64,000 nucleotides of DNA from NCBI RefSeq assembly GCF_003033885.1, contig NZ_CP024081.1, positions 5,453,178 to 5,517,177 of the forward strand. The letters are read 5' to 3'. The stretch's first letter is position 1. Each line of letters begins with the position of its first letter. The notes beneath the pieces are model-generated. The model searched no databases, was not told the DNA's origin, and saw only the letters and a program-made list of their open reading frames with translations. Source of the DNA: Pseudomonas rhizophila (lineage in GTDB: Bacteria; Pseudomonadota; Gammaproteobacteria; Pseudomonadales; Pseudomonadaceae). Positions 1 through 64,000 of this stretch are shown here, piece after piece. A program made the translations under genes and the position numbers.

Positions 1-519
1 TGTTGTGTCGTAACCCTGCTGGCGCGCCTTACTCAGCAGTTCTTCGCGCACAACGCCATTGACCGTCGGGGTTCGGGACAGCAACCACATGTAGCGACGA
101 CTCGGGTCACCGACGATGGCGGTCTTGTAATCATCGCTGACATACAGGACCCAGTATTGCCCCTTCGCCACACCCGGCACGATCCGCGAAAACCAGTTAT
201 CAAACTCGACCCAGAGCTTGTCGGTCTTGCCCGGCACTTGAGGCGTTGCAGTGCCCCTGGCTTCTTCCCACTGCCAGTCCGAGGTCAGGCAGCGGTTGAA
301 CACATCCACATTGCCGTCAGGCTTGAGGGTGTAGTGGGCTTCCGATTGCGCGCAGTTGCGCTGGAAGTACATCGGTAGACGGGCCAACTCGTACCAGGTC
401 CCTTGGTAACGCTTGAGGTCGACGCTGTTGACAGTCTTTGGCGCCAACGGGTCTTCGCCAGAAGTGGCACAGCCAGCCAATACCAGGCCGGCAAAAAGCA
501 CTAACAATAACCGCATCAT
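1..519 (-). CDS. blc: Outer-membrane lipoprotein lipocalin Blc (3' end outside window)
   Basis: The minus-strand frame starts with a tandem ATG ATG at 519/516 after a good GGGAG ribosome site and is still open at base 1, so the C-terminus is missing. The N-terminus is a lipoprotein signal ending in the lipobox LAGC (Cys about residue 17), which predicts lipid anchoring. The mature part has the lipocalin GTWYE signature just after VDLKRYQ, followed by the Blc-like stretch with FNRCL and WVEFDNWF. Blc lipocalins bind fatty acids or lysophospholipids at the outer membrane. The next upstream gene (551-805) is also a small lipoprotein, 31 bases away, so the two are probably one transcript. Family assignment is firm; the natural ligand is not shown by sequence. 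Confidence 0.9.
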   Translation of the reverse strand, partial: MMRLLLVLFAGLVLAGCATSGEDPLAPKTVNSVDLKRYQGTWYELARLPMYFQRNCAQSEAHYTLKPDGNVDVFNRCLTSDWQWEEARGTATPQVPGKTDKLWVEFDNWFSRIVPGVAKGQYWVLYVSDDYKTAIVGDPSRRYMWLLSRTPTVNGVVREELLSKARQQGYDTT

Positions 520-550
520 TATTTTTCTCCCGCGGGCCGGTGGCCCCGGT

Positions 551-805
551 TTACTTCAGGCCTTGGCCGGAAAACATCAACACTTTGTCACCGGCGTACT
601 GCACGCTGATAAAGCTCTTCTGGTCGCCCCAGGTGCAACTGGACATGCCGAGCGCGCCCGAACAATCGGTCGGTTTCCCCAACAACGCTTCGACTTCGGC
701 CTTGGGCATGCCGGCAGACAGTTTCGAATAGTTTTCCTGGTTGACCTTGCTGCATGCCGTCAACAAGACGCACAAGGACAACAGGGCGATAGATCGCAGC
801 GACAT
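551..805 (-). CDS. Small BamE/SmpA-like lipoprotein
   Basis: An 84-residue protein with a lipoprotein signal peptide and lipobox LTAC (Cys18). The mature part begins KVNQENYSKLSAGM and continues into PKAEVEALLGKPT; this helix-plus-GKP pattern is characteristic of the SmpA/OmlA (BamE-like) fold. Two cysteines (DCSG and SSCTW) could form a disulfide in the periplasm. It is much shorter than true BamE and lies outside the bam context, so I would not call it BamE. It lies 31 bases upstream of blc on the same strand and probably shares its promoter. Function unknown; probably a periplasm-facing lipoprotein. Confidence 0.8.
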   Translation of the reverse strand: MSLRSIALLSLCVLLTACSKVNQENYSKLSAGMPKAEVEALLGKPTDCSGALGMSSCTWGDQKSFISVQYAGDKVLMFSGQGLK

Positions 806-1088
806 GGTGTAACTCCTGGAACGGAAGGGGGTGGCAGGGTGCCAACCAGAACCTTAGAAGAGAAAACCCCTATCTGGTTCCCCGACAGACCCAGTATTTG
901 TTGGGCTTTGGGCCGGTGTTTCATGGATGAATCAACCCGTTTGTGACGCCGTCGTGTATTTCGTCGGGATTAGCCTGCACGCGCCTGATTCAAAGCGCTT
1001 TGGAGCCGATAAAAAGAGCAGCGCGATGCCAGGTGTTATGGCAAATTGACGCCCCTTCCAGACCAGCTCCTCTGCGGTAGCGTTCTTA

Positions 1089-2981
1089 ATGACCAGAAAC
1101 ATGAAATTCAGCCACAAAATCCTGCTGGCTGCTGCGCTCGTGGTAGCCGTTGCATTCGCCTGCTTCATCCTGTTCAACGACTACCGTCAGCGCCAGGGCT
1201 TGCAAGCCAGCACCGAGACCTCCATGCAGGAGCTCGGCAGCCTGACCAGCCGCAACATTCAAACCTGGGTCGAAGGCCGCACCCAATTGCTGCAATCGTT
1301 GGCCCAGCAGATTGCCGTGGACGGCAGCAGTGCCGATAGTCTCAAGCGCGCCGTGGGCCTACCGGCCTACACCGGCAACTTCCAGCTCAGCTATTTCGGT
1401 GGCACCGACGGCGTGATGTTCTCGGTACCGGCCGGCAATCGTGCGGCCGACTACGATCCCCGCGCCCGTGGCTGGTACAAGGCCGCCAACAGCGCCCAAC
1501 AAACCATCGTCACCGAACCCTACATCGCCGCCTCGTCGGGCAAACTGGTAATAACCGTCGCCACCCCGGTACAACATCAGAACCAGATGATCGGCGTGGC
1601 CGGTGCGGACATCGACCTGTCCAGCGTCAGCGCCATCATCAACTCGCTGAATTTTGGCGGCCACGGCCATGCGTTCATCGTCAGCGCCGACGGCAAGATC
1701 CTCATCCACCCCGACAGCAAGCGCGTGCTCAAGACCCTGGCCGAGGCCTACCCTGACGGCGCACTGCACGTCAGCCCAGGCATGAAAGAAGTCGAGCTCG
1801 ACGGCAAGACTCAATACCTCTCCTTCACGCGGGTCAACGGCGTACCGGGGGCCGACTGGTACGTGGCGCTGGTGCTCGACAAGAACACTGCCCTGGCGAT
1901 GCTCAGCGAGTTCCGTACTTCGGCGCTGATCGCCATGGTGATTGCCGTAGTATTCATCATCGCCCTGCTGGGCATGCTGATCCGCGTGCTGATGCAACCG
2001 CTGCTGACCATGGGCCGCGCCATGCATGACATCGCCGAAGGCGAAGGCGACCTGACACGCCGTCTGACCATCCATGGCCAGGACGAATTCGGCGCTCTGG
2101 GCACGTCGTTCAACCGTTTCGTGGAGCGTATTCACACGTCGATCCGCGAAGTGGCCTCGGCCACCGGTCTGGTCAACGAAGTCGCGCTGCGTGTGGTCAG
2201 CGCGTCAAACTCGTCGATGGTCAATTCCGATCAGCAGGCTTCACGCACCAGCAGCGTAGCCGCGGCGATCAACCAGCTCGGTGCCGCCGCCCAGGAAATC
2301 GCCCAGAACGCCGCCCTCGCCTCGCAACATTCCAGCGATGCCCGCAGCCTGGCCGAAGACGGTCAACACGTGGTGGATAAAACCATCACCGCCATGCAGC
2401 AGTTGTCCGCCAAGATCAGCGATTCGTGCGGCAACATCGAAACCCTGAACAACAATACGGTGAACATCGGCCAGATCCTTGAGGTGATCACCAGCATTTC
2501 CCAGCAGACCAACCTGCTCGCCCTGAACGCAGCCATCGAAGCCGCCCGGGCCGGTGAAGCCGGTCGCGGCTTCGCGGTGGTGGCCGATGAAGTGCGCAAC
2601 CTGGCTCATCGCACCCAGGATTCGGCGCAGCAGGTGCAGAAGATGATCGAGGAGCTGCAAGTCGGCGCCCGGGAAGCGGTCCTGACCATGACCGACAGCC
2701 AGCGCCAGAGCGAAAGCAGCGTCGGCATCGCCAACCAGGCCGGCGAACGCCTGGGCAGCGTGACCCAGCGCATCGGTGAAATCGACGGCATGAACCAGTC
2801 CGTGGCCACCGCCACAGAAGAGCAGACCGCCGTGGTGGAATCGATCAACGTCGACATCACCGAAATCAACACGCTGAACCAGGAAGGTGTGGAAAACCTG
2901 CAAGCGACATTGCGGGCCTGTGCCGACCTTGAACAGCAAGCGGCGCGGTTGAAGCAGTTGGTGGGTAGTTTCCGAATCTAG
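1089..2981 (+). CDS. Methyl-accepting chemotaxis protein, PctA-type amino-acid receptor
   Basis: A 630-residue chemoreceptor. The N-terminal helix (about residues 8-28, [12 protein letters not shown]) is followed by a periplasmic double-Cache domain to about residue 275, a second helix ([20 protein letters not shown]), a HAMP domain and a long coiled-coil signalling domain with the conserved hairpin tip ([20 protein letters not shown]). In the membrane-distal Cache module the residues [10 protein letters not shown], then TEPY, then GADIDL fit the amino-acid-binding signature described for PctA/PctB/PctC (Tyr-Arg-Trp-Tyr...Tyr...Asp), so amino acids are the expected attractants. The C-terminus (LVGSFRI) has no CheR/CheB-tethering pentapeptide. 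The start is uncertain: ATG 1089 or 1101, neither with a strong ribosome site; 1089 matches PctA N-termini better. Confidence 0.93.
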
Positions 2982-2997
2982 TGCCCGGGCGGGCCCC

Positions 2998-3089
2998 ATC
3001 GCGAGCAAGCTCGCTCCCACACCGATCTCTGTCGGACACAAAATCCGCGATCACCAAAGATCAACTGTGGGAGCGAGCCTGCTCGCGAT
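2998..3089. repeat. REPIN (paired REP palindromes)
   Basis: Two inverted copies of a 23-base REP sequence (ATCGCGAGCAAGCTCGCTCC-type at 2998-3020, its complement at 3067-3089) separated by about 46 bases, able to fold into one long hairpin. It lies between the convergent chemoreceptor and DUF924 genes. The first copy has AAG where most copies here have AGG. Confidence 0.93.
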
Positions 3090-3112
3090 GGCGATAGTAG
3101 CCGCAACGCAAT

Positions 3113-3709
3113 CTAGAACCTGGACCCAGGCCTGTTCAAAAACTCGATTTCATCAGCCGTGGACTCACGCCCCAACACCGCATTGCGATGGGGGAAACGT
3201 CCAAACTGCGCAATGATCTTCTGATGCCGCTCGGCGTAATCCAGGTTGTCTTCGAACACCGCCCGATCCGCCTCGGGCTGCTCGCGGGTCAGTTCGATGA
3301 AACGGGACACCGCTTCATTCTGCACTGCCAGGTTTTCGCAATGTTCGAGCACCAGGTAGATGAACACCCGCTGGATAGGTTCGAGTTGCCGGTCGAAACC
3401 CGCCGCCATGCCCTGGGCCACCAGCGCTTGGGCACGCAGGTCACCGGAAAAAGCCTTGGGGGAGTCGCGAAAGATCATCCGCGGGAGCTGATCAAGCAGC
3501 AGCACCAGGGCCAGCCAGCCTTCGGGGCGTTGCGCCCAGTCGGTCAATCCGCCGGCCAGTGCCTGCTCGACCTGATCGCCGAAGCGCTCTTGCGCTTGGC
3601 GATCATGCCGTTTGCCGAACCACAGCTTGCCCTTGTCAGCGGCTATTTCGTCCGGCGATTTGGCGGAGCCAAACCACCAATCGAGCAACGGCTGCCAGGG
3701 CTGGGCCAT
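3113..3709 (-). CDS. DUF924 family protein
   Basis: A 198-residue soluble protein. The opening PWQPLLDWWFG and the segment KLWFGKRHDRQAQERFGDQVEQAL, followed by LVLLLDQLPRMIFRD and the closing FGRFPHRNAVLGRESTADEIEFL, are the hallmarks of DUF924, an all-helical TPR-like family of unknown biochemical role. No catalytic motif can be assigned. It ends only 3 bases after the fbp start region on the same strand (fbp stop at 3713, this start at 3709), so it is probably co-transcribed downstream of fbp. Members are widespread in proteobacteria; no link to sugar metabolism is established. Confidence 0.85.
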   Translation of the reverse strand: MAQPWQPLLDWWFGSAKSPDEIAADKGKLWFGKRHDRQAQERFGDQVEQALAGGLTDWAQRPEGWLALVLLLDQLPRMIFRDSPKAFSGDLRAQALVAQGMAAGFDRQLEPIQRVFIYLVLEHCENLAVQNEAVSRFIELTREQPEADRAVFEDNLDYAERHQKIIAQFGRFPHRNAVLGRESTADEIEFLNRPGSRF

Positions 3710-3712
3710 GAT

Positions 3713-4723
3713 TTATTCCTTGTGGTAGGCCGTGGCGCGGGCGACCTCTTCCTTCGAGCCAAGGAACACCGCCACACGCTGGTGCAGGCCTTCGGGCTGG
3801 ATGTCGAGAATACGCTGGTGACCGTCAGTGGACGCACCGCCAGCCTGTTCCACCAGGAACGACATCGGGTTGGCTTCGTACATCAGACGCAGTTTGCCCG
3901 GCTTGGACGGCTCGCGGCTGTCGCGCGGGTACATGAACAGACCGCCACGGGTCAGGATGCGGTGTACGTCCGCGACCATCGCGGCGACCCAGCGCATGTT
4001 GTAGTTCTTTTTCAGCGGACCTTCTTCACCGGCCAGCAATTCGCTCACATAGCGTTGTACCGGGGCTTCCCAGTGACGCTGATTGGACATGTTGATGGCG
4101 AATTCCTGGGTGGTTTCAGGAATGGTGATGTCTTCGTGGGTCAGGACGAAGCTGCCCATCTCACGGTCCAGCGTGAAGCCTTTGACGCCGTCGCCCAGGG
4201 TCAGCACCAGCATGGTCTGCGGGCCATAGATGGCATAACCGGCGGCGACCTGTTCGGTGCCTGGCTGCAGGAACGCCTTTTCATTCAAGGCTTCATTCTG
4301 GCTCAGGTATTCGTTCGGGCAACGCAATACCGAGAAGATGGTGCCCACTGGCGCGTTGATATCGATGTTCGACGAACCGTCCAGTGGGTCGAACACCAGC
4401 AGGTAAGCACCCTTGGGGTATTTGCCTGGGATCTGGTAGGCGTTGTCCATTTCCTCGGACGCCATGCCGGCCAGGTGGCCGCCCCATTCGTTGGCTTCGA
4501 GCAGAATTTCGTTAGAGAGCACGTCGAGCTTCTTCTGCACTTCGCCCTGCACGTTTTCGGTGCCCATGCTGCCCAGGACACCACCCAGGGCGCCTTTGGA
4601 TACGGCGTGGCTGATCTCCTTGCATGCACGCGCCACCACTTCGATCAAAAAGCGCAGATCGGCAGGGGTGTTGTTGCTGCGGGTCTGCTCAATCAAATAG
4701 CGACTCAAGGTAACGCGGGACAT
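3713..4723 (-). CDS. fbp: Class I fructose-1,6-bisphosphatase
   Basis: A 336-residue cytosolic enzyme that hydrolyses fructose-1,6-bisphosphate to fructose-6-phosphate in gluconeogenesis. The metal-binding motif [12 protein letters not shown] is intact (about residues 110-121), and the sugar-phosphate-binding region [23 protein letters not shown] is present near the C-terminus. Length is normal for class I FBPase. Pseudomonads lack a classical Embden-Meyerhof phosphofructokinase route and depend on this step for gluconeogenic growth and for cycling triose phosphates. The DUF924 gene follows closely on the same strand. Confidence 0.97.
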
Positions 4724-4867
4724 GGACGGCTCCGAAGAATAGGGGGCGGAAAAACCTGCGCAGTTTAGCGCGAGTCGGGACTTAATTCCTCCTATGAGAC
4801 GGGGAATGGAGGATTGAGTTCACGGGGTCGCGCCTCGCTTGGGTATTTCTGTTGTCGATAGGACGCT

Positions 4868-4960
4868 ATCGCGAGCAGGCTCGCTCCCACATTTGATCTT
4901 CTGCGGACACAGTTTTTGTATACGACATAAATCCAGTGTGGGAGCGAGCCTGCTCGCGAT
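4868..4960. repeat. REPIN (paired REP palindromes)
   Basis: Two inverted 23-base REP copies at 4868-4890 and 4938-4960 in the space upstream of fbp and downstream of the DUF3999 gene. Both copies are intact. Confidence 0.94.
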
Positions 4961-4974
4961 GGGTGTGCAGCACC

Positions 4975-6342
4975 TCAGTTTTTGACCGGCGGCTTGCGCA
5001 GCAAGCTCAATGCCATCCCCGCGAGGACCAGTACGCTGATCAGCAACACCGCCCACAAGCCGATCTTCTTCCAGTTGGTCTCGATGGTCGCAGGCGTGGA
5101 GGCGGTAACCGGTGTCGAGGTGGCCGCACCGCTCAGCGTCGCCGTACCCAGGGTCGCCAGGCGTGACGGCTTGTAATCGGGCACCAGCGTGGCCAGTGGC
5201 AGGCTGGCCGCTTTCGCCGTCGCATTGCCCAGCGCCAGGCTGTAGGGCCCCTCGCCACGCGCCAGGAACACCACCTGGGTCGGGCGCACGGCAAAACGCA
5301 AGGCTGGCGCTTGGGCACCGAGGCCGCCGCCTCGCTCGTCCACCGTCAGCTTCAATTGCTGCACGGTCTGCCCCGACAGCTGCAGTTGGTTTTGCAGCAC
5401 ATCCTGGCCGTTCTGGGTCAGGCGATACAGCAAGCCGCTGCCCAGCGATTGCCACGGCTGGCTGCTTTCACGCCGTCCGGCCAGGGTCACCGGTGCCAGG
5501 CTGTTGGCCTGGCTCAGTTCGACCTGCACCTGTTCGACATTCAACCCCATGGGCAACTGCCAGGTGTATTGCCCAGCCTTCGTGGTGCTACCGGCCAAAG
5601 GCTGCGACCAGACCAACGGCAACGGCAGGCTCTCGCGACTGCCGCTCTGCAACTGGGCCGAGGTCAACACCGGCGCCGATGATGGCGATTCCCATAACAA
5701 CCGCAGATAACGCGCCGGCTGTCCTGGCAAGCTGACCTCATGCTGCTCCACTCGCTCATCAGCAAAGGTCAGCCGCGCCACCTGGCCTTCGCCCCACGCC
5801 TGCCAGTGTTGCAGGTCGTCACTGGCTTCGATGGTGAAGCGCTGGAAGCCGTCGCGCTCGCTGGTCCAGTCGAGGATCAGCTGCTGCAAGGGCGCCTTGA
5901 TCGCACTGGCATCCAGCAGCCAGCCGCGCAGTTCCTCCTCCCCCGCCTCGAGCCGGCTGGACGGTTGCACCTGCACCAGCGTGCCGTTGGCGCTCGATTG
6001 CACCCGTACGCTGGGCGCGCGCTCGTTGTCATCGGCGGCGTTGTACAACGGGAACCACTTCACGTCGGTGGTGCTGTTTTCCCGGCTCCGGGCCGTCTCG
6101 CGAACCAATGCGTAGGCCTGTGCCTGCCCGGCGGCGTTGAACACCCGCAGGTCGCTCAGATCGGTCTGGCGCGCTTGCAACTGAATCTCCAGGGGCAACG
6201 CCAGGCGATACCAAGGCCCCTCGCCGCTCAAGGCCAATTGCACCTGATGGGCAAAGTCCGCCGGCTGTTCCTGGGCCGTCACCGACAAGGCCACCCACAA
6301 CCCCACCACGCCCAACCCGATGCGACTCAACTTGTGACTCAA
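4975..6342 (-). CDS. DUF3999 family exported, membrane-anchored protein
   Basis: A 455-residue protein with an N-terminal signal peptide (GLGVVGLWVALSVTAQEQPADF) and a C-terminal transmembrane helix (KIGLWAVLLISVLVLAGMALSLL) followed by RKPPVKN. The bulk is therefore periplasmic and tethered to the inner membrane by its tail. The internal beta-rich repeats fit DUF3999. The start overlaps the end of the DUF2339 gene by 4 bases (6339-6342), a translationally coupled arrangement. DUF3999 and DUF2339 genes are regularly paired in Pseudomonas and may form an envelope complex; that is inference from neighbourhood only. No enzymatic motif is visible. Confidence 0.88.
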   Translation of the reverse strand: MSHKLSRIGLGVVGLWVALSVTAQEQPADFAHQVQLALSGEGPWYRLALPLEIQLQARQTDLSDLRVFNAAGQAQAYALVRETARSRENSTTDVKWFPLYNAADDNERAPSVRVQSSANGTLVQVQPSSRLEAGEEELRGWLLDASAIKAPLQQLILDWTSERDGFQRFTIEASDDLQHWQAWGEGQVARLTFADERVEQHEVSLPGQPARYLRLLWESPSSAPVLTSAQLQSGSRESLPLPLVWSQPLAGSTTKAGQYTWQLPMGLNVEQVQVELSQANSLAPVTLAGRRESSQPWQSLGSGLLYRLTQNGQDVLQNQLQLSGQTVQQLKLTVDERGGGLGAQAPALRFAVRPTQVVFLARGEGPYSLALGNATAKAASLPLATLVPDYKPSRLATLGTATLSGAATSTPVTASTPATIETNWKKIGLWAVLLISVLVLAGMALSLLRKPPVKN

Positions 6343-9300
6343 GACGACACTCCCTCACTGACAGGTATTGGCGGCTCGGTCCGCGAGCCCCCTTCCGGGC
6401 GTTTTGGCGGCAGCGGCGCGAAGTAGCCCACCACCAACAGCAATACACCCACGCCGATAAACGACACGATCCGCGCCAGACCGCCACGGTTGCTCAATTC
6501 GACAAAGAACAGCTTGGCCACCACCACGGCGATCAACGCCGCACCGATCAGCCAGACCTCACGACGATGGCGCAAATGCCCGCCGATCATCAGGCCCAGG
6601 GCAATCAGGGTCCAGACGATGGACAGCCCGGCCTGCACGAACATGGATTCGAGCAACGCATCCAGCTCGAACGGCACGCCGATCCAATGGTGGGCACTGC
6701 GCATCACCACGGCGGTGAAGAACGCGAACAGCGACACGCCGGCGATCAACTGGGCGACGTGTCCGGCATGACCCCACCGGATTGCCAGTTGCGCCACCGC
6801 GCTGCGGGCCCACGCGTAGACGCCAAACAAGGCGAACAGCAAGCCCAGCTCCAACGGGTTGAGCAGCGGCACATAGGGCAACGGCTCGGCGCTGCCGTCG
6901 CTGAAGGTGTTGGCCAGCCAGAACCAGCCCAGCATCAACAGGGCCAGGGGTGCCGCCGCGTACACACGATATTCGCGCGAATGGGCCGAGACCGGCCACG
7001 GCCAGGCCCGCGGCGCGGCCATCAGCACCAGGTACAGGCTCGGCAGAATCGCCCAACCCAGCCAGCGCCAGGCGTTGTACTGCTCGGACAGCAGCAGCAG
7101 GCCGTAGCGCACCTCCAGCGCCAGCACACCGATCAGCAGCCAGCAACCGAGCACATGGGCGGTGCTGCGCGCCCGGGCCGGTAGCAGCGGTGCCAGACGT
7201 TTCAGGGAAAGCAAATGCACGGCGAACACGGCCAACCAGGCCAGCCAGCCGAAATCCGCCGCCGGGTGATAACGGCTGTGCCCAGTCGCGACCAGCACAC
7301 AGCCGGCCACAGGTATCAGCAAGGTGCATAGCAACCCCATCGCCGGCCATTTCAAACGCAGCGCCAGCAATGCCCACAGCGCTACACTGATTGCCGCGAC
7401 GATCAGCATCAAATGACCTTGCAGGTGCTGCGGTGCAAAGCGCAGCACTTCGCTGCCCCACGCCAGCGCCCACCAGCCTGCCCCCCAGACCAGCAGCAAC
7501 TCGGACAACCGCTGCAAGCTCAAGGCCTGGAACACCGCCGACGGATGACCGCGCTGCAATCGCCAGGCGCCTACCAGCGCCGCCAACCCCAGTACCAGCG
7601 GCGTCCAGAACCCGCTGTGGGCCAGGGGCCGCAGATCCTCGGCACTCAGCGGCCCGAGCAGCGCCGACCCGGCGGCAAGAAACGCCGCGCCGCCGATCAA
7701 CTGCAACAACAGGCCAAACACGAAACTCACGCGCTGCTTCAGGTACAGGCTCAGCCAGATGATCAGCAGGCCGCTGGCCGCCCATACACCGCTCGCCGTT
7801 TGCCAGGGCAGGACGAAGAGCACGGCAAGGTTGATCAGCACCAACCCAGCCAGCAGCACCACCGACAGCCCGCGTAGCAATCGGACATCGTTGCGCACCA
7901 TGTCATCGCGTGCCGCCAACAGCATGCCGCCAATCAGCGCCAGGCCGATCAGGGAGGCGCTGAGCAAACCGCTCCAGCCAGCGCTGAACACGGCGGTCGA
8001 ATCCCCTTCGGCCCCCTGCAAACGCAACAGGAACAGCGCACCGCCCAGCAACTGCACCGCGAACGCGGTAAACAGAAAGCTGCGCGATTGCAGGCGCAGG
8101 CCCGCGAACAGCGTCGCCAGACCGGCCAAGGCCCAGGCGATGGCAGTGCCGTGAGTGAAGAAGAACAACGGCGCCAGCAGATAGAGAAAACTCAAGCCCA
8201 GCACTGCCAGCACCGGCAGGCCTTGGCGCTCCCAGCGTGTGGCGTGCTCAGGCGCGGTCTTGCGCAACTGGTAGAAACTGAACAGCAAGGCGCCACCCAG
8301 CATCAACGCCCCCAGCGGGGCGCCATCGATCAGGCTGCTGTCGCCCTGACGCAACTCGCTGACAAAAGCCAGCGCCGAGCCCAGTTGCAGCAGCAAGGCA
8401 AAAGCCCGAGCCAAAGGCCGCTGCTGACGCAGGCCCAGCCAGAAAATCCCCGCCCCTTCCACGGCCCATGCCGCCGCGGTCCACCGAGCATCGAGGCCCA
8501 GGGGAATCGCCAGGCTGGCAAAAACCACCCCCAAGGCCAGGCAGGTTTCGGCCAACAGGACGGCGCGCCCCCCCATCAATCCCCGCGCCAGTCCCATGTA
8601 GATGATGCCCAGGGCCAGGGCGCTGAACGCTGCGGCGAACTCCAGATGCTGCACCAGCGCGAACTGCAGACCGAACCCCACCAGGGGCGGGCCGAACAAC
8701 AGGGTGCCGTCCACGTAGTCGCCCTTGCGGGCCGACCAGCGCAATAGCGCATCGCGGCCTTCGTCCTCGGGCCCGTCGCCCATTTCCAGCAGCTTGCGTC
8801 GGGTAAACAACAAGCCGATCGCCAGGTACATCAGGAAGAAAACAATCAGGAACGGCTCGGTGCTCCAGAGCACTTCCGGCCCATAAGAGCGCAAGCCCCA
8901 GGCGAAACCGATGCCGAAGGTGCCGACAAAACCAATCAGGTTGAGCAGGCGCCAGGCCTTGAACCAGGCAATCGCCAGAATGCCGGCATTGAGCAGGATG
9001 AAGTAGCTGAACAGCGCGACATGGTTACCGCTGCCGGTGGACGTCAGGATCGGCGCGGCAAACCCGCCCAACGCTGCCACCGCAGCCAGGCCGAGGGCAT
9101 TTTGGGTGACCGCCAGAATCGCCGAGAACACCGTGACCGCCACCAGCAAGCCCAAGGCCGCTTTCGAGTCGAGCAGCGGATGCAGGCGCATGGCGGCGAA
9201 CACGGTCAGGTACAGCACGGCGATCCCGGTGCCCTGCAACATCAGCGCGTAGTTGCTGTTGCGCTGGCGCAGCCACCAGCCCAGGCCTAACAGGCCCAAC

Positions 9301-9920
9301 GCACTGGCCGCGACGCCGGCATAACGCAACTCGATGGGCACGACCATGCCTTCAGTGGCATAGCGCAGCAGAAACGCCAGGCCGAGGAACAACAGCACCA
9401 CCCCGACCCGCAATACGGTATTACCGCCAAACAGCCAGTTACGCGCCCCCGCGACGGCACGCTCGAACAGATTCGGACCACGAGGGGCAGCCGGTTCCGG
9501 CTGGACCGGTTTGGGGGCGGCCGGCGCAGACTTCCATACGTCGTCGGGCAACGGCTGGCTGGCTTGTGTGGTCATCGCCGGAAGGGCTTCAAGGTCAGGC
9601 GGCAGTTCCCAGACCAGCTCCGGTTCAGGTGGAATTTCGGATTCCGGTGCCTGGGCCACGACGATCTCGGGCGATGGCGGCGGTTCGGAGGCTGCGACCG
9701 TGCTGCGCTCAAGCGCGATCAGCCGCTGCTCCAGTGCGCTCAAGGTGCGCTGGGCCGTTTGCAACTGGTTCTGCTGTTCGGCGGCGTGGGCGCCGAGGCG
9801 ACGCAGACCAATCCCCTGAGCGATGCCAAGGCCCAGTAACGCGCCTATCAGCGCATCGGCGAACGACTCATCCACCACCCAGCCAAATGCCAGGCCCAAC
9901 AGCATCAAAATCCATTGCAT
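6339..9920 (-). CDS. DUF2339 polytopic membrane protein
   Basis: An 1,193-residue inner-membrane protein. A first helix (WILMLLGLAFGWVVDESFADALIGALLGLGIAQ) is followed by a coiled-coil segment (about residues 45-80, AAEQQNQLQTAQRTLSALEQ) and a proline/glutamate-rich linker (about 80-150). The remaining ~1,000 residues are almost continuous hydrophobic helices, probably more than 25. This layout is typical of DUF2339. No channel, transporter or enzyme motif can be named. It is the first gene of a two-gene unit with DUF3999 (4-base overlap). The coding strand is GC-rich like its neighbours, so it looks native. Confidence 0.9.
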   Translation of the reverse strand: MQWILMLLGLAFGWVVDESFADALIGALLGLGIAQGIGLRRLGAHAAEQQNQLQTAQRTLSALEQRLIALERSTVAASEPPPSPEIVVAQAPESEIPPEPELVWELPPDLEALPAMTTQASQPLPDDVWKSAPAAPKPVQPEPAAPRGPNLFERAVAGARNWLFGGNTVLRVGVVLLFLGLAFLLRYATEGMVVPIELRYAGVAASALGLLGLGWWLRQRNSNYALMLQGTGIAVLYLTVFAAMRLHPLLDSKAALGLLVAVTVFSAILAVTQNALGLAAVAALGGFAAPILTSTGSGNHVALFSYFILLNAGILAIAWFKAWRLLNLIGFVGTFGIGFAWGLRSYGPEVLWSTEPFLIVFFLMYLAIGLLFTRRKLLEMGDGPEDEGRDALLRWSARKGDYVDGTLLFGPPLVGFGLQFALVQHLEFAAAFSALALGIIYMGLARGLMGGRAVLLAETCLALGVVFASLAIPLGLDARWTAAAWAVEGAGIFWLGLRQQRPLARAFALLLQLGSALAFVSELRQGDSSLIDGAPLGALMLGGALLFSFYQLRKTAPEHATRWERQGLPVLAVLGLSFLYLLAPLFFFTHGTAIAWALAGLATLFAGLRLQSRSFLFTAFAVQLLGGALFLLRLQGAEGDSTAVFSAGWSGLLSASLIGLALIGGMLLAARDDMVRNDVRLLRGLSVVLLAGLVLINLAVLFVLPWQTASGVWAASGLLIIWLSLYLKQRVSFVFGLLLQLIGGAAFLAAGSALLGPLSAEDLRPLAHSGFWTPLVLGLAALVGAWRLQRGHPSAVFQALSLQRLSELLLVWGAGWWALAWGSEVLRFAPQHLQGHLMLIVAAISVALWALLALRLKWPAMGLLCTLLIPVAGCVLVATGHSRYHPAADFGWLAWLAVFAVHLLSLKRLAPLLPARARSTAHVLGCWLLIGVLALEVRYGLLLLSEQYNAWRWLGWAILPSLYLVLMAAPRAWPWPVSAHSREYRVYAAAPLALLMLGWFWLANTFSDGSAEPLPYVPLLNPLELGLLFALFGVYAWARSAVAQLAIRWGHAGHVAQLIAGVSLFAFFTAVVMRSAHHWIGVPFELDALLESMFVQAGLSIVWTLIALGLMIGGHLRHRREVWLIGAALIAVVVAKLFFVELSNRGGLARIVSFIGVGVLLLVVGYFAPLPPKRPEGGSRTEPPIPVSEGVSS

Positions 9921-10004
9921 GGTCGATATCCCTAAGCGGCCCTTTGCGGGCGTAACCGGGGTGAAGCGGTGCCTGGTTCAGTCTAGTGGAACCACACAAA
10001 CCTT

Positions 10005-10092
10005 GTGGGAGCGAGCCTGCTCGCGATAGCGGTCCGTCAGTTACCAAACAGGTTGGCTGACACACCGTTATCGCGAGCAGGCTCGCTCCCAC
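10005..10092. repeat. REPIN (paired REP palindromes)
   Basis: Two inverted REP copies at 10005-10027 and 10070-10092, between glgP and the DUF2339 gene. The rest of the 287-base interval 9921-10207 shows no convincing coding or regulatory signal. Confidence 0.94.
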
Positions 10093-10207
10093 AATGGATT
10101 GCTGGCGCCTCAAGTACTAAACCGGCCACACAGCCCGGCGAAACTGGCGCTTAGTATATCGACCAAGCCCAACCACCGTTGGGCTTCGCTCACATTTCCT
10201 GCAACTG

Positions 10208-12658
10208 CTACTCCAGGGCTTTCCAGATGTCGGTGGCGTATTCCCGAATGGTCCGGTCGGAGGAAAACCAGCCCATGCGCGCGGTGTTGAGCACCGCCGA
10301 ACGCCACCAGTGCTGGGCGTCGTGCCAACGTTCTTCGACCCTGGCCTGGGCATCCCAGTAAGAGTCGAAGTCGGCGCAGACCAGAAAGCGATCGTAATCC
10401 ACCAGCGAATCGACAAGCCCGGTGTAGCGCATCGGATCGTCCGGCGAAAACACCCCGCCGCGAATAGCCTGCAACACATCGTTGAGGCGATGGGACGCGG
10501 CAATGTCCGGCGCGGCACTGAACTCGCCGTTCTGCTTGCGGGCCTCCACCTGCTCGGCCGTCAGGCCGAAGATGAACATGTGCTCACCGCCCACGCGCTC
10601 ATGCATCTCCACGTTGGCGCCGTCCATGGTGCCGATAGTCAGCGCACCGTTAAGACCGAACTTCATGTTACTGGTGCCTGACGCTTCAAAACCGGCCGTG
10701 GATATCTGCTCGGAAAGGTCCGCCGCCGGGATGATGCTCTCGGCCAGGCTGACGTTGTAGTTGGGCAGGAACACCACTTTGAGCAGGCCACGCACGGTCG
10801 GGTCGTTGTTCACAACACGGGCGATATCGTTGGTCAGCTTGATGATCAACTTGGCCTGGTGATAACTGGCGGCGGCCTTGCCAGCGAAGATTTTCACCCG
10901 TGGCACCCAGTCCACTTCCGGTTCGGCGCGGATCGCCTGGTACAGCGCCACCGTGTGCATCAGGTTGAGCAACTGGCGCTTGTATTCATGGATCCGTTTG
11001 ACCTGCACGTCGAACATCGCCGCCGGGTTCACGGCAACCCCCAAACGCTCGTGAATCAGATGCGCCAAGGCCTTTTTGCTGTGCAGGCGCTGTTCGGCGA
11101 ACTGTTTGCGGAACGCCGGCTGATCCGCGAACGGCTCCAGCTCGATCAGGCGTTCCTCGGGGTTGTCGAGCACGCTCGGGCCCAGGGCATCGACCATCAT
11201 CGAGGTCAGTTCAGCGTTGGCCTGAAACAGCCAGCGGCGGAACGTGATGCCGTTGGTTTTGTTGTTGATCCGCTCGGGATAGAGCTTGTGCAGCTCGGAG
11301 AACACCGTGCTGCGCATCAGTTGCGTGTGCAATCCGGACACACCGTTGACGCTGTGGGAACCGAGAAAGGCGAGGTTGCCCATGCGCACCCGGCGGCCAT
11401 TGTCTTCTTCGATCAGCGACACCGCGCGCAACACGTCGAAATCGTGCACCCCCTTGGACCGCAGAGCATCGATGTGCTGGGCGTTGATCAGGTAAATGAT
11501 CTGCATGTGTCGGGGCAACATGCGCTCCATCAGCCCCACTGGCCAGGTTTCCAGGGCTTCGGGTAGCAGCGTGTGGTTGGTGTAGGAGAGCGTGTCCTGG
11601 GTGATCTGCCAGGCGGCGTCCCAGGCCACGTCGTAGACGTCCACCAATTGGCGCATCAACTCGGCCACGGCGATCGACGGGTGAGTGTCGTTGAGCTGGA
11701 TCGCCGCGTGGTCGCCCAAGGTCAATACCGAGGTGTGCATGTTGCGATGACGGCGCAACAAATCCTGCAGCGAGGCGGCGACGAAGAAATACTCCTGGCG
11801 CAGGCGCAATTCCTGGCCCGCCTCGGTGCTGTCGGCCGGGTACAGCACGCGGGAGATACTTTCGGCCCGGGCCACTTCCGCCACGGCACCCAAATGGTCG
11901 CCGGCGTTGAAGCGTTCCAGGTGCAGCTCTTCCATGGCACGGGCGCGCCACAGACGCAGGGTGTTGACGCTGGCACCGCGCCAACCCACCACGGGGGTGT
12001 CATAGGCGATGGCTCGCACGGTTTCGCCCGGAGACCAGACTTGCTTGGTATTGCCGGAGGCGTCGGTCACGGTCTCGACGCTGCCGCCGAAGCCGATCGG
12101 GTAAACCACTTCCGGCCGCTCGAACTCCCAAGGGTTGCCGAAATCCAGCCAGTGTTCGGTTTGCTCCTGCTGCCAGCCATCAACGATGGCCTGGCGAAAC
12201 AGGCCGTGCTCGTAACGAATGCCGTAGCCATGGCCGGCAATGCCCAAGGTGGACATGCTTTCCATGAAACATGCCGCCAACCGGCCGAGGCCGCCGTTGC
12301 CCAACGCCGCATCGGGTTCGAGCAGGCGAATGCGCTCCAGATCCACGCCCAGTTCGGTCAAGGCTTCGCGCGCAGTGTCCAGCAGGCCGAGGTTGCTCAG
12401 GCTGTCATAGAGCAAGCGGCCGATGAGAAATTCCAGGGAGAGGTAATAAACGCGCTTCTGGCCCTTGCGGTAAATCTGCCGCGTGTGGTCCATCCAGTGC
12501 TCGACCATATGGTCGCGGGCGGCCAGGGCAATGGCTTCGAACCAGTCGTGATCAAACGCATGATCCGGGTCCTTGCCGACGGCGTAAGTGAGTTTGGTCA
12601 ACACGGCATCGCGAAATGCAGCCACTTCGGCTTCGCGAACAAGTGGTTCTTGAGTCAT
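10208..12658 (-). CDS. glgP: Glycogen/starch/alpha-glucan phosphorylase
   Basis: An 816-residue enzyme that phosphorolyses alpha-1,4-glucans to glucose-1-phosphate using pyridoxal phosphate. The family signature with the PLP-binding lysine is present near the C-terminus (EASGTSNMKFGLNGALTIGT), as are the N-terminal hallmarks YYLSLEFLIGR and ALGNGGLGRLAACF. Length is normal for bacterial GlgP. Other glycogen genes (glgA, glgB, glgC, glgX) are absent from this window, so it stands alone, flanked by a REPIN on its 3' side. It probably mobilises storage glucan or maltodextrin. Confidence 0.97.
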   Translation of the reverse strand: MTQEPLVREAEVAAFRDAVLTKLTYAVGKDPDHAFDHDWFEAIALAARDHMVEHWMDHTRQIYRKGQKRVYYLSLEFLIGRLLYDSLSNLGLLDTAREALTELGVDLERIRLLEPDAALGNGGLGRLAACFMESMSTLGIAGHGYGIRYEHGLFRQAIVDGWQQEQTEHWLDFGNPWEFERPEVVYPIGFGGSVETVTDASGNTKQVWSPGETVRAIAYDTPVVGWRGASVNTLRLWRARAMEELHLERFNAGDHLGAVAEVARAESISRVLYPADSTEAGQELRLRQEYFFVAASLQDLLRRHRNMHTSVLTLGDHAAIQLNDTHPSIAVAELMRQLVDVYDVAWDAAWQITQDTLSYTNHTLLPEALETWPVGLMERMLPRHMQIIYLINAQHIDALRSKGVHDFDVLRAVSLIEEDNGRRVRMGNLAFLGSHSVNGVSGLHTQLMRSTVFSELHKLYPERINNKTNGITFRRWLFQANAELTSMMVDALGPSVLDNPEERLIELEPFADQPAFRKQFAEQRLHSKKALAHLIHERLGVAVNPAAMFDVQVKRIHEYKRQLLNLMHTVALYQAIRAEPEVDWVPRVKIFAGKAAASYHQAKLIIKLTNDIARVVNNDPTVRGLLKVVFLPNYNVSLAESIIPAADLSEQISTAGFEASGTSNMKFGLNGALTIGTMDGANVEMHERVGGEHMFIFGLTAEQVEARKQNGEFSAAPDIAASHRLNDVLQAIRGGVFSPDDPMRYTGLVDSLVDYDRFLVCADFDSYWDAQARVEERWHDAQHWWRSAVLNTARMGWFSSDRTIREYATDIWKALE

Positions 12659-12912
12659 TGATGAGACCTCGAACGAGCATGAAATTGTCTGAGCCTAGAC
12701 GGTCTGACAGGCACTACAGGCGCAGGTTCGTTGGTTTTTCCATGGCGACGGAGAATCGCCGCCAGGGAATTGCCGTATGGGCGAATGAATGCAGGGGCCG
12801 TGCCGGTCCTGGGAGAGTTTTACCGGGCTCGAAAAAAAACCGGCAGATGGTCGTTCAAAATTTCACCAGTCCCGGTATGATCGCGCGCCCTGATGCATGC
12901 TGGTAAACCTTG

Positions 12913-13350
12913 ATGATGAAGCCCAACCTGATCGCCGCCGCGGAGATCGACCGAATCGATACCTGGGCCAAGTACTCCGCGCCAATGTGCGGTTCCTGCG
13001 TGTCGAGCTGCTGCACACTGCCGGTGGAGGTCAAGATCAAGGACCTGATCCGAATCGGTATCGTCGATGAATTCGAACTGGGCGACCCGCCGAAAAACAT
13101 CGCCAAGCGCCTGCAAAAGGAAGGGATCGTCGAGCGCTATAACCAGAAATCCGAAATCTTCACGCTCCAGCGCATGAGCAACAACGATTGCCTTTATCTG
13201 GATCGCAAGAGCCGGTTGTGCACCATTTATGAGAAACGCCCGGATACCTGCCGCAACCATCCGCGGGTCGGGCCGCGCCCGGGGTACTGCGCCTACAAGC
13301 CCAAGGAAGTGGAGCGCGAGCGTAATCCGCGGACGTTGGACAAATTCTGA
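12913..13350 (+). CDS. YkgJ-family cysteine-cluster protein
   Basis: A 145-residue cytosolic protein with the YkgJ cysteine pattern CGSCVSSCC near residues 22-30, then CLYLDRKSRLCTIYEKRPDTCRNHP and GYCAYKP. These cysteines are likely to bind an iron-sulfur cluster or zinc; the partner and reaction are unknown. The frame can begin at ATG 12913 or ATG 12916 (MKPNLIAA); neither has a strong ribosome site. It is transcribed toward typA and shares a bidirectional terminator with it. Confidence 0.85.
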   Translation: MMKPNLIAAAEIDRIDTWAKYSAPMCGSCVSSCCTLPVEVKIKDLIRIGIVDEFELGDPPKNIAKRLQKEGIVERYNQKSEIFTLQRMSNNDCLYLDRKSRLCTIYEKRPDTCRNHPRVGPRPGYCAYKPKEVERERNPRTLDKF

Positions 13351-13385
13351 TCTACAGATGGTTCAGCGGGGCCTGAACCATTGTC

Positions 13386-13478
13386 ATCGCGAGCAGGCTC
13401 GCTCCCACACTGGATTGATGCCGGACACAACATCTGTATCCGCTGAAAATCCACTGTGGGAGCGAGCCTGCTCGCGAT
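13386..13478. repeat. REPIN (paired REP palindromes)
   Basis: Two inverted REP copies at 13386-13408 and 13456-13478, between the YkgJ gene and the terminator shared with typA. Confidence 0.94.
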
Positions 13479-13513
13479 AGAGCCCTAAGAAGCGATGCAC
13501 AAACTCCAGGCAT

Positions 13514-13553
13514 AAAAAAACGCCCCTGATCTCACAATCAGGGGCGTTTTTTT
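13514..13553. terminator. Bidirectional rho-independent terminator
   Basis: A-run, stem ACGCCCCTGAT / ATCAGGGGCGT with a short loop, then T-run. It sits between convergent YkgJ and typA genes and can stop transcription from both sides. Confidence 0.92.
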
Positions 13554-13575
13554 CAGCCATTAACTAAGTCGAAAC

Positions 13576-15396
13576 TCAGTTACCGCTTTTCTTGGCGGCG
13601 CGGGTACGCTCGCTTTCGCCAAGGATCTTCTTACGCAGGCGAATCGACTTAGGCGTCACTTCGCACAGTTCGTCTTCCTGCACGAACTCCAGCGCTTGCT
13701 CCAGGGTGAACTTGACCGGCGGAACCAATGCGATGGTTTCGTCTTTGCCCGAAGCACGCATGTTGTCGAGCTTCTTGCCTTTGGTCGGGTTCACGCCCAG
13801 GTCGTTGTCACGGCTGTTGAGGCCGACGATTTGACCTTCGTAGATGTCCTGGCCGTGCTCGACGAACAGCTTGCCGCGCGCTTGCAGGGTTTCCAGCGAG
13901 TAGGTCAGTGCCTTGCCGGTCGCAACCGATACCAGAACACCGTTCTGACGGCCGGACATGTCGCCGGACTTCATCACGTCGTAACGATCGAAGATCGAAG
14001 TCAGGATGCCGCCACCGGAGGTCAGGGTCAGGAACTCGTTACGGAAACCGATCAGGCCACGGGCCGGGATGTTGTATTCAAGGCGCACACGGCCCTTGCC
14101 ATCCGGAACCATGTTGGTCAGGTCGCCTTTGCGCAGGCCCATTTGTTCCATGATCGCGCCCTGGGATTCTTCCGGCAGGTCGATGGTCACGTTTTCGTAC
14201 GGTTCGTGCTTGACGCCATCAACCATACGGATGATCACTTCAGGACGACCTACGCCCATTTCGAAGCCTTCGCGACGCATCGTTTCGATCAGAACCGAGA
14301 GGTGCAGCTCACCACGGCCGGAAACCTTGAACTTGTCGGCCGAGTCGCCTTCTTCAACGCGCAGTGCCACGTTGTAGAGCAGCTCCTTGTCCAGACGCTC
14401 CTTGATGTTACGGCTGGTCACGAACTTGCCTTCTTTACCGCAGAATGGCGAGTCGTTGACCTGGAAGGTCATGGAAACGGTTGGCTCATCGACGGTCAAC
14501 GGCTTCATCGCTTCGACGTTCAGTGGGTCGCACAGAGTGTCGGAGATGAACAGTTGCTCGAAGCCGCTGATGCAGACGATGTCGCCGGCAGCTGCTTCTT
14601 CAACGTCGATACGGTGCAGGCCGTGGTGACCCATCAGCTTGAGGATACGACCGTTGCGCTTCTTGCCGTCGGCGTCGATAGCCACGACCGGCGTGTTCGG
14701 CTTGATGCGACCACGGGCGATACGGCCAACACCGATCACACCCAGGAAGCTGTTGTAGTCCAGGGCCGAGATTTGCATCTGGAACGGACCGTCACGGTCG
14801 ACTTTCGGCGCAGGTACGTCGTCGACGATCGACTGGTACAGCGGGGTCATGTCTTCGGCCATGTTGGTGTGGTCCAGACCGGCAATACCGTTCAGGGCCG
14901 AGGCGTAGACGACTTTGAAGTCCAGCTGTTCTTCGGTGGCGCCCAGGTTGTCGAACAGGTCGAAAATCTGGTCCAGAACCCAGTCCGGACGCGCGCCTGG
15001 ACGGTCAACCTTGTTGATGACCACGATCGGACGCAGGCCGGCTTCGAAAGCCTTCTTGGTCACGAAACGGGTTTGCGGCATAGGGCCGTCCTGGGCATCG
15101 ACCAGCAGCAGCACGGAGTCGACCATCGACATTACGCGCTCTACTTCACCACCGAAGTCGGCGTGGCCCGGGGTGTCCACGATGTTGATGTGGTAGCCAT
15201 TCCAGTTGATGGCGGTGTTTTTCGCCAGGATGGTAATACCGCGCTCTTTTTCCTGGTCGTTGGAGTCCATCACGCGCTCGTCGTTGAGCTCGTTGCGCTC
15301 CAGAGTGCCGGATTGACGCAAGAGTTTGTCTACCAGGGTGGTCTTACCATGGTCAACGTGAGCAATGATGGCGATGTTGCGTAGATTTTCGATCAC
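13576..15396 (-). CDS. typA: Ribosome-associated translational GTPase TypA/BipA
   Basis: A 606-residue translation-factor GTPase. G-motifs are all present: G1 [15 protein letters not shown], the switch I region [10 protein letters not shown]3 [11 protein letters not shown] and G4 NKVDRPGA. The order GTPase, domain II, EF-G-like domains III and V and the BipA-specific C-terminus fits the family length. TypA binds the ribosome and assists 50S assembly and stress or cold adaptation. It is followed by a strong bidirectional terminator. Codon use is highly biased, as in well-expressed genes. Confidence 0.97.
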
Positions 15397-15534
15397 TTGT
15401 GTATCTCGATCAGAGGATTCGGTGTGCTGACAGGTCGTGGCAGCGATTTACGTTGAGTCCGACAAAGCCGTTACAGCCTGTCGGCGGCGTCGGGGGGCCG
15501 GTGACGCAGGCCACAGGCAAACAGCCCCGGGCAC

Positions 15535-16989
15535 TTAGCTCGGTCGATAAACGCGCACATTGGCATGCCCCTCACTGAGCAAATGGTGGGCATGCAGGCG
15601 ACTCATCACGCCTTTGTCGCAATACAACAGGTACTGGCGAGTAGGGTCCAGTTCCTTGAAACGCGCGTTCACTGCATAGAACGGCATCGTTTGTACCTCG
15701 ATACCGGCGATACTCAGCGGGTCGTCTTCAGCGTCGTCCGGGTGACGGATGTCGATGATGATCTGACCGGCCAGCGCTTCGCCGACTTCTTCAATCTGTA
15801 TGTCCTGGCCCAATTCATCGATCACCCGATCGATTGGCACCAGCCTGGCGTTTTCGAGCGCACGCTCGAGCACCGCCATGTCGAATTCTTTCTCTTCATG
15901 CTCCACACGCCCGCGCTTGGCCGCAGTCTTCGGATTGACCGAGATGACCCCGCAGTATTCCGGCATGTGCCGGGCAAAATCGGCGGTGCCGATCTCGTTG
16001 GCCGTGTCGATGATGTCCTGCTTGTGGCTGGCGATCAGCGGGCGCAGCACCAGCTTTTCGGTCACGCAGTCGATCACTGACAGGTTCGGCAGCGTCTGGC
16101 TCGACACCTGGGAGATCGCCTCGCCGGTGACCAGCGCATCGATGTGCAGCCGATCGGCGATGCTGGATGCGGCACGCAACATCATACGCTTCAAAATGAC
16201 GCCCATATGACTGTTATCGACTTTGCCGAGAATCTCGCCCAGGACTTCCTCGAACGGTACGCTCACAAATAACACGCGTTGGGAGCTGCCATACTTCTTC
16301 CAGATGAAGTGCGCCACTTCCATTACGCCCAGTTCATGGGCGCGCCCGCCAAGATTGAAGAAGCAGAAATGGCTCATCAGCCCGCGCCGCATGATCTGGT
16401 AGGCCGCGACCGTGGAATCGAAACCGCCGGACATCAGCACCAGGGTCTGTTCCAGCGAACCCAGCGGATACCCGCCAATGCTGTCGTGCTGACTGTGGAT
16501 CACGAACAACCGCTGGTCGCGAATTTCGATGCGCACTTCAATTTGCGGGTCTTTCAATGAAATTCCGGCGGCGCCACACTGCTTGCGCAACTGGCTGCCG
16601 ACGTATCTCTCCACGTCCATCGAGCTGAACGGGTGTTTGCCGGCGCGCTTGCAGCGCACCGAGAAAATCTTGCCGGCCAGGGCATCACCATAATGCAGCT
16701 TGCACTTGGCGAGGATGTCGTCGAAATCCCCCAGCGGGTATTCGTCGACCTGCAGGAAATGCGCGATGCCCGGCATGCAGCTCAGGCGCTCGGTCATTTC
16801 CTTGAGAATCTTGGGTTCGCTGACGCGGGTTTCCAGTTCGAGGTTGTCCCACACGCCGTTCACCACCACAGCCGGGTCCAGATCGCGGAGCACGGCACGG
16901 ATGTTCTTGGCCAACTGGCGGATGAAACGCATCCGTACCGGGCGGCTCTTGATGGTGATCTCGGGGAAGACTTTTACGATTAGTTTCAT
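15535..16989 (-). CDS. thiI: tRNA 4-thiouridine synthase ThiI
   Basis: The open frame extends to 17052, but the family N-terminus [20 protein letters not shown] begins at ATG 16989, giving 484 residues as expected for the gammaproteobacterial long form. Domains in order: ferredoxin-like and THUMP (about 1-165), PP-loop adenylation domain with LMSGGFDST, and a C-terminal rhodanese domain with the persulfide cysteine in [12 protein letters not shown]. It transfers sulfur for s4U8 in tRNA and for thiazole synthesis. It is divergent from glnA, so the interval 16990-17317 is a two-way promoter region. Confidence 0.96.
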
Positions 16990-17086
16990 GAAAACAGCGC
17001 GCGAACGGCCAGCCGAAAAAGGGGGGCGCGGATTATAGCGGAAATTGCTCAAGGTTTAACCAGTTAATGTGCACTCGGTTTTCAAC

Positions 17087-17221
17087 GCACCAAAACAGGT
17101 CATATCTCGCAAGTTACGCCACATTGCAGTGCGCAATTGTTCGACAATCCGCGAATACAGGCTATAAAAGCGTGGATTTGGTGCAAAAAACCCATGCTGG
17201 GGCACTGGCATGCAAATTGCT
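17087..17221 (+). promoter_or_regulatory. glnA control region: sigma-54 promoter with candidate NtrC sites
   Basis: At 17206-17221 the sequence TGGCATGCAAATTGCT has the invariant GG (17207-17208) and GC (17219-17220) exactly ten bases apart, a good sigma-54 (-24/-12) element about 97 bases before the glnA ATG. Upstream, NtrC half-sites are visible at 17087-17095 (GCACCAAAA) and 17178-17185 (TTGGTGCA); neither has a perfect partner half. Control by RpoN and NtrC is well established for glnA in proteobacteria. The remainder of 16990-17317 shows no gene. Confidence 0.8.
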
Positions 17222-17317
17222 CCCTTGTGAGGCAGGTTGCCTTGGCAGAGTATTCGCGCCGGCATCACCCATATCTAAGGGCACACCATTACCCGCCCGA
17301 AGCCACCCGGAGGACAT

Positions 17318-18724
17318 ATGTCGAAGTCGGTTCAACTCATCAAAGATCATGACGTCAAGTGGATTGATCTGCGCTTCACTGACACCAAAGGCACTCAACA
17401 TCACGTGACCATGCCGGCCCGTGATGCGCTGGACGACGAATTCTTTGAAATCGGAAAGATGTTCGACGGTTCCTCCATCTCTGGCTGGAAAGGCATCGAA
17501 GCCTCCGACATGATCCTGATGCCGGACGACGAAACTGCCGTCCTGGACCCGTTCACCGAAGAGCCGACCCTGATCCTGGTCTGCGACATCATCGAACCTT
17601 CGACCATGCAAGGCTATGACCGCGACCCACGCGCCATCGCCCACCGTGCCGAGGAATACCTGAAGTCCACCGGTATCGGCGACACCGCTTTCTTCGGCCC
17701 TGAGCCTGAGTTCTTCATCTTCGACTCGGTCAAGTTCAAGTCCGACATCTCCGGCTCCATGTTCAAGATCTTCTCCGAACAAGGTTCGTGGATGTCCGAC
17801 CAGGACGTGGAAGGCGGTAACAAAGGCCACCGTCCTGGTATCAAGGGCGGCTACTTCCCGGTTCCACCGTTCGACTTCGACCACGAGATCCGTACCTCCA
17901 TGTGCAACGCGCTGGAAGAAATGGGCCAGACCGTCGAAGTTCACCACCACGAAGTGGCGACTGCCGGCCAGAACGAAATCGGCGTGAAATTCAACACGCT
18001 GGTCAAGAAGGCTGACGAAGTCCAGACCCTGAAGTACTGCGTACACAACGTTGCTGATGCATACGGCCGCACCGCGACCTTCATGCCGAAGCCTCTGTAC
18101 GGCGACAACGGTTCGGGCATGCACGTGCACATGTCGATCTCCAAAGACGGCAAGAACACCTTCGCTGGCGAAGGTTATGCCGGCCTGTCGGACACCGCTC
18201 TGTACTTCATCGGCGGTATCATCAAGCACGGTAAGGCCCTGAACGGCTTCACCAACCCGTCGACCAACTCCTACAAGCGTCTGGTACCAGGCTTCGAAGC
18301 ACCGGTCATGCTGGCCTACTCGGCTCGTAACCGTTCCGCCTCGATCCGTATTCCTTACGTCAACAGCCCTAAGGCTCGCCGTATCGAAGCCCGTTTCCCG
18401 GATCCGGCTGCCAACCCGTACCTGGCCTTCGCTGCACTGATGATGGCCGGTCTGGACGGTATCCAGAACAAGATCCACCCTGGCGATGCCGCCGACAAAA
18501 ACCTGTATGACCTGCCGCCTGAAGAGGCCAAGGAAATCCCACAGGTTTGTGGCAGCCTGAAAGAAGCCCTGGAAGAGCTGGACAAGGGCCGTGCGTTCCT
18601 GACCAAGGGCGGCGTATTCAGCGATGACTTCATCGACGCTTACATCGCACTGAAAAGCGAAGAAGAAATCAAGGTTCGCACCTTCGTACACCCACTGGAA
18701 TATGAGCTGTACTACAGCTGCTGA
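17318..18724 (+). CDS. glnA: Type I glutamine synthetase
   Basis: A 468-residue dodecameric enzyme making glutamine from glutamate, ammonia and ATP. Conserved features: [10 protein letters not shown] near residue 50, the metal-site motif [12 protein letters not shown], the ATP-binding region [10 protein letters not shown] and the adenylylation site NLYDLPPEE with Tyr397, the residue modified by GlnE. It therefore belongs to the regulated I-beta type. A GGAGG ribosome site lies just before the ATG. It has its own sigma-54 promoter and terminator and is separated from ntrBC by three unrelated genes. Confidence 0.98.
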
Positions 18725-18754
18725 TCCGGTAGCGTCGCCCCACGCGGCGTGAAT

Positions 18755-18786
18755 AAAAAGAGGCCTCCTTCGGGAGGCCTTTTTTA
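18755..18786 (+). terminator. glnA rho-independent terminator
   Basis: Stem AGGCCTCC / GGGAGGCCT with a TTC loop followed by six T, 30 bases after the glnA stop codon. Confidence 0.94.
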
Positions 18787-18846
18787 TGGGCGCAGGTTAC
18801 GTGCATGATTGTCTGCGCCCTCCACTATTCGAAGACGAGATCACCC

Positions 18847-19404
18847 ATGACTTCGCGCGTTTCATTCTGCCTTGCTCTGTCTGCCGCGTTGTTGGGCACC
18901 GCCGCCCAGGCCGCCACCGCACCCACCACCCTCGCCCCACTGCTCGGCACCATAGGCGAGCGCCTGGCCATTGCCGATCAGGTCGCCCTGAGCAAGTGGG
19001 ACAGCCGCAAACCGGTGGAAGATCGCCAGCGCGAACGCGAGGTGATCGCCGCTGCCGTCGCCCAGGCACCAGCTTACAAACTGAGCAGTGAAGCGGTAGA
19101 GGCGTTTTTCGCCGCACAAATAGAAGCCAACAAACTGGTGCAATACGCGCATCTGTCCGACTGGCAACTGCAAGGCAAAGCCCCGGACGCACCGCGCCCG
19201 GACCTGGTTGGGCAGATCCGCCCGCAGCTGGATCAACTGCAAAAACGCCTGCTGCAACAACTGGCCGACTTCAGCCCCTACCGCACCGACCCGCAATGCC
19301 CGCAATGGCTGGCCCAGGCCACCCATACCGTCAGTAACGACCCGTTGCGGCAAATGGCGCTGGTTCGGGCGACCGCAGAGCTGTGCGTCCTCACAAAATC
19401 CTGA
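18847..19404 (+). CDS. Secreted (periplasmic) chorismate mutase, AroQ-gamma class
   Basis: A 185-residue protein starting at ATG 18847 with a signal peptide (SFCLALSAALLGTAAQAAT). The mature all-helical domain has the AroQ chorismate-mutase pattern: LLGTIGERLAIADQVALSKWDSRKPVEDRQREREV, with the conserved Arg, Lys and Asp of the first helix, then FFAAQIEANKLVQYAHLSDW. It converts chorismate to prephenate; exported forms (*AroQ) occur in Pseudomonas together with periplasmic cyclohexadienyl dehydratase, forming a periplasmic route to phenylalanine. It is a single gene here. An upstream in-frame ATG at 18805 lacks the signal-peptide context. Confidence 0.88.
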   Translation: MTSRVSFCLALSAALLGTAAQAATAPTTLAPLLGTIGERLAIADQVALSKWDSRKPVEDRQREREVIAAAVAQAPAYKLSSEAVEAFFAAQIEANKLVQYAHLSDWQLQGKAPDAPRPDLVGQIRPQLDQLQKRLLQQLADFSPYRTDPQCPQWLAQATHTVSNDPLRQMALVRATAELCVLTKS

Positions 19405-19423
19405 GCCCACACATCTTTCCCCT

Positions 19424-19510
19424 GTGGGAGCGAGCCTGCTCGCGATGAGGCCAGCCCATCTACCACTTGTGTGACTGACACTCCGCCATCGCGAGCAGGC
19501 TCGCTCCCAC
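19424..19510. repeat. REPIN (paired REP palindromes)
   Basis: Two inverted REP copies at 19424-19446 and 19488-19510, immediately after the chorismate mutase gene. Confidence 0.94.
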
Positions 19511-19637
19511 AGGGGTCCAGTGTCGAACCTGGAGGCTGTGAACACCGCCCCCACAAGGGATGGCGTGCAACAACTTGGGCCAACCGCCTCCCCTGACCTA
19601 TGCTGCAATCCAACACTTTCGGTTTTCGGTTGATTTT

Positions 19638-20156
19638 ATGGGTCGTGGCTTTCCAGGAATGCTGTTGTTGCTGTTGGCGCTGCCAGCCGCCGCACAGATC
19701 TACAAATACACCGACGCCGACGGTAACACCGCCTATAGCAACCAGCCGCCCGATGGCATACCGGCCCAGGCAGTGGAGCTGCCGCCACTCAACAGTGTCG
19801 AACCCCAGCCCCCGACCAACCCGAACGCTGCTGCGCCCGCCGCGAACCGGGACGAGCCAGGCAACGCCTACGAAACTCTGGAGCTGACAGACATCCCCAG
19901 CGAAGAAGCCCTGCGCGCCAACAACGGCACCTTCACCGTTGGCGTCCTGGCTCGGCCGCGTCTGCAAAGCCCCCATCTGTTCAGGTTGTTGCTGGACGGC
20001 CAGCCCTATGGCCAGCCGAGCAACGTGCCGCGCCTGCAATTGGTGAATATCGATCGGGGCGAGCACAGCCTGGCGGTACAGGTCATCGACGGCGAACATC
20101 TTGTGCAACAGAGCGAAACCGTCATCTTCACCGTGCAACGGGTGCACCGCCCATGA
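19638..20156 (+). CDS. DUF4124 domain exported protein (first of a tandem pair)
   Basis: About 172 residues if started at ATG 19638, which places a signal peptide (GMLLLLLALPAAAQ) at the N-terminus. The mature start IYKYTDADGNTAYSNQPP is the DUF4124 signature, a small beta domain of unknown function found in many gammaproteobacterial envelope proteins. The C-terminal half has VLARPRLQSPHLFRLLLDGQPYG and NIDRGEHSLAVQVID, a beta-rich module repeated in the next gene. The stop overlaps the start of that gene (ATGA), so they are translated together. Confidence 0.82.
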   Translation: MGRGFPGMLLLLLALPAAAQIYKYTDADGNTAYSNQPPDGIPAQAVELPPLNSVEPQPPTNPNAAAPAANRDEPGNAYETLELTDIPSEEALRANNGTFTVGVLARPRLQSPHLFRLLLDGQPYGQPSNVPRLQLVNIDRGEHSLAVQVIDGEHLVQQSETVIFTVQRVHRP

Positions 20157-20776
20157 TCCGCTGGCTGCTCGTGCTGTGCCTGGCCGTGCTGCCAGGGCTG
20201 GGGGCAGCGCAGGTCTATACCTACATCGACGCCCAGGGCAATCGCGTCTTCACCGATCAACCGCGTCCCGGTAACGCACAGAAAGTGCAACTGCCGCCCG
20301 CCAACCGGATGGCGACACCGCCCTCCGGCGCAGCCTCGGCGTCGGCGCCTGAAAAAAAGCCCGATCCCATGTTCCGTTACGAAATGCTGCGACTGTTGAT
20401 CCCTGAACCGGATGCTACGATACGCAGCACAGCGGGGGAACTGATCGTCACGGTCACCAGCGAACCCGGTTTGCAAAAAGGCCACCGCTACCGACTGCTA
20501 CTGGATGGCAACCCCACAGGCGAACCTGGACCCAGCCCAGTGTTCGCGCTGAGCAACATTGATCGGGGCAGCCATCATCTGGCGGTAGAGATTCTCGATG
20601 AGCAGGGCCGCATCGTCGAACGTACCGCCAACCAGCCCTTCCACATGCAGCGCATTTCCCTGGCGCAGAAACGCCGCATCAAACCCTGCGCCACCGCCGA
20701 CTACGGCCAGCGTCCCGAATGCCCCCTCACCGACAAGCCCGCAGAAGAGCAAAGCAGCATCCTGCCGTTCTTCTAA
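20153..20776 (+). CDS. DUF4124 domain exported protein (second of a tandem pair)
   Basis: A 207-residue paralogue of the preceding gene with a signal peptide (LLVLCLAVLPGLGAAQ) and the DUF4124 start VYTYIDAQGNRVFTDQPRPG. It shares the C-terminal module (YRLLLDGNPTGEP, NIDRGSHHLAVEILDEQGR). An extra tail ends in CATADYGQRPECPLTDKP, with two cysteines suitable for a disulfide. The pair sits just upstream of ntrB and ends 16 bases before the NtrC site. This neighbourhood with ntrBC is common in Pseudomonas, but a role in nitrogen control is not shown. Confidence 0.85.
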   Translation: MIRWLLVLCLAVLPGLGAAQVYTYIDAQGNRVFTDQPRPGNAQKVQLPPANRMATPPSGAASASAPEKKPDPMFRYEMLRLLIPEPDATIRSTAGELIVTVTSEPGLQKGHRYRLLLDGNPTGEPGPSPVFALSNIDRGSHHLAVEILDEQGRIVERTANQPFHMQRISLAQKRRIKPCATADYGQRPECPLTDKPAEEQSSILPFF

Positions 20777-20792
20777 CGCCCGCCTGGATGGC

Positions 20793-20821
20793 GCACTATA
20801 TTGGTGCAAGTGTCTGCACCC
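20793..20821 (+). promoter_or_regulatory. NtrC binding site upstream of ntrB
   Basis: CGCACTATATTGGTGCA at 20793-20809 is nearly identical to the canonical NtrC box TGCACTATATTGGTGCA. Immediately downstream the right half-site is reused in a second inverted repeat, GGTGCA-N6-TGCACC (20804-20821). In enteric bacteria the equivalent site represses the ntrB (glnL) promoter, so autoregulation of ntrBC is the likely role. The ntrB start codon is about 190 bases further down; that leader (20822-21007) has no other clear signal. Confidence 0.88.
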
Positions 20822-21007
20822 TACTCAAATTCCAGCCCATTTTGGTTCGAAAGTACCCGAAAAAGCTGGCAGAACGCCACGCAATCGGGCGAAAAAGGTT
20901 CGTTTGAGGCTCTAAACGCTTCTTTTCGGAGCCTTGGTTTGGTTTTTGCATTTTCCTTGTATCGGCGCGTCATACGCGTGCTTGCTTACGCTCCAAAAGA
21001 GGTCCTG

Positions 21008-22093
21008 ATGACCATTAGCGACGCACTACACCGCTTGCTACTCGATAACCTCACCACCGCAACCATCCTGCTCGATGCCGAACTGCGGCTCGAGTACATG
21101 AACCCGGCGGCAGAGATGCTGCTGGCCGTCAGCGGCCAGCGCAGCCACGGGCAGTTCATCAGCGAGCTGTTCACCGAATCGGCCGAGGCGCTCAACTCCT
21201 TGCGCCAGGCAGTGGAGCAGGCGCACCCGTTCACCAAGCGCGAAGCGATGCTCACCGCCCTGACCGGCCAGACACTGACCGTGGATTACGCGGTAACACC
21301 GATCCTGAACAACGGTGCCACGCTGTTGCTGCTGGAGGTGCATCCCCGTGATCGCCTGCTGCGCATCACCAAGGAAGAGGCTCAGTTGTCCAAGCAGGAA
21401 ACCAGCAAGATGCTGGTGCGCGGCCTGGCCCATGAGATCAAGAACCCCCTCGGCGGGATTCGCGGCGCGGCGCAACTGTTGGCCCGGGAGCTGCCCGAAG
21501 AAAGTCTCAAGGACTACACCAACGTCATCATTGAAGAAGCCGACCGCTTGCGCAATCTGGTGGATCGCATGCTCGGCTCCAACAAGCTGCCGTCCCTGGC
21601 GATGTGCAACGTTCACGAAGTGCTGGAGCGCGTCAGCAGCCTGGTGGAAGCCGAGAGCCAGGGGTGCATCACCTTGGTGCGCGACTACGACCCGAGCATT
21701 CCCGATGTTTTGATCGATCGCGAGCAGATGATCCAGGCGGTGCTGAACATCGTGCGCAACGCCATGCAGGCCATCAGCAGCCAGAACGAGCTGCGCCTGG
21801 GCCGCATCAGCCTGCGCACCCGCGCCATGCGCCAGTTCACCATCGGCCATGTGCGTCATCGCCTAGTGACCAAGATCGAAATCATCGACAACGGCCCGGG
21901 CATTCCCGCGGAGTTGCAGGAAACCATCTTCTTTCCCATGGTCAGCGGCCGCCCTGACGGTACCGGGCTGGGCCTGTCCATTACCCAAAACATCATCAGT
22001 CAGCATCAGGGCTTGATCGAATGTGAGAGCCATCCCGGCCACACCACCTTTTCGATCTTCCTGCCACTGGAACAAGGAGCCACATCGACATGA
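21008..22093 (+). CDS. ntrB: Nitrogen regulation sensor histidine kinase NtrB
   Basis: A 361-residue cytosolic kinase/phosphatase. The frame is open from 20801, but ATG 21008 follows an AGAGGT ribosome site and gives the family N-terminus MTISDALHRLLLDNLTTA. Domains: PAS (about 10-120), dimerisation/phosphoacceptor helix with HEIKNPLGGIRGAA (His142) and HATPase with NIVRNAMQA, DNGPGIP and GTGLGLSITQNI. With PII it phosphorylates or dephosphorylates NtrC according to nitrogen status. It has no transmembrane segment. The stop overlaps the ntrC start (ATGA). Confidence 0.97.
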   Translation: MTISDALHRLLLDNLTTATILLDAELRLEYMNPAAEMLLAVSGQRSHGQFISELFTESAEALNSLRQAVEQAHPFTKREAMLTALTGQTLTVDYAVTPILNNGATLLLLEVHPRDRLLRITKEEAQLSKQETSKMLVRGLAHEIKNPLGGIRGAAQLLARELPEESLKDYTNVIIEEADRLRNLVDRMLGSNKLPSLAMCNVHEVLERVSSLVEAESQGCITLVRDYDPSIPDVLIDREQMIQAVLNIVRNAMQAISSQNELRLGRISLRTRAMRQFTIGHVRHRLVTKIEIIDNGPGIPAELQETIFFPMVSGRPDGTGLGLSITQNIISQHQGLIECESHPGHTTFSIFLPLEQGATST

Positions 22094-23526
22094 GCCGTAG
22101 TGAAACCGTGTGGATCGTCGATGACGACCGTTCTATCCGTTGGGTCCTGGAAAAAGCCTTGCAACAGGAAGGCATGACCACCCAGAGCTTCGACAGCGCC
22201 GACGGAGTGATGAGCCGCCTGGCCCGTCAGCAACCGGACGTCATCATCTCCGACATCCGCATGCCCGGCGCTAGCGGTCTGGACCTGCTGGCGCGGATTC
22301 GCGAGCAGCACCCACGGCTGCCGGTGATCATCATGACCGCCCATTCGGACCTGGACAGCGCTGTGGCGTCCTATCAGGGGGGTGCTTTCGAGTACCTGCC
22401 CAAGCCCTTCGACGTCGATGAGGCCGTGTCACTGGTCAAGCGCGCCAACCAGCACGCCCAGGAACAACAGGGCATGGAAGAGGTGCCTGCGCTGGCGCGC
22501 ACCCCGGAAATCATCGGTGAAGCGCCGGCAATGCAGGAAGTGTTTCGCGCCATTGGGCGTTTGAGCCACTCCAACATCACCGTGTTGATCAACGGCGAAT
22601 CGGGCACCGGTAAAGAACTGGTCGCCCATGCCCTGCACCGCCACAGTCCACGGGCGGCCTCACCGTTCATTGCGCTGAACATGGCGGCGATTCCCAAGGA
22701 CCTGATGGAGTCCGAGCTGTTCGGTCACGAGAAAGGCGCGTTCACCGGCGCCGCCAACCTGCGGCGCGGGCGCTTCGAACAAGCCGACGGCGGCACCTTG
22801 TTCCTCGACGAAATCGGCGACATGCCGGCTGACACCCAGACCCGGCTGTTGCGCGTGCTGGCGGACGGCGAGTTCTATCGGGTGGGCGGCCATACACCGG
22901 TCAAGGTCGATGTACGCATCATCGCCGCGACCCACCAGAACCTGGAAACCCTGGTCCACGCGGGCAAATTCCGCGAAGACTTGTTCCATCGCCTGAATGT
23001 GATCCGCATTCATATCCCGCGCCTGGCGGACCGTCGCGAAGACATCCCGACCCTGGCCCGGCACTTCCTCAGCCGCGCGGCCCAGGAGCTGGCGGTAGAG
23101 CCCAAACTGCTCAAGAGCGAAACCGAGGAATACCTCAAGAACCTGCCGTGGCCCGGCAACGTGCGCCAGCTGGAGAACACCTGCCGCTGGATCACGGTGA
23201 TGGCGTCCGGTCGCGAAGTGCACATCAGCGATCTTCCACCGGAGCTGCTCAGCCTGCCGCAGGACTCGGCCCCGGTGACCAACTGGGAACAGGCCCTGCG
23301 CCAGTGGGCCGACCAGGCCCTGGCCCGCGGCCAATCGAACCTGCTGGACAGCGCCGTACCGAGTTTCGAACGCATCATGATCGAGACCGCCCTCAAGCAC
23401 ACCGCCGGCCGCCGTCGCGACGCCGCGGTGCTGCTGGGCTGGGGCCGCAATACCTTGACCCGCAAGATCAAGGAATTGGGGATGAAGGTTGATGGCGGGG
23501 ATGATGATGAGGGGGATGAGGGCTGA
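22090..23526 (+). CDS. ntrC: Nitrogen regulation response regulator NtrC (sigma-54 activator)
   Basis: A 478-residue regulator with three domains: receiver (about 5-125, acidic pocket DDD at 11-13, phosphoacceptor Asp55 in SDIRMPG), AAA+ sigma-54 activation domain (Walker A GESGTGKE, loop [16 protein letters not shown]) and a C-terminal Fis-type helix-turn-helix ([27 protein letters not shown]). Phospho-NtrC binds enhancer sites and drives RpoN-dependent promoters; three candidate target sites lie in this window (glnA, ntrB, nrsZ). It ends 34 bases before a REPIN. Confidence 0.98.
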
Positions 23527-23560
23527 GCAGCCTTTAGCCCTTCACTGATCTTGAAGGCCC

Positions 23561-23633
23561 ATCGCGAGCAGGCTCGCTCCCACAAAGGTTTGCGGTGTCG
23601 CGACTATCTTGTGGGAGCGAGCCTGCTCGCGAT
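23561..23633. repeat. REPIN (paired REP palindromes, short spacer)
   Basis: Two inverted REP copies at 23561-23583 and 23611-23633 with a spacer of only 27 bases, shorter than in the other copies here. It sits between ntrC and the NtrC box of nrsZ. Confidence 0.93.
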
Positions 23634-23649
23634 GCTTTTGAAGGCTTGA

Positions 23650-23666
23650 TGCACCGCATCGATGCA
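23650..23666 (+). promoter_or_regulatory. Candidate NtrC enhancer site for nrsZ
   Basis: TGCACCGCATCGATGCA is TGCACC-N5-GATGCA, one mismatch from the NtrC consensus TGCACC-N5-GGTGCA, and lies about 143 bases before the -24 element at 23809. Distance and sequence both suit an enhancer. Confidence 0.72.
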
Positions 23667-23741
23667 CTGAGAACCGTAATGGCACATGCGCCCCCCCGTC
23701 AAAACCAATCAGCCCAACTCGAAGAAACCGCACAAACAAAA

Positions 23742-23769
23742 GCAAAAGCCCCGAAATACGGGGCTTTGC
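23742..23769. terminator. Rho-independent terminator after ntrBC
   Basis: Stem AAAGCCCCG / CGGGGCTTT with loop AAATA, closed by A-rich and TTTGC flanks. It would isolate nrsZ from ntrBC read-through. Confidence 0.8.
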
Positions 23770-23808
23770 GCATCATCAGCAGATTTTTTGTGACAAGCCA
23801 TTTAAAAC

Positions 23809-23824
23809 TGGCACGCCCCCTGCA
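23809..23824 (+). promoter_or_regulatory. sigma-54 promoter of nrsZ
   Basis: TGGCACGCCCCCTGCA matches TGGCAC-N5-TTGCA with one base difference and has GG and GC exactly ten bases apart. Predicted transcription start is about 23835. Confidence 0.9.
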
Positions 23825-23834
23825 ATAACTCATT

Positions 23835-24036
23835 CACTACCCAGTTTCGGGGACCTTGGTACAGGCAGGCCGGGGATTCCCCATTTTACATCGGGCTCAT
23901 CGAGCCCACTGTTTTGGGGGCCTTGATACAGGCAGGTCAAGGTTTCCCTTCTTTACACCCGGGGCTGCGCGTTTAACGCAAGCCCCTCCCGTTTGGGGAC
24001 CTTGGTACAGGCAGGCCGGGGATTCCCTCTTTTATT
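23835..24036 (+). ncRNA. nrsZ: Nitrogen-regulated small RNA NrsZ
   Basis: A stretch of about 200 bases downstream of the sigma-54 promoter with no ORF, built from three copies of a motif starting GGGGACCTTGGTACAGGCAG (23849-23882, 23916-23948, 23995-24027). The ends of each copy pair (GGGGA...TCCCC) and each is followed by a pyrimidine-rich tail (ATTTTAC, TTCTTTAC, TCTTTTATT). The spacers also fold: GGGCTC/GAGCCC near 23893-23907 and GGGGCT/AGCCCC near 23960-23986. NrsZ of P. aeruginosa is known to lie next to ntrC, to need RpoN and NtrBC, and to be made of repeated ~60-nt modules that are processed; position, promoter and modular design all match. The last copy overlaps the stop codon of the convergent gene at 24032. 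Confidence 0.88.
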
Positions 24037-24472
24037 GCTCTTGGAGACGGATCTCCAGCCGCCAGCGGTCATCGACCTCGCTGCCGGCCCACTCCCCCCG
24101 CAATGGACGCGCCGCCACCAGCGTCAGCAACAACCCTTTGTCACTCAAACGCACCCGCCAGTTCACGTCCTTGCCATTGAGTTTGAGCTGGCCCTTCTGC
24201 GGACGGCCCTCTGCCTGGAGCAACAGCGCCACTGAGCCGTCGATGATTTCCCCGTGCAGCTTGGGCTCGTTGTTGAACCAGGCCACCAGCGTCCCGTCGA
24301 TCACTTCGACCTGTTGCAGCACGCTCGGCTCGGGCGTGGTCAGGCGACCGATCATCAGGCCGACCATCAGACCGAAGATCGCCAAAGACCCCATCACTCG
24401 AGGTAATAGCTTCGAACGCTGATCGGTTTGCGGCGTAGAATGCCGCTCATCTTTATCTGCGGAGCCGTGCAT
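24032..24472 (-). CDS. Conserved hypothetical single-pass membrane protein
   Basis: 146 residues. A hydrophilic N-terminus (MHGSADKDERHSTPQTDQRSK) precedes one transmembrane helix (VMGSLAIFGLMVGLMIGRL, about 27-45), leaving a ~100-residue periplasmic domain rich in beta strands (VIDGTLVAWFNNEPKLHGEIIDGSVALLLQ). No named family recognised. Its start overlaps the trmL start by two bases on the opposite strand (24471-24472), so the promoters overlap divergently; its stop overlaps the end of nrsZ, making the two convergent. Confidence 0.8.
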   Translation of the reverse strand: MHGSADKDERHSTPQTDQRSKLLPRVMGSLAIFGLMVGLMIGRLTTPEPSVLQQVEVIDGTLVAWFNNEPKLHGEIIDGSVALLLQAEGRPQKGQLKLNGKDVNWRVRLSDKGLLLTLVAARPLRGEWAGSEVDDRWRLEIRLQEQ

Positions 24473-24926
24473 GTTTCACGTCATCCTTTTTCAACCGGAA
24501 ATTCCGCCGAACACCGGCAACGTCATCAGGCTGTGCGCCAACAGCGGCTGCCACCTGCATCTGATCGAACCACTGGGCTTCGAGATGGACGACAAGCGCC
24601 TGCGCCGTGCCGGTCTCGATTACCACGAGTATGCCACCCTGCAGCGCCACGCCGACCTCGCCAGCTGTCTGGAGAGCCTGGGGCATCCGCGCTTGTTTGC
24701 CTTCACCACCAAGGGTTCGCGGCCATTCCATGATGCCAGCTTCGTCGCGGGCGATGCGTTCCTGTTCGGCCCGGAAAGCCGTGGCCTGCCGGCCGAGGTA
24801 CTGGAAGCCCTGCCCGCCGATCAGCGTCTGCGCCTGCCGATGCGCGAAGGCTGTCGCAGCCTGAACCTGTCCAACACCGTGGCAGTGGCCGTTTACGAGG
24901 CCTGGCGGCAGAACGGTTTTCGGTAA
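24471..24926 (+). CDS. trmL: tRNA (cytidine/uridine-34-2'-O)-methyltransferase TrmL
   Basis: A 151-residue SPOUT-fold enzyme. Motif 1 EIPPNTGNVIRLCANSGCHLHLIEPLGF, motif 2 DAFLFGPESRGLP and motif 3 LRLPMREGCRSLNLSNTVAVAVYEAWRQ form the knotted SAM site. The short single-domain length is typical of TrmL (YibK), which methylates the wobble ribose of tRNA-Leu isoacceptors. ATG 24471 starts directly at the family N-terminus MFHVILFQPEIP. Confidence 0.95.
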   Translation: MFHVILFQPEIPPNTGNVIRLCANSGCHLHLIEPLGFEMDDKRLRRAGLDYHEYATLQRHADLASCLESLGHPRLFAFTTKGSRPFHDASFVAGDAFLFGPESRGLPAEVLEALPADQRLRLPMREGCRSLNLSNTVAVAVYEAWRQNGFR

Positions 24927-24944
24927 CCCTGGCCAGAAACTTCT

Positions 24945-25031
24945 GTGGGAGCGAGCCTGCTCGCGATAGCGCTGTACCAGTCAACTCAATACTGACTGAC
25001 ATGACGCTATCGCGAGCAGGCTCGCTCCCAC
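24945..25031. repeat. REPIN (paired REP palindromes)
   Basis: Two inverted REP copies at 24945-24967 and 25009-25031 between convergent trmL and secB. Confidence 0.94.
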
Positions 25032-25065
25032 AGGTTTATACCTTGTGCTACAGCCGCGATACCGT

Positions 25066-25548
25066 TTACTGAACGGTCGCGGCGCCTTCTTGCTGCATGC
25101 GCTGCAGTTCTTGCGCGTACAGGGCATCGAAGTTCACCGGGGCCAGCATCAGGGCCGGGAACGAACCGCGGGTCACCAGGCTGTCCAGGGTTTCGCGGGC
25201 GTACGGGAACAGGATGTTGGGGCAGAAGGCACCCAGGGTGTGGCTCATCGAAGCGGCATCCAGGTTCTTGATCAGGAAGATCCCGGCTTGCTGCACTTCG
25301 GCAATGAACGCCACTTCGTCACCGTTCTTCACGGTCACCGACAGGGTCAGCACCACTTCGTGGAAATCATCTTCCAGGGCTTTCTGGCGAGTGTTCAGGT
25401 CCAGGCCTACGCTCGGTTCCCACTGCTGGCGAAAGATCGCCGGGCTTTTCGGGGCTTCGAAGGACAGGTCACGCACATAAATACGCTGCAAGGAGAATTG
25501 CGGTGCGGTTTCTTCTTCGCTGGCAGCTGTGTTCTGTTGGTCAGTCAT
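25066..25548 (-). CDS. secB: Protein-export chaperone SecB
   Basis: A 160-residue acidic chaperone that holds preproteins unfolded and delivers them to SecA. Family sequence is clear: [19 protein letters not shown] near residue 18, then [54 protein letters not shown]. Order secB-grxC-yibN on one strand next to gpmI-envC on the other matches the arrangement in E. coli. A good GGATC-type ribosome region precedes ATG 25548. Confidence 0.97.
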
Positions 25549-25586
25549 CGCAGATCCTTCTTACTTTCAGGTTCTTAGTGGGGAAT

Positions 25587-25841
25587 TCAAGCCTTGAGCA
25601 TCGCATCGAGCTTGCCGGCGCGATCCAGGGCAAACAGATCATCGCAACCGCCCACGTGGGTGCTGCCGATCCAGATCTGCGGCACGGAGGTACGTCCGGC
25701 CTTTTGAGTCATTTCGGCGCGCAGTTGCGGCTTGCCGTCGACCTTGATCTCTTCGAAAGCCACACCTTTGTTCTTGAGCAGGAACTTGGCTCGGGAGCAA
25801 TAGGGGCAGTAATCGCTGGAATAGACAACAACGTGGGTCAT
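25587..25841 (-). CDS. grxC: Glutaredoxin 3
   Basis: 84 residues with the dithiol active site CPYC (residues 12-15, SSDYCPYCSRAKFLL) and the glutathione-binding TSVPQIWIGSTHVGGCDDL. A cytosolic glutathione-dependent disulfide reductase. It lies one base from the upstream yibN stop and 38 bases from secB, an operon. Confidence 0.96.
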   Translation of the reverse strand: MTHVVVYSSDYCPYCSRAKFLLKNKGVAFEEIKVDGKPQLRAEMTQKAGRTSVPQIWIGSTHVGGCDDLFALDRAGKLDAMLKA

Positions 25842-25842
25842 A

Positions 25843-26256
25843 TCACTTCACCAGGGGCAGATTGTCGGCTTTCCAGCTTGCAACGCCACCGGACAGTTTG
25901 GCGGCGGTAAAGCCGGACTTCATCAGCTCGCGGGCATGAGTGCCTGCGTGCTGGCCCTGAGCATCCACCAGGATCAGCGTCTTGGCCTTGTGTTTTTCCA
26001 GTTCACCGATACGAGCGATCAGTTTGTCCTGGGGAATGTTCACCGCGCCGACAATGTGACCAGCGGCGAAATCCTTGCTCGGGCGGATGTCTACCACCAC
26101 GCCGGTGTCCTTGTTGACCAGTGCCGTCAGCTCGCCAGTACTGAGACTGCGACCGCCGCCCTGCATCGTATGGGCAACCAGCAACGCCAGCAGTACGACG
26201 AAGATACCGACGAGAAGGTAGTGGTTAGTGGCAAATTCAATCAGGTGAGCAACCAT
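25843..26256 (-). CDS. yibN: YibN-type membrane-anchored rhodanese-like protein
   Basis: 137 residues from ATG 26256 (the open frame continues to 26340 but the added residues are low-quality). One N-terminal transmembrane helix (HYLLVGIFVVLLALLVAHTM) anchors a cytoplasmic rhodanese domain (ELTALVNKDTGVVVDIRPSKDFAAGHIVGAVNIP ... LSGGVASWKADNLPLV). The active-site loop reads VDAQGQHAGTHA: the catalytic cysteine of working sulfurtransferases is missing, so thiosulfate sulfurtransferase activity is unlikely. The bases before the ATG read ACCTCCTTCG, not a Shine-Dalgarno sequence, an oddity for this start. Confidence 0.88.
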   Translation of the reverse strand: MVAHLIEFATNHYLLVGIFVVLLALLVAHTMQGGGRSLSTGELTALVNKDTGVVVDIRPSKDFAAGHIVGAVNIPQDKLIARIGELEKHKAKTLILVDAQGQHAGTHARELMKSGFTAAKLSGGVASWKADNLPLVK

Positions 26257-26408
26257 CGAAGGAGGTTCCAGGGCGTTAAAATGTCGGCCAGTATACACAG
26301 CACACAAGGCCGGCCAAACCCCGCCCGGCGGTGACGGCACCGGAACTTACCTTTAAACTGCCCGTCCCTTTTCCATCGCCTTCTTTTAATCAGCCACGAG
26401 TGGATTCC

Positions 26409-27938
26409 ATGACTACCACGCCTAAACCTTTGGTCCTGATGATTCTCGACGGCTTCGGTCACAGTGACAGCCACGAATCCAATGCCGTGTACGCGGCCCG
26501 CAAGCCTGTGCTGGACCGTCTGTGGGCCACCGTGCCGAACGGCCTGATCTCCGGCAGCGGCATGGACGTCGGCCTGCCCGACGGACAGATGGGCAACTCC
26601 GAAGTCGGCCACATGAACCTCGGCGCGGGCCGCGTGGTGTATCAGGACTTCACCCGCGTGACCAAAGCGATCCGCGACGGCGAGTTCTTTGAAAACCCGA
26701 CCATCTGCGCTGCTGTGGATAAAGCCGTGGCTGCTGGCAAAGCCGTGCACTTCATGGGCCTGCTGTCCGATGGCGGCGTGCACAGCCATCAGGACCACCT
26801 GATCGCCATGGCTGAACTGGCCTTCAAGCGCGGTGCCGAAAAAATCTACCTGCACGCGTTCCTCGATGGCCGCGACACGCCACCAAAAAGCGCCACTTCG
26901 TCGATCGAACTGCTCGACAGCACCTTCCAGGCTCTCGGCAAGGGCCGTATCGCCAGCATCGTCGGCCGTTACTACGCCATGGACCGCGATAACCGCTGGG
27001 ACCGGGTGTCCCAGGCCTACAACCTGATCGTCGAAGGCAACGCCGAGTTCAACGCCGCCACCGCCCAGGAAGGCCTGCAAGCCGCCTACGAGCGGGGTGA
27101 AAGCGACGAATTCGTCAAGGCCACCACCATCGGCGAGCCGGTCAAAGTCGAGGACGGCGACGCCGTGGTGTTCATGAACTTCCGCGCCGACCGTGCCCGC
27201 GAGCTGACCCGCGTGTTTGTCGAAGACGATTTCAAGGAGTTCGAACGCGCCCGCCAGCCGAAACTGGCCGGCTTCGTGATGCTGACCCAATACGCCGCCA
27301 GCATCCCCGCGCCGTCGGCCTTCGCCGCCGGCAGCCTGGAAAACGTTCTGGGCGACTACCTGGCGAAGAACGGCAAGACCCAACTGCGCATCGCTGAAAC
27401 CGAAAAGTATGCCCACGTGACGTTCTTCTTCTCCGGCGGCCGTGAAGAGCCGTTCCCCGGCGAAGAACGCATCCTGATTCCGTCGCCGAAAGTCGCCACT
27501 TATGACCTGCAACCGGAGATGAGCGCACCGGAGGTCACCGACCGCATCGTCGATGCCATCGAGCACCAGCGCTACGACGTGATCGTGGTCAACTACGCCA
27601 ACGGCGACATGGTCGGCCACAGCGGGGTGTTCGACGCCGCGGTCAAAGCGGTGGAATGCCTGGACACCTGCGTCGGGCGCATCGTCGAGGCGCTGGAAAA
27701 AGTCGGCGGTGAAGCGCTGATCACCGCCGACCACGGGAATGTCGAGCAGATGTCCGACGAGTCCACCGGCCAGGCCCACACCGCCCACACCACCGAGCCG
27801 GTGCCATTCATCTATGTCGGCAAGCGTGACTTCAAGGTCCGCGATGGCGGCGTACTGGCTGACGTGGCGCCGACGATGCTGATGTTGCTGGGGATGGAGA
27901 AGCCGGCGGAGATGACCGGGACGTCGATCCTGGTCTGA
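26409..27938 (+). CDS. gpmI: 2,3-bisphosphoglycerate-independent phosphoglycerate mutase
   Basis: A 509-residue two-metal enzyme of the alkaline phosphatase superfamily interconverting 3- and 2-phosphoglycerate. ATG 26409 gives the family N-terminus [15 protein letters not shown]; the phosphoserine nucleophile is in [14 protein letters not shown], and the second metal cluster is in DMVGHSG and [11 protein letters not shown]. Length is typical. It is divergent from yibN, as in E. coli. Confidence 0.97.
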
Positions 27939-27954
27939 CCCAACACTTACCAAT

Positions 27955-28042
27955 GTGGGAGCGAGCCTGCTCGCGATAGCGGTATTACAGTCAACATCTA
28001 TGTTGGATGTTATGGCCTCATCGCGAGCAGGCTCGCTCCCAC
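27955..28042. repeat. REPIN (paired REP palindromes)
   Basis: Two inverted REP copies at 27955-27977 and 28020-28042 between gpmI and envC. Confidence 0.94.
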
Positions 28043-28154
28043 AGGGTTCAAGGTGTTTTTTGGGCCAGTTATCACACAGCCCCAAATGGGCGTTTTTTTT
28101 GCAGCGTGGGGCGGGCATACTAGGCCGTCCCTTTCCCTGGTGTCGCCCGCCTCT

Positions 28155-29441
28155 ATGCTTCGCGTTCTGATAGCCCTCGCTCTGACCTGCCTGCTCCAAC
28201 CGGCCTTCGCTGACGAGCGCGCACAAACCCAACAGCAGTTGGACGCCACGCGTCAGGACATTGCCGAGCTGAAAAAGCTGCTGGGCAAGTTGCAGGAAGA
28301 GAAGTCCGGCGTGCAGAAAGATCTGCGCGGTACCGAGACCGAGATGGGCAAGCTGGAAAAGCAGGTCGACGCCCTGCAACAAGAGCTGAAGAAAAGTGAA
28401 TCCGAGTTGCAGCGGCTCGATACGGAGAAAAAAAAACTCCAGAGCGCGCGCACTGAACAGCAAAAGCTGATCGCCATCCAGGCCCGCGCGGCCTACCAGA
28501 ACGGCCGTCAGGAGTACCTCAAGCTGTTGCTCAACCAGCAGAACCCCGAGAAATTCGCTCGCACACTCACGTACTACGATTACCTGAGCCAGGCACGCCT
28601 GGAGCAACTCAAGAGCTTTAACGAAACCCTGCGCCAGCTGGCCAATGTCGAAAAAGAGATTGAATTGCAGCAGGCCCAGTTGCTGGTGCAGAAAAGCAGC
28701 CTCGACACCCAGCGCGAAGAACTCGAGAAGGTTCGCAAGGAGCGTCAGGTCGCCCTGGCCAAGCTCAATGAGGACGTGAAGGCCCGCGACAGCAAGCTCA
28801 AGGCTCGCGAGCAGGACCAGGCTCAACTGGCAAAAGTCTTGAAGACCATCGAAGAAACCCTGGCACGCCAGGCTCGAGAGGCGGAAGAAGCGCGCCAGAA
28901 GGCGCTGATCGCCCAGCAGGAAGCCGAAAAAAAGCGCTTGCGTGAGGCCCAGGCCGACGCCAGCGATGCACCGCGCAAACCTGCCCGATCAAGCCCTGGC
29001 CCCCTGGTTTCGGCAGGGGGTGAAACCTTCGGCGGCGCCTTTGCTTCGGCACGGGGCAAACTTCCATGGCCGGTCAATGGTCGATTGCTTGCACGCTTCG
29101 GCCAAACCCGCGGCGATGATACCCGCACCAAATGGGACGGCGTGATGATCAGCGCCACTGCCGGCAGCCAGGTGCATGCCGTGCATGGCGGTCGTGTGGT
29201 GTTCGCCGACTGGCTTCGCGGCGCCGGCCTGCTGGTGATCCTGGATCATGGTAACGGCTATTTGAGCCTGTACGGCCATAACCAGACGCTGCTCAAGGCG
29301 GCCGGCGATGTAGTCAAGGCCGGCGAGTCCATCTCTACGGTTGGTAACAGTGGCGGGCAGGATACGCCAGCGCTGTATTTCGCTATTCGTCAGCAGGGTC
29401 GCCCCAGTGACCCGACCCAATGGTGTCGTGCGCAAGGATAA
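28155..29441 (+). CDS. envC: Murein hydrolase activator EnvC (degenerate LytM/M23)
   Basis: 428 residues from ATG 28155, which opens a signal peptide (LRVLIALALTCLLQPAFADE). A long periplasmic coiled coil (about 22-280, many Glu/Gln/Lys heptads) is followed by a C-terminal M23-like domain (GKLPWPVNGRLLARFGQTR ... GSQVHAVHGGRVVFADWLRGAGLLVILDHGNGYLSLYGHN). The zinc ligands of active M23 peptidases are not all present, as in EnvC, which activates amidases for daughter-cell separation rather than cutting itself. ctpA and yibQ follow on the same strand. Confidence 0.94.
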   Translation: MLRVLIALALTCLLQPAFADERAQTQQQLDATRQDIAELKKLLGKLQEEKSGVQKDLRGTETEMGKLEKQVDALQQELKKSESELQRLDTEKKKLQSARTEQQKLIAIQARAAYQNGRQEYLKLLLNQQNPEKFARTLTYYDYLSQARLEQLKSFNETLRQLANVEKEIELQQAQLLVQKSSLDTQREELEKVRKERQVALAKLNEDVKARDSKLKAREQDQAQLAKVLKTIEETLARQAREAEEARQKALIAQQEAEKKRLREAQADASDAPRKPARSSPGPLVSAGGETFGGAFASARGKLPWPVNGRLLARFGQTRGDDTRTKWDGVMISATAGSQVHAVHGGRVVFADWLRGAGLLVILDHGNGYLSLYGHNQTLLKAAGDVVKAGESISTVGNSGGQDTPALYFAIRQQGRPSDPTQWCRAQG

Positions 29442-29473
29442 GCGCGCCCATCCAACTCAGGAGTTCGTTCGAC

Positions 29474-30790
29474 ATGCTGCATTTGTCCCGCCTCACCTCG
29501 CTGGCCCTGACGATCGCCCTGGTGATCGGTGCGCCCCTGGCGTTCGCCGCTGAACCGGCCCCCTCGTCGACAGCCGCTACGGCCGCGACCACCAAGGCCC
29601 CGCTGCCGCTGGACGAACTGCGCACCTTTGCCGAAGTCATGGACCGGATCAAGGCCGCCTACGTGGAACCGGTGGACGACAAGCTGCTGCTGGAGAACGC
29701 CATCAAGGGCATGCTCAGCAACCTTGACCCCCACTCGGCCTACCTGGGGCCGGAAGATTTCGCCGAGCTGCAGGAAAGCACCAGCGGCGAGTTCGGCGGC
29801 CTGGGCATCGAGGTCGGCAGCGAAGACGGCTTCGTCAAAGTGGTTTCGCCCATCGACGACACGCCTGCTTCCAAGGCCGGCATCCAGGCCGGTGACTTCA
29901 TCGTCAAGATCAACGGCCAGCCGACTCGCGGCCAGAGCATGACCGAAGCCGTGGACAAGATGCGCGGCAAGATCGGCCAGAAGATTACCCTGACCCTGGT
30001 GCGCGATGGCGGCACGCCGTTCGACGTGACCCTGACCCGCGCGATCATCCAGGTCAAAAGCGTGAAGAGCCAGTTGCTGGAGTCGGGCTACGGCTACATC
30101 CGCATCACCCAGTTCCAGGTCAAGACCGGCGAAGAAGTCGCCAAGGCCCTGGCCAAGCTGCGCAAGGACAACGGCAAGAAGCTCAACGGCATGGTCCTGG
30201 ACCTGCGTAACAACCCCGGCGGCGTGCTGCAATCGGCCGTGGAGGTGGTGGACCATTTCATCACCAAGGGCCTGATCGTCTACACCAAGGGCCGCATCGC
30301 CAATTCCGAGCTGCGCTTTTCGGCCACCGGCAACGACCTGAGCGAAGCCGTGCCGCTGGTGGTACTGATCAACGGTGGCAGCGCTTCGGCATCGGAAATC
30401 GTCGCCGGCGCCCTGCAGGACCAGAAACGCGGTGTCGTCATGGGCACCACCAGTTTCGGCAAAGGCTCGGTGCAGACCGTCTTGCCGCTCAACAATGACC
30501 GCGCCCTGAAGATCACTACTGCGCTGTACTACACCCCTAACGGCCGATCCATCCAGGCCCAGGGCATCGTCCCGGACATCGAGGTGCGCAAGGCCAAGAT
30601 CACCAGCGAGCAGGACAGCGAGTACTTCAAGGAAGCTGACTTGCAGGGTCACTTGGGCAATGGCAACGGCGGCGCCGACAAACCGACCGGTTCCGGCGCC
30701 AAGGCCAAGCCCATGCCGCAGGATGATGATTATCAGTTGGCTCAGGCCCTGAGCCTGCTCAAAGGACTGAACATCACCTCCGGCCGCTGA
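29474..30790 (+). CDS. ctpA: Carboxyl-terminal processing protease (S41), CtpA-type
   Basis: 438 residues from ATG 29474 with a signal peptide (LTSLALTIALVIGAPLAFAAE). A PDZ domain (GIEVGSEDGFVKVVSPIDDTPASKAGIQAGD, about 100-180) precedes the S41 core with the catalytic serine in GGSASASEIVAGALQD and the lysine in GTTSFGKGSVQT, a Ser-Lys dyad. A C-terminal extension of ~60 residues is rich in Gly/Lys. Such proteases trim periplasmic and cell-wall enzymes. It follows envC by 32 bases and precedes yibQ by one base, a probable envelope operon. Confidence 0.95.
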   Translation: MLHLSRLTSLALTIALVIGAPLAFAAEPAPSSTAATAATTKAPLPLDELRTFAEVMDRIKAAYVEPVDDKLLLENAIKGMLSNLDPHSAYLGPEDFAELQESTSGEFGGLGIEVGSEDGFVKVVSPIDDTPASKAGIQAGDFIVKINGQPTRGQSMTEAVDKMRGKIGQKITLTLVRDGGTPFDVTLTRAIIQVKSVKSQLLESGYGYIRITQFQVKTGEEVAKALAKLRKDNGKKLNGMVLDLRNNPGGVLQSAVEVVDHFITKGLIVYTKGRIANSELRFSATGNDLSEAVPLVVLINGGSASASEIVAGALQDQKRGVVMGTTSFGKGSVQTVLPLNNDRALKITTALYYTPNGRSIQAQGIVPDIEVRKAKITSEQDSEYFKEADLQGHLGNGNGGADKPTGSGAKAKPMPQDDDYQLAQALSLLKGLNITSGR

Positions 30791-30791
30791 G

Positions 30792-31574
30792 ATGGGCCTG
30801 CGCTTCATCCTGGGCCTGGTGTGCTGCCTGGCTGGCGCGGCCTTTGCCGCGCCCGCCACACCGGCACCGGCACCGCACAAGGCCTACCTGAGCCTGATCA
30901 TCGATGACCTGGGGCAGAACCTGCCTCGGGATCGCCGCGTGCTGGCCCTGCCCGGCCCGGTCACTGCGGCGATCATGCCCGACACGCCACACGCTGCCGA
31001 ACTCGCCCGCGAAGCCCATCGCGCCGGCAAGGTCGTCATGCTGCACATGCCCATGGACCCGGCCACCGGGCCGTTCGCCTGGCATCCGGAACTGCCCCTT
31101 GAAGAGTTGGGAAAACGCCTCGACGCCGCATTCGCCGCCGTGCCCTTCACCAGCGGGATCAATAACCACATGGGCAGCCGCATGACTTCCCAGCCGCGGG
31201 CCATGGCGTGGTTGATGGCGAACTTGCAGCAGCGACACAAGTTCTTTGTCGACAGCCGCACCAGCGCCCAGACAGTCGCCGCCGCCGAGGCGCAAAAAAT
31301 CGGCCTCGCCAGCGTGTCACGCGATGTGTTCCTGGACGATGAGCGCACCGAAGCGGCCATCGCCCATCAGCTTCAGGTCGCCATAGAGCTGGCTCGCCAG
31401 CAGGGCTCTGCGGTGATGATCGGCCATCCCTATCCGCAGACCCTGACCGTGCTCGAACGTGAACTGCCCAGGCTCAAGGCCCAGGGCATCGAATGGATCG
31501 ACATCAAGTCGATGATCAGCTTGCGCAGCAATCGGGCGATGGCTGGGCATGGCAAAGATGGGGTTTATCGGTAG
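30792..31574 (+). CDS. Divergent polysaccharide deacetylase YibQ
   Basis: 260 residues with a signal peptide (GLRFILGLVCCLAGAAFAAP). The domain opens LSLIIDDLGQN and continues with VTAAIMPDTPHAAELAREAHRAGKVVMLHMPMDP, INNHMGSRMT and GSAVMIGHPYPQTL, the pattern of the divergent polysaccharide deacetylase family (DUF610/YibQ). A substrate in the envelope is likely but unknown. It is the last gene of the envC-ctpA-yibQ run and is followed by a REPIN. Confidence 0.92.
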   Translation: MGLRFILGLVCCLAGAAFAAPATPAPAPHKAYLSLIIDDLGQNLPRDRRVLALPGPVTAAIMPDTPHAAELAREAHRAGKVVMLHMPMDPATGPFAWHPELPLEELGKRLDAAFAAVPFTSGINNHMGSRMTSQPRAMAWLMANLQQRHKFFVDSRTSAQTVAAAEAQKIGLASVSRDVFLDDERTEAAIAHQLQVAIELARQQGSAVMIGHPYPQTLTVLERELPRLKAQGIEWIDIKSMISLRSNRAMAGHGKDGVYR

Positions 31575-31595
31575 CGGTTAAACCGCGCCGCCGCT

Positions 31596-31687
31596 ATCGC
31601 GAGCAGGCTCGCTCCCACAGGGTCTCGGGTTGTTCGCAAGTCATGTGCCCACCGCAGATCCAGTGTGGGAGCGAGCCTGCTCGCGAT
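31596..31687. repeat. REPIN (paired REP palindromes)
   Basis: Two inverted REP copies at 31596-31618 and 31665-31687 between convergent yibQ and the binding-protein gene. Confidence 0.94.
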
Positions 31688-31703
31688 GGCGGTGGCGCAG
31701 CCT

Positions 31704-32459
31704 TCAGAGATACCGCGCCATGATCGCGTCCACCGCACCTTCCTTGCGCAGTTCATCCAGGGCCGCTTGAAGGCGGGCGACCACGTCGTCGGGCACGTTT
31801 TTGTTCAACGCCAGGTACAACTCGGCACTGTTGAACCGTAGCACGGTCTTGAGATCGCTCACCCCTTCCTCACGCGCCAGATAGCGCCCGGCCGGATCCC
31901 CGGTGGCCCACAGATCGATTTGACCATTGACCAGCTTCCTGGCGTTGTCCTGATCGCGCAACACGACAATCGGGTTCAGCCCTTGCTTGGCCAAGGTCTC
32001 GGCAATCGCGTCACCCTTGTAAGCCCCGATCCTGTATTGACGCGCCGGCTCCAACGAGTCCAGGGAAATCTTGCTGTCGGCCTTGGCGAGCATGATCCAG
32101 TCGTCCGGGCCAATCGGGCCGACCCATTTGAAGAGTTTTTCACGCTCGGGCAATCGCGCCGTGACAAACACGCCGTACCCGGGATTATCCAGGGCCAGTT
32201 TATAAATTCGCTCCCACGGGAAACGCAGTGTCAGGCTGTAGCTGATATCGGCACGTTTGAATATCTCGCGGACAATGTCCACGGCGATGCCATTGATGTT
32301 CTCGTCCTGAGCGAAGTTTTTGCCATTCTTGGCCATGTTGTAGGGCGGGAAGTTTTCCGTCAGCAACACCAGGCCGACGTCACGGCGATCTTGCGCTTGT
32401 GCCCCGCTGACGAACAACAAAGAGGCACTGGCAAGAACCAAAAGAATGCGTTTGAACAT
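31704..32459 (-). CDS. Periplasmic solute-binding protein, amino-acid type (SBP family 3)
   Basis: 251 residues with a signal peptide (ILLVLASASLLFVSGAQAQD). The mature domain has LLTENFPPYNM, GIAVDIVREIFKRADISYSLTLRFPWERIYKLAL and GAYKGDAIAETLAKQGLN, the layout of family 3 binding proteins. No ABC permease or ATPase gene is adjacent, so it may be an orphan receptor subunit. Ligand unknown. It starts 217 bases from the divergent protease gene; that interval has no obvious promoter of special type. Confidence 0.88.
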   Translation of the reverse strand: MFKRILLVLASASLLFVSGAQAQDRRDVGLVLLTENFPPYNMAKNGKNFAQDENINGIAVDIVREIFKRADISYSLTLRFPWERIYKLALDNPGYGVFVTARLPEREKLFKWVGPIGPDDWIMLAKADSKISLDSLEPARQYRIGAYKGDAIAETLAKQGLNPIVVLRDQDNARKLVNGQIDLWATGDPAGRYLAREEGVSDLKTVLRFNSAELYLALNKNVPDDVVARLQAALDELRKEGAVDAIMARYL

Positions 32460-32676
32460 GTCTGGCTACCCGAATCCATGGCGTGCCCAAGAGTGCCTCG
32501 GGCCTGCGAGCATGTCCACAGCCCTTTGCTGCCCAAGTGGCTCAACGACTCAAAATATAAAAGAGCACTCTCACCATTGAGGTAACTATTTACCGCCAAC
32601 CGTCAGCCCCTACCTGATTAATTGGAGAACACCGGCCACTGCCGGTTTTCATTCAACTAACCAAGGGTGTCACTCG

Positions 32677-34188
32677 ATGAAATCGATCTCCTTTCTGCTG
32701 ACCGGCCTGTTCTGCTCGCTGAGTTTGCAGGGTATCGCCCACAGCCAGGACTTTGGCGAAGGCATACAAAATTTTACGGCCTCTAAGGTCCTTGAAAACG
32801 CGGATGGATCACACAACCACTGGCGAGGCGTCGGACGCCTGTTTATCGACGGCTCTTGTACCGCGACGCTTCTCGACACTCAGGATGCCTCGGTACCCCA
32901 ACCAACACCCGCCTATGTACTCACTTCAGGACACTGTATCGAAAAAGGCAACGGCAACATCGTGACGGATAAACCGCTCAGCGGGGTCATGCAGTTCGAT
33001 TACTTCGCCGACACCGAATTATTCAAAACCTACGCGCTGAAAAAGGTCGCATGGCGCAGTATGCAAGGCGTCGATCTGGCGATCATAGAATTGGACGTCA
33101 GCCTTCAGAAACTCATTGAGGAAGGCATACAGCCCCTGGAACTGGCCCGACAAAAGCCTGCCGACGGGACCGATGTGCTGATCGTGAGTGCCCCGCAGGG
33201 TTTCGACAAAGCCACATTGCGCATGGCTGCCTGCACTTTGCAGCCCGCTGGGGAAATAGTGGAAGGCCCATGGGTGTGGCGAAACAACGTGATGACACGC
33301 TGTCAGGATATAGCCGGCGGCAGTTCAGGGGGACCGATTCTTGATCGTCACTCCAACGAAATAATAGGCGTAATAGGCACCGGTAACCTGGCGGCCGGTT
33401 TCGCTCCATGCGACGAACATGCACCCTGTATGCGGGTTGGGGATGTCTATAAGGCCATTCCCAAAAACGTTTATGGGAACCCGACGATCTTTCTCAACGG
33501 ATGCTTTGTACAAGGCCACATTGTCAATGAGGTCACTTCGTCGTGTCCGCTTTATCCAGCGTTCACCGTGAGTGCTGATGCCAACGAGCCCGCAAGGTAC
33601 AAGAGGCTCAAAAAACGGGATGACGGGACGATGGAAGTTCCGACATGGGATTACCATTTCTCCATCAGCACCGCTTTTTATCGCCACAAGACCGTGCGCA
33701 CGGCGAAGGACTGCGAAAGTGGCCATTACTACAGCGACGCAATAAGTTCTAACCACGCGTTTATCAACAGCGAGATCGGCGCCCGGCCCGGTTTCTATTT
33801 CCTTTGCATTCTTGGCGTTGACTCCCCGACTCAAGGAGCGCAGGTCGGACTCATCAAGAATGGACTGTCCCTTGTGGTGGAAGTCCTCGATGACACGCCA
33901 ACGGCGCAGCCCGATTTGTCGATCAGTAGCGGAGTCGGCGTGGAGTTGGCTCGCGGTAGCGAGTACCGGACCTACGCCGTCAAATTTGGCCCGCTGGACA
34001 CCACAGATTGCTCAAGGGATGAGCAGTATCTGACCCACACCTACATGGATTTCTGGTTTCCGGATGCAGAACTGCCGCTGAAATTCTGCACAATCGCCTA
34101 CGACAAATCAGGACAGGCATCCGAGCCGAGGGTTGACGTACTGAGCCCTGCGACAGGGGCGCAAAACGCAACCCCCGTCGCTCCCTGA
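32677..34188 (+). CDS. Secreted trypsin-like serine protease
   Basis: 503 residues with a signal peptide (ISFLLTGLFCSLSLQGIAHSQ). The chymotrypsin-fold triad is visible: His in YVLTSGHCIEKG, Asp in GVDLAIIELDV and Ser in DIAGGSSGGPILD. Several cysteines (TCTAT-like GSCTATLL, GHC, ACTLQ, MTRCQDIAGG) could form disulfides. The C-terminal ~200 residues after the protease domain (from about FLNGCFVQGH) are beta-rich with no family I recognise. It lies alone between a binding-protein gene and the his cluster; GC content is slightly lower than in neighbours, suggesting an accessory gene. Confidence 0.85.
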   Translation: MKSISFLLTGLFCSLSLQGIAHSQDFGEGIQNFTASKVLENADGSHNHWRGVGRLFIDGSCTATLLDTQDASVPQPTPAYVLTSGHCIEKGNGNIVTDKPLSGVMQFDYFADTELFKTYALKKVAWRSMQGVDLAIIELDVSLQKLIEEGIQPLELARQKPADGTDVLIVSAPQGFDKATLRMAACTLQPAGEIVEGPWVWRNNVMTRCQDIAGGSSGGPILDRHSNEIIGVIGTGNLAAGFAPCDEHAPCMRVGDVYKAIPKNVYGNPTIFLNGCFVQGHIVNEVTSSCPLYPAFTVSADANEPARYKRLKKRDDGTMEVPTWDYHFSISTAFYRHKTVRTAKDCESGHYYSDAISSNHAFINSEIGARPGFYFLCILGVDSPTQGAQVGLIKNGLSLVVEVLDDTPTAQPDLSISSGVGVELARGSEYRTYAVKFGPLDTTDCSRDEQYLTHTYMDFWFPDAELPLKFCTIAYDKSGQASEPRVDVLSPATGAQNATPVAP

Positions 34189-34217
34189 GGGGAGTATCAG
34201 GTCTCGTCTGTGCCCGC

Positions 34218-34988
34218 TTATCGAATGACGATTCCGCGCTGCGCCATGTAAGCCTTGGCTTCCGGCACGGTGTATTCGCCGAAGTGGAAAATGCTCGCCG
34301 CCAGTACCGCACTGGCATGGCCTTCAAGGATGCCATCGGCCAGGTGCTGCAGGTTGCCGACGCCGCCGGAGGCGATGACCGGGATGCCCAGGGCATCGCT
34401 GATGGCGCGGGTGACGCCCAGGTCGAAACCGTTTTTCATGCCGTCCTGGTCCATGCTGGTCAGCAGGATCTCACCAGCCCCCAGGCCTTCCATCTTCTTC
34501 GCCCATTCCACGGCGTCCAGGCCGGTGGGTTTGCGCCCACCGTGGGTGAAGATTTCCCAGCGAGGGGTTTCGCCCGGGCCGGACACCTTCTTGGCATCGA
34601 TGGCCACGACAATGCACTGCGAACCAAAACGCTGGGCCGCTTCGCCGACGAATTCCGGGTTGAACACCGCGGCGGTGTTGATCGACACCTTGTCCGCACC
34701 GGCGTTGAGCAAGTTGCGGATGTCCTGCACGGTGCGCACGCCACCGCCCACGGTCAGCGGGATGAACACCTGGCTGGCCATGCGCTCGACGGTATGCAGC
34801 GTGGTATCGCGGCCGTCGACGCTGGCCGTGATGTCGAGAAAGGTAATCTCGTCCGCGCCCTGCTCGTCATAGCGACGGGCGATTTCCACCGGATCCCCGG
34901 CGTCGCGGATGTTCTCGAACTTGACGCCCTTGACCACCCGGCCGTTGTCCACGTCCAGGCAAGGGATGATGCGTTTGGCCAGCGCCAT
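34218..34988 (-). CDS. hisF: Imidazole glycerol phosphate synthase, cyclase subunit HisF
   Basis: A 256-residue (beta-alpha)8 barrel. Catalytic aspartates are in [15 protein letters not shown] (Asp11) and [16 protein letters not shown] (Asp130 region); phosphate loops TVGGGVRT and ASGGVGN are intact. With HisH it forms imidazole glycerol phosphate and AICAR. It is the last of five minus-strand genes, 9 bases after hisA. Confidence 0.98.
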
Positions 34989-34997
34989 GGTCAGTCC

Positions 34998-35735
34998 TCA
35001 GCCTTTGTAGGAATCGCAGAAGGCCTGGGCCTCAGCGACATCCAGCGTGCCTTCGTAGATCGCGCGACCGGTGATCGCGCCGATGATGCCTGGCGCCTTG
35101 GCGTCGAGCAGCGCCTTGATGTCGCCCAGGTTATGGATGCCGCCGGAGGCGATCACCGGAATCTTCGTGGCGGCGGCCAGGGCGGCGGTGAACGGAACGT
35201 TGCAGCCCTGCATCATGCCGTCTTTGGCGATGTCGGTGTAGACGATGGCAGACACCCCGTCGGCCTCGAAACGCTTGGCCAGGTCAATCACCTGCACGGT
35301 GCTGACTTCAGCCCAACCGTCAGTGGCGACGAAACCGTCCTTGGCATCCAGGCCAACGATGACCTTGCCCGGGAAGGCGCGGCAAGCTTCAGCGACAAAC
35401 GCCGGGTCTTTCACCGCCTTGGTGCCGATGATCACATAGCTCACGCCAGCCTTGACGTAGTGTTCGATGGTTTCCAGCGAGCGGATACCGCCGCCGATCT
35501 GGATCGGCAGGTTCGGGTAGCGCTTGGCAATGGCCGTGACCACTTCGCCGTTCACCGGCTGCCCTTCGAAGGCACCGTTCAGGTCAACCAGATGCAGGCG
35601 ACGGCAGCCGCCCTCCACCCACTTGGCGGCCATGCTCACCGGGTCATCGGAGAACACCGTGGAGTCTTCCATCCGGCCCTGACGCAGACGTACGCAAGCG
35701 CCGTCCTTGAGATCGATAGCGGGGATAATCAGCAT
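34998..35735 (-). CDS. hisA: Phosphoribosyl isomerase HisA
   Basis: 245 residues from ATG 35735 ([20 protein letters not shown]); the frame extends 15 bases upstream but those residues are not part of the family. Barrel with catalytic Asp in IPAIDLKDG and in [12 protein letters not shown], and phosphate loops IGGGIRS and ASGGIHN. It isomerises ProFAR to PRFAR in histidine synthesis and feeds HisF/HisH. Confidence 0.97.
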
Positions 35736-35777
35736 CTGGCAAACCTTCAAATTCGAATGTTCAGCTTGGCTCGGAAA

Positions 35778-36032
35778 TCAGTTTTTCTCGAGCGCCCACA
35801 AGTCGCTTTCGATGCTTTCGAACCTTTCTTTAAGGTGCGTCTGCACATCGAAAATCGCCCTGTTGTAATAGTGCGGAGCAATTTCGCGGGTAAACAGCTC
35901 AAGAATTTCCGCCGCTTCGAACGAACCCAGGTCCAGTTCGAAACGATCCTCCATGAACCGTTGGATCTTGAGGTTCGCCTCACTTTCCTGCTCGGGCGTG
36001 AGGGTGAGGATCGGCGGTTTCTTGCGGGCCAT
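35778..36032 (-). CDS. DUF2164 family protein embedded in the his operon
   Basis: 84 residues from ATG 36032 ([24 protein letters not shown]). Helical protein with RFMEDRFELDLGSFEAAEILELFTREIAPHYYNRAIFDVQTHLKERF, the DUF2164 pattern. Function unknown. Its ATG shares one base with the hisH stop codon (TAATG), and hisA follows after 42 bases, so it is co-translated inside the histidine genes. Whether it touches histidine metabolism is not known. Confidence 0.9.
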   Translation of the reverse strand: MARKKPPILTLTPEQESEANLKIQRFMEDRFELDLGSFEAAEILELFTREIAPHYYNRAIFDVQTHLKERFESIESDLWALEKN

Positions 36033-36670
36033 TACCAGCGCCCGTCCCACGCCGCGAAGTTCTGCAGCAACTGCAGGCCATGGGTATGGCTCTTCTCCGG
36101 GTGGAACTGCACGGCGAAGCGCGAACCGTCGGCCAGGGCCGCGGCGAAATCGACGCCATAGTGACCGCCGCCCACCACCTGCCGGGCGTTACCGGCCGCG
36201 ATGTAGTAGCTGTGCACGAAGTAGAAGCGCGCCAGGTCCGGAATGTTGTGCCACAGCGGGTGATCCACCGTCTGCTTCACCTCGTTCCAGCCCATGTGCG
36301 GGACTTTCAGGTGCTCGCCGTCTTCGTGCAGATCCTTGCCGAAAAACTTCACCTGGCCTGGAAACATCGCGATGCAATCGACGCCGTCGTTCTCCTCGCT
36401 GCTCTCGAGCAAGGCCTGCATGCCCACGCAAATGCCGAGGAACGGACGATCCTGACTGACTTCATGCACCAGCGAATCGAAGCCCAGGCGACGGATCTCG
36501 GCCATGCAGTCACGAATCGCACCGACACCGGGAAAGACCACCCGGTCGGCTTCGCGAATCACGTCGGCATCGCTGGTGATCAGTACCTTGCCGGCGCCCA
36601 CGTGCTCGAGGGCCTTGGCCACCGAGTGCAGGTTGCCCATGCCGTAATCGATAACCGCGACCGTCTGCAT
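36032..36670 (-). CDS. hisH: Imidazole glycerol phosphate synthase, glutamine amidotransferase HisH
   Basis: A 212-residue class I amidotransferase. Nucleophilic cysteine in [13 protein letters not shown]; His and Glu in [14 protein letters not shown]. It supplies ammonia to HisF. The stop of hisB and the start of hisH share base 36670, a tight coupling. Confidence 0.98.
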
Positions 36671-37263
36671 TACAGAACGCCCTTGGTGGAGGGCATTTGC
36701 CCGGCCATGCGGTCATCGAGCTCCACGGCCATGCGCAGCGCGCGGCCGAAAGCCTTGAACACGGTTTCGATCTGGTGGTGGGTGTTGTGCCCGCGCAGGT
36801 TGTCGATGTGCAGGGTCACATTGGCGTGGTTGACGAAGCCCTGGAAAAATTCCTGGAACAGGTCCACGTCGAAGCCGCCAACGGTGGCACGGGTGTACGG
36901 CACATGCATTTGCAGGCCCGGACGACCGGAGAAGTCGATGACCACACGCGACAGCGCCTCATCGAGCGGCACGTAGGCGTGGCCGTAGCGACGGATGCCT
37001 TTCTTGTCGCCGATGGCTTTGGTGAAAGCCTGCCCCAGGGTGATACCGACGTCTTCCACCGTGTGGTGGTCGTCGATGTGCAGGTCGCCCTTGCTGACGA
37101 TATCCAGGTCGATCAGCCCATGACGGGCGATCTGGTCCAGCATGTGCTCAAGAAAAGGCACGCCGATATCAAACCGGGCCTTTCCGGTGCCATCCAGGTT
37201 GATCGAGGCTTTGATCTGGGTTTCCAGAGTGTCGCGCTCGACAGACGCCTTACGTTCGGCCAT
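36670..37263 (-). CDS. hisB: Imidazoleglycerol-phosphate dehydratase HisB
   Basis: 197 residues from ATG 37263 ([17 protein letters not shown]), preceded by GGAGCTG as ribosome site; a GTG one codon earlier is less likely. The metal-binding motifs [13 protein letters not shown] and [13 protein letters not shown], and their repeat [14 protein letters not shown] plus GHNTHHQIE, are intact. This is the monofunctional dehydratase, without the HisN-type phosphatase domain of enteric HisB. First gene of hisB-hisH-DUF2164-hisA-hisF. Confidence 0.98.
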
Positions 37264-37410
37264 CACCAGCTCCGCAAAATCATTGGGCGAAAAAGGCAGC
37301 CATTATAGGGGCGTGAGCGGCAAACAGAAACACAGGAGGTGATATCCCTGACGGGTTGTCGGCGATAGACATGTCCGTACAAGCAATTGTGGCCATCACC
37401 CAAAACAAAT

Positions 37411-37498
37411 GTGGGAGCGAGTCTGCTCGCGATAGCGGTGGATCAGCCGACAATGATGCCGGCTGACCCTCCCTCATCGCGAGCAGGCTCGCTCCCAC
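37411..37498. repeat. REPIN (paired REP palindromes)
   Basis: Two inverted REP copies at 37411-37433 (GAGTCTGCTC variant, one base changed) and 37476-37498, upstream of hisB. Confidence 0.93.
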
Positions 37499-37536
37499 AA
37501 GATTCGCCCTCACCCCAGCGGGTTCGGGCTAGCGCA

Positions 37537-39198
37537 TTACTGGAACAACACCGCCGTCTTCTGCAGGGTTACCCAGACACCCCACGCCAACGGAATGCCC
37601 ACCACCAACCAGGCGGCGATCGCCAAAGGCTTGGTGCCCGGCGCGGCTTTCCACTCCAGCGAAGTGGTGCTGTCGGCGCCCTTGTCATGGCCCAGTGCCT
37701 GTTCGGCGGCCAGTTCGGCGTCGGTCATGAAGTACTTGTCGGCGACCGGACGAACCATCAGGTTGCACAGGAAGCCCAGCACCAGCAGGCCGGCGAGGAT
37801 GTACAAGGTGATGTCATAGGCCGCAGCGCGTTCAACGCCGATGCTCAACTGATATTCACGCAGGTAGTTCACCAGTACCGGACCCAGCACGCCTGCCGCG
37901 GCCCAAGCGGTCAACAGCCGACCGTGGATCGCGCCGACCATTTGCGTACCGAACAGGTCCGCCAGGTAGGCCGGCACGGTGGCAAAACCGCCGCCGTACA
38001 TCGACAGGATGATGCAGAACGCCGCCACGAACAGCGCGACGCTGCCCAGATGACCCAGGTTCGGGATCAGCGCGTACAGGGCAAAGCCCAGGGCGAAGAA
38101 CACGAAGTAGGTGTTCTTGCGACCCAGGTAATCCGAGCAGGATGCCCAGAAGAACCGCCCACCGATGTTGAACAGGCTCAGCAGACCAGTGAAACCGGCC
38201 GCAATGGCCGCGATCTGACCCAGTTGCGCAGCATCCAACTGACCGAAAGGCAAGTCATTGCCGAGCAACTTGCCGCCGAACACTTCCTGCAACAGTGGCG
38301 ATGCCATGCCGATGATGCCGATACCGGCAGATACGTTCAGGCACAGCACCAGCCATACCAGACGGAACTGCGGGGTTTTCCAGGCCACGTTCACGTGAAC
38401 GTGACGATGGGTGATCATCGCGTTCGCAGCTTTCTTCGGTGCCGGGGTCCAGCCTTCAGGCTTCCAGCCGGTCGGCGGGACGCGGTACGACAGGGCGCCA
38501 CCGACCATGAACACGAAGTAGATCGCGGCCATGACCAGGAAGCTTTGCCATACGCCCACTTCAGTCGGCGAAGAGAAATGGCTCATCAGCGCTGCAGCCA
38601 GCGGTGCACCTACCATCGCGCCGCCGCCGAAGCCCATGATCGCCATGCCGGTGGCCATGCCACGCTTGTCCGGGAACCACTTGATCAGCGTCGAAACCGG
38701 GGAGATGTAGCCCAGCCCCAGGCCGATACCACCGATTACCCCGGAGCCGATCCACATCAGCCATATCTGGTGAGTGTAGATACCCAGTGCGGAAATCAGC
38801 AGACCGCCGCACCAGCACAAGGCCGATACAACGCCGGCCTTACGCGGCCCGGCGTGTTCCAGCCAGCCGCCCCAGATGGCTGCCGAGCAACCCAGGAAGA
38901 TGAAGAACAGGGTGTAGATCCAGCCGAGCATCGAGATCGGCCAGTCACATTGGGATGAAAAGACTTGTGCGATGAAACTCATGTCCGGTGCACAGGCTAC
39001 AGGCTTGGTGACGCCCAGTGCCTTGGACAACGGCAACCAGAACACCGAAAAGCCGTAGGCCATGCCGATGCAGAGGTGGATGGCCAGTGCAGCCGGTGGA
39101 ACCAGCCACCGGTTGAATCCGGGCTTGGCGATAATGCGTTCCTTGGAGAGGAACGCAGGCTGGTCGGCAATGCCGTCCGCCGTGATGCTCGTGCTCAT
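37537..39198 (-). CDS. MFS transporter, OFA (oxalate/formate antiporter) family
   Basis: 553 residues from ATG 39198 (MSTSITADGIADQPAFLSKERI), preceded by GGGGGAT. Twelve-helix layout with FNRWLVPPAALAIHLCIGMAYGFSVFWLPL, the MFS loop KWFPDKRGMATGMAIMGFGGGAM and a second half beginning around FRLVWLVLCLNVSAGIGI. An insertion after the first helix (GVTKPVACAPDMSFIAQVFSSQCDW) is typical of this OFA subgroup in Pseudomonas. The real substrate (oxalate, formate or other small carboxylate) cannot be read from sequence. No catabolic genes are next to it. Confidence 0.92.
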   Translation of the reverse strand: MSTSITADGIADQPAFLSKERIIAKPGFNRWLVPPAALAIHLCIGMAYGFSVFWLPLSKALGVTKPVACAPDMSFIAQVFSSQCDWPISMLGWIYTLFFIFLGCSAAIWGGWLEHAGPRKAGVVSALCWCGGLLISALGIYTHQIWLMWIGSGVIGGIGLGLGYISPVSTLIKWFPDKRGMATGMAIMGFGGGAMVGAPLAAALMSHFSSPTEVGVWQSFLVMAAIYFVFMVGGALSYRVPPTGWKPEGWTPAPKKAANAMITHRHVHVNVAWKTPQFRLVWLVLCLNVSAGIGIIGMASPLLQEVFGGKLLGNDLPFGQLDAAQLGQIAAIAAGFTGLLSLFNIGGRFFWASCSDYLGRKNTYFVFFALGFALYALIPNLGHLGSVALFVAAFCIILSMYGGGFATVPAYLADLFGTQMVGAIHGRLLTAWAAAGVLGPVLVNYLREYQLSIGVERAAAYDITLYILAGLLVLGFLCNLMVRPVADKYFMTDAELAAEQALGHDKGADSTTSLEWKAAPGTKPLAIAAWLVVGIPLAWGVWVTLQKTAVLFQ

Positions 39199-39459
39199 TA
39201 TGTATCCCCCAGTTATTGGTATGGCTCGCCAGCCATGCATCACCCTCAGCCTTATTGCGCGCAAAGCTCGACTGTATTTTCTGGTGAAGCTTCATTTTGG
39301 TGCGACATTGAGTCGCAGAAGGACGGGCGAACGGGTAAAGGTTACCATTTGCTTATGACAGAAAAGCCAAAGTGCTATCACCTTTTTTACATCTTCTGTC
39401 TTATCGCGCCGTTGCACGTTTTCTGTAGGGCGTGAATCGTTTATTTTTCAGGAATTTAT

Positions 39460-39858
39460 ATGCCCATCGTTGTCGAGCAGTTGAATGACGCCACCTGTCG
39501 GGACCGGCAGGACCTGCACAAAATCTACCAGGATGCCCCGGCCTGGCTGTTCGAGCCGTTCACCGACGGCACACAACTGATACACAAATGCCTGGAAGAC
39601 GGCGCGCTGATCGCAGCCCGCTTCAATGATCGGTTGCTCGGTGCCGCGCGGCTGCAACGGCACCAGGACGTCTGGCACTTGTCCCAATTGTGTGTACGAA
39701 ACATCACCCGTCGTCGTGGGGTGGCGGAACGATTGGTCAGCGAAGCACGGAAAATGGCTACGCAACACGGTGCCGAACTGAAACTCTTGGCCCCATCCGG
39801 TCATCTGGAAGCCCAGGCGCTGGCGGCCAAATTGAAACTGACGCTGGAGCAGGCCTAG
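39460..39858 (+). CDS. panZ: GNAT-fold acetyl-CoA sensor, PanZ/PanM family
   Basis: 132 residues. A GNAT fold with the acetyl-CoA pyrophosphate loop in VRNITRRRGVAERLVSEARKMA and a short N-terminus MPIVVEQLNDATCRDRQDLHKIYQ. In enteric bacteria PanZ binds acetyl-CoA and triggers self-cleavage of aspartate decarboxylase PanD, limiting coenzyme A synthesis. panD is not nearby. The family call rests on overall pattern and length; a plain N-acetyltransferase is the alternative. A CAGGA ribosome site precedes ATG 39460. The 261-base interval before it (39199-39459) shows no other feature. Confidence 0.75.
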   Translation: MPIVVEQLNDATCRDRQDLHKIYQDAPAWLFEPFTDGTQLIHKCLEDGALIAARFNDRLLGAARLQRHQDVWHLSQLCVRNITRRRGVAERLVSEARKMATQHGAELKLLAPSGHLEAQALAAKLKLTLEQA

Positions 39859-39998
39859 ATCCGGGAGCTCAGAGCAGCCCTCGCCACGGGTGCCATGATC
39901 CACAGGCCTGTCAGAAAGAACGATCACCCAACGCGCCATCAGGTCAGGGCGTTATACTCCCAGGCTAAATTTTGAACTCAACCTACAAGGACTCGCCC

Positions 39999-42236
39999 AT
40001 GAAAGCGTTCGGCAAAATCCTGGGTCTGGTACTTCTCGGGCTGTTGCTGGTCATTGTGGCCTTGGGCTTTGCCCTGACCCACCTCTTCGATCCCAACGAC
40101 TATAAAGAAGAGATCCGCCAGATAGCCCGCGACAAGGCCCACATTGAGCTGACTCTCAATGGCGACATCGGCTGGAGCCTTTTCCCGTGGCTGGGTCTGG
40201 AATTACACGAAGCCAGCGTCGCCACCCTGGCAAACCCGACACAACCGTTCGCCGACCTGCAGATGCTCGGCCTTTCCGTGCGCGTGATTCCACTGCTGCG
40301 CCGCGAAGTGCAGATGAGCGACGTGCGGGTCGAAGGCCTGAACCTGCGACTCAACCGTGACAAGAACGGCCACGGCAACTGGGAAGACATCGGCAAGGCA
40401 CCCGCCTCTAAAACCACGGCAAACGCCCCGGCACCGGCCGAACAGCCTGCCCCTGGGGACAGCGCCCCGGCGCAGAAACCGGCCCAGCCAACCCGCCTGG
40501 ACATCGACAGCCTGACCGTTAACAACGCCCGGGTCGAATACACCGACGAGCAGGCCGGCCGGCAGTTCACCGCCGAAAGCATCCAACTGAGCACTGGCCC
40601 GATCCATGATTCCACCAACATCCCGGTCACTCTCACCGCATTCCTGGCCAGCAACCAGCCAGCCGTGCGCGTGCGCACCGAAGTCACGGGCGAGCTGCGC
40701 TTTGAGCGCGCCTTGCAGCGCTACAAGTTCGAAGACCTGAAGCTGTCCGGCGAAGCCACGGGCGACCCTTTGCAGGGCAAGACCGTGACGTTCGCGGCAC
40801 ACGGGCAGTTACTCCTTGATAAAGCGGCGAACGTCGCCGAATGGACCGGTATCAAGCTTTCCATCAATCAACTGCGGGCGTTGGGCGAACTGAAGGTCAA
40901 TGATCTGGACAAGACCCCACAACTGAGCGGCGGCATGTCGATCGCCCAATTCGACCTGGCGAAATTCGTCGACGGCGTCGGCCAGAAACTGCCGGCCATG
41001 GCCGAAGGCAGCTTGAGCAAAGTAGAACTGGTCACCCGTATTGCGGCCACGCCGACCAGCGCCGAATTCAATAGCATCAATCTGAAAATCGACGACAGCA
41101 CCTTCAGCGGTCGTATCGCCGTGGAAGACTTTGCCAAGCAGTCACTGCGTGCGCAGCTCAAGGCCGATACCTTCAACGTTGACCGCTATCTGCCGCCAAA
41201 ATCCGCCGAGGCCGACAGTTCCAAGGCAGCCCGTGAGGCGGAGGTCAGCAACACCGAAGCCAGCGCCATGGCCGGCGCCGGCAGCACACCGTTGCCGAGC
41301 GCGCCCACCCAGGGCGCCTGGAGCAACGACCGGCTGTTTCCGGTCGAACGCTTGGGCAAACTGGACCTGGATGCCGACCTGACCTTCGGCCAACTGACTC
41401 TCGATAAGCTGCCGATCCAGAATGCCGCCCTCAAGGCCACCGGCCAGGGCGGCCTGCTGACCCTGGAAAACCTGCGGGGCGATCTGTACAACGGCAACTT
41501 CGAAGTCAAAGGCACGCTGGACGTGCGCCAGCCCACGCCGCAGTTGAGCCTGCAAACCCGCATCAACCGGGTACCGGCCGAGAAAATCATCGAAAGCCAG
41601 GGCAAGACGCCGCCCGTCAAAGGCCTGGTGACACTCAACAGCGCCGTGACCGCCAGCGGCAACAGCCAAAAGGCCCTGATCGACAGCCTCAATGGCACTG
41701 CCGGATTCGTCATCAACGACGGCGTACTGCTCAATGCCAACCTCGAGCAGCAGTTGTGCCGAGGCATCGCCACCCTCAATCGTAAAACCCTCAGTGGCGA
41801 GCCCCGGGGCAAGGACACCCCGTTCGAGCAACTCAACGGCAATCTCACCTTCCGCAGCGGCGTGGCCAGCAACCCGGACCTGAAAGTCCGTATCCCTGGC
41901 ATGACCGTCAACGGCAACGGCGATATCGACCTGCGTGTGCTGGGCATGGACTACCGCGTCGGCATCATCATCGAAGGCGACAAGAGCGACATGCCCGACC
42001 CGGCTTGCCAGGTCAACGAACGTTACGTCGATGTCGAATGGCCGTTACGCTGCCGCGGTCCGCTGGAGCTGGGCGCGAAGGCATGCCGCCTGGACAACGA
42101 AGGATTGGGCAAAGTCGCCGCGAAACTGGCCGGCGACCGCCTCGGTGACAAGCTCAATGAGAAGATCGACGAGAAGCTCGGCGACAAGGTCAGCCCCGAG
42201 CTGAAGGACGCGCTCAAGGGGTTGTTCAAGCGATGA
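39999..42236 (+). CDS. asmA: AsmA family envelope protein
   Basis: 745 residues from ATG 39999, preceded by AAGGA. One N-terminal helix (ILGLVLLGLLLVIVALGFAL) anchors a large periplasmic beta-rich domain starting FDPNDYKEEIRQIARDKAHIELTLNGDIGWSLFPWLGLELHE, the AsmA signature. A Pro/Ala-rich linker (about 145-165) and the C-terminal AsmA module (TASGNSQKALIDSLNGTAGFVINDGVLL) follow, then a Lys/Asp-rich helical tail. AsmA proteins are related to bridge-like lipid carriers between inner and outer membrane. Stop overlaps the mutY start. Confidence 0.94.
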   Translation: MKAFGKILGLVLLGLLLVIVALGFALTHLFDPNDYKEEIRQIARDKAHIELTLNGDIGWSLFPWLGLELHEASVATLANPTQPFADLQMLGLSVRVIPLLRREVQMSDVRVEGLNLRLNRDKNGHGNWEDIGKAPASKTTANAPAPAEQPAPGDSAPAQKPAQPTRLDIDSLTVNNARVEYTDEQAGRQFTAESIQLSTGPIHDSTNIPVTLTAFLASNQPAVRVRTEVTGELRFERALQRYKFEDLKLSGEATGDPLQGKTVTFAAHGQLLLDKAANVAEWTGIKLSINQLRALGELKVNDLDKTPQLSGGMSIAQFDLAKFVDGVGQKLPAMAEGSLSKVELVTRIAATPTSAEFNSINLKIDDSTFSGRIAVEDFAKQSLRAQLKADTFNVDRYLPPKSAEADSSKAAREAEVSNTEASAMAGAGSTPLPSAPTQGAWSNDRLFPVERLGKLDLDADLTFGQLTLDKLPIQNAALKATGQGGLLTLENLRGDLYNGNFEVKGTLDVRQPTPQLSLQTRINRVPAEKIIESQGKTPPVKGLVTLNSAVTASGNSQKALIDSLNGTAGFVINDGVLLNANLEQQLCRGIATLNRKTLSGEPRGKDTPFEQLNGNLTFRSGVASNPDLKVRIPGMTVNGNGDIDLRVLGMDYRVGIIIEGDKSDMPDPACQVNERYVDVEWPLRCRGPLELGAKACRLDNEGLGKVAAKLAGDRLGDKLNEKIDEKLGDKVSPELKDALKGLFKR

Positions 42237-43300
42237 CAGCCGAGCAGTTTTCCAGCGCCGTACTGGACTGGTTCGACCGCCATGGGCGCCACGACTTGCC
42301 TTGGCAGCAAGACATCACTGCGTATCGGGTGTGGGTCTCGGAAATCATGCTGCAGCAGACCCAGGTCAGCACCGTGCTCAATTATTTCGACCGGTTCATG
42401 GCCTCGCTGCCCACCGTGCAAGCCCTGGCCGCCGCGCCGGAAGACGAAGTGCTGCACCTGTGGACCGGCCTGGGCTACTACACCCGCGCCCGTAATCTGC
42501 AGAAAACCGCGAAGATCGTAGTCGACCAATATGGCGGTGAATTCCCCCGCGACGCGGAAAAACTCACCGAATTACCGGGGATCGGCCTGTCCACAGCCGG
42601 CGCCATCGCCAGCATCAGCATGGGCCTGCGGGCACCGATCCTCGATGGCAACGTCAAGCGGGTGCTGGCGCGCTTCACCGCCCAGGAAGGTTACCCGGGC
42701 GAACCGAAGGTCGCGAAGCAACTGTGGGCGACTGCCGAGCGCTTCACGCCTCAAGACCGGGTCAACGCCTACACCCAGGCGATGATGGACCTGGGCGCCA
42801 CGCTCTGTACCCGCAGCAAACCCAGCTGCCTGCTTTGCCCGCTTAAAAAAGGCTGCCAAGCCCATATGCTCGGCCTCGAGACCCGCTACCCGATCCCCAA
42901 GCCACGCAAGGATGTGCCCAAAAAACGCACCTTGATGCCGATGCTGGCCAACCGCGAAGGCGCGATTCTGCTTTATCGTCGCCCCTCCACGGGCCTGTGG
43001 GGCGGTTTATGGAGCTTGCCGGAACTCGACGACCTCGACGACCTGCAACACCTGGCCCTGCAACACTCGCTGGAGCTGGGCAATCAGCAGCAGATGCCAA
43101 GCCTGGTGCACACTTTCAGCCACTTCCAGTTGGCGATCGAACCCTGGCTGGTCCGGGTCCGGGAAACCGGCCATCACGTGGCCGAGGCCGACTGGCTCTG
43201 GTATAACCTCGCCACCCCGCCGCGCCTGGGCCTCGCCGCCCCGGTCAAGACCTTGCTCGAACGCGCGGCCGCCGTATTGAACGCAGGAGAGTTGCAATGA
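42233..43300 (+). CDS. mutY: A/G-specific adenine DNA glycosylase MutY
   Basis: 355 residues. The catalytic Glu is in [16 protein letters not shown], the helix-hairpin-helix is [18 protein letters not shown], and the 4Fe-4S ligands have the spacing C-X6-C-X2-C-X5-C ([17 protein letters not shown]). A C-terminal NUDIX-like 8-oxoG recognition domain follows ([21 protein letters not shown]). It removes adenine opposite 8-oxoguanine. ATGA overlaps join asmA-mutY-yggX. Confidence 0.98.
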
Positions 43301-43569
43301 TCCGCACCGTGATGTGCCGCAAGTACAAAGAACAACTGGAAGGCCTGGAGCGCGCGCCGTTCCCGGGCGTCAAAGGCCAGGACATCTACGACAATGTCTC
43401 GGCCAAGGCCTGGGCGGACTGGCAAAAACACCAGACCCTGCTGATCAACGAAAAACGCCTGAACATGATGAACGCCGAAGACCGCAAATACCTTCAAGGC
43501 GAAATGGAAAAGTTCTTTTCCGGCGAAGAATACGCCAAGGCCGAAGGCTACGTGCCGCCGTCCGAATAG
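43297..43569 (+). CDS. yggX: Oxidative damage protection protein YggX (Fe(II) trafficking)
   Basis: 90 residues with the full family pattern: [24 protein letters not shown] with Cys7, [26 protein letters not shown] and [12 protein letters not shown]. It protects iron-sulfur proteins from oxidative damage. The coupling to mutY (4-base overlap) is conserved in many gammaproteobacteria and fits a shared oxidative-damage role. Confidence 0.97.
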
Positions 43570-43632
43570 GCCACCCAGAACCGGGGCGGATCGTAAGCGA
43601 CGGTAATAATTAAATATTTTTTGATAACGTGC

Positions 43633-43661
43633 TTGACGACCCCCTGAAAAACCCGTTTAAT
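43633..43661 (+). promoter_or_regulatory. sigma-70 promoter of tRNA-Phe
   Basis: TTGACG (43633-43638) and TTTAAT (43656-43661) separated by 17 bases, ending 10 bases before the mature tRNA. Confidence 0.8.
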
Positions 43662-43671
43662 GCGCCCCGTT

Positions 43672-43747
43672 GCCCAGATAGCTCAGTCGGTAGAGCAGGG
43701 GATTGAAAATCCCCGTGTCGGCGGTTCGATTCCGTCTCTGGGCACCA
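43672..43747 (+). tRNA. tRNA-Phe (anticodon GAA)
   Basis: 76 bases with a complete cloverleaf: acceptor GCCCAGA / TCTGGGC, D-arm with AGCTCAGTCGGTAGAGC, anticodon arm GGGGATTGAAAATCCCC (anticodon GAA), T-arm GGCGGTTCGATTCCGTC and encoded 3' CCA. Confidence 0.98.
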
Positions 43748-43754
43748 AATACCG

Positions 43755-43788
43755 AAAACCCCGATCAAGAAATTGATCGGGGTTTTTT
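43755..43788 (+). terminator. Terminator of tRNA-Phe
   Basis: AAAACCCCGATCAA / TTGATCGGGGTTTTTT with a GAAA loop, 7 bases after the tRNA. Confidence 0.94.
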
Positions 43789-43939
43789 ATTGCCTGGGAT
43801 TTACGGTAGCTGTGACAGCGCGTCGAGTTCTTCAACCTCACTGGGTGCCACATTGTTTGTGGTGGATTGAGATTCGAAGTGGTTGCCCTGAAGCTGTAGG
43901 ATAGATCGCCTTATTTTCATGCCAGGAGTCTGCCCCCCC

Positions 43940-44347
43940 ATGTCATCGGCAAACAAACAGCAGAAACGAAACCAGCGCGCCAAGGCCAAAGCCAAGAAGA
44001 ACCGCATTCAGCGTGCTGCTGCGCCGAACGACTTCCTGGACCCAAACGATGAGCGCATCGATCTGGAATCCGTGGACCTGACGGAGCTGTTCCAAATCAT
44101 GAGCTCCGCTGAAAAGGTCAGCCAGAAGGCGATGTGCGAGGCGTTCCTGACCTATCCACTGCTGACGCTGGTGCTGGAACAGGAAGGTGAGGACGAAGCG
44201 ACCGACTTCATCATTACTGCATTGATCGAATACCGTCGCCTGACCAAAGGCGTCGATGAGCAGACCGCGCTGGATTGGGTGGAGAGTGAGCAGTTCCAGG
44301 CCGATTATGTCGCCGCGTCCAAGGCGCTAGCCCAAGATCCGATCTGA
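43940..44347 (+). CDS. Hypothetical lysine-rich small protein (paralogue of 47698-48144)
   Basis: 135 residues from ATG 43940 (MSSANKQQKRNQRAKAKAKK); CAGGAG lies 11 bases upstream. A strongly basic N-terminal 30 residues (KQQKRNQRAKAKAKKNRIQRA) precede an acidic helical domain (LDPNDERIDLESVDLTELFQIMSSAEKVSQKAM ... YRRLTKGVDEQTALDWVESEQF). The same design and several identical positions occur in the protein at 47698-48144, on the other side of bphOP. No family recognised. The basic tail could bind nucleic acid; that is a guess. Confidence 0.75.
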   Translation: MSSANKQQKRNQRAKAKAKKNRIQRAAAPNDFLDPNDERIDLESVDLTELFQIMSSAEKVSQKAMCEAFLTYPLLTLVLEQEGEDEATDFIITALIEYRRLTKGVDEQTALDWVESEQFQADYVAASKALAQDPI

Positions 44348-44552
44348 TGATCGTCCTCATTATGAGGACGTCGGCAGTGGATGACGCCATCCCGGGATAG
44401 CTCCTACAAGCCAGGGTCAGCCAAGATCAGGCGGCGTCAAACCCGTCCTGCAAGAATCGGACGGCTTTCCTCCCACCTAATCAGACTCGCCCTGCATCAT
44501 CGAAACGTCGTCCAGAGCATCCTTTTGGTCCGCCCGTTTGGGAAAGGCTTTG

Positions 44553-44708
44553 ATGAACGCAACCTGCGCCACATGCGGGACTTTTATCAATCGTTTCCAA
44601 TTTGGAACGCAGTGCGCCATATTTTTGGAGTTCCTCGGAATGCCCAATGCCGGCGCTTTGCTGGAGACCGACCTGGAGCAAGCCTTGAGGCTCGACAACC
44701 AAGACTGA
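44553..44708 (+). CDS. Possible small CxxC protein (51 residues)
   Basis: A short frame starting at ATG 44553 six bases after AAAGG, encoding MNATCATCGTFINRFQFGTQ and continuing to LEQALRLDNQD. The CATC pair and a third cysteine suggest a metal or redox site, and codon use is compatible with coding. It is the only candidate gene in the 473-base interval 44348-44820 between two plus-strand genes; the overlapping longer frames on both strands look random. Unconfirmed. Confidence 0.35.
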   Translation: MNATCATCGTFINRFQFGTQCAIFLEFLGMPNAGALLETDLEQALRLDNQD

Positions 44709-44820
44709 CGACGGGCGAACTGAAAGCCAACAGCTGATGGCCGCTCTGGCCGAAAAATCTGTGTAAGATTGATGCGCTTTTTTTTTCCAGCAACGCTCCA
44801 GTCAACGAGCTCTATCCCGC

Positions 44821-45426
44821 ATGTCACCGGCCGCGCCTCCCCCTTCTCTGATTCAGGCATTGCGGACCGAAACCGCTGAGCTGCACGTCGCCCTGGAAAA
44901 ACGCTTGCCGTTTTTCTCCGAACAGTTGGACCTCGACCTGTACCGGCGCCTGATGGCCGCCTACTACGGTTTTTATAAACCGCTGGAACAGCGACTTCAT
45001 GTACTGACGCTGACACCGACGGGGTTGGACCAATCCCTGCGGATCAAGCTTCCCGTACTGCAGGCGGATCTCACGGCATTGGGCCTGGATGACCACGCTA
45101 TCGAGGCACTGCCCACCTGCCGGGACCTGCCGCAGATCGATTCCCGTGCCGCCGCCCTGGGGGTTTCCTATGTGCTGGAAGGTGCAACCCTCGGGGGGCA
45201 GATCCTGCGGCGCAGAGTCGCCGAACAGCTCGGTCTTGATGCCTCCAGCGGCGCTGCGTTTCTCAATGTGTATGGCGAACTCACCGGTCGGCGCTGGAAG
45301 GACTTCCTTCAATATCTGGGCGACAGGAACCTTGGCGACGCCCAAACGCTCGAAGTCACATGTGCCGCCAAAGCGACGTTTACTCATTTTGAACATTGGC
45401 TGGACAGCCAAAAGGTATTGTTATGA
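44821..45426 (+). CDS. bphO: Biliverdin-producing heme oxygenase BphO
   Basis: 201 residues. Bacterial heme oxygenase fold with the proximal heme histidine in TAELHVALEKRLPF (His24), RLMAAYYGFYKPLEQRL, and the distal helix GVSYVLEGATLGGQILRRR with its glycines. It opens heme to biliverdin, the chromophore of the phytochrome encoded next; its stop overlaps the bphP start (ATGA). It starts right after a region with no clear promoter. Confidence 0.93.
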   Translation: MSPAAPPPSLIQALRTETAELHVALEKRLPFFSEQLDLDLYRRLMAAYYGFYKPLEQRLHVLTLTPTGLDQSLRIKLPVLQADLTALGLDDHAIEALPTCRDLPQIDSRAAALGVSYVLEGATLGGQILRRRVAEQLGLDASSGAAFLNVYGELTGRRWKDFLQYLGDRNLGDAQTLEVTCAAKATFTHFEHWLDSQKVLL

Positions 45427-47657
45427 CCCCGGAAAACCAGGAAGCCTTCGAAGAACTGCTGGCCAATTGTGCAGACGAACCGATTCGCTTCCCCGGGGCC
45501 ATCCAGCCTCATGGCGTGCTACTGATGCTGTCCGAACCCGACTTCGTCATCCGACAGGTCAGCGCCAACGTATTGCAATTGATGGGGCACGATCCTCACG
45601 GTCTCCCCGGCCAGACGCTGGACGCACTGTTCGGGCAGCAGCAGGCCCAAGCCGTCCTCAAGGCCTGTCGCGCCGATGCGGACGGGGACAACGCGCCCGT
45701 GGAGATTGTCGTGAACCAGCTGCGTTTTGACGCCCTGGTCCACCGCCATCAAGGCGCCCTGATCGTCGAACTGGAACAGCACCTGAGCGACTACCGTCCC
45801 GAAGGTGTCAGCGGCGAAGCCAATCTGGGGCGCATGCTGCAACGTCTGCAAGGCGCGAAAAGCCTTCAGGCTCTCTACGAAATCAGCGTTCGGGAAATTC
45901 AGGCCATGACCGGCTACGACCGAGTACTGATCTATCGCTTCGAAGAAGAAGGCCATGGCCAGGTGATCGCCGAGGCCAGCGCGCCGTCGATGGAGCTCTA
46001 CAAAGGCCTGTTTTTTCCGGCATCGGATATCCCTGAACAGGCCCGGGAGCTGTATCGCACCAACTGGCTGCGGATCATCCCCAACGCTGACTACACGCCG
46101 GTACCGCTGGTCCCGCAGTTGCGCCCCGACACTCAAACACCCCTAGACCTGAGCTTTTCCACCCTGCGTAGCGTCTCGCCGATCCACCGCCAATACATGA
46201 AGAACATGGGTGTGCTGTCGTCCATGAGTATTTCCCTGATGGAAGGCGACCGGCTGTGGGGCCTGATCAGTTGCGGCAACCGTCAACCCCTGCTCGTGCC
46301 CCACGAAATGCGCATGGCCTGCCAGACCATCGGCCAAGTGCTGTCGCTGCAGATCAGCGCCATGGAAGCACTGGAGCTGACCCGTCAACGGGACGCCAAG
46401 CTTGAGGACCTCAAGGTTCTCGCCACGGCCATGGCCGAGTCCAGCGACAATGTCTTTGACGGCTTGTCCCACGAACCCCAACGGCTGATGGACCTGACCG
46501 GCGCCACCGGCGTCGCGATCCTCGAGGACAACAAGCTGCACCGCCATGGCCAGTGCCCGGAAGCGGAGCAGATCCGCGAGCTGCATAAATGGATGCTGGA
46601 GACCGGCCAACCCGTTTTCTCCCACCACAACCTGAGCAGCATTTTCGCTCCGGCCCAGGCTTACCAAGACGTGGCGAGCGGTGTGCTGGCGATCCACCTG
46701 CCCAAGCCTGTGGAAAATGGCGTGCTGTGGTTCCGCCCCGAGGTGAAGCAAACCATCCAGTGGAGCGGCGACCCGCAAAAACCCCTGGACCTGGAAAGCA
46801 GCGAGACAGGTTTGCGCCTGCGACCGCGAACGTCTTTCGAAATCTGGAAAGTCGAAATGGCCGGCATCAGTACCAAATGGACCCACGGCGATCTGTTTGC
46901 CGCCAACGACCTGCGTCGCTCGGCCCTGGAAAACGATCTGGCCCGGCAAGTCCACAAGGAGCGTCAGGCGGTGCAGGCGCGTGATGAACTGGTGGCGGTG
47001 GTGTCCCATGACCTGCGCAACCCGATGACGGTCATATCCATGCTCTGCGGCATGATGCAAAAGTCCTTCAGCTCCGACGGCTCCCATAGCTCCAAGCGAA
47101 TTGCTTCAGCCATCGACACCATGCAACAGGCCGCCAGCCGCATGAACGTACTGCTCGAAGACCTGCTGGACACTTCGCGCATCGACGCCGGGCGCTACAC
47201 CATCCATCCCCAGCCGCTGGACGTCAGCCAGATATTCGAAGACGCCTGCTCGCTGCTGACGCCGCTGGCAACCGCCAAGGCCATCGATATTTCGTTCCAC
47301 GCCGAACCCAATCTCAAGATCAATGCCGACCCCGAGCGGTTGTTCCAGGTGCTGTCGAACCTGATTGGAAACGCCATCAAGTTCACCCCCCAGCAAGGCA
47401 GCGTGGGCATCAGCGCGATGTCGGTGGGTGACGAGATCGTGTTCAGCGTTCGTGATACCGGCGAAGGAATCAAACCGGAGCAGTTGCCTCACGTGTTTGA
47501 CCGCTACTGGACAGTCAAGGAAGGCAACCCGAACGGCACCGGGCTGGGTTTGTATATTTCCAAGGGGATTGTCCAGGCCCATGGCGGTAAACTGCACGCT
47601 GAAAGCCAGCCAGGCAAGGGCAGCGAATTCAGCTTTACCGTGCCGAAAATCAACTGA
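45423..47657 (+). CDS. bphP: Bacteriophytochrome histidine kinase BphP
   Basis: 744 residues from ATG 45423. Biliverdin attaches to the N-terminal Cys16 (LLANCADEPIRFPGAIQPHG). Domains: PAS (about 20-125), GAF with the PASDIPEQAREL motif (about 140-310), PHY (about 320-495), HisKA with phosphoacceptor His529 (VSHDLRNPMTVISM), and HATPase (NLIGNAIKF, DTGEGI, GTGLGLYISKGI). Cytosolic red/far-red light sensor kinase. No response-regulator gene is adjacent, so its partner must be elsewhere. A 4-base overlap with bphO couples pigment and apoprotein. Confidence 0.96.
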   Translation: MTPENQEAFEELLANCADEPIRFPGAIQPHGVLLMLSEPDFVIRQVSANVLQLMGHDPHGLPGQTLDALFGQQQAQAVLKACRADADGDNAPVEIVVNQLRFDALVHRHQGALIVELEQHLSDYRPEGVSGEANLGRMLQRLQGAKSLQALYEISVREIQAMTGYDRVLIYRFEEEGHGQVIAEASAPSMELYKGLFFPASDIPEQARELYRTNWLRIIPNADYTPVPLVPQLRPDTQTPLDLSFSTLRSVSPIHRQYMKNMGVLSSMSISLMEGDRLWGLISCGNRQPLLVPHEMRMACQTIGQVLSLQISAMEALELTRQRDAKLEDLKVLATAMAESSDNVFDGLSHEPQRLMDLTGATGVAILEDNKLHRHGQCPEAEQIRELHKWMLETGQPVFSHHNLSSIFAPAQAYQDVASGVLAIHLPKPVENGVLWFRPEVKQTIQWSGDPQKPLDLESSETGLRLRPRTSFEIWKVEMAGISTKWTHGDLFAANDLRRSALENDLARQVHKERQAVQARDELVAVVSHDLRNPMTVISMLCGMMQKSFSSDGSHSSKRIASAIDTMQQAASRMNVLLEDLLDTSRIDAGRYTIHPQPLDVSQIFEDACSLLTPLATAKAIDISFHAEPNLKINADPERLFQVLSNLIGNAIKFTPQQGSVGISAMSVGDEIVFSVRDTGEGIKPEQLPHVFDRYWTVKEGNPNGTGLGLYISKGIVQAHGGKLHAESQPGKGSEFSFTVPKIN

Positions 47658-47697
47658 GCCGGGCATCGCCCTCTAACAAACTGGAAACCGAAGCCCA

Positions 47698-48144
47698 ATG
47701 GCCTCACTGAACAAACAGCAAAAACGCGCCAAGCGTGCCAAAGACAAGGCCAAGCAAATCCGCATGAGCGGGCGTAAATCCATCCCCATGTATGGCGACC
47801 CGGCCCATGCCACCGCCCAGCCACCGGTCTACGTGCTCGAGCTGTTCGCCAAGCTACGCGAAGCCGAGGCCATCAGCCGCAGCGAGATGCTCGACACGCT
47901 GCTCGCGTCCCTGAGCGTGATGATCAGCGAACGCCCCGGCCTGCTGGACCTGAAAAACGCCGAGAACGAAAGCATGGCCGCCACCAACCTGGCCGCTGAC
48001 ATGCTGGTGGACTACCGCATGTGGGCCGACGACATGGATCGCGAGACGGCCCAGCGCTGGCTCAGCACCCCGGAGTTCATCAAGGACTTCAGCGAGGCCC
48101 TGGATCGTTATCGTCAGCTGATGGAAGAGCCCGCCAGCGAATAG
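47698..48144 (+). CDS. Hypothetical lysine-rich small protein (paralogue of 43940-44347)
   Basis: 148 residues. The N-terminus ASLNKQQKRAKRAKDKAKQI mirrors the basic tail of the protein at 43940 (KQQKR and RAKxKAK shared), and the C-terminal part again contains YR(M/R)-type, then TAQRWLSTPEFIKDFSEALDRY, comparable to TALDWVESEQFQADYVAASKAL. It follows bphP by 40 bases on the same strand and may be co-transcribed. No known family; no enzymatic motif. Confidence 0.78.
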   Translation: MASLNKQQKRAKRAKDKAKQIRMSGRKSIPMYGDPAHATAQPPVYVLELFAKLREAEAISRSEMLDTLLASLSVMISERPGLLDLKNAENESMAATNLAADMLVDYRMWADDMDRETAQRWLSTPEFIKDFSEALDRYRQLMEEPASE

Positions 48145-48494
48145 AACGCGATCAGCCTCACGGAGAAGAGGACAGCCAGCTAAAACTTCCTATGGACGAT
48201 AAAAACGCACAACGGCAACACTCACCCGATTAACCCTTCCAACCCCCAGCCAAAGCTGGCACCATCGCGCCTTTTTTTACGCGACTCCCCGGGACTTTTA
48301 CCGGTAAACAGAGTTCGAACGGCCGTTCGGTTGTTGATGGCGCGACAGTCTGCTGCGCCGATGCGACAACCTGCCGCACATTCGCGGTTTACCACCCGTA
48401 GCGCTGTTGGCTGCCATTCGGACGCTATGCTAGCTTGGCCGCCTCGCCAGGAAGGCCGCCAACAGCAAGGGAGCACACACCATGAGGACCGCAC
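48145..48494. other. Intergenic region upstream of the amino-acid ABC operon
   Basis: 350 bases without a supported gene. It has a small hairpin (CCAGC/GCTGG near 48246) followed by a T-run at about 48272-48278, possibly a weak terminator for the preceding gene, and a palindromic CGAACGGCCGTTCG near 48316. The ribosome site GAGGA lies just before ATG 48495. No sure promoter. Confidence 0.5.
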
Positions 48495-49268
48495 ATGGCC
48501 CAGGCCACGCCCGCGCTTGAAATCCGCAACCTGCACAAACGCTACGGAAAGCTGGAGGTGCTCAAAGGCGTCTCGCTGACCGCCCGCGACGGCGATGTGA
48601 TCTCGATCCTGGGTTCCTCCGGTTCCGGCAAATCCACATTCCTGCGCTGCATCAACCTGCTGGAAAATCCCAACCAGGGCCAGATCCTGGTGGCCGGCGA
48701 AGAGCTCAAGCTCAAGGCCGCGAAAAACGGTGAACTGGTGGCCGCCGATGGCAAACAGATCAACCGCATGCGCAGCGAAATCGGTTTTGTGTTTCAAAAC
48801 TTTAACCTCTGGCCGCACATGAGCGTGCTCGACAACATCATCGAAGCCCCGCGCCGGGTGCTCGGCCAGAGCAAGGCCGAGGCCGTGGAAGTGGCCGAAG
48901 CCCTGCTGGCCAAGGTCGGCATCGCCGACAAGCGTCATGCCTACCCTGCCGAGCTTTCCGGTGGTCAGCAGCAGCGCGCCGCCATCGCCCGCACGCTGGC
49001 GATGCAGCCTAAAGTGATTCTGTTCGACGAGCCCACCTCTGCCCTTGACCCGGAAATGGTCCAGGAAGTACTTAGTGTGATCCGCGCCCTGGCCGAAGAA
49101 GGCCGCACCATGCTGCTGGTGACTCACGAAATGGGCTTCGCCCGTCAGGTTTCCAGCGAAGTGGTGTTCCTTCATCAAGGCCTGGTCGAGGAGCAAGGAT
49201 CGCCACAGCAGGTCTTCGAGAACCCGCTTTCGGCGCGCTGCAAACAATTCATGTCCAGCAACCGCTAA
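48495..49268 (+). CDS. Polar amino-acid ABC transporter, ATP-binding subunit (HisP type)
   Basis: 257 residues. Walker A GSSGSGKST, the insertion ELKLKAAKNGELVAADGKQINRMR typical of HisP/AotP, Q-loop VFQNFNLWPHM, signature LSGGQQQRAAIARTLA, Walker B VILFDEPTSALDPE and switch TLLVTHEMGFA are all intact. It powers the permeases encoded downstream. First gene of a five-gene run (ATPase, binding protein, two permeases, methyltransferase). Confidence 0.96.
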   Translation: MAQATPALEIRNLHKRYGKLEVLKGVSLTARDGDVISILGSSGSGKSTFLRCINLLENPNQGQILVAGEELKLKAAKNGELVAADGKQINRMRSEIGFVFQNFNLWPHMSVLDNIIEAPRRVLGQSKAEAVEVAEALLAKVGIADKRHAYPAELSGGQQQRAAIARTLAMQPKVILFDEPTSALDPEMVQEVLSVIRALAEEGRTMLLVTHEMGFARQVSSEVVFLHQGLVEEQGSPQQVFENPLSARCKQFMSSNR

Positions 49269-49281
49269 CGGAGCAGTACAT

Positions 49282-50049
49282 ATGCAGACCTACAAGAAAT
49301 TCCTCCTGGCCGCTGCCGCCAGCCTGGTCTTCTCGGCCAGCGCCATGGCCGCGGAAACACTGAAGATGGGCATCGAAGCGGCCTACCCGCCGTTCAATAA
49401 CAAAGATGCCAGTGGCAACGTGGTCGGCTTCGACAAGGACATTGGCGACGCCCTGTGCGCCAAGATGAAAGTCGAATGCAGCGTGGTGACCTCCGACTGG
49501 GACGGCATCATTCCGGCCCTGAACGCCAAGAAGTTCGACTTCCTGATCTCCTCGCTGTCGATTACCGAGGAACGCAAGCAGGCCGTGGACTTCACCGAAC
49601 CGTACTACTCCAACAAGCTGCAATTCATCGCACCGAAGGCCACCGAAGACTTCAAGACCGACAAGGCCTACCTGAGCGGCAAGACCATTGGCGCACAACG
49701 CGCCACACTGGCCGGCACCTGGCTGGAAGACCGCAACATGGAAGATGACTACAACGTAAAGGTCACGCTCTACGATACCCAGGAAAACGCTTACCTGGAC
49801 CTGCTCTCGGGCCGCGTTGACGCCATCCTGGCGGACAAATACGTGCAATACGAATGGCTCAAGAGCAAAGACGGCGCCGCCTTCGAATTCAAAGGCGACC
49901 CGGTGGTGGAAAGCGACAAGATCGGTATCGCCGTGCGCAAGGGTGACGACGAACTGCGCAACAAGCTGAACGCCGCGCTCAAGGAAATCGTTGCCGACGG
50001 CACCTATAAAAAGATCAACGACAAGTACTTCCCGTTCAGCATTTATTGA
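49282..50049 (+). CDS. Polar amino-acid ABC transporter, periplasmic binding protein
   Basis: 255 residues with signal peptide (FLLAAAASLVFSASAMAAE). Family 3 binding protein: MGIEAAYPPFNNKDASGNVVGFDKDIGDALCAKMKVEC, SLSITEERKQAVDFTEPYYS, and the cysteine pair CAKMKVEC seen in LAO/HisJ proteins. Basic amino acids (arginine, lysine, ornithine, histidine) are the probable ligands. It follows the ATPase gene by 13 bases. A GC-rich hairpin region (50060-50095) separates it from the permease genes, which commonly reduces their expression. Confidence 0.94.
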   Translation: MQTYKKFLLAAAASLVFSASAMAAETLKMGIEAAYPPFNNKDASGNVVGFDKDIGDALCAKMKVECSVVTSDWDGIIPALNAKKFDFLISSLSITEERKQAVDFTEPYYSNKLQFIAPKATEDFKTDKAYLSGKTIGAQRATLAGTWLEDRNMEDDYNVKVTLYDTQENAYLDLLSGRVDAILADKYVQYEWLKSKDGAAFEFKGDPVVESDKIGIAVRKGDDELRNKLNAALKEIVADGTYKKINDKYFPFSIY

Positions 50050-50127
50050 TACTGACGTGCCTGGCCGGCGCCGCTTCATTGCGGCGCCGGCCCTTAGCAA
50101 AGCCTGCCGCGATATGAACACACACCC

Positions 50128-50823
50128 ATGATGATCGATCTCTACGGATTCGGCCCGGCGCTCGCCGCTGGCGCGCTGATGACCGTCAAACTGGCGCTCT
50201 CGGCCCTCTGCCTGGGGCTGCTGCTCGGCTTGCTCGGCGCCTTGGCCAAAACTTCCCCGTACAAGCCGCTGCAATGGCTGGGCGGCACTTATTCGACACT
50301 GGTTCGCGGCATCCCCGAATTGCTCTGGGTGCTGCTGATCTACTTCGGCACCGTCAATCTCATGCGTGCCCTGGGCGAATACTTCGGTAACCCGGACCTT
50401 TCCCTCAACGCCTTCGCCGCTGGCGTCATCGCCCTGGGCCTGTGCTTTGGCGCCTACGCCACGGAAGTATTTCGCGGCGCGATCCTGGCCATTCCCAAGG
50501 GCCATCGCGAAGCTGGCGTGGCGCTGGGGTTGTCCAAGTGGCGGATCTTCACCCGGCTGATCATGCCGCAGATGTGGCGCATCGCCCTGCCCGGGCTGGG
50601 CAACCTGTTCATGATCCTGATGAAAGACACCGCGCTGGTGTCGGTGATCGGCCTGGAAGAAATCATGCGGCACGCGCAAATCGGCGTGACCGTGTCCAAG
50701 CAACCGTTCACCTTCTATATGGTGGCCGCGTTCATGTACCTGGGCCTTACCGTGCTCGCCATGATCGGCATGCATTTTCTGGAACGACGTGCCGCTCGCG
50801 GCTTTGCCAGGAGCACCCAATGA
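50128..50823 (+). CDS. Amino-acid ABC transporter permease (HisQ type)
   Basis: 231 residues with five hydrophobic helices and the EAA loop GHREAGVALGLSKWRIFTRLIMPQMWRIALPGLGN. The N-terminus MMIDLYGFGPALAAGALMTVKLAL is typical of HisQ-type subunits. It overlaps the second permease by four bases, consistent with a heterodimeric channel. Confidence 0.94.
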   Translation: MMIDLYGFGPALAAGALMTVKLALSALCLGLLLGLLGALAKTSPYKPLQWLGGTYSTLVRGIPELLWVLLIYFGTVNLMRALGEYFGNPDLSLNAFAAGVIALGLCFGAYATEVFRGAILAIPKGHREAGVALGLSKWRIFTRLIMPQMWRIALPGLGNLFMILMKDTALVSVIGLEEIMRHAQIGVTVSKQPFTFYMVAAFMYLGLTVLAMIGMHFLERRAARGFARSTQ

Positions 50824-51509
50824 ACTGGGAAGTCATCATCAAGTGGCTGCCGAAACTGGCCCAAGGCGCGACACTGACCCTGGAGCTGGTCGCCATCGCC
50901 GTGATCGCCGGTCTGCTGCTGGCGATTCCGCTGGGCATCGCCCGCTCCTCACGCCTGTGGTACGTGCGGGCGTTACCCTACGCCTACATTTTCTTTTTCC
51001 GTGGCACGCCGTTATTGGTTCAGCTGTTCCTGGTCTACTACGGTCTGGCGCAGTTCGACGCCGTGCGCAGCAGTTCGCTGTGGCCCTATCTGCGGGATCC
51101 GTTTTGGTGCGCCACGGCCACCATGACCCTGCACACCGCCGCCTACATCGCCGAGATCCTGCGCGGCGCGATCCAGGCCATCCCTCGTGGTGAAATCGAA
51201 GCCGCGCGAGCCCTGGGCATGTCCCGACCCAAGGCGTTGTTCTACATCATCCTGCCTCGCGCCGCGCGCATCGGCCTGCCGGCCTACAGCAACGAAGTGA
51301 TCCTGATGCTCAAGGCCAGCGCCCTGGCGAGCACCGTGACCCTGCTGGAGCTGACCGGTATGGCCCGGACCATCATTGCCCGGACCTACCTGCCGGTGGA
51401 AATCTTCTTCGCGGCCGGCATGTTCTACCTGCTGATGGCGTTCATGCTGGTGCAGGGCTTCAAGCAGCTGGAGCGCTGGTTGCGCGTCGATGCCTGCCAA
51501 GGACGCTGA
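50820..51509 (+). CDS. Amino-acid ABC transporter permease (HisM type)
   Basis: 229 residues from ATG 50820 (MNWEVIIKWLPKLAQGATLTLEL). Contains FFFRGTPLLVQLFLVYYGL and the EAA loop GEIEAARALGMSRPKALFYIILPRAARIGLPAYSNE that docks on the ATPase. Pairs with the preceding HisQ-type subunit. Its end overlaps the start of the methyltransferase gene by 20 bases. Confidence 0.94.
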   Translation: MNWEVIIKWLPKLAQGATLTLELVAIAVIAGLLLAIPLGIARSSRLWYVRALPYAYIFFFRGTPLLVQLFLVYYGLAQFDAVRSSSLWPYLRDPFWCATATMTLHTAAYIAEILRGAIQAIPRGEIEAARALGMSRPKALFYIILPRAARIGLPAYSNEVILMLKASALASTVTLLELTGMARTIIARTYLPVEIFFAAGMFYLLMAFMLVQGFKQLERWLRVDACQGR

Positions 51510-52722
51510 CAGCGGCGTGTTGACGGGCGAGGCGTTACTCGCCCGTTTCACCGCGCTGGATGCTTTTCTCACAACGCACCAGGCATTGTGGAAACCGCGT
51601 CCGTTCACCCATCTGCAACTGCCATGGGAACGGTCCTACCCTGAGCTGGCCCAATGGCTACGCAAGCGTTCGCTGGAAGACGCAGAAAACGACCATCACC
51701 AACCCTGGCTGATTCAACATGCACCCGCGCCATTTCCAGAACTGGCGGGCATTTCCCATGCGTTGAGCGTCGTCGCAGAACTGCCGGGCAAAGAGCTCGA
51801 AACCGCCGCCCATCGCCTCAGCGTCGACGTGCCAGGGCGCAAATGGCAGCAAATCGAAGCCTTCGCCAGCCGCCTGCACTTCGCTACCAAACCGACCCAC
51901 TGGCTCGATTGGTGCGCCGGCAAAGGTCATCTTGGCCGACGCTTGCTGCAGGCTGAACAACAACTGACTTGCCTGGAATACGACCCAGCCCTGGTCGCCA
52001 GCGGCCAGCAACTAAGCCAACGCCACCGTCTGCCCGCCACGCACTTGCAGCAAGACGTGCTGGCGGCAGAGGCAGGCCTGGCGATCCGCCCTGAACACAC
52101 GCCGGTAGCCCTGCACGCCTGCGGCGACCTGCATGTGCGCCTGATGCAGTTGGCGAGCGCCGCTGGCTGCACTCAACTGGCAATCGCCCCGTGCTGCTAC
52201 AACCGCATCAGTGCTGAACGTTATCAACCGCTGTCCGACGTCGCCAAGGGTTCGGTCCTACAGCTAACGCTCGATGATCTCAGCCTGCCACTGACCGAAA
52301 CCGTCACCGCCGGCGCCCGCATCCGGCGGCAACGGGACCAGTCCATGGCTCGGCGCCTGAGTTTTGACCTGCTGCAACGACAGATCCGGGGCCGCGACGA
52401 GTATCTGCCCACCCCCTCGCTCCCCAGCGCCTGGCTGGAAAAATCCTTCATCGAGTACTGCACCGATCTGGCAGCCCTGAAAGACTTATCCACAGTCGGC
52501 TCGCCTGACTGGTCGGCACTGGAAGCGGCCGGCCATCAACGCCTGGCCCAAGTGCGCAACCTGGAATTGGTCCGCGGCCTTTTCCGGCGGCCTCTTGAGC
52601 TGTGGCTGGTGCTGGATCGGGCGCTTTTCCTCAGCCAGGAAAACTACCGCGTCCGCCTCGGCACCTTCTGCGAAACGCCTCTCACGCCGCGAAATCTGAT
52701 GCTGCTGGCCGAACGTCACTGA
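51490..52722 (+). CDS. SAM-dependent methyltransferase, METTL25/GSTCD-like class
   Basis: 410 residues. A Rossmann methyltransferase core in the middle: motif I LDWCAGKGHLGRRLL (about 139-152), acidic LEYDP, then PVALHACGDLHVRLMQ and the unusual AIAPCCYNRIS. The HACGDL plus APCCYN pair is typical of the class related to eukaryotic METTL25/GSTCD. Substrate unknown. It overlaps the permease gene by 20 bases, so it is transcribed with the transporter, though a functional link is unproven. Confidence 0.85.
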   Translation: MPAKDADSGVLTGEALLARFTALDAFLTTHQALWKPRPFTHLQLPWERSYPELAQWLRKRSLEDAENDHHQPWLIQHAPAPFPELAGISHALSVVAELPGKELETAAHRLSVDVPGRKWQQIEAFASRLHFATKPTHWLDWCAGKGHLGRRLLQAEQQLTCLEYDPALVASGQQLSQRHRLPATHLQQDVLAAEAGLAIRPEHTPVALHACGDLHVRLMQLASAAGCTQLAIAPCCYNRISAERYQPLSDVAKGSVLQLTLDDLSLPLTETVTAGARIRRQRDQSMARRLSFDLLQRQIRGRDEYLPTPSLPSAWLEKSFIEYCTDLAALKDLSTVGSPDWSALEAAGHQRLAQVRNLELVRGLFRRPLELWLVLDRALFLSQENYRVRLGTFCETPLTPRNLMLLAERH

Positions 52723-53053
52723 CATGAAACAGCCTGTGGATAACTCTGTTGATGAAATTGTCTTGGATCCAATTAATCCGCGATTTTCTGCTGGAAGCGA
52801 GGCTGGTCATTTTTTGTTCACATGGATAAAAAACCATTAAAACAGGCATTTGCGAGCAAACGAGAAAGCTGTCACAAAATCGCAAGATGGCAGTCGCCCC
52901 ACCCCGCCCGTTGTGCATAAGCGTTCAAGCAAAACGACATAACCGCCGAACTCAGTGCTCCCACACGCCAGCAATTGCGCCCATCGCGCCTGTGCAGTAC
53001 AACAGCCTTTCGTATCGTGATTGACACAATGCCGACACACACAAGGACTGGCC
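52723..53053. other. Intergenic region with a DnaA-box match
   Basis: 331 bases, AT-richer than its surroundings, with no supported gene. TGTGGATAA at 52735-52743 is a perfect DnaA box; another (TTATCCACA) lies 241 bases earlier inside the methyltransferase gene at 52486. Two boxes this far apart do not make an origin. No promoter stands out. AAGGA just before GTG 53054 serves the next gene. Confidence 0.5.
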
Positions 53054-53878
53054 GTGACGTTCATTTCCTACGCACAGAACTTCGAAGACATACGCCTGTG
53101 GCGCGCCCTTCAATCGGTGGAAAACGGCTTTTATCTGGACGTAGGCGCCAATCATCCAACAGATGATTCCGTGACCCGGGCGTTCTACGATCACGGCTGG
53201 CACGGGATCAACATCGAACCGGTGCAGGCCTACTACGACGCTCTCTGCCAAGAACGGCCAAACGACATCAACCTGCAATGCGTAGCCGGCGAAAACGCCG
53301 ACAGCCTGACCTTCTACACCATCGCCGACACGGGTCTGTCCACCGTCGAAGCCAGCGTCGCCCAACAGCACCGCGACGCGGGCATGAAGGTAAGCAAGCA
53401 GACCGTCCAATCCCGCACCCTGACTTCGATCTGCGAGCAATACGCCCAGGACCGCCCCATCCACTTTCTGAAAATCGACGTCGAAGGCCACGAAGAAACC
53501 GTGCTGCGCGGCATGGATTTCAGCCGCTGGCGCCCCTGGATCATCCTCATCGAAACCCCATGGGCCCGCGACCAGACCTGGGAAACCCTCGTCACCGACG
53601 CCGGCTACCACTCCATCCTGTTCGACGGCCTCAACACCTTTTACCTCGCCGAAGAACACCTGGCGCTCAAACCCGCTTTCGACATCCCCCCGTGCAACCT
53701 CGACGGGTTCCAGTTCTGCAAAGGCCACAAATTCAGCCACCCCCTGAGCGAACCCGACCAGCAACTCACCGCCGCCCTGCAACGCGCCGAACGGGCCGAA
53801 GCCCAACTCCATGCCCTGCAAAACAGCCGTACCTGGCGAACCTTGCAGAAAGTGCGCAACCTCGTGCGCCGCGCCTGA
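53054..53878 (+). CDS. FkbM family methyltransferase
   Basis: 274 residues if started at GTG 53054, which follows AAGGA at the right distance and gives MTFISYAQNFEDIRLWRAL; an upstream ATG (53021) lacks a ribosome site. The SAM site is FYLDVGANHPTDDSVTRAFYDHGWHGINIEP, and HFLKIDVEGHEETVLRGMDF is the FkbM signature. A C-terminal helix (LTAALQRAERAEAQLHALQNSRTWR) probably forms a coiled coil and resembles tails of O-antigen/glycan enzymes. FkbM enzymes O-methylate sugars or polyketides. No glycan cluster is adjacent, so its substrate is open. Confidence 0.88.
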   Translation: MTFISYAQNFEDIRLWRALQSVENGFYLDVGANHPTDDSVTRAFYDHGWHGINIEPVQAYYDALCQERPNDINLQCVAGENADSLTFYTIADTGLSTVEASVAQQHRDAGMKVSKQTVQSRTLTSICEQYAQDRPIHFLKIDVEGHEETVLRGMDFSRWRPWIILIETPWARDQTWETLVTDAGYHSILFDGLNTFYLAEEHLALKPAFDIPPCNLDGFQFCKGHKFSHPLSEPDQQLTAALQRAERAEAQLHALQNSRTWRTLQKVRNLVRRA

Positions 53879-53913
53879 GCCGAGGTCCTGCAAAAATAGT
53901 CAGAATTCAGGGG

Positions 53914-53941
53914 TTTACAGAACGCACCCAATCGCTATAAT
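53914..53941 (+). promoter_or_regulatory. sigma-70 promoter of tRNA-Thr
   Basis: TTTACA (53914-53919) and a perfect TATAAT (53936-53941) with a 16-base spacer, 12 bases before the tRNA. Confidence 0.85.
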
Positions 53942-53953
53942 CGTCGCCCACAC

Positions 53954-54029
<76 letters not shown>

Positions 54030-54072
54030 TACAAGGTTCCAGAGAGGGCTTTCAAAATCTCTGGAACCCCCG

Positions 54073-54099
54073 AAAAACCCGCCTTCTGGCGGGTTTTTT
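54073..54099 (+). terminator. Terminator downstream of tRNA-Thr (island copy)
   Basis: AAAAACCCGCC / GGCGGGTTTTTT with a TTCT loop. Just before it, GGTTCCAGAGA and TCTCTGGAACC (54035-54069) form a second stem. Confidence 0.9.
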
Positions 54100-54201
54100 C
54101 GTTTTGGCGTTCCGTCGGATTCCGCCAAAATCTTATGGATACCAGCCGTTTTAAGGATAAAGATAGGGGTAAGGTCATTCGATAAAGGGAGGAGTACCCT
54201 T

Positions 54202-55524
54202 ATGTCGCGCACCACTGCTCCACTCTCCGATTCGGCTTGCCGTTCAGCCAAGCCCACCGACCGCGCCTACAAGCTTTTCGACGGTGACGGCCTCTACCTT
54301 TTAGTCCAACCCAATGGCCGCAAAGGCTGGCGTTTCAGGTATGTAAAACCTGATGGACGTGAAGGACTGACCTCGTTTGGCAACTACCCCGTGATCGGCC
54401 TCGCCGATGCGCGCAAGAGGCGCCTGGAGGTCAAGCGCATGCTGGCGGAAGGCATCGACCCCATCGAGTCCAAACACCAAGCCAAGACGCAAGCCACAAT
54501 CCGAGGCCGAACCTTTGAGAGCGCAGCCTTGGACTGGCACAAAGCGATGTCTGCCAAATGGGCTCCAGGCCATGCCAAGACGGTCCTGAGCCGTCTAAAA
54601 ACCCATGTTTTTCCACTGATCGGTGATCGCGCAATTGTCGACCTAGACACTCACGACTTGATGCAACCTCTGGAAGCAATCCAGAAGCGCGGCACGATTG
54701 ACGTCGCTTTAAGGGTACAAAACTACCTACAAAGCATCATGCGCGAGGCGAAACGTGCTCGACAGATCGCGGCCAACCCTGCCTCCGACCTTGAAGGTTT
54801 GATCAAAGCCCCGAGGGTGATTCACCGCCCTGCTTTACCCTTATCGCGTCTGCCTGAATTGCAGGAGCGTATCGACACCTACAAAGGCCGCGCACTTACC
54901 CGACTGACGGTCATGCTCTCGCTGCATGTGTTCGTCCGCTCCAGCGAACTGCGCTTCGCCCGCTGGAGCGAGTTCGACCTCAAGCGCGGCACCTGGGAGA
55001 TACCGGACACTCGACCCGCATTGGACGGAGTACCCTTTTCAACAAGGGGTACGAAGATGGCCGGGGACATCCACCTTGTACCCTTATCGCCGCAAGCCGT
55101 GGCCCTGCTTGAACAGATCCACGTCCTCACCGGTAAATTCGACCTGGTGTTTGCAGGCGATACCAAGCCCTGGAAACCCATGTCTGAAAACACGGTGAAC
55201 AGCGCACTCAGAAAAATGGGCTATGACACCAAAACCGAAATCTGCGGGCATGGGTTTCGGTCGATGGCCTGTAGCGCGCTGATTGAGTCAGGGCTGTGGT
55301 CCGAGACAGCCATTGAAAGGCAGATGAGCCACAAGGAGCGGAATAACGTCCGCGCCGCTTACATCCACAAGGCCGAGTTCATTGAGGAGCGCAGGCTGAT
55401 CATGAACTGGTGGAGCCGGTACCTAGAGGCCAACCGGCAGGAGCATGTCACTCCACACGAGTTCGCGAACCAGACCGGAGCGAACGTCACTCGCCTAAAA
55501 GCAAAACGTGGCGCAACCGAGTAA
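54202..55524 (+). CDS. P4-type tyrosine integrase of the island
   Basis: 440 residues. N-terminal arm-binding domain (DUF4102: ACRSAKPTDRAYKLFDGDGLYLLVQPNGRKGWRFRY), a SAM-like core-binding domain (about 105-195) and a catalytic domain with Arg in FVRSSELRFARWSEFD, the HxxR box HGFRSMACSALIESG and the Tyr in MSHKERNNVRAAYIHKAEF. All catalytic residues are present, so it should be active. It recombines attP with the tRNA-Thr attB. It lies 172 bases after the tRNA, the standard position. GGAGGAG serves as ribosome site. Confidence 0.96.
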   Translation: MSRTTAPLSDSACRSAKPTDRAYKLFDGDGLYLLVQPNGRKGWRFRYVKPDGREGLTSFGNYPVIGLADARKRRLEVKRMLAEGIDPIESKHQAKTQATIRGRTFESAALDWHKAMSAKWAPGHAKTVLSRLKTHVFPLIGDRAIVDLDTHDLMQPLEAIQKRGTIDVALRVQNYLQSIMREAKRARQIAANPASDLEGLIKAPRVIHRPALPLSRLPELQERIDTYKGRALTRLTVMLSLHVFVRSSELRFARWSEFDLKRGTWEIPDTRPALDGVPFSTRGTKMAGDIHLVPLSPQAVALLEQIHVLTGKFDLVFAGDTKPWKPMSENTVNSALRKMGYDTKTEICGHGFRSMACSALIESGLWSETAIERQMSHKERNNVRAAYIHKAEFIEERRLIMNWWSRYLEANRQEHVTPHEFANQTGANVTRLKAKRGATE

Positions 55525-55565
55525 GCGTTCGGTCTTCATATCTCAGTGATCCGCTTGTCCACGCG

Positions 55566-55610
55566 GGTCCATCCAAACAGGGCTGCAAAGCCGCCCTGCT
55601 TGGATGGACC
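55566..55610. repeat. Long hairpin after the integrase gene
   Basis: Two 18-base arms, GGTCCATCCAAACAGGGC (55566-55583) and GCCCTGCTTGGATGGACC (55593-55610), pair with one mismatch around a 9-base loop. No T-run follows directly, only an A-rich tail (CTTAAAAAAAC), so on the minus strand it could act as a terminator. It may mark the end of the integration module. Confidence 0.85.
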
Positions 55611-55643
55611 TCACTTAAAAAAACTAAAGCCCACGCAACTGTC

Positions 55644-55733
55644 TGTGGAAAACCACAGATTTCCACCGGTGGATAATTTCATCCACAGCCGCAGAATTCC
55701 CGAGAACTCGAGCCTTGACCCGAATTATCCACA
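55644..55733. other. Cluster of four DnaA-box-like sites (candidate replication origin of the excised island)
   Basis: Within 90 bases: TGTGGAAAA (55644, reverse of TTTTCCACA), GGTGGATAA (55668, one mismatch), TCATCCACA (55679, one mismatch) and TTATCCACA (55725, perfect). They lie in AT-richer DNA between the integrase and the second recombinase. No replication protein gene is nearby. Confidence 0.5.
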
Positions 55734-56281
55734 GGCGTAGAAAAGATCGGGCAAAGCGCTGTCGTTGACAGCAACCCCAGGTAGCCAGAACCTTTAAGGC
55801 TACGCCACACCGTGGTGGTTCTCCCAAAGTGCGATTAGCGTCCGGCGGCTCGCACGGTCACAGCGATGTGATGGATGCCTACTTTTACCAGCGTGCCCAC
55901 TGCGGCAACTCATTCCCTTTCATAGCTGCCCTGCAGCAACCTATCCGCTTGGCCATTTCCTTGCGCCAACCTGCGCCCGTCTCTTTCTTCCGGAAAGAGA
56001 CGGGCGCTCCTACCGCTGCTGCAGCCCAACTCGTACAAGGCATTGCGGCATTTCCCCTCGTGACAATCGGCGTGACAAACACCGAAGTCACCAGCAACAG
56101 CGACGCAGATGATGGTGCCGCAGCCCAGGGAATGGACTGCACCTGACTGACAGTCAGGCATGCCCCGGTCATCGCATCACTGCTTTTACCTGACTCAGGA
56201 TCTCGCGGCGTTGGATTCGTCAGCCGATGCAGCCACCACCCGCCCACTTCCTCGGAAGTGTTCAGGAGGCCAGATCATGAG
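55734..56281. other. Non-coding stretch of the island with a perfect hairpin
   Basis: About 550 bases where no frame is convincing on either strand. At 55973-56007 GCGCCCGTCTCTTTC and GAAAGAGACGGGCGC form a perfect 15-base stem with a 5-base loop. A smaller palindrome CTGACTGACAGTCAG lies near 56146. GTTCAGGAGG at 56259-56268 is a good ribosome site for the small frame that follows. Confidence 0.55.
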
Positions 56282-56449
56282 ATGCCCAAGCTCCCGGTCG
56301 TAAAGAGCCGCCAGTCCCGCGTTAGTGGACAACCCTCACAGGTCGCAGGGGCCTTGATCCCTGATAACACTCAGCATTCTTGGCGGGATGACGTGGGGAA
56401 AGTTTTAAAAGTTTTGGCTTCGAGAGGAGTTTGCTCATGGCATTGGTAG
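56282..56449 (+). CDS. Possible small protein overlapping the second recombinase
   Basis: A 55-residue frame (MPKLPVVKSRQSRVSGQPSQ ... VLASRGVCSWHW) starting 13 bases after AGGAGG and running 13 bases into the recombinase gene, whose own AGGAG sits inside this frame. Such overlap would couple translation. No similarity recognised; basic N-terminus. It may instead be leader sequence. Confidence 0.35.
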   Translation: MPKLPVVKSRQSRVSGQPSQVAGALIPDNTQHSWRDDVGKVLKVLASRGVCSWHW

Positions 56450-57417
56450 GAAGGCGAGACGGGCGCAATTTTGGCTATGGTCGGCAGCTGAGCTATGCGG
56501 GGCCACAAGCATTACGTGATCTTTTTGGCGGCGGGCATTACGGCACGGTCAAAGCGCACAGTGATCGGTGGCAGGCATTTGTGCGGTGGTGTCGGTCGAA
56601 GGATGGGCCAGGGTTTAACGATGCGCGGCAGATAGATCGGCAGACCTTGCTGGACTACGCCGGACATCTGCGTCAGCAAGTTGAACAAGGCGCTATAGGC
56701 ATCGCCACCGCGCAAAACCGGTTGTCCAGCGTGAACCGGACCCTGGCTGCGCTTCGCGGTGATCAGTATATGAGAGCGCCAAGTCCAAGTAAGGCGCTGG
56801 GAATGCAGCGCTCCGGTATCCGCAGTGAAGTACCTCAAGGCCAAGACCGCGCACAAGTGAAACGGATCGTTGAAGTGCTATGTGAACATCAGCAGCCACG
56901 AGTCGCTGCCATCGTGCAGTTGGCACGCGAAACCGGGATGCGTTTACGTGAGGCCATTTTAGCAAACCTGCCCCGGCTGCAACGTGAGGCCAAACAACTC
57001 GGCAGGATCAACATCCAGGACGGCACCAAAGGCGGTCGTTCGGGCGCATCAGCCTCTCGCTGGATTACGGTAAGCAATAAGATCCGCGAGGCACTGGCAT
57101 TCGCCCATCAAGTTTCGCCAAAAGGTAGCCGCAACCTATTGGCCCCGAACGAAAGCTACCTAGACTTCCTAACGAGCACCGTCCGTCCCGCTCGAGACCT
57201 CCTCCACACGCATGAACTCAGAGGCTTTCATGAGCTGCGGGCGGCTTATGCGTGCGAACGCTACGAGGAAATCACTGATCACCTCGCGCCCATCAACGGT
57301 GGTAATTGCTACCAACTCAACCAACACCTCGATCAGTTGGCCCGAGTACAAATCAGCTACGAACTTGGTCACGGTCGTATCGACGTGGTTTCGGCTTACA
57401 TTGGTGGTCGAGCATGA
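56437..57417 (+). CDS. Second tyrosine recombinase (Integrase_1 type)
   Basis: 326 residues from ATG 56437 (MALVGRRDGRNFGYGRQLSYAGPQALRDLF). N-terminal SAM-like DNA-binding domain (about 20-105), then a catalytic domain with Arg in LARETGMRLREAIL, a Lys after a strand (GTKGGRSGASASRWITV), the box HELRGFHELRAAYA supplying His/Arg, and the closing YELGHGRIDVVSAYIGG with His and the Tyr nucleophile. It differs from the P4-type integrase and resembles the Integrase_1 families of conjugative and genomic islands. Its stop overlaps the next small gene (ATGA). It could serve a second mobile unit nested in the island. Confidence 0.85.
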   Translation: MALVGRRDGRNFGYGRQLSYAGPQALRDLFGGGHYGTVKAHSDRWQAFVRWCRSKDGPGFNDARQIDRQTLLDYAGHLRQQVEQGAIGIATAQNRLSSVNRTLAALRGDQYMRAPSPSKALGMQRSGIRSEVPQGQDRAQVKRIVEVLCEHQQPRVAAIVQLARETGMRLREAILANLPRLQREAKQLGRINIQDGTKGGRSGASASRWITVSNKIREALAFAHQVSPKGSRNLLAPNESYLDFLTSTVRPARDLLHTHELRGFHELRAAYACERYEEITDHLAPINGGNCYQLNQHLDQLARVQISYELGHGRIDVVSAYIGGRA

Positions 57418-57689
57418 GCAAAACATTTGATATGGAACTGTTCCTGGCGAGCGTACTGACTGGATCGTATACCACACGTCAACGTCACCTTCGGCAGGCA
57501 AAGATAATCCAAACGACAATTGTTAATCGCTGGAACCTGGAAAACCCGTGGATATGGCAACGAAAGCACCTTATATGGTTCCTAAACAACAGCGCGAATA
57601 ATAAGTCAACCTCCACCCATTATTATTACGTACTGACCGCTCGTTTGATCGTATCTCGGTTAAAAAAAGGGTGGCGGTTACCGAAATAA
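57414..57689 (+). CDS. Small protein coupled to the second recombinase
   Basis: 91 residues (MSKTFDMELFLASVLTGSYT ...). The ATG overlaps the recombinase stop, so it is translated with it. The sequence TRQRHLRQAKIIQTTIVNRW, then WIWQRKHLIWFLNNSANNKS and YYYVLTARLIVSRLKKGW, reads like a free-standing integrase core-binding (SAM-like) helical domain, which would suit an accessory DNA-binding or directionality role. That is inference; no family can be named. AT content rises from here on. Confidence 0.65.
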   Translation: MSKTFDMELFLASVLTGSYTTRQRHLRQAKIIQTTIVNRWNLENPWIWQRKHLIWFLNNSANNKSTSTHYYYVLTARLIVSRLKKGWRLPK

Positions 57690-57822
57690 CCATACGAAAT
57701 TTTTTGGGACGATGCTTACTCTGGAGAAGTCATGCTAAGCTCTGATGCACCAATTAAAAGCGAAAAACTCAACAACAAATTACAACCGGCCAGCAATCAA
57801 CATTACTCCTTTAAAAGTCACC

Positions 57823-58611
57823 ATGAACAAAAAAGTTATTTTATGTGCCTGGATCTGCGCAACATCTATAATTCAGATTTTTTTGGATAAAGTTATTTTC
57901 CCAGAAAATGACAAAATACAATATAGAGAGATGGAACTCTACAGACCACGAGCGGACTTCGAATACAAATTAACTGAACTGTTAAAAAGTATACGCACCA
58001 ACCAGTATTATGAGAAGTTAAACATTGAAAATACAAAACGAACAATTGACACAGCCTATATACATACACTTCTTGAGTATCATCGAGAGATCGTTCAGCT
58101 CTACGACGTAGCGGGATCAAAAGAAATTCTATTAGCGCTTCAAGAAATGGGTACCGATATTGTACGAATGTCTAAGAGCATTGGATATAATACTTGCGTT
58201 CCCAGCGATCAGTTTTCCAACTTCAATACTTCTGCAAAAGAGATAGCTCCGCTAATAGATAAATTAAGTTCCATCAAAGAAAACATATTAAACTTTGACG
58301 AAAAAATTCGTAAAGCTAAACCTGATCATCTCGAAAACGGAAAGTTTGATACTGAAGCAGCGGCAGAAAAGGTCAGGCTATTGATCGAGCTTATGAAAGA
58401 TCCATATCTATATGTTAGATTCAACAACAAAGACCCAATTTCTGATTTCCAAAAATACATAAATGACTTCGACACCATACATGAGACATATAGAACCTGC
58501 GCTGCCAACTATGCAGAGAGAAACGAACACAACAACCACATTAAATTGTTTTATCAAATTATGACCTTCTTAATTCTCACCATACTTATGTATAGAAAAG
58601 ACTTGTTATAA
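57823..58611 (+). CDS. Two-helix membrane protein of unknown function
   Basis: 262 residues from ATG 57823 (MNKKVILCAWICATSIIQIF); the same frame is open to ATG 57745. Transmembrane helices at both ends (VILCAWICATSIIQIFLDKVIF and IKLFYQIMTFLILTILMY) bracket a ~210-residue helical soluble domain with many charged residues (KLTELLKSIRTNQYYEKLN, TAYIHTLLEYHREIVQLYD). Two cysteines (NTCVPS, RTCAAN) could bond if the domain is periplasmic. AT-rich codon use marks it as foreign. The strongest ribosome site nearby (GGAG at 57723) serves ATG 57732 of a 52-residue frame (to 57890) offset from this one, so the true start is unclear. Convergent with the nuclease gene. Confidence 0.65.
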   Translation: MNKKVILCAWICATSIIQIFLDKVIFPENDKIQYREMELYRPRADFEYKLTELLKSIRTNQYYEKLNIENTKRTIDTAYIHTLLEYHREIVQLYDVAGSKEILLALQEMGTDIVRMSKSIGYNTCVPSDQFSNFNTSAKEIAPLIDKLSSIKENILNFDEKIRKAKPDHLENGKFDTEAAAEKVRLLIELMKDPYLYVRFNNKDPISDFQKYINDFDTIHETYRTCAANYAERNEHNNHIKLFYQIMTFLILTILMYRKDLL

Positions 58612-58642
58612 ATATTCAAATATTCAAATATTCAAATATTCA
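58611..58642. repeat. Tandem 8-base repeat (AATATTCA x4)
   Basis: Four perfect copies of AATATTCA begin at the last base of the membrane-protein stop codon. A short repeat of this type can slip during replication. The remaining sequence to 58893 is AT-rich and non-coding. Confidence 0.9.
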
Positions 58643-58893
58643 AGAAATATCATCCACGTTGATTAGTAATGCTTTACATAGCCATGACTGATCAACACAC
58701 CGTTCGCCTTTGGTCGAGTAGAGAGAGAGAGCGCTTACAACCCATGCAAACTTAAACCCATTGAACTGCCTAAAACATACCAAATATCTTGTCACTTTAC
58801 TTTTACCAAGTCGGTACAGTTCGGGGGAGATTATTGGCCACCCTGGATACTTAAATTGATTTCTCCATTGCTAAAGTAAAATTAATAGCGAGA

Positions 58894-59307
58894 TTAAGGC
58901 ATATCGCTTTTTGGCATAGCATTGAGCGAACTGTCACTTGTAGCCCATGGTTTTACAGTAGTCACAGATTTACGATTCGGCTTAATTTTTTGTTTCCGCA
59001 CCGACCCCCATTGATAAATAAGTTCTTGTTCGTATGCCTCTACATCCTTGAATGCAGCTTCTCCAATATGTGCAATGTAGAGTGAAAAATCAGATCGTAA
59101 CATTCCAGCAATCAAGTGCATATATCCACTGTTATACCTAGCAGAAGCTGTATAACCAGAACTTTGACTTGTACCGAAACTCTTAGCTTTACCTATATAA
59201 AAAGGCCTATCTCCATCTTGAGGATGGTGGAATACGTACAAACAGAAGCACTGACGCTTAGCATCTTCGAGTGTATCGTATGTAAACTTTTCCCAAACCA
59301 GTTGCAT
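58894..59307 (-). CDS. GIY-YIG nuclease-like protein
   Basis: 137 residues. The fold signature is degenerate but recognisable: CLYVFHH (residues 22-28) for the GIY strand, PFYIGKAKSFG (35-45) for YIG, an arginine in TASARYNSGYMHLI (Arg57), LYIAHIGEAAFKDVEAYEQELIYQWG with the metal-binding Glu near 93-95. A basic tail (VRKQKIKPNRKSVTTVKP) may touch DNA. It is a stand-alone nuclease domain of minimal size. It lies 184 bases after the helicase stop on the same strand, with GGGGT as ribosome site. Probably partners the helicase. Confidence 0.78.
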   Translation of the reverse strand: MQLVWEKFTYDTLEDAKRQCFCLYVFHHPQDGDRPFYIGKAKSFGTSQSSGYTASARYNSGYMHLIAGMLRSDFSLYIAHIGEAAFKDVEAYEQELIYQWGSVRKQKIKPNRKSVTTVKPWATSDSSLNAMPKSDMP

Positions 59308-59491
59308 TGGTTTACCCCGACATCAAACTACAATCATTATAAAAACAGTGCGGCAAAACTTCAGATTTGTTTTCGAGTAAATCTTACCATGCTATAAATA
59401 ACTAACTCCCCTTAGGTACTACAAGAGTCACAAAACCAAACTTGCCCTCACTGAACCTCTCAATCAATGAGTACCACTCACAAAAAAGCCC

Positions 59492-62400
59492 CTAGGAAAC
59501 GAACACCTTGAATGCCACATCATTATTTGCCGAAGTTGCTGTCCATGAGTCTAGCAACTGGAATGCCTGAAGACTTTCATGTATGCATTCATTACCGCGA
59601 CTCACTTGATTAGAAAAATGAGTCCGAGAAAAAGCGTTTCCGATCACAATCCAAATTTCTTTTTCCACCCGTAAAGAATTTCTTCGTTCAGTAAACACGC
59701 GCCACGCTTCATCAACCACAGTCTCATAACCCACCCCTAATCTCGCCATATAAGCGTCGGGGGCTTCCTTATGAATCAGCCGCACTCGCTTTAGGAGGTC
59801 TGGGTGAGTTAGATCTAATCGCCACGGAGCGCCTAGCAATCGATGATTCCCAAACTTAAGATCCTTATTAGGACTTATCAAAACCTCCATATTTTTTATT
59901 GCTTGCCCACCTACTTCTGCAATTGCACCCGCTGAGGATCGCGGCTGCAAAGTATCTCCACACTTAACATGTATAAATACCAACTTTGTTTCAGAACTGG
60001 CAATAAAATCTGCAGGCTCTGTATTTAAATCAGTGCAGAGCAAATAATCAATATCAGGTATATGCGAGAAAAATGGACCATATTCAGCCACACGCATATT
60101 AGAGTCATTTACATTTCGAATTTTGTCTATTAAAAAAAACACGGAATTAGGTAGAAAAGCGTTTTGTACCAACCCAGCGGAACCTCCTTTTTCATCCATT
60201 CCGGGCGAAAGCAACTCGTTTACCTTTATAATTGAGCGACCTATGGCGGATTTATCTAAGTCAAATCCTGCCTCAAGTGGTAGTCTAAATTTATAATATC
60301 GTCCTTGGTAGAACGCTGATGAATTTATATACAGAATCCTCTGCAATCCAGCAGTAAACACTTCCGTCATCGACTGTCCAGAGAAAAACTCCTGCCCGGA
60401 ATCAGATATCTGTTGATTAAGAAGCCTGTAGTTACTATCTAAAACAAGTCTAGGTGCGTGTGTATTTATGTCATATGACAAATAGATATGCACATCTCCT
60501 AGTTCCGCCCGATAAACAAAACTATTAGAGCCAGACACATACTCTAGATAAATAATATCATTAATTAAATTAAACTCCTGCCCATTTAACGCAAACATCA
60601 GAGGATCGGAAAAATCACAAAAATCAAGAATGATGCTTGCAGGCTCACACTCCGGAGGGTTAGCAACGGGCTTCGCGAAAGAATTTATTAAATTACTTTC
60701 GACGACCCTTCCGCTATTTATCACATCTACAACATCATCTATCCACGCAGCTAATCCGCGCAGACTTAGGTTCCTATTCTTCTGATCAGAAATTCGTCCA
60801 GATCCTACACCGAGGTAATAGCTACTTTGTGCAACACCATTCTGCGATAGATTATCAACCATAAGTGTTGACAGTGCATAGGAGGCGTTGGACTGCGCCG
60901 AGTGAATATCTTCGAGATTACGTCCTCGCCATGAGACTCCTTCTGGACGCCGCCTAGCTTCGCCTATGGCCATACTTGTGGCCGACTTGGTTCTAATGCG
61001 GTCAGTTCTTGCTCCGAGGGATAGAATTTCCTCCAGTGAAATTACACCGCCAAGACCAATTTCAGCTTCACTCGAATAGTTAACGCCTCTACTATCATAA
61101 ACAACGAATAGGTCACCAAGCTCTCTACAAATTACAACTTGAAGCGCCGGCTCAAAAAATAAAGAATCCTTTAAAAACCTTGAATTACTAAAACTTATGC
61201 TTAGAGCAATTGAAAAACCTAGAGACTCTCGAATTACGACAAGCTCACCAGCCATAGTGAGCTTCCAATATAAGGCATCTATAAATTTAGCCATCGTAAA
61301 AGCAGGCGTCTTCTTTATAAAACAGAGAGATGCCAGAGGAATAGTTAAGCTTTGTTCCACATCGAAATTATCAATATCAAATTTCTTCCTAAAGCCTGAG
61401 TCAAAATAACTTACATCAGGGAAGGCATCAAGATACCTCTTTAGGAGCATTGATGTATCAAGTGACTTTAAGAACGAAACACAATTATCGCGAACACTAA
61501 TATACTCATCAAAATCTAGGAAATTTCTCCACAAGCTCGAGTTGGAGTTCGAGTTTATTTCCAACGTAAACGCATCATAATTCCGATGTGCCCGAACAAC
61601 CCGCCCGACTGTTTGCACAAGCTCTCGACCACTACGGACGGCATATGTCAGAACCAGAATTTTTGCTTGTGGAATATCTATACCTTCATCAAGTTTTCTC
61701 TGATGAATAATCACATCATAACTGGAGTTTTTAAGTGACCTAGGAACTGTAGATTTAAAGTTCTCTCTTGCATCGCCTGAAAACTGTTGGTGGACAGCCA
61801 ATACAGAAAACTCCGGAGAAAATAATTCGGCGTATAACTCTATAGCTTCAACATTTTCGCATTTTACAATACACTTGGTATTAGGCTGTTGCTCTAAAAG
61901 TTCTTTTACACGCGGAAGCAGTCTTTCATAAGCCATAGACTCCCAAACCGGCTCACAGAGAACATTGTCTTCAAGCGCATGTTTGTATGTATAAACATAG
62001 CTCCATTCGGGAGCAACATCAAATTTAAATAAATCGTTTCTATATGGCGTAGCAGTTATTATGACTTTATGGGCTCTAAATGACCGTGATATTTCACTCC
62101 AGATTGGGGACGGCTCGGAATGTCCCTCATCCACAATTACCAGATCCACAGCCTCAACTAACGCACTTAAAGCCACCTCAGATAGCGACGACAACATCTG
62201 AAAAGTAGTAACATTTATACTTTTATCTTCAGTAAGTGCCACACCATCAATTACTGTTTTCAATTCAATATCATATTCAGGCAGTCTATCAGTGAAAAAC
62301 TCCCCTGAAAGCTGCTTAACCAGTTGCTCCCGTACCGCCGAACGATGGCAAATAACTAATATTTTCTGCTGTTGCCCAAAGTGGGCTAGAACAGAAATCA

Positions 62401-62557
62401 CTCCTGTTTTACCACCCCCGGTGGGCATGCTTACCAAGCATGAATGGCGAATTTCTGGTTGGTTAAGGTAATCGAATGCCAGCTCAAGCGCATTTTTCTG
62501 GCCTTTACGAAGGACATTCCAAAGGTCGTCGTTAACTTCTACAGCCCCGAACTCCAT
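59492..62557 (-). CDS. Large SF2 (DEAD/DEAH-type) helicase with long C-terminal extension, candidate defence protein
   Basis: 1,021 residues from ATG 62557, which has GGAG seven bases upstream; the frame extends 57 bases further to ATG 62614 without a ribosome site. Helicase motifs (numbers for the shorter form): Q-like LRKGQKNAL (17-25), Walker A MPTGGGKT (44-51), DEGH box (143-146), TATP (168-171), LDEGIDIP (289-296) and VGRVVRAHR (317-325). All are intact, so an active ATPase is expected. About 690 residues follow. Most match nothing I know, but near residue 845-890 ADFIASSETKLVFIHVKCGD followed by EVGGQAIKNM resembles a PD-(D/E)xK-type nuclease core with His in place of the Glu. AT-rich codon use. 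First gene of a two-gene unit with the GIY-YIG protein. Confidence 0.85.
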   Translation of the reverse strand: MEFGAVEVNDDLWNVLRKGQKNALELAFDYLNQPEIRHSCLVSMPTGGGKTGVISVLAHFGQQQKILVICHRSAVREQLVKQLSGEFFTDRLPEYDIELKTVIDGVALTEDKSINVTTFQMLSSLSEVALSALVEAVDLVIVDEGHSEPSPIWSEISRSFRAHKVIITATPYRNDLFKFDVAPEWSYVYTYKHALEDNVLCEPVWESMAYERLLPRVKELLEQQPNTKCIVKCENVEAIELYAELFSPEFSVLAVHQQFSGDARENFKSTVPRSLKNSSYDVIIHQRKLDEGIDIPQAKILVLTYAVRSGRELVQTVGRVVRAHRNYDAFTLEINSNSNSSLWRNFLDFDEYISVRDNCVSFLKSLDTSMLLKRYLDAFPDVSYFDSGFRKKFDIDNFDVEQSLTIPLASLCFIKKTPAFTMAKFIDALYWKLTMAGELVVIRESLGFSIALSISFSNSRFLKDSLFFEPALQVVICRELGDLFVVYDSRGVNYSSEAEIGLGGVISLEEILSLGARTDRIRTKSATSMAIGEARRRPEGVSWRGRNLEDIHSAQSNASYALSTLMVDNLSQNGVAQSSYYLGVGSGRISDQKNRNLSLRGLAAWIDDVVDVINSGRVVESNLINSFAKPVANPPECEPASIILDFCDFSDPLMFALNGQEFNLINDIIYLEYVSGSNSFVYRAELGDVHIYLSYDINTHAPRLVLDSNYRLLNQQISDSGQEFFSGQSMTEVFTAGLQRILYINSSAFYQGRYYKFRLPLEAGFDLDKSAIGRSIIKVNELLSPGMDEKGGSAGLVQNAFLPNSVFFLIDKIRNVNDSNMRVAEYGPFFSHIPDIDYLLCTDLNTEPADFIASSETKLVFIHVKCGDTLQPRSSAGAIAEVGGQAIKNMEVLISPNKDLKFGNHRLLGAPWRLDLTHPDLLKRVRLIHKEAPDAYMARLGVGYETVVDEAWRVFTERRNSLRVEKEIWIVIGNAFSRTHFSNQVSRGNECIHESLQAFQLLDSWTATSANNDVAFKVFVS

Positions 62558-62833
62558 TTCTGATCTCCATACCCTACGCTCAGCACCGGGATAGTTAGCT
62601 GAGTCGGAAAGCATACCGGCACAAAGCTACTACACCCACATATTTTTGACTATTCACTACCAGCCCTCCCTTCAATGCAATTCGCTTCTGCAAATTAAAC
62701 GAATATCGCTAATTTTCATCAGGAGGGCTCAAAAAGTCAGATGCGTGCGTCTTCACCTAGCTAGAGGTAGATTTAGGGGTATATCCAAGACTAGCCGCCT
62801 ATAAAAAACTTTATTTACAGATAGTTAGGTATA

Positions 62834-62862
62834 GGTTCGACTCCTGGTGCCGCACCATACAA
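62834..62862 (+). repeat. attR: right-end attachment repeat
   Basis: GGTTCGACTCCTGGTGCCG followed by CACCATACAA, the copy of the tRNA-Thr 3' end with one G missing in the acceptor stem. It is followed at once by a terminator that would originally have served the tRNA. Confidence 0.92.
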
Positions 62863-62863
62863 A

Positions 62864-62897
62864 ACAAAGCCCTCGCAGAAATGCGAGGGCTTTGTTG
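62864..62897 (+). terminator. Displaced terminator of tRNA-Thr
   Basis: ACAAAGCCCTCGCA / TGCGAGGGCTTTGT with a short loop and TTGTTT tail, two bases after attR. Confidence 0.9.
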
Positions 62898-62918
62898 TTT
62901 CTGCACGCCCACTTTTCT

Positions 62919-62992
62919 GTGGGAGCGAGCCTGCTCGCGATGAGGCCATCACCGCCACCGACACTCTGCCATACAGACGCAAGCTCGCTCCG
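62919..62992. repeat. Decayed REPIN
   Basis: One intact REP half at 62919-62941; the partner near 62978-62992 retains only GCAAGCTCGCTCC before diverging. First REP sequence after the island. Confidence 0.85.
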
Positions 62993-63084
62993 TCCGCCCC
63001 AGATGCGTTAATCCCGGACACACAATTTCTAACCCCGCCAGCATGGCGCCACGATTGTCCCCTATCCAATCGACCGCTACCTTC

Positions 63085-63361
63085 CAACTGTCGCTGCCAA
63101 TTCAGCGACCGGGCGTAAGAAACCCGAAGTACATCAAGGCGTATCAGCTGCGCCTCGCTTACTAATGCTGGCGTTTTTTGTGTCTGCGATATGCGTTATG
63201 GCGGCTTTGCGCGGGACGCCTTCGAGTGTGCGGGAGCCTTGATTCCCGGTTTTCCTACCCGTGCATGGCCGCCACCCAATCCCGGACAAGTACGGGGACA
63301 GGCCACGATTCCTAGCTGAAATGAATATGCAGACGCCAAATTAAGCGTGATCTGTCCCCGT
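63085..63361. other. Repeat-derived non-coding sequence with inverted repeat
   Basis: No gene in 62993-63505. Contains a terminator-like CGCC...GGCG-TTTTTT (about 63148-63180), a hairpin GGGAGCCTTGATTCCC (about 63230-63246), and at 63292-63307 / 63346-63361 an inverted repeat (ACGGGGACAGGCCACG / CGTGATCTGTCCCCGT, 14 of 16 pairs). The last resembles ends I associate with REP-associated transposase relics in Pseudomonas. The first part resembles leader sequences seen before small DUF6124/DUF3077 genes, but no such gene follows. Confidence 0.5.
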
Positions 63362-63470
63362 TTTACCTTCCTGGGGCACCTGCGCTGCCAATGCAGGGAT
63401 TGCGCAAGGCAGGCTGCGTGGGCAACCTAGAGGGTTGCGACGAGAGGACTGAGTGAACCTGCTTCCTACC

Positions 63471-63495
63471 TTGACGTTTTATCAACAGATGATAA
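63471..63495 (+). promoter_or_regulatory. Promoter and palindromic operator of the toxin-antitoxin pair
   Basis: TTGACG at 63471-63476 is a good -35. Directly after it TTATCA-ACAGA-TGATAA (63479-63495) is a perfect inverted repeat between the -35 and the toxin start at 63506, the right place for repression by the antitoxin. Confidence 0.65.
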
Positions 63496-63505
63496 GGTTT
63501 GTGAC

Positions 63506-63865
63506 ATGCAAAGGGACTATGGGCTCGACACATTACTGAGCCTGCACCAAGAAATTTTGGCTCAGGAGGGTGGCTACTGGGCCAAGATCGAGGCCTACCA
63601 GGTTGAGCCTTCTGAGCATATCCCGCATGGGATTAAATACTCGCTCACCCTGCATGATCGAGGTGGAACCAGGGTGCTTGGTTATGACAATGCCCACTTG
63701 GTGAAGCCCGCCAAGTTCAAATATGCGGGCCAGGTCCTACCCTACGACCATAAGCATCGGTCGAGCACGGATAAGGGCGTGCCCTATGAATTCAAAGACG
63801 CTCAGCAGTTGCTACGGGATTTTTTCGCAGACGTTGACCGTGTGTTGGAGCAGGTGAAGAAATGA
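63506..63865 (+). CDS. Toxin of TumE type (DUF6516 family)
   Basis: 119 residues. The family pattern is visible: GGYWAKIEAYQVEPSEHIPHGIKYSLTLHDRGGTRVLGYDNAH, then YDHKHRSSTDKGVPYEFKDAQQLLRDFFADVDRVLEQ. The DNAH and YDHKHR motifs are typical of this toxin group, whose molecular target is not settled. Small, soluble, cytosolic. The toxin gene comes first and overlaps the antitoxin gene by four bases. AAGG precedes ATG 63506. Confidence 0.85.
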   Translation: MQRDYGLDTLLSLHQEILAQEGGYWAKIEAYQVEPSEHIPHGIKYSLTLHDRGGTRVLGYDNAHLVKPAKFKYAGQVLPYDHKHRSSTDKGVPYEFKDAQQLLRDFFADVDRVLEQVKK

Positions 63866-64000
63866 AAACATTAAAGATTGGCATCATGTCGCAAGCGCAG
63901 ATGCGTGCCCGTGTATTGGCGATTGCCTGTGGCGAGTACAAGCCCAAGGCAACCGAGCCCAAAATTTGGTTCCCGTCCATGAAGTCGCTGGCCGAGGTGC
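63862..64000 (+). CDS. Antitoxin of TumA type, DNA-binding (truncated by window end)
   Basis: The first 46 residues are visible (MKTLKIGIMSQAQMRARVLA, then IACGEYKPKATEPKIWFPSMKSLAEV). This start is characteristic of the winged-helix HVO_A0114-like antitoxins paired with TumE toxins; the DNA-binding part lies beyond base 64000. ATGA overlap with the toxin. It probably represses at the palindrome 63479-63495. Confidence 0.8.
   Translation, partial: MKTLKIGIMSQAQMRARVLAIACGEYKPKATEPKIWFPSMKSLAEV

Follow-up and report, generated by a model that had tools for sequence, protein, structure and literature searches.

The helicase gene examined here lies on an island of approximately 8.8 kb that is located at a tRNA-Thr gene of Pseudomonas rhizophila, within the 64,000-nucleotide stretch of DNA that was analysed (the window). 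The island encodes, in order, an integrase, a second recombinase-like protein, an ORF of 288 residues, a GIY-YIG protein and the helicase. Its features are as follows:

53954–54029, plus strand: tRNA-Thr gene (anticodon tgt) to which the island is attached, located with ARAGORN
54005–54034: left attachment repeat, the 3′ end of the tRNA-Thr gene (direct repeat of 19/19 bases; empty sites in two relatives)
54202–55524, plus strand: tyrosine integrase adjoining the tRNA-Thr gene (Pfam Arm-DNA-bind_3, Phage_int_M and Phage_integrase)
56431–57417, plus strand: second tyrosine-recombinase-like protein (PF12835, Integrase_1)
57745–58611, plus strand: 288-residue ORF, convergent with the GIY-YIG gene, taken from the ORF list; no family match in PADLOC, Pfam or NCBIfam
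58894–59307, minus strand: predicted GIY-YIG-fold protein of 137 residues, member of a family that has neither a name nor a Pfam model (profile and predicted structure)
59492–62557, minus strand: SF2 helicase with a C-terminal nuclease-like domain, 1,021 residues from its likely start; the ORF opens at 62614
59495–60274, minus strand: C-terminal region of the helicase, similar to PADLOC PDC-S71 (alignment and profile)
62834–62862: right attachment repeat, a direct-repeat match to the 3′ end of tRNA-Thr, located by comparison with Pseudomonas sp. TNT3

The original prediction placed the helicase and GIY-YIG genes on a tRNA-borne island, and the tRNA-Thr gene, the adjacent integrase, the flanking repeat and empty sites in two relatives confirm that this is a tRNA-integrated mobile island. 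The left repeat matches the sequence that corresponds to the right repeat in TNT3 over 30 bases (96.7%). Two of the 38 relatives searched, G017 and G019, contain an empty site in which the left flank (to 54034) directly joins the right flank (from 62863), with 175/175 and 173/175 bases of the joined flanks aligned at 93–94% identity, and in a third relative, G005, different DNA sits between both flanks. The extent of the island therefore follows from the tRNA-Thr repeat and these empty sites. The GC content of the cargo is 0.40, compared with 0.61 for the DNA left of it.

The 288-residue ORF has hydrophobic stretches close to both ends, as judged by eye, and a tandem repeat, AAATATTC, present in 4.2 copies at 58610–58643, lies at the end of this ORF. 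Relatives of the second recombinase-like gene are found in TNT3 and in four other helicase-bearing Pseudomonas loci (L024, L028, L030 and L033), the helicases of which belong to the same family as the window helicase but to a different branch of the tree. The right flank at 62863–63284 has a 91% identical copy shortly past the end of the window (G000:C1:5517530–5517969). Just right of the island, a TumE-type toxin ORF (PF20126, E = 9e-10) is located at 63506–63865 on the plus strand, and an ATG at approximately 63862, overlapping this ORF, opens a frame that leaves the window and could encode its partner.

The larger minus-strand gene is a real gene, as predicted, encoding a roughly 1,020-residue SF2 helicase whose motifs are complete. 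Motifs I, II, III and VI are intact, their key residues are invariant in 25 of 25 sequences, and matches to the Pfam families ResIII (E = 5e-17), Helicase_C and DEAD lie above cut-off. The motor resembles those of RadD, FANCM and XPB; among the 50 matches to solved structures listed, the helicase aligns over the motor region, and these matches have little bearing on the C-terminal fold. No full-length match was found in PADLOC, Pfam or NCBIfam. In a tree of the 40 loci, out of 45 offered, that passed a length filter, the sister of the window helicase is L003 (55% identity). A metagenomic relative is 78% identical and stands outside the linkage counts given below.

The GIY-YIG gene is located 184 bp downstream of the helicase gene on the same strand and had been described as encoding a minimal GIY-YIG-like protein. 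This also proved to be a real gene: the predicted structure of the protein is a GIY-YIG fold, and residues Y37, G39, R57 and E93 are kept in 98–100% of 121 family sequences, with the first motif reading CLY instead of GIY. The modelled fold, together with catalytic positions occupied by Y, YIG, R and E, qualifies the protein as a predicted GIY-YIG family member. It has no match to Pfam PF01541, nor to any other model in PADLOC, Pfam or NCBIfam, and it belongs to a family, with members of about 125 residues, that is unnamed in the libraries searched. The gene was found in one of 369 genomes in a class-level sample and in one of 398 in a phylum-level sample (queried with one relative, P0149), in both cases the genome of the window itself, and in one of 299 genomes from the family of a Paraburkholderia genome; these samples overlap and are not independent. 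Two plasmid records carry the gene, no match was found in phage records and none was confirmed in viral contigs. Two relatives with Pseudomonas names (P0208 and P0227) and a metagenomic relative of 76% identity also stand outside the linkage counts.

From their adjacency, the two proteins had been proposed to act together in unwinding and cutting invading DNA. Scanning one-genome-per-species contigs for the helicase yielded 80 loci, of which 41 are close (at least 37% identity in the best segment); the other 39 are at 32% or below and include L066–L081, in which only the motor or the region around it is matched. A profile search of these other genomes revealed the GIY-YIG gene near the helicase in just one of the 41 close loci, two of which (L014 and L040) offer under 100 bp of downstream sequence, and in one of the 80 when distant loci are included. 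A wider profile, built from 121 GIY-YIG sequences, added no further linked locus among the 80. The sole linked locus is L002, from Pseudomonas sp. TNT3, and a whole-genome search of 40 helicase-bearing genomes again detected the GIY-YIG gene only in TNT3 (1/40). In 500-bp blocks, TNT3 is 98.8–99.8% identical to the window across 56501–62500, with 97% in the last block, and 90–98% identical across 54001–56500, compared with 63–84% before 54001 and 63–71% before 53501, to the left of the island. The two island copies differ at 3 positions in the GIY-YIG gene and 12 in the helicase gene. This contrast between island and flank implies recent transfer of the island, and TNT3 is therefore not an independent linked case. 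The sister helicase locus, L003, is devoid of a GIY-YIG gene, and three GIY-YIG loci, a small sample, contain no match to the helicase family in their flanking DNA: L099 (18 kb) and the plasmid loci L095 and L101. Co-occurrence in other islands, which the original prediction had named as a check, thus came out against the pair.

Following these linkage tests we dropped a two-gene system as the leading explanation. A lineage-specific, two-component defence system, in which the helicase would unwind or move DNA for the GIY-YIG protein to cut, now seems to us rather unlikely, even though the genes share a strand, no minus-strand ORF of at least 50 residues intervenes between them and both are kept in the TNT3 island copy. 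Furthermore, when 398 Pseudomonas genomes (partly overlapping those behind the 80-locus scan) were searched, the helicase was found in 12 (E up to 1e-60) and the GIY-YIG gene only in the window's own genome, which is among those 12, a coincidence of 3% if the genes were independent. The close spacing on one strand and this lone Pseudomonas carrier are as a pair would have them and count against independence, as does the fact that the linkage evidence from the GIY-YIG side comes from three contexts outside the window island. Weighing against the pair, in addition to the single non-independent linkage among close loci and the three GIY-YIG loci without a nearby helicase of this family, are the distance of 184 bp, which is large for one operon, and the absence of any PADLOC model matching the small protein. 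A scan of the gap revealed no promoter or terminator site. A helicase and GIY-YIG pair was not described in the literature searched (titles and abstract openings; subscription papers and preprints were outside its scope). Since the genes travel separately in related genomes, they are probably two independent candidate defence genes.

Relatives of the GIY-YIG gene on plasmids have other neighbours. On a Runella plasmid (L095:5234–6402), the relative overlaps by 4 bases an ORF of 256 residues, close to an MvaI/BcnI restriction system; this ORF has no Pfam match, and its motif presumably recalls those of uracil-DNA glycosylases. On an Adhaeribacter plasmid (L101:3408–5393), the relative is preceded by a gene for a Fic family protein. 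The GIY-YIG relatives at these two loci, both on Bacteroidota plasmids, align at 34% and 28% identity.

The C-terminal region of the helicase is itself highly conserved. Residues D862, E866, D869, H882, K884 and Q904 are invariant in an alignment of 25 of 25 helicase sequences, and the matching columns are also invariant in 27 of 27 sequences that reach down to 24% identity. The region has no Pfam match at E < 0.01 and no credible match to PDB sequences, none falling below E = 1.5. Comparison with PD-(D/E)xK nucleases, read at the level of motifs, aligns the invariant E866, D869 and H882-x-K884 with His in place of an acidic residue, and the E-x2-D ... HxK pattern looks like a restriction-endonuclease-like site. 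Glutamate is usual at the position occupied by this His in such nuclease sites. If the domain does cut, the helicase would need no outside nuclease.

All 27 C-terminal regions match the PADLOC family PDC-S71 (PDLC05077) with E-values of 0.001 or better. For the window helicase the E-value is 5e-18, and the protein differs from this family in that the match is good only at positions 423–551 of the 589 in the profile. Each of the eight full-length relatives scanned also matches PDC-S71: six cover 67–91% of the profile (L045, 52–589; L044, 61–589; L050, 66–589; L047, 131–589; L064, 136–587; L063, 192–587) and two cover 26–28% (L003, 422–575; L030, 420–586). The longest match from a distant relative spans positions 52–589 (E = 2e-43). 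PDC-S71 is a putative single-gene system and itself a candidate family, 'PDC' denoting phage defence candidate in PADLOC (PMC11514479); no paper in the collection searched contains the term PDC-S71. The helicase would appear to be a divergent relative of this listed family. The earlier statement that no named system could be matched to the composition is therefore correct only in part, the C-terminal domain matching a candidate family that PADLOC already lists as PDC-S71.

Other known systems share parts of this architecture. HKD nucleases have the motif HxKx4D. PbeA, of the PbeABCD system, is an HKD nuclease fused to an SF2 helicase (the HKD domain is described in PMC10853773) and is similar to the window helicase in the motor region (E = 4e-14). 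Identity with PbeA was rejected, as the match is confined to the motor, the four other island ORFs scanned lack PADLOC matches and include no PbeBCD, and the C-terminal HxK is not followed by the Asp of HxKx4D. Type I HsdR subunits (EcoAI/FtnUII family) and ResIII helicases resemble the window helicase in their ResIII motor and in combining a motor with a nuclease-like domain. However, the window helicase has no HSDR_N match, its EcoAI-type NCBIfam score is 38.8 against a cut-off of 550, and no M or S gene is found among the island ORFs, so identity as a type I R subunit was rejected. The match to Hachiman HamB is weak (motor only, E = 0.001) and far below a family-match score, and a scan of four further island ORFs revealed no HamA-like gene. 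PD-T4-3/CMoRE is a single-component GIY-YIG defence protein in which, according to PMC12923530, a second domain senses modification, whereas the small protein of the window consists of one domain and has CLY for GIY.

The genomic neighbourhoods of helicase relatives provide further clues to function. At 40 loci we scanned the genes directly flanking the helicase, 78 in total (L002 was left out, and L014 and L040 contributed one neighbour each); five of these genes encode type I specificity subunits and five a phage-integrase domain. An hsdS-like gene precedes the helicase by 14–36 bp in five of the 40 loci (L005, L009, L010, L013 and L036). The type I cluster at L005, checked domain by domain, encodes hsdR- and hsdM-like proteins, and these gene families recur at the other four loci. 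The five hsdS-linked helicases fall inside one group of ten in the tree, the other five members having no such neighbour. The linked loci are gammaproteobacterial and carry mostly marine-sounding names. Such proximity would suit a helicase that assists type I restriction as an accessory subunit, cooperating in trans with the type I enzyme of the host. We consider this role for the helicase highly improbable, given that no specificity-subunit gene directly adjoins the helicase in 35 of the 40 loci and that the window island contains no type I genes.

Matches to the helicase were detected in 53 plasmid records, of which 17 align to 80% or more of the query at a single site and 22 are typed as conjugative. 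No match was found in phage records, and viral contigs gave three matches, two of them weak. On an E. coli IncHI2 plasmid (L096:7965–17410), a helicase relative of 37% identity is followed by a gene for an ATPase of 2,021 residues resembling Avs1b. Motor folds of this type are common to restriction and repair enzymes, raising the alternative that the helicase moves horizontally but serves in DNA repair or replication, with a motor like those of RadD, FANCM and XPB and no part in defence. This alternative is improbable in view of the patchy presence of the helicase (12/398 Pseudomonas genomes), its carriage on a mobile island and on plasmids, the type I restriction genes that adjoin five relatives and the match of its C-terminus to PDC-S71. 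Judged from gene content and distribution, the mobile location, patchy presence and type I neighbours fit a defence role for the helicase. The defence role originally suggested is thus plausible, but joint action of the two proteins is not supported.

The explanation that we favour, and regard as probable, is that the helicase is a stand-alone defence gene encoding an ATP-dependent, restriction-like enzyme, and that the GIY-YIG gene is a separate and rare cargo of the same tRNA-Thr island. The SF2 motor (residues ~28–390) would move along duplex DNA, the middle region might detect a foreign feature, and cleavage of the DNA would fall to the C-terminal D-E-D-HxK domain. The GIY-YIG protein would probably be a small DNA endonuclease acting alone, a chance neighbour in the island; that it acts singly, if at all, is suggested by analogy with CMoRE, described as a single-component protein in PMC12923530. 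A more far-reaching proposal, which we advance only tentatively, is that the helicase family as a whole comprises single-protein ATP-dependent DNA restriction enzymes with an undescribed E/D ... HxK site, self-sufficient in most bacteria and recruited as a fourth type I gene in some gammaproteobacteria, and that the GIY-YIG proteins form a second, unrelated new defence family.

The adjacency of two genes in one island is weak evidence for a system, and it is their neighbours in other genomes that decide. If the favoured explanation is correct, the island would present two families that can be studied separately: a helicase of approximately 1,000 residues, bearing a nuclease-like domain of its own, that occurs in numerous Pseudomonadota, and a family of GIY-YIG proteins, each about 125 residues long, for which Pfam has no model.
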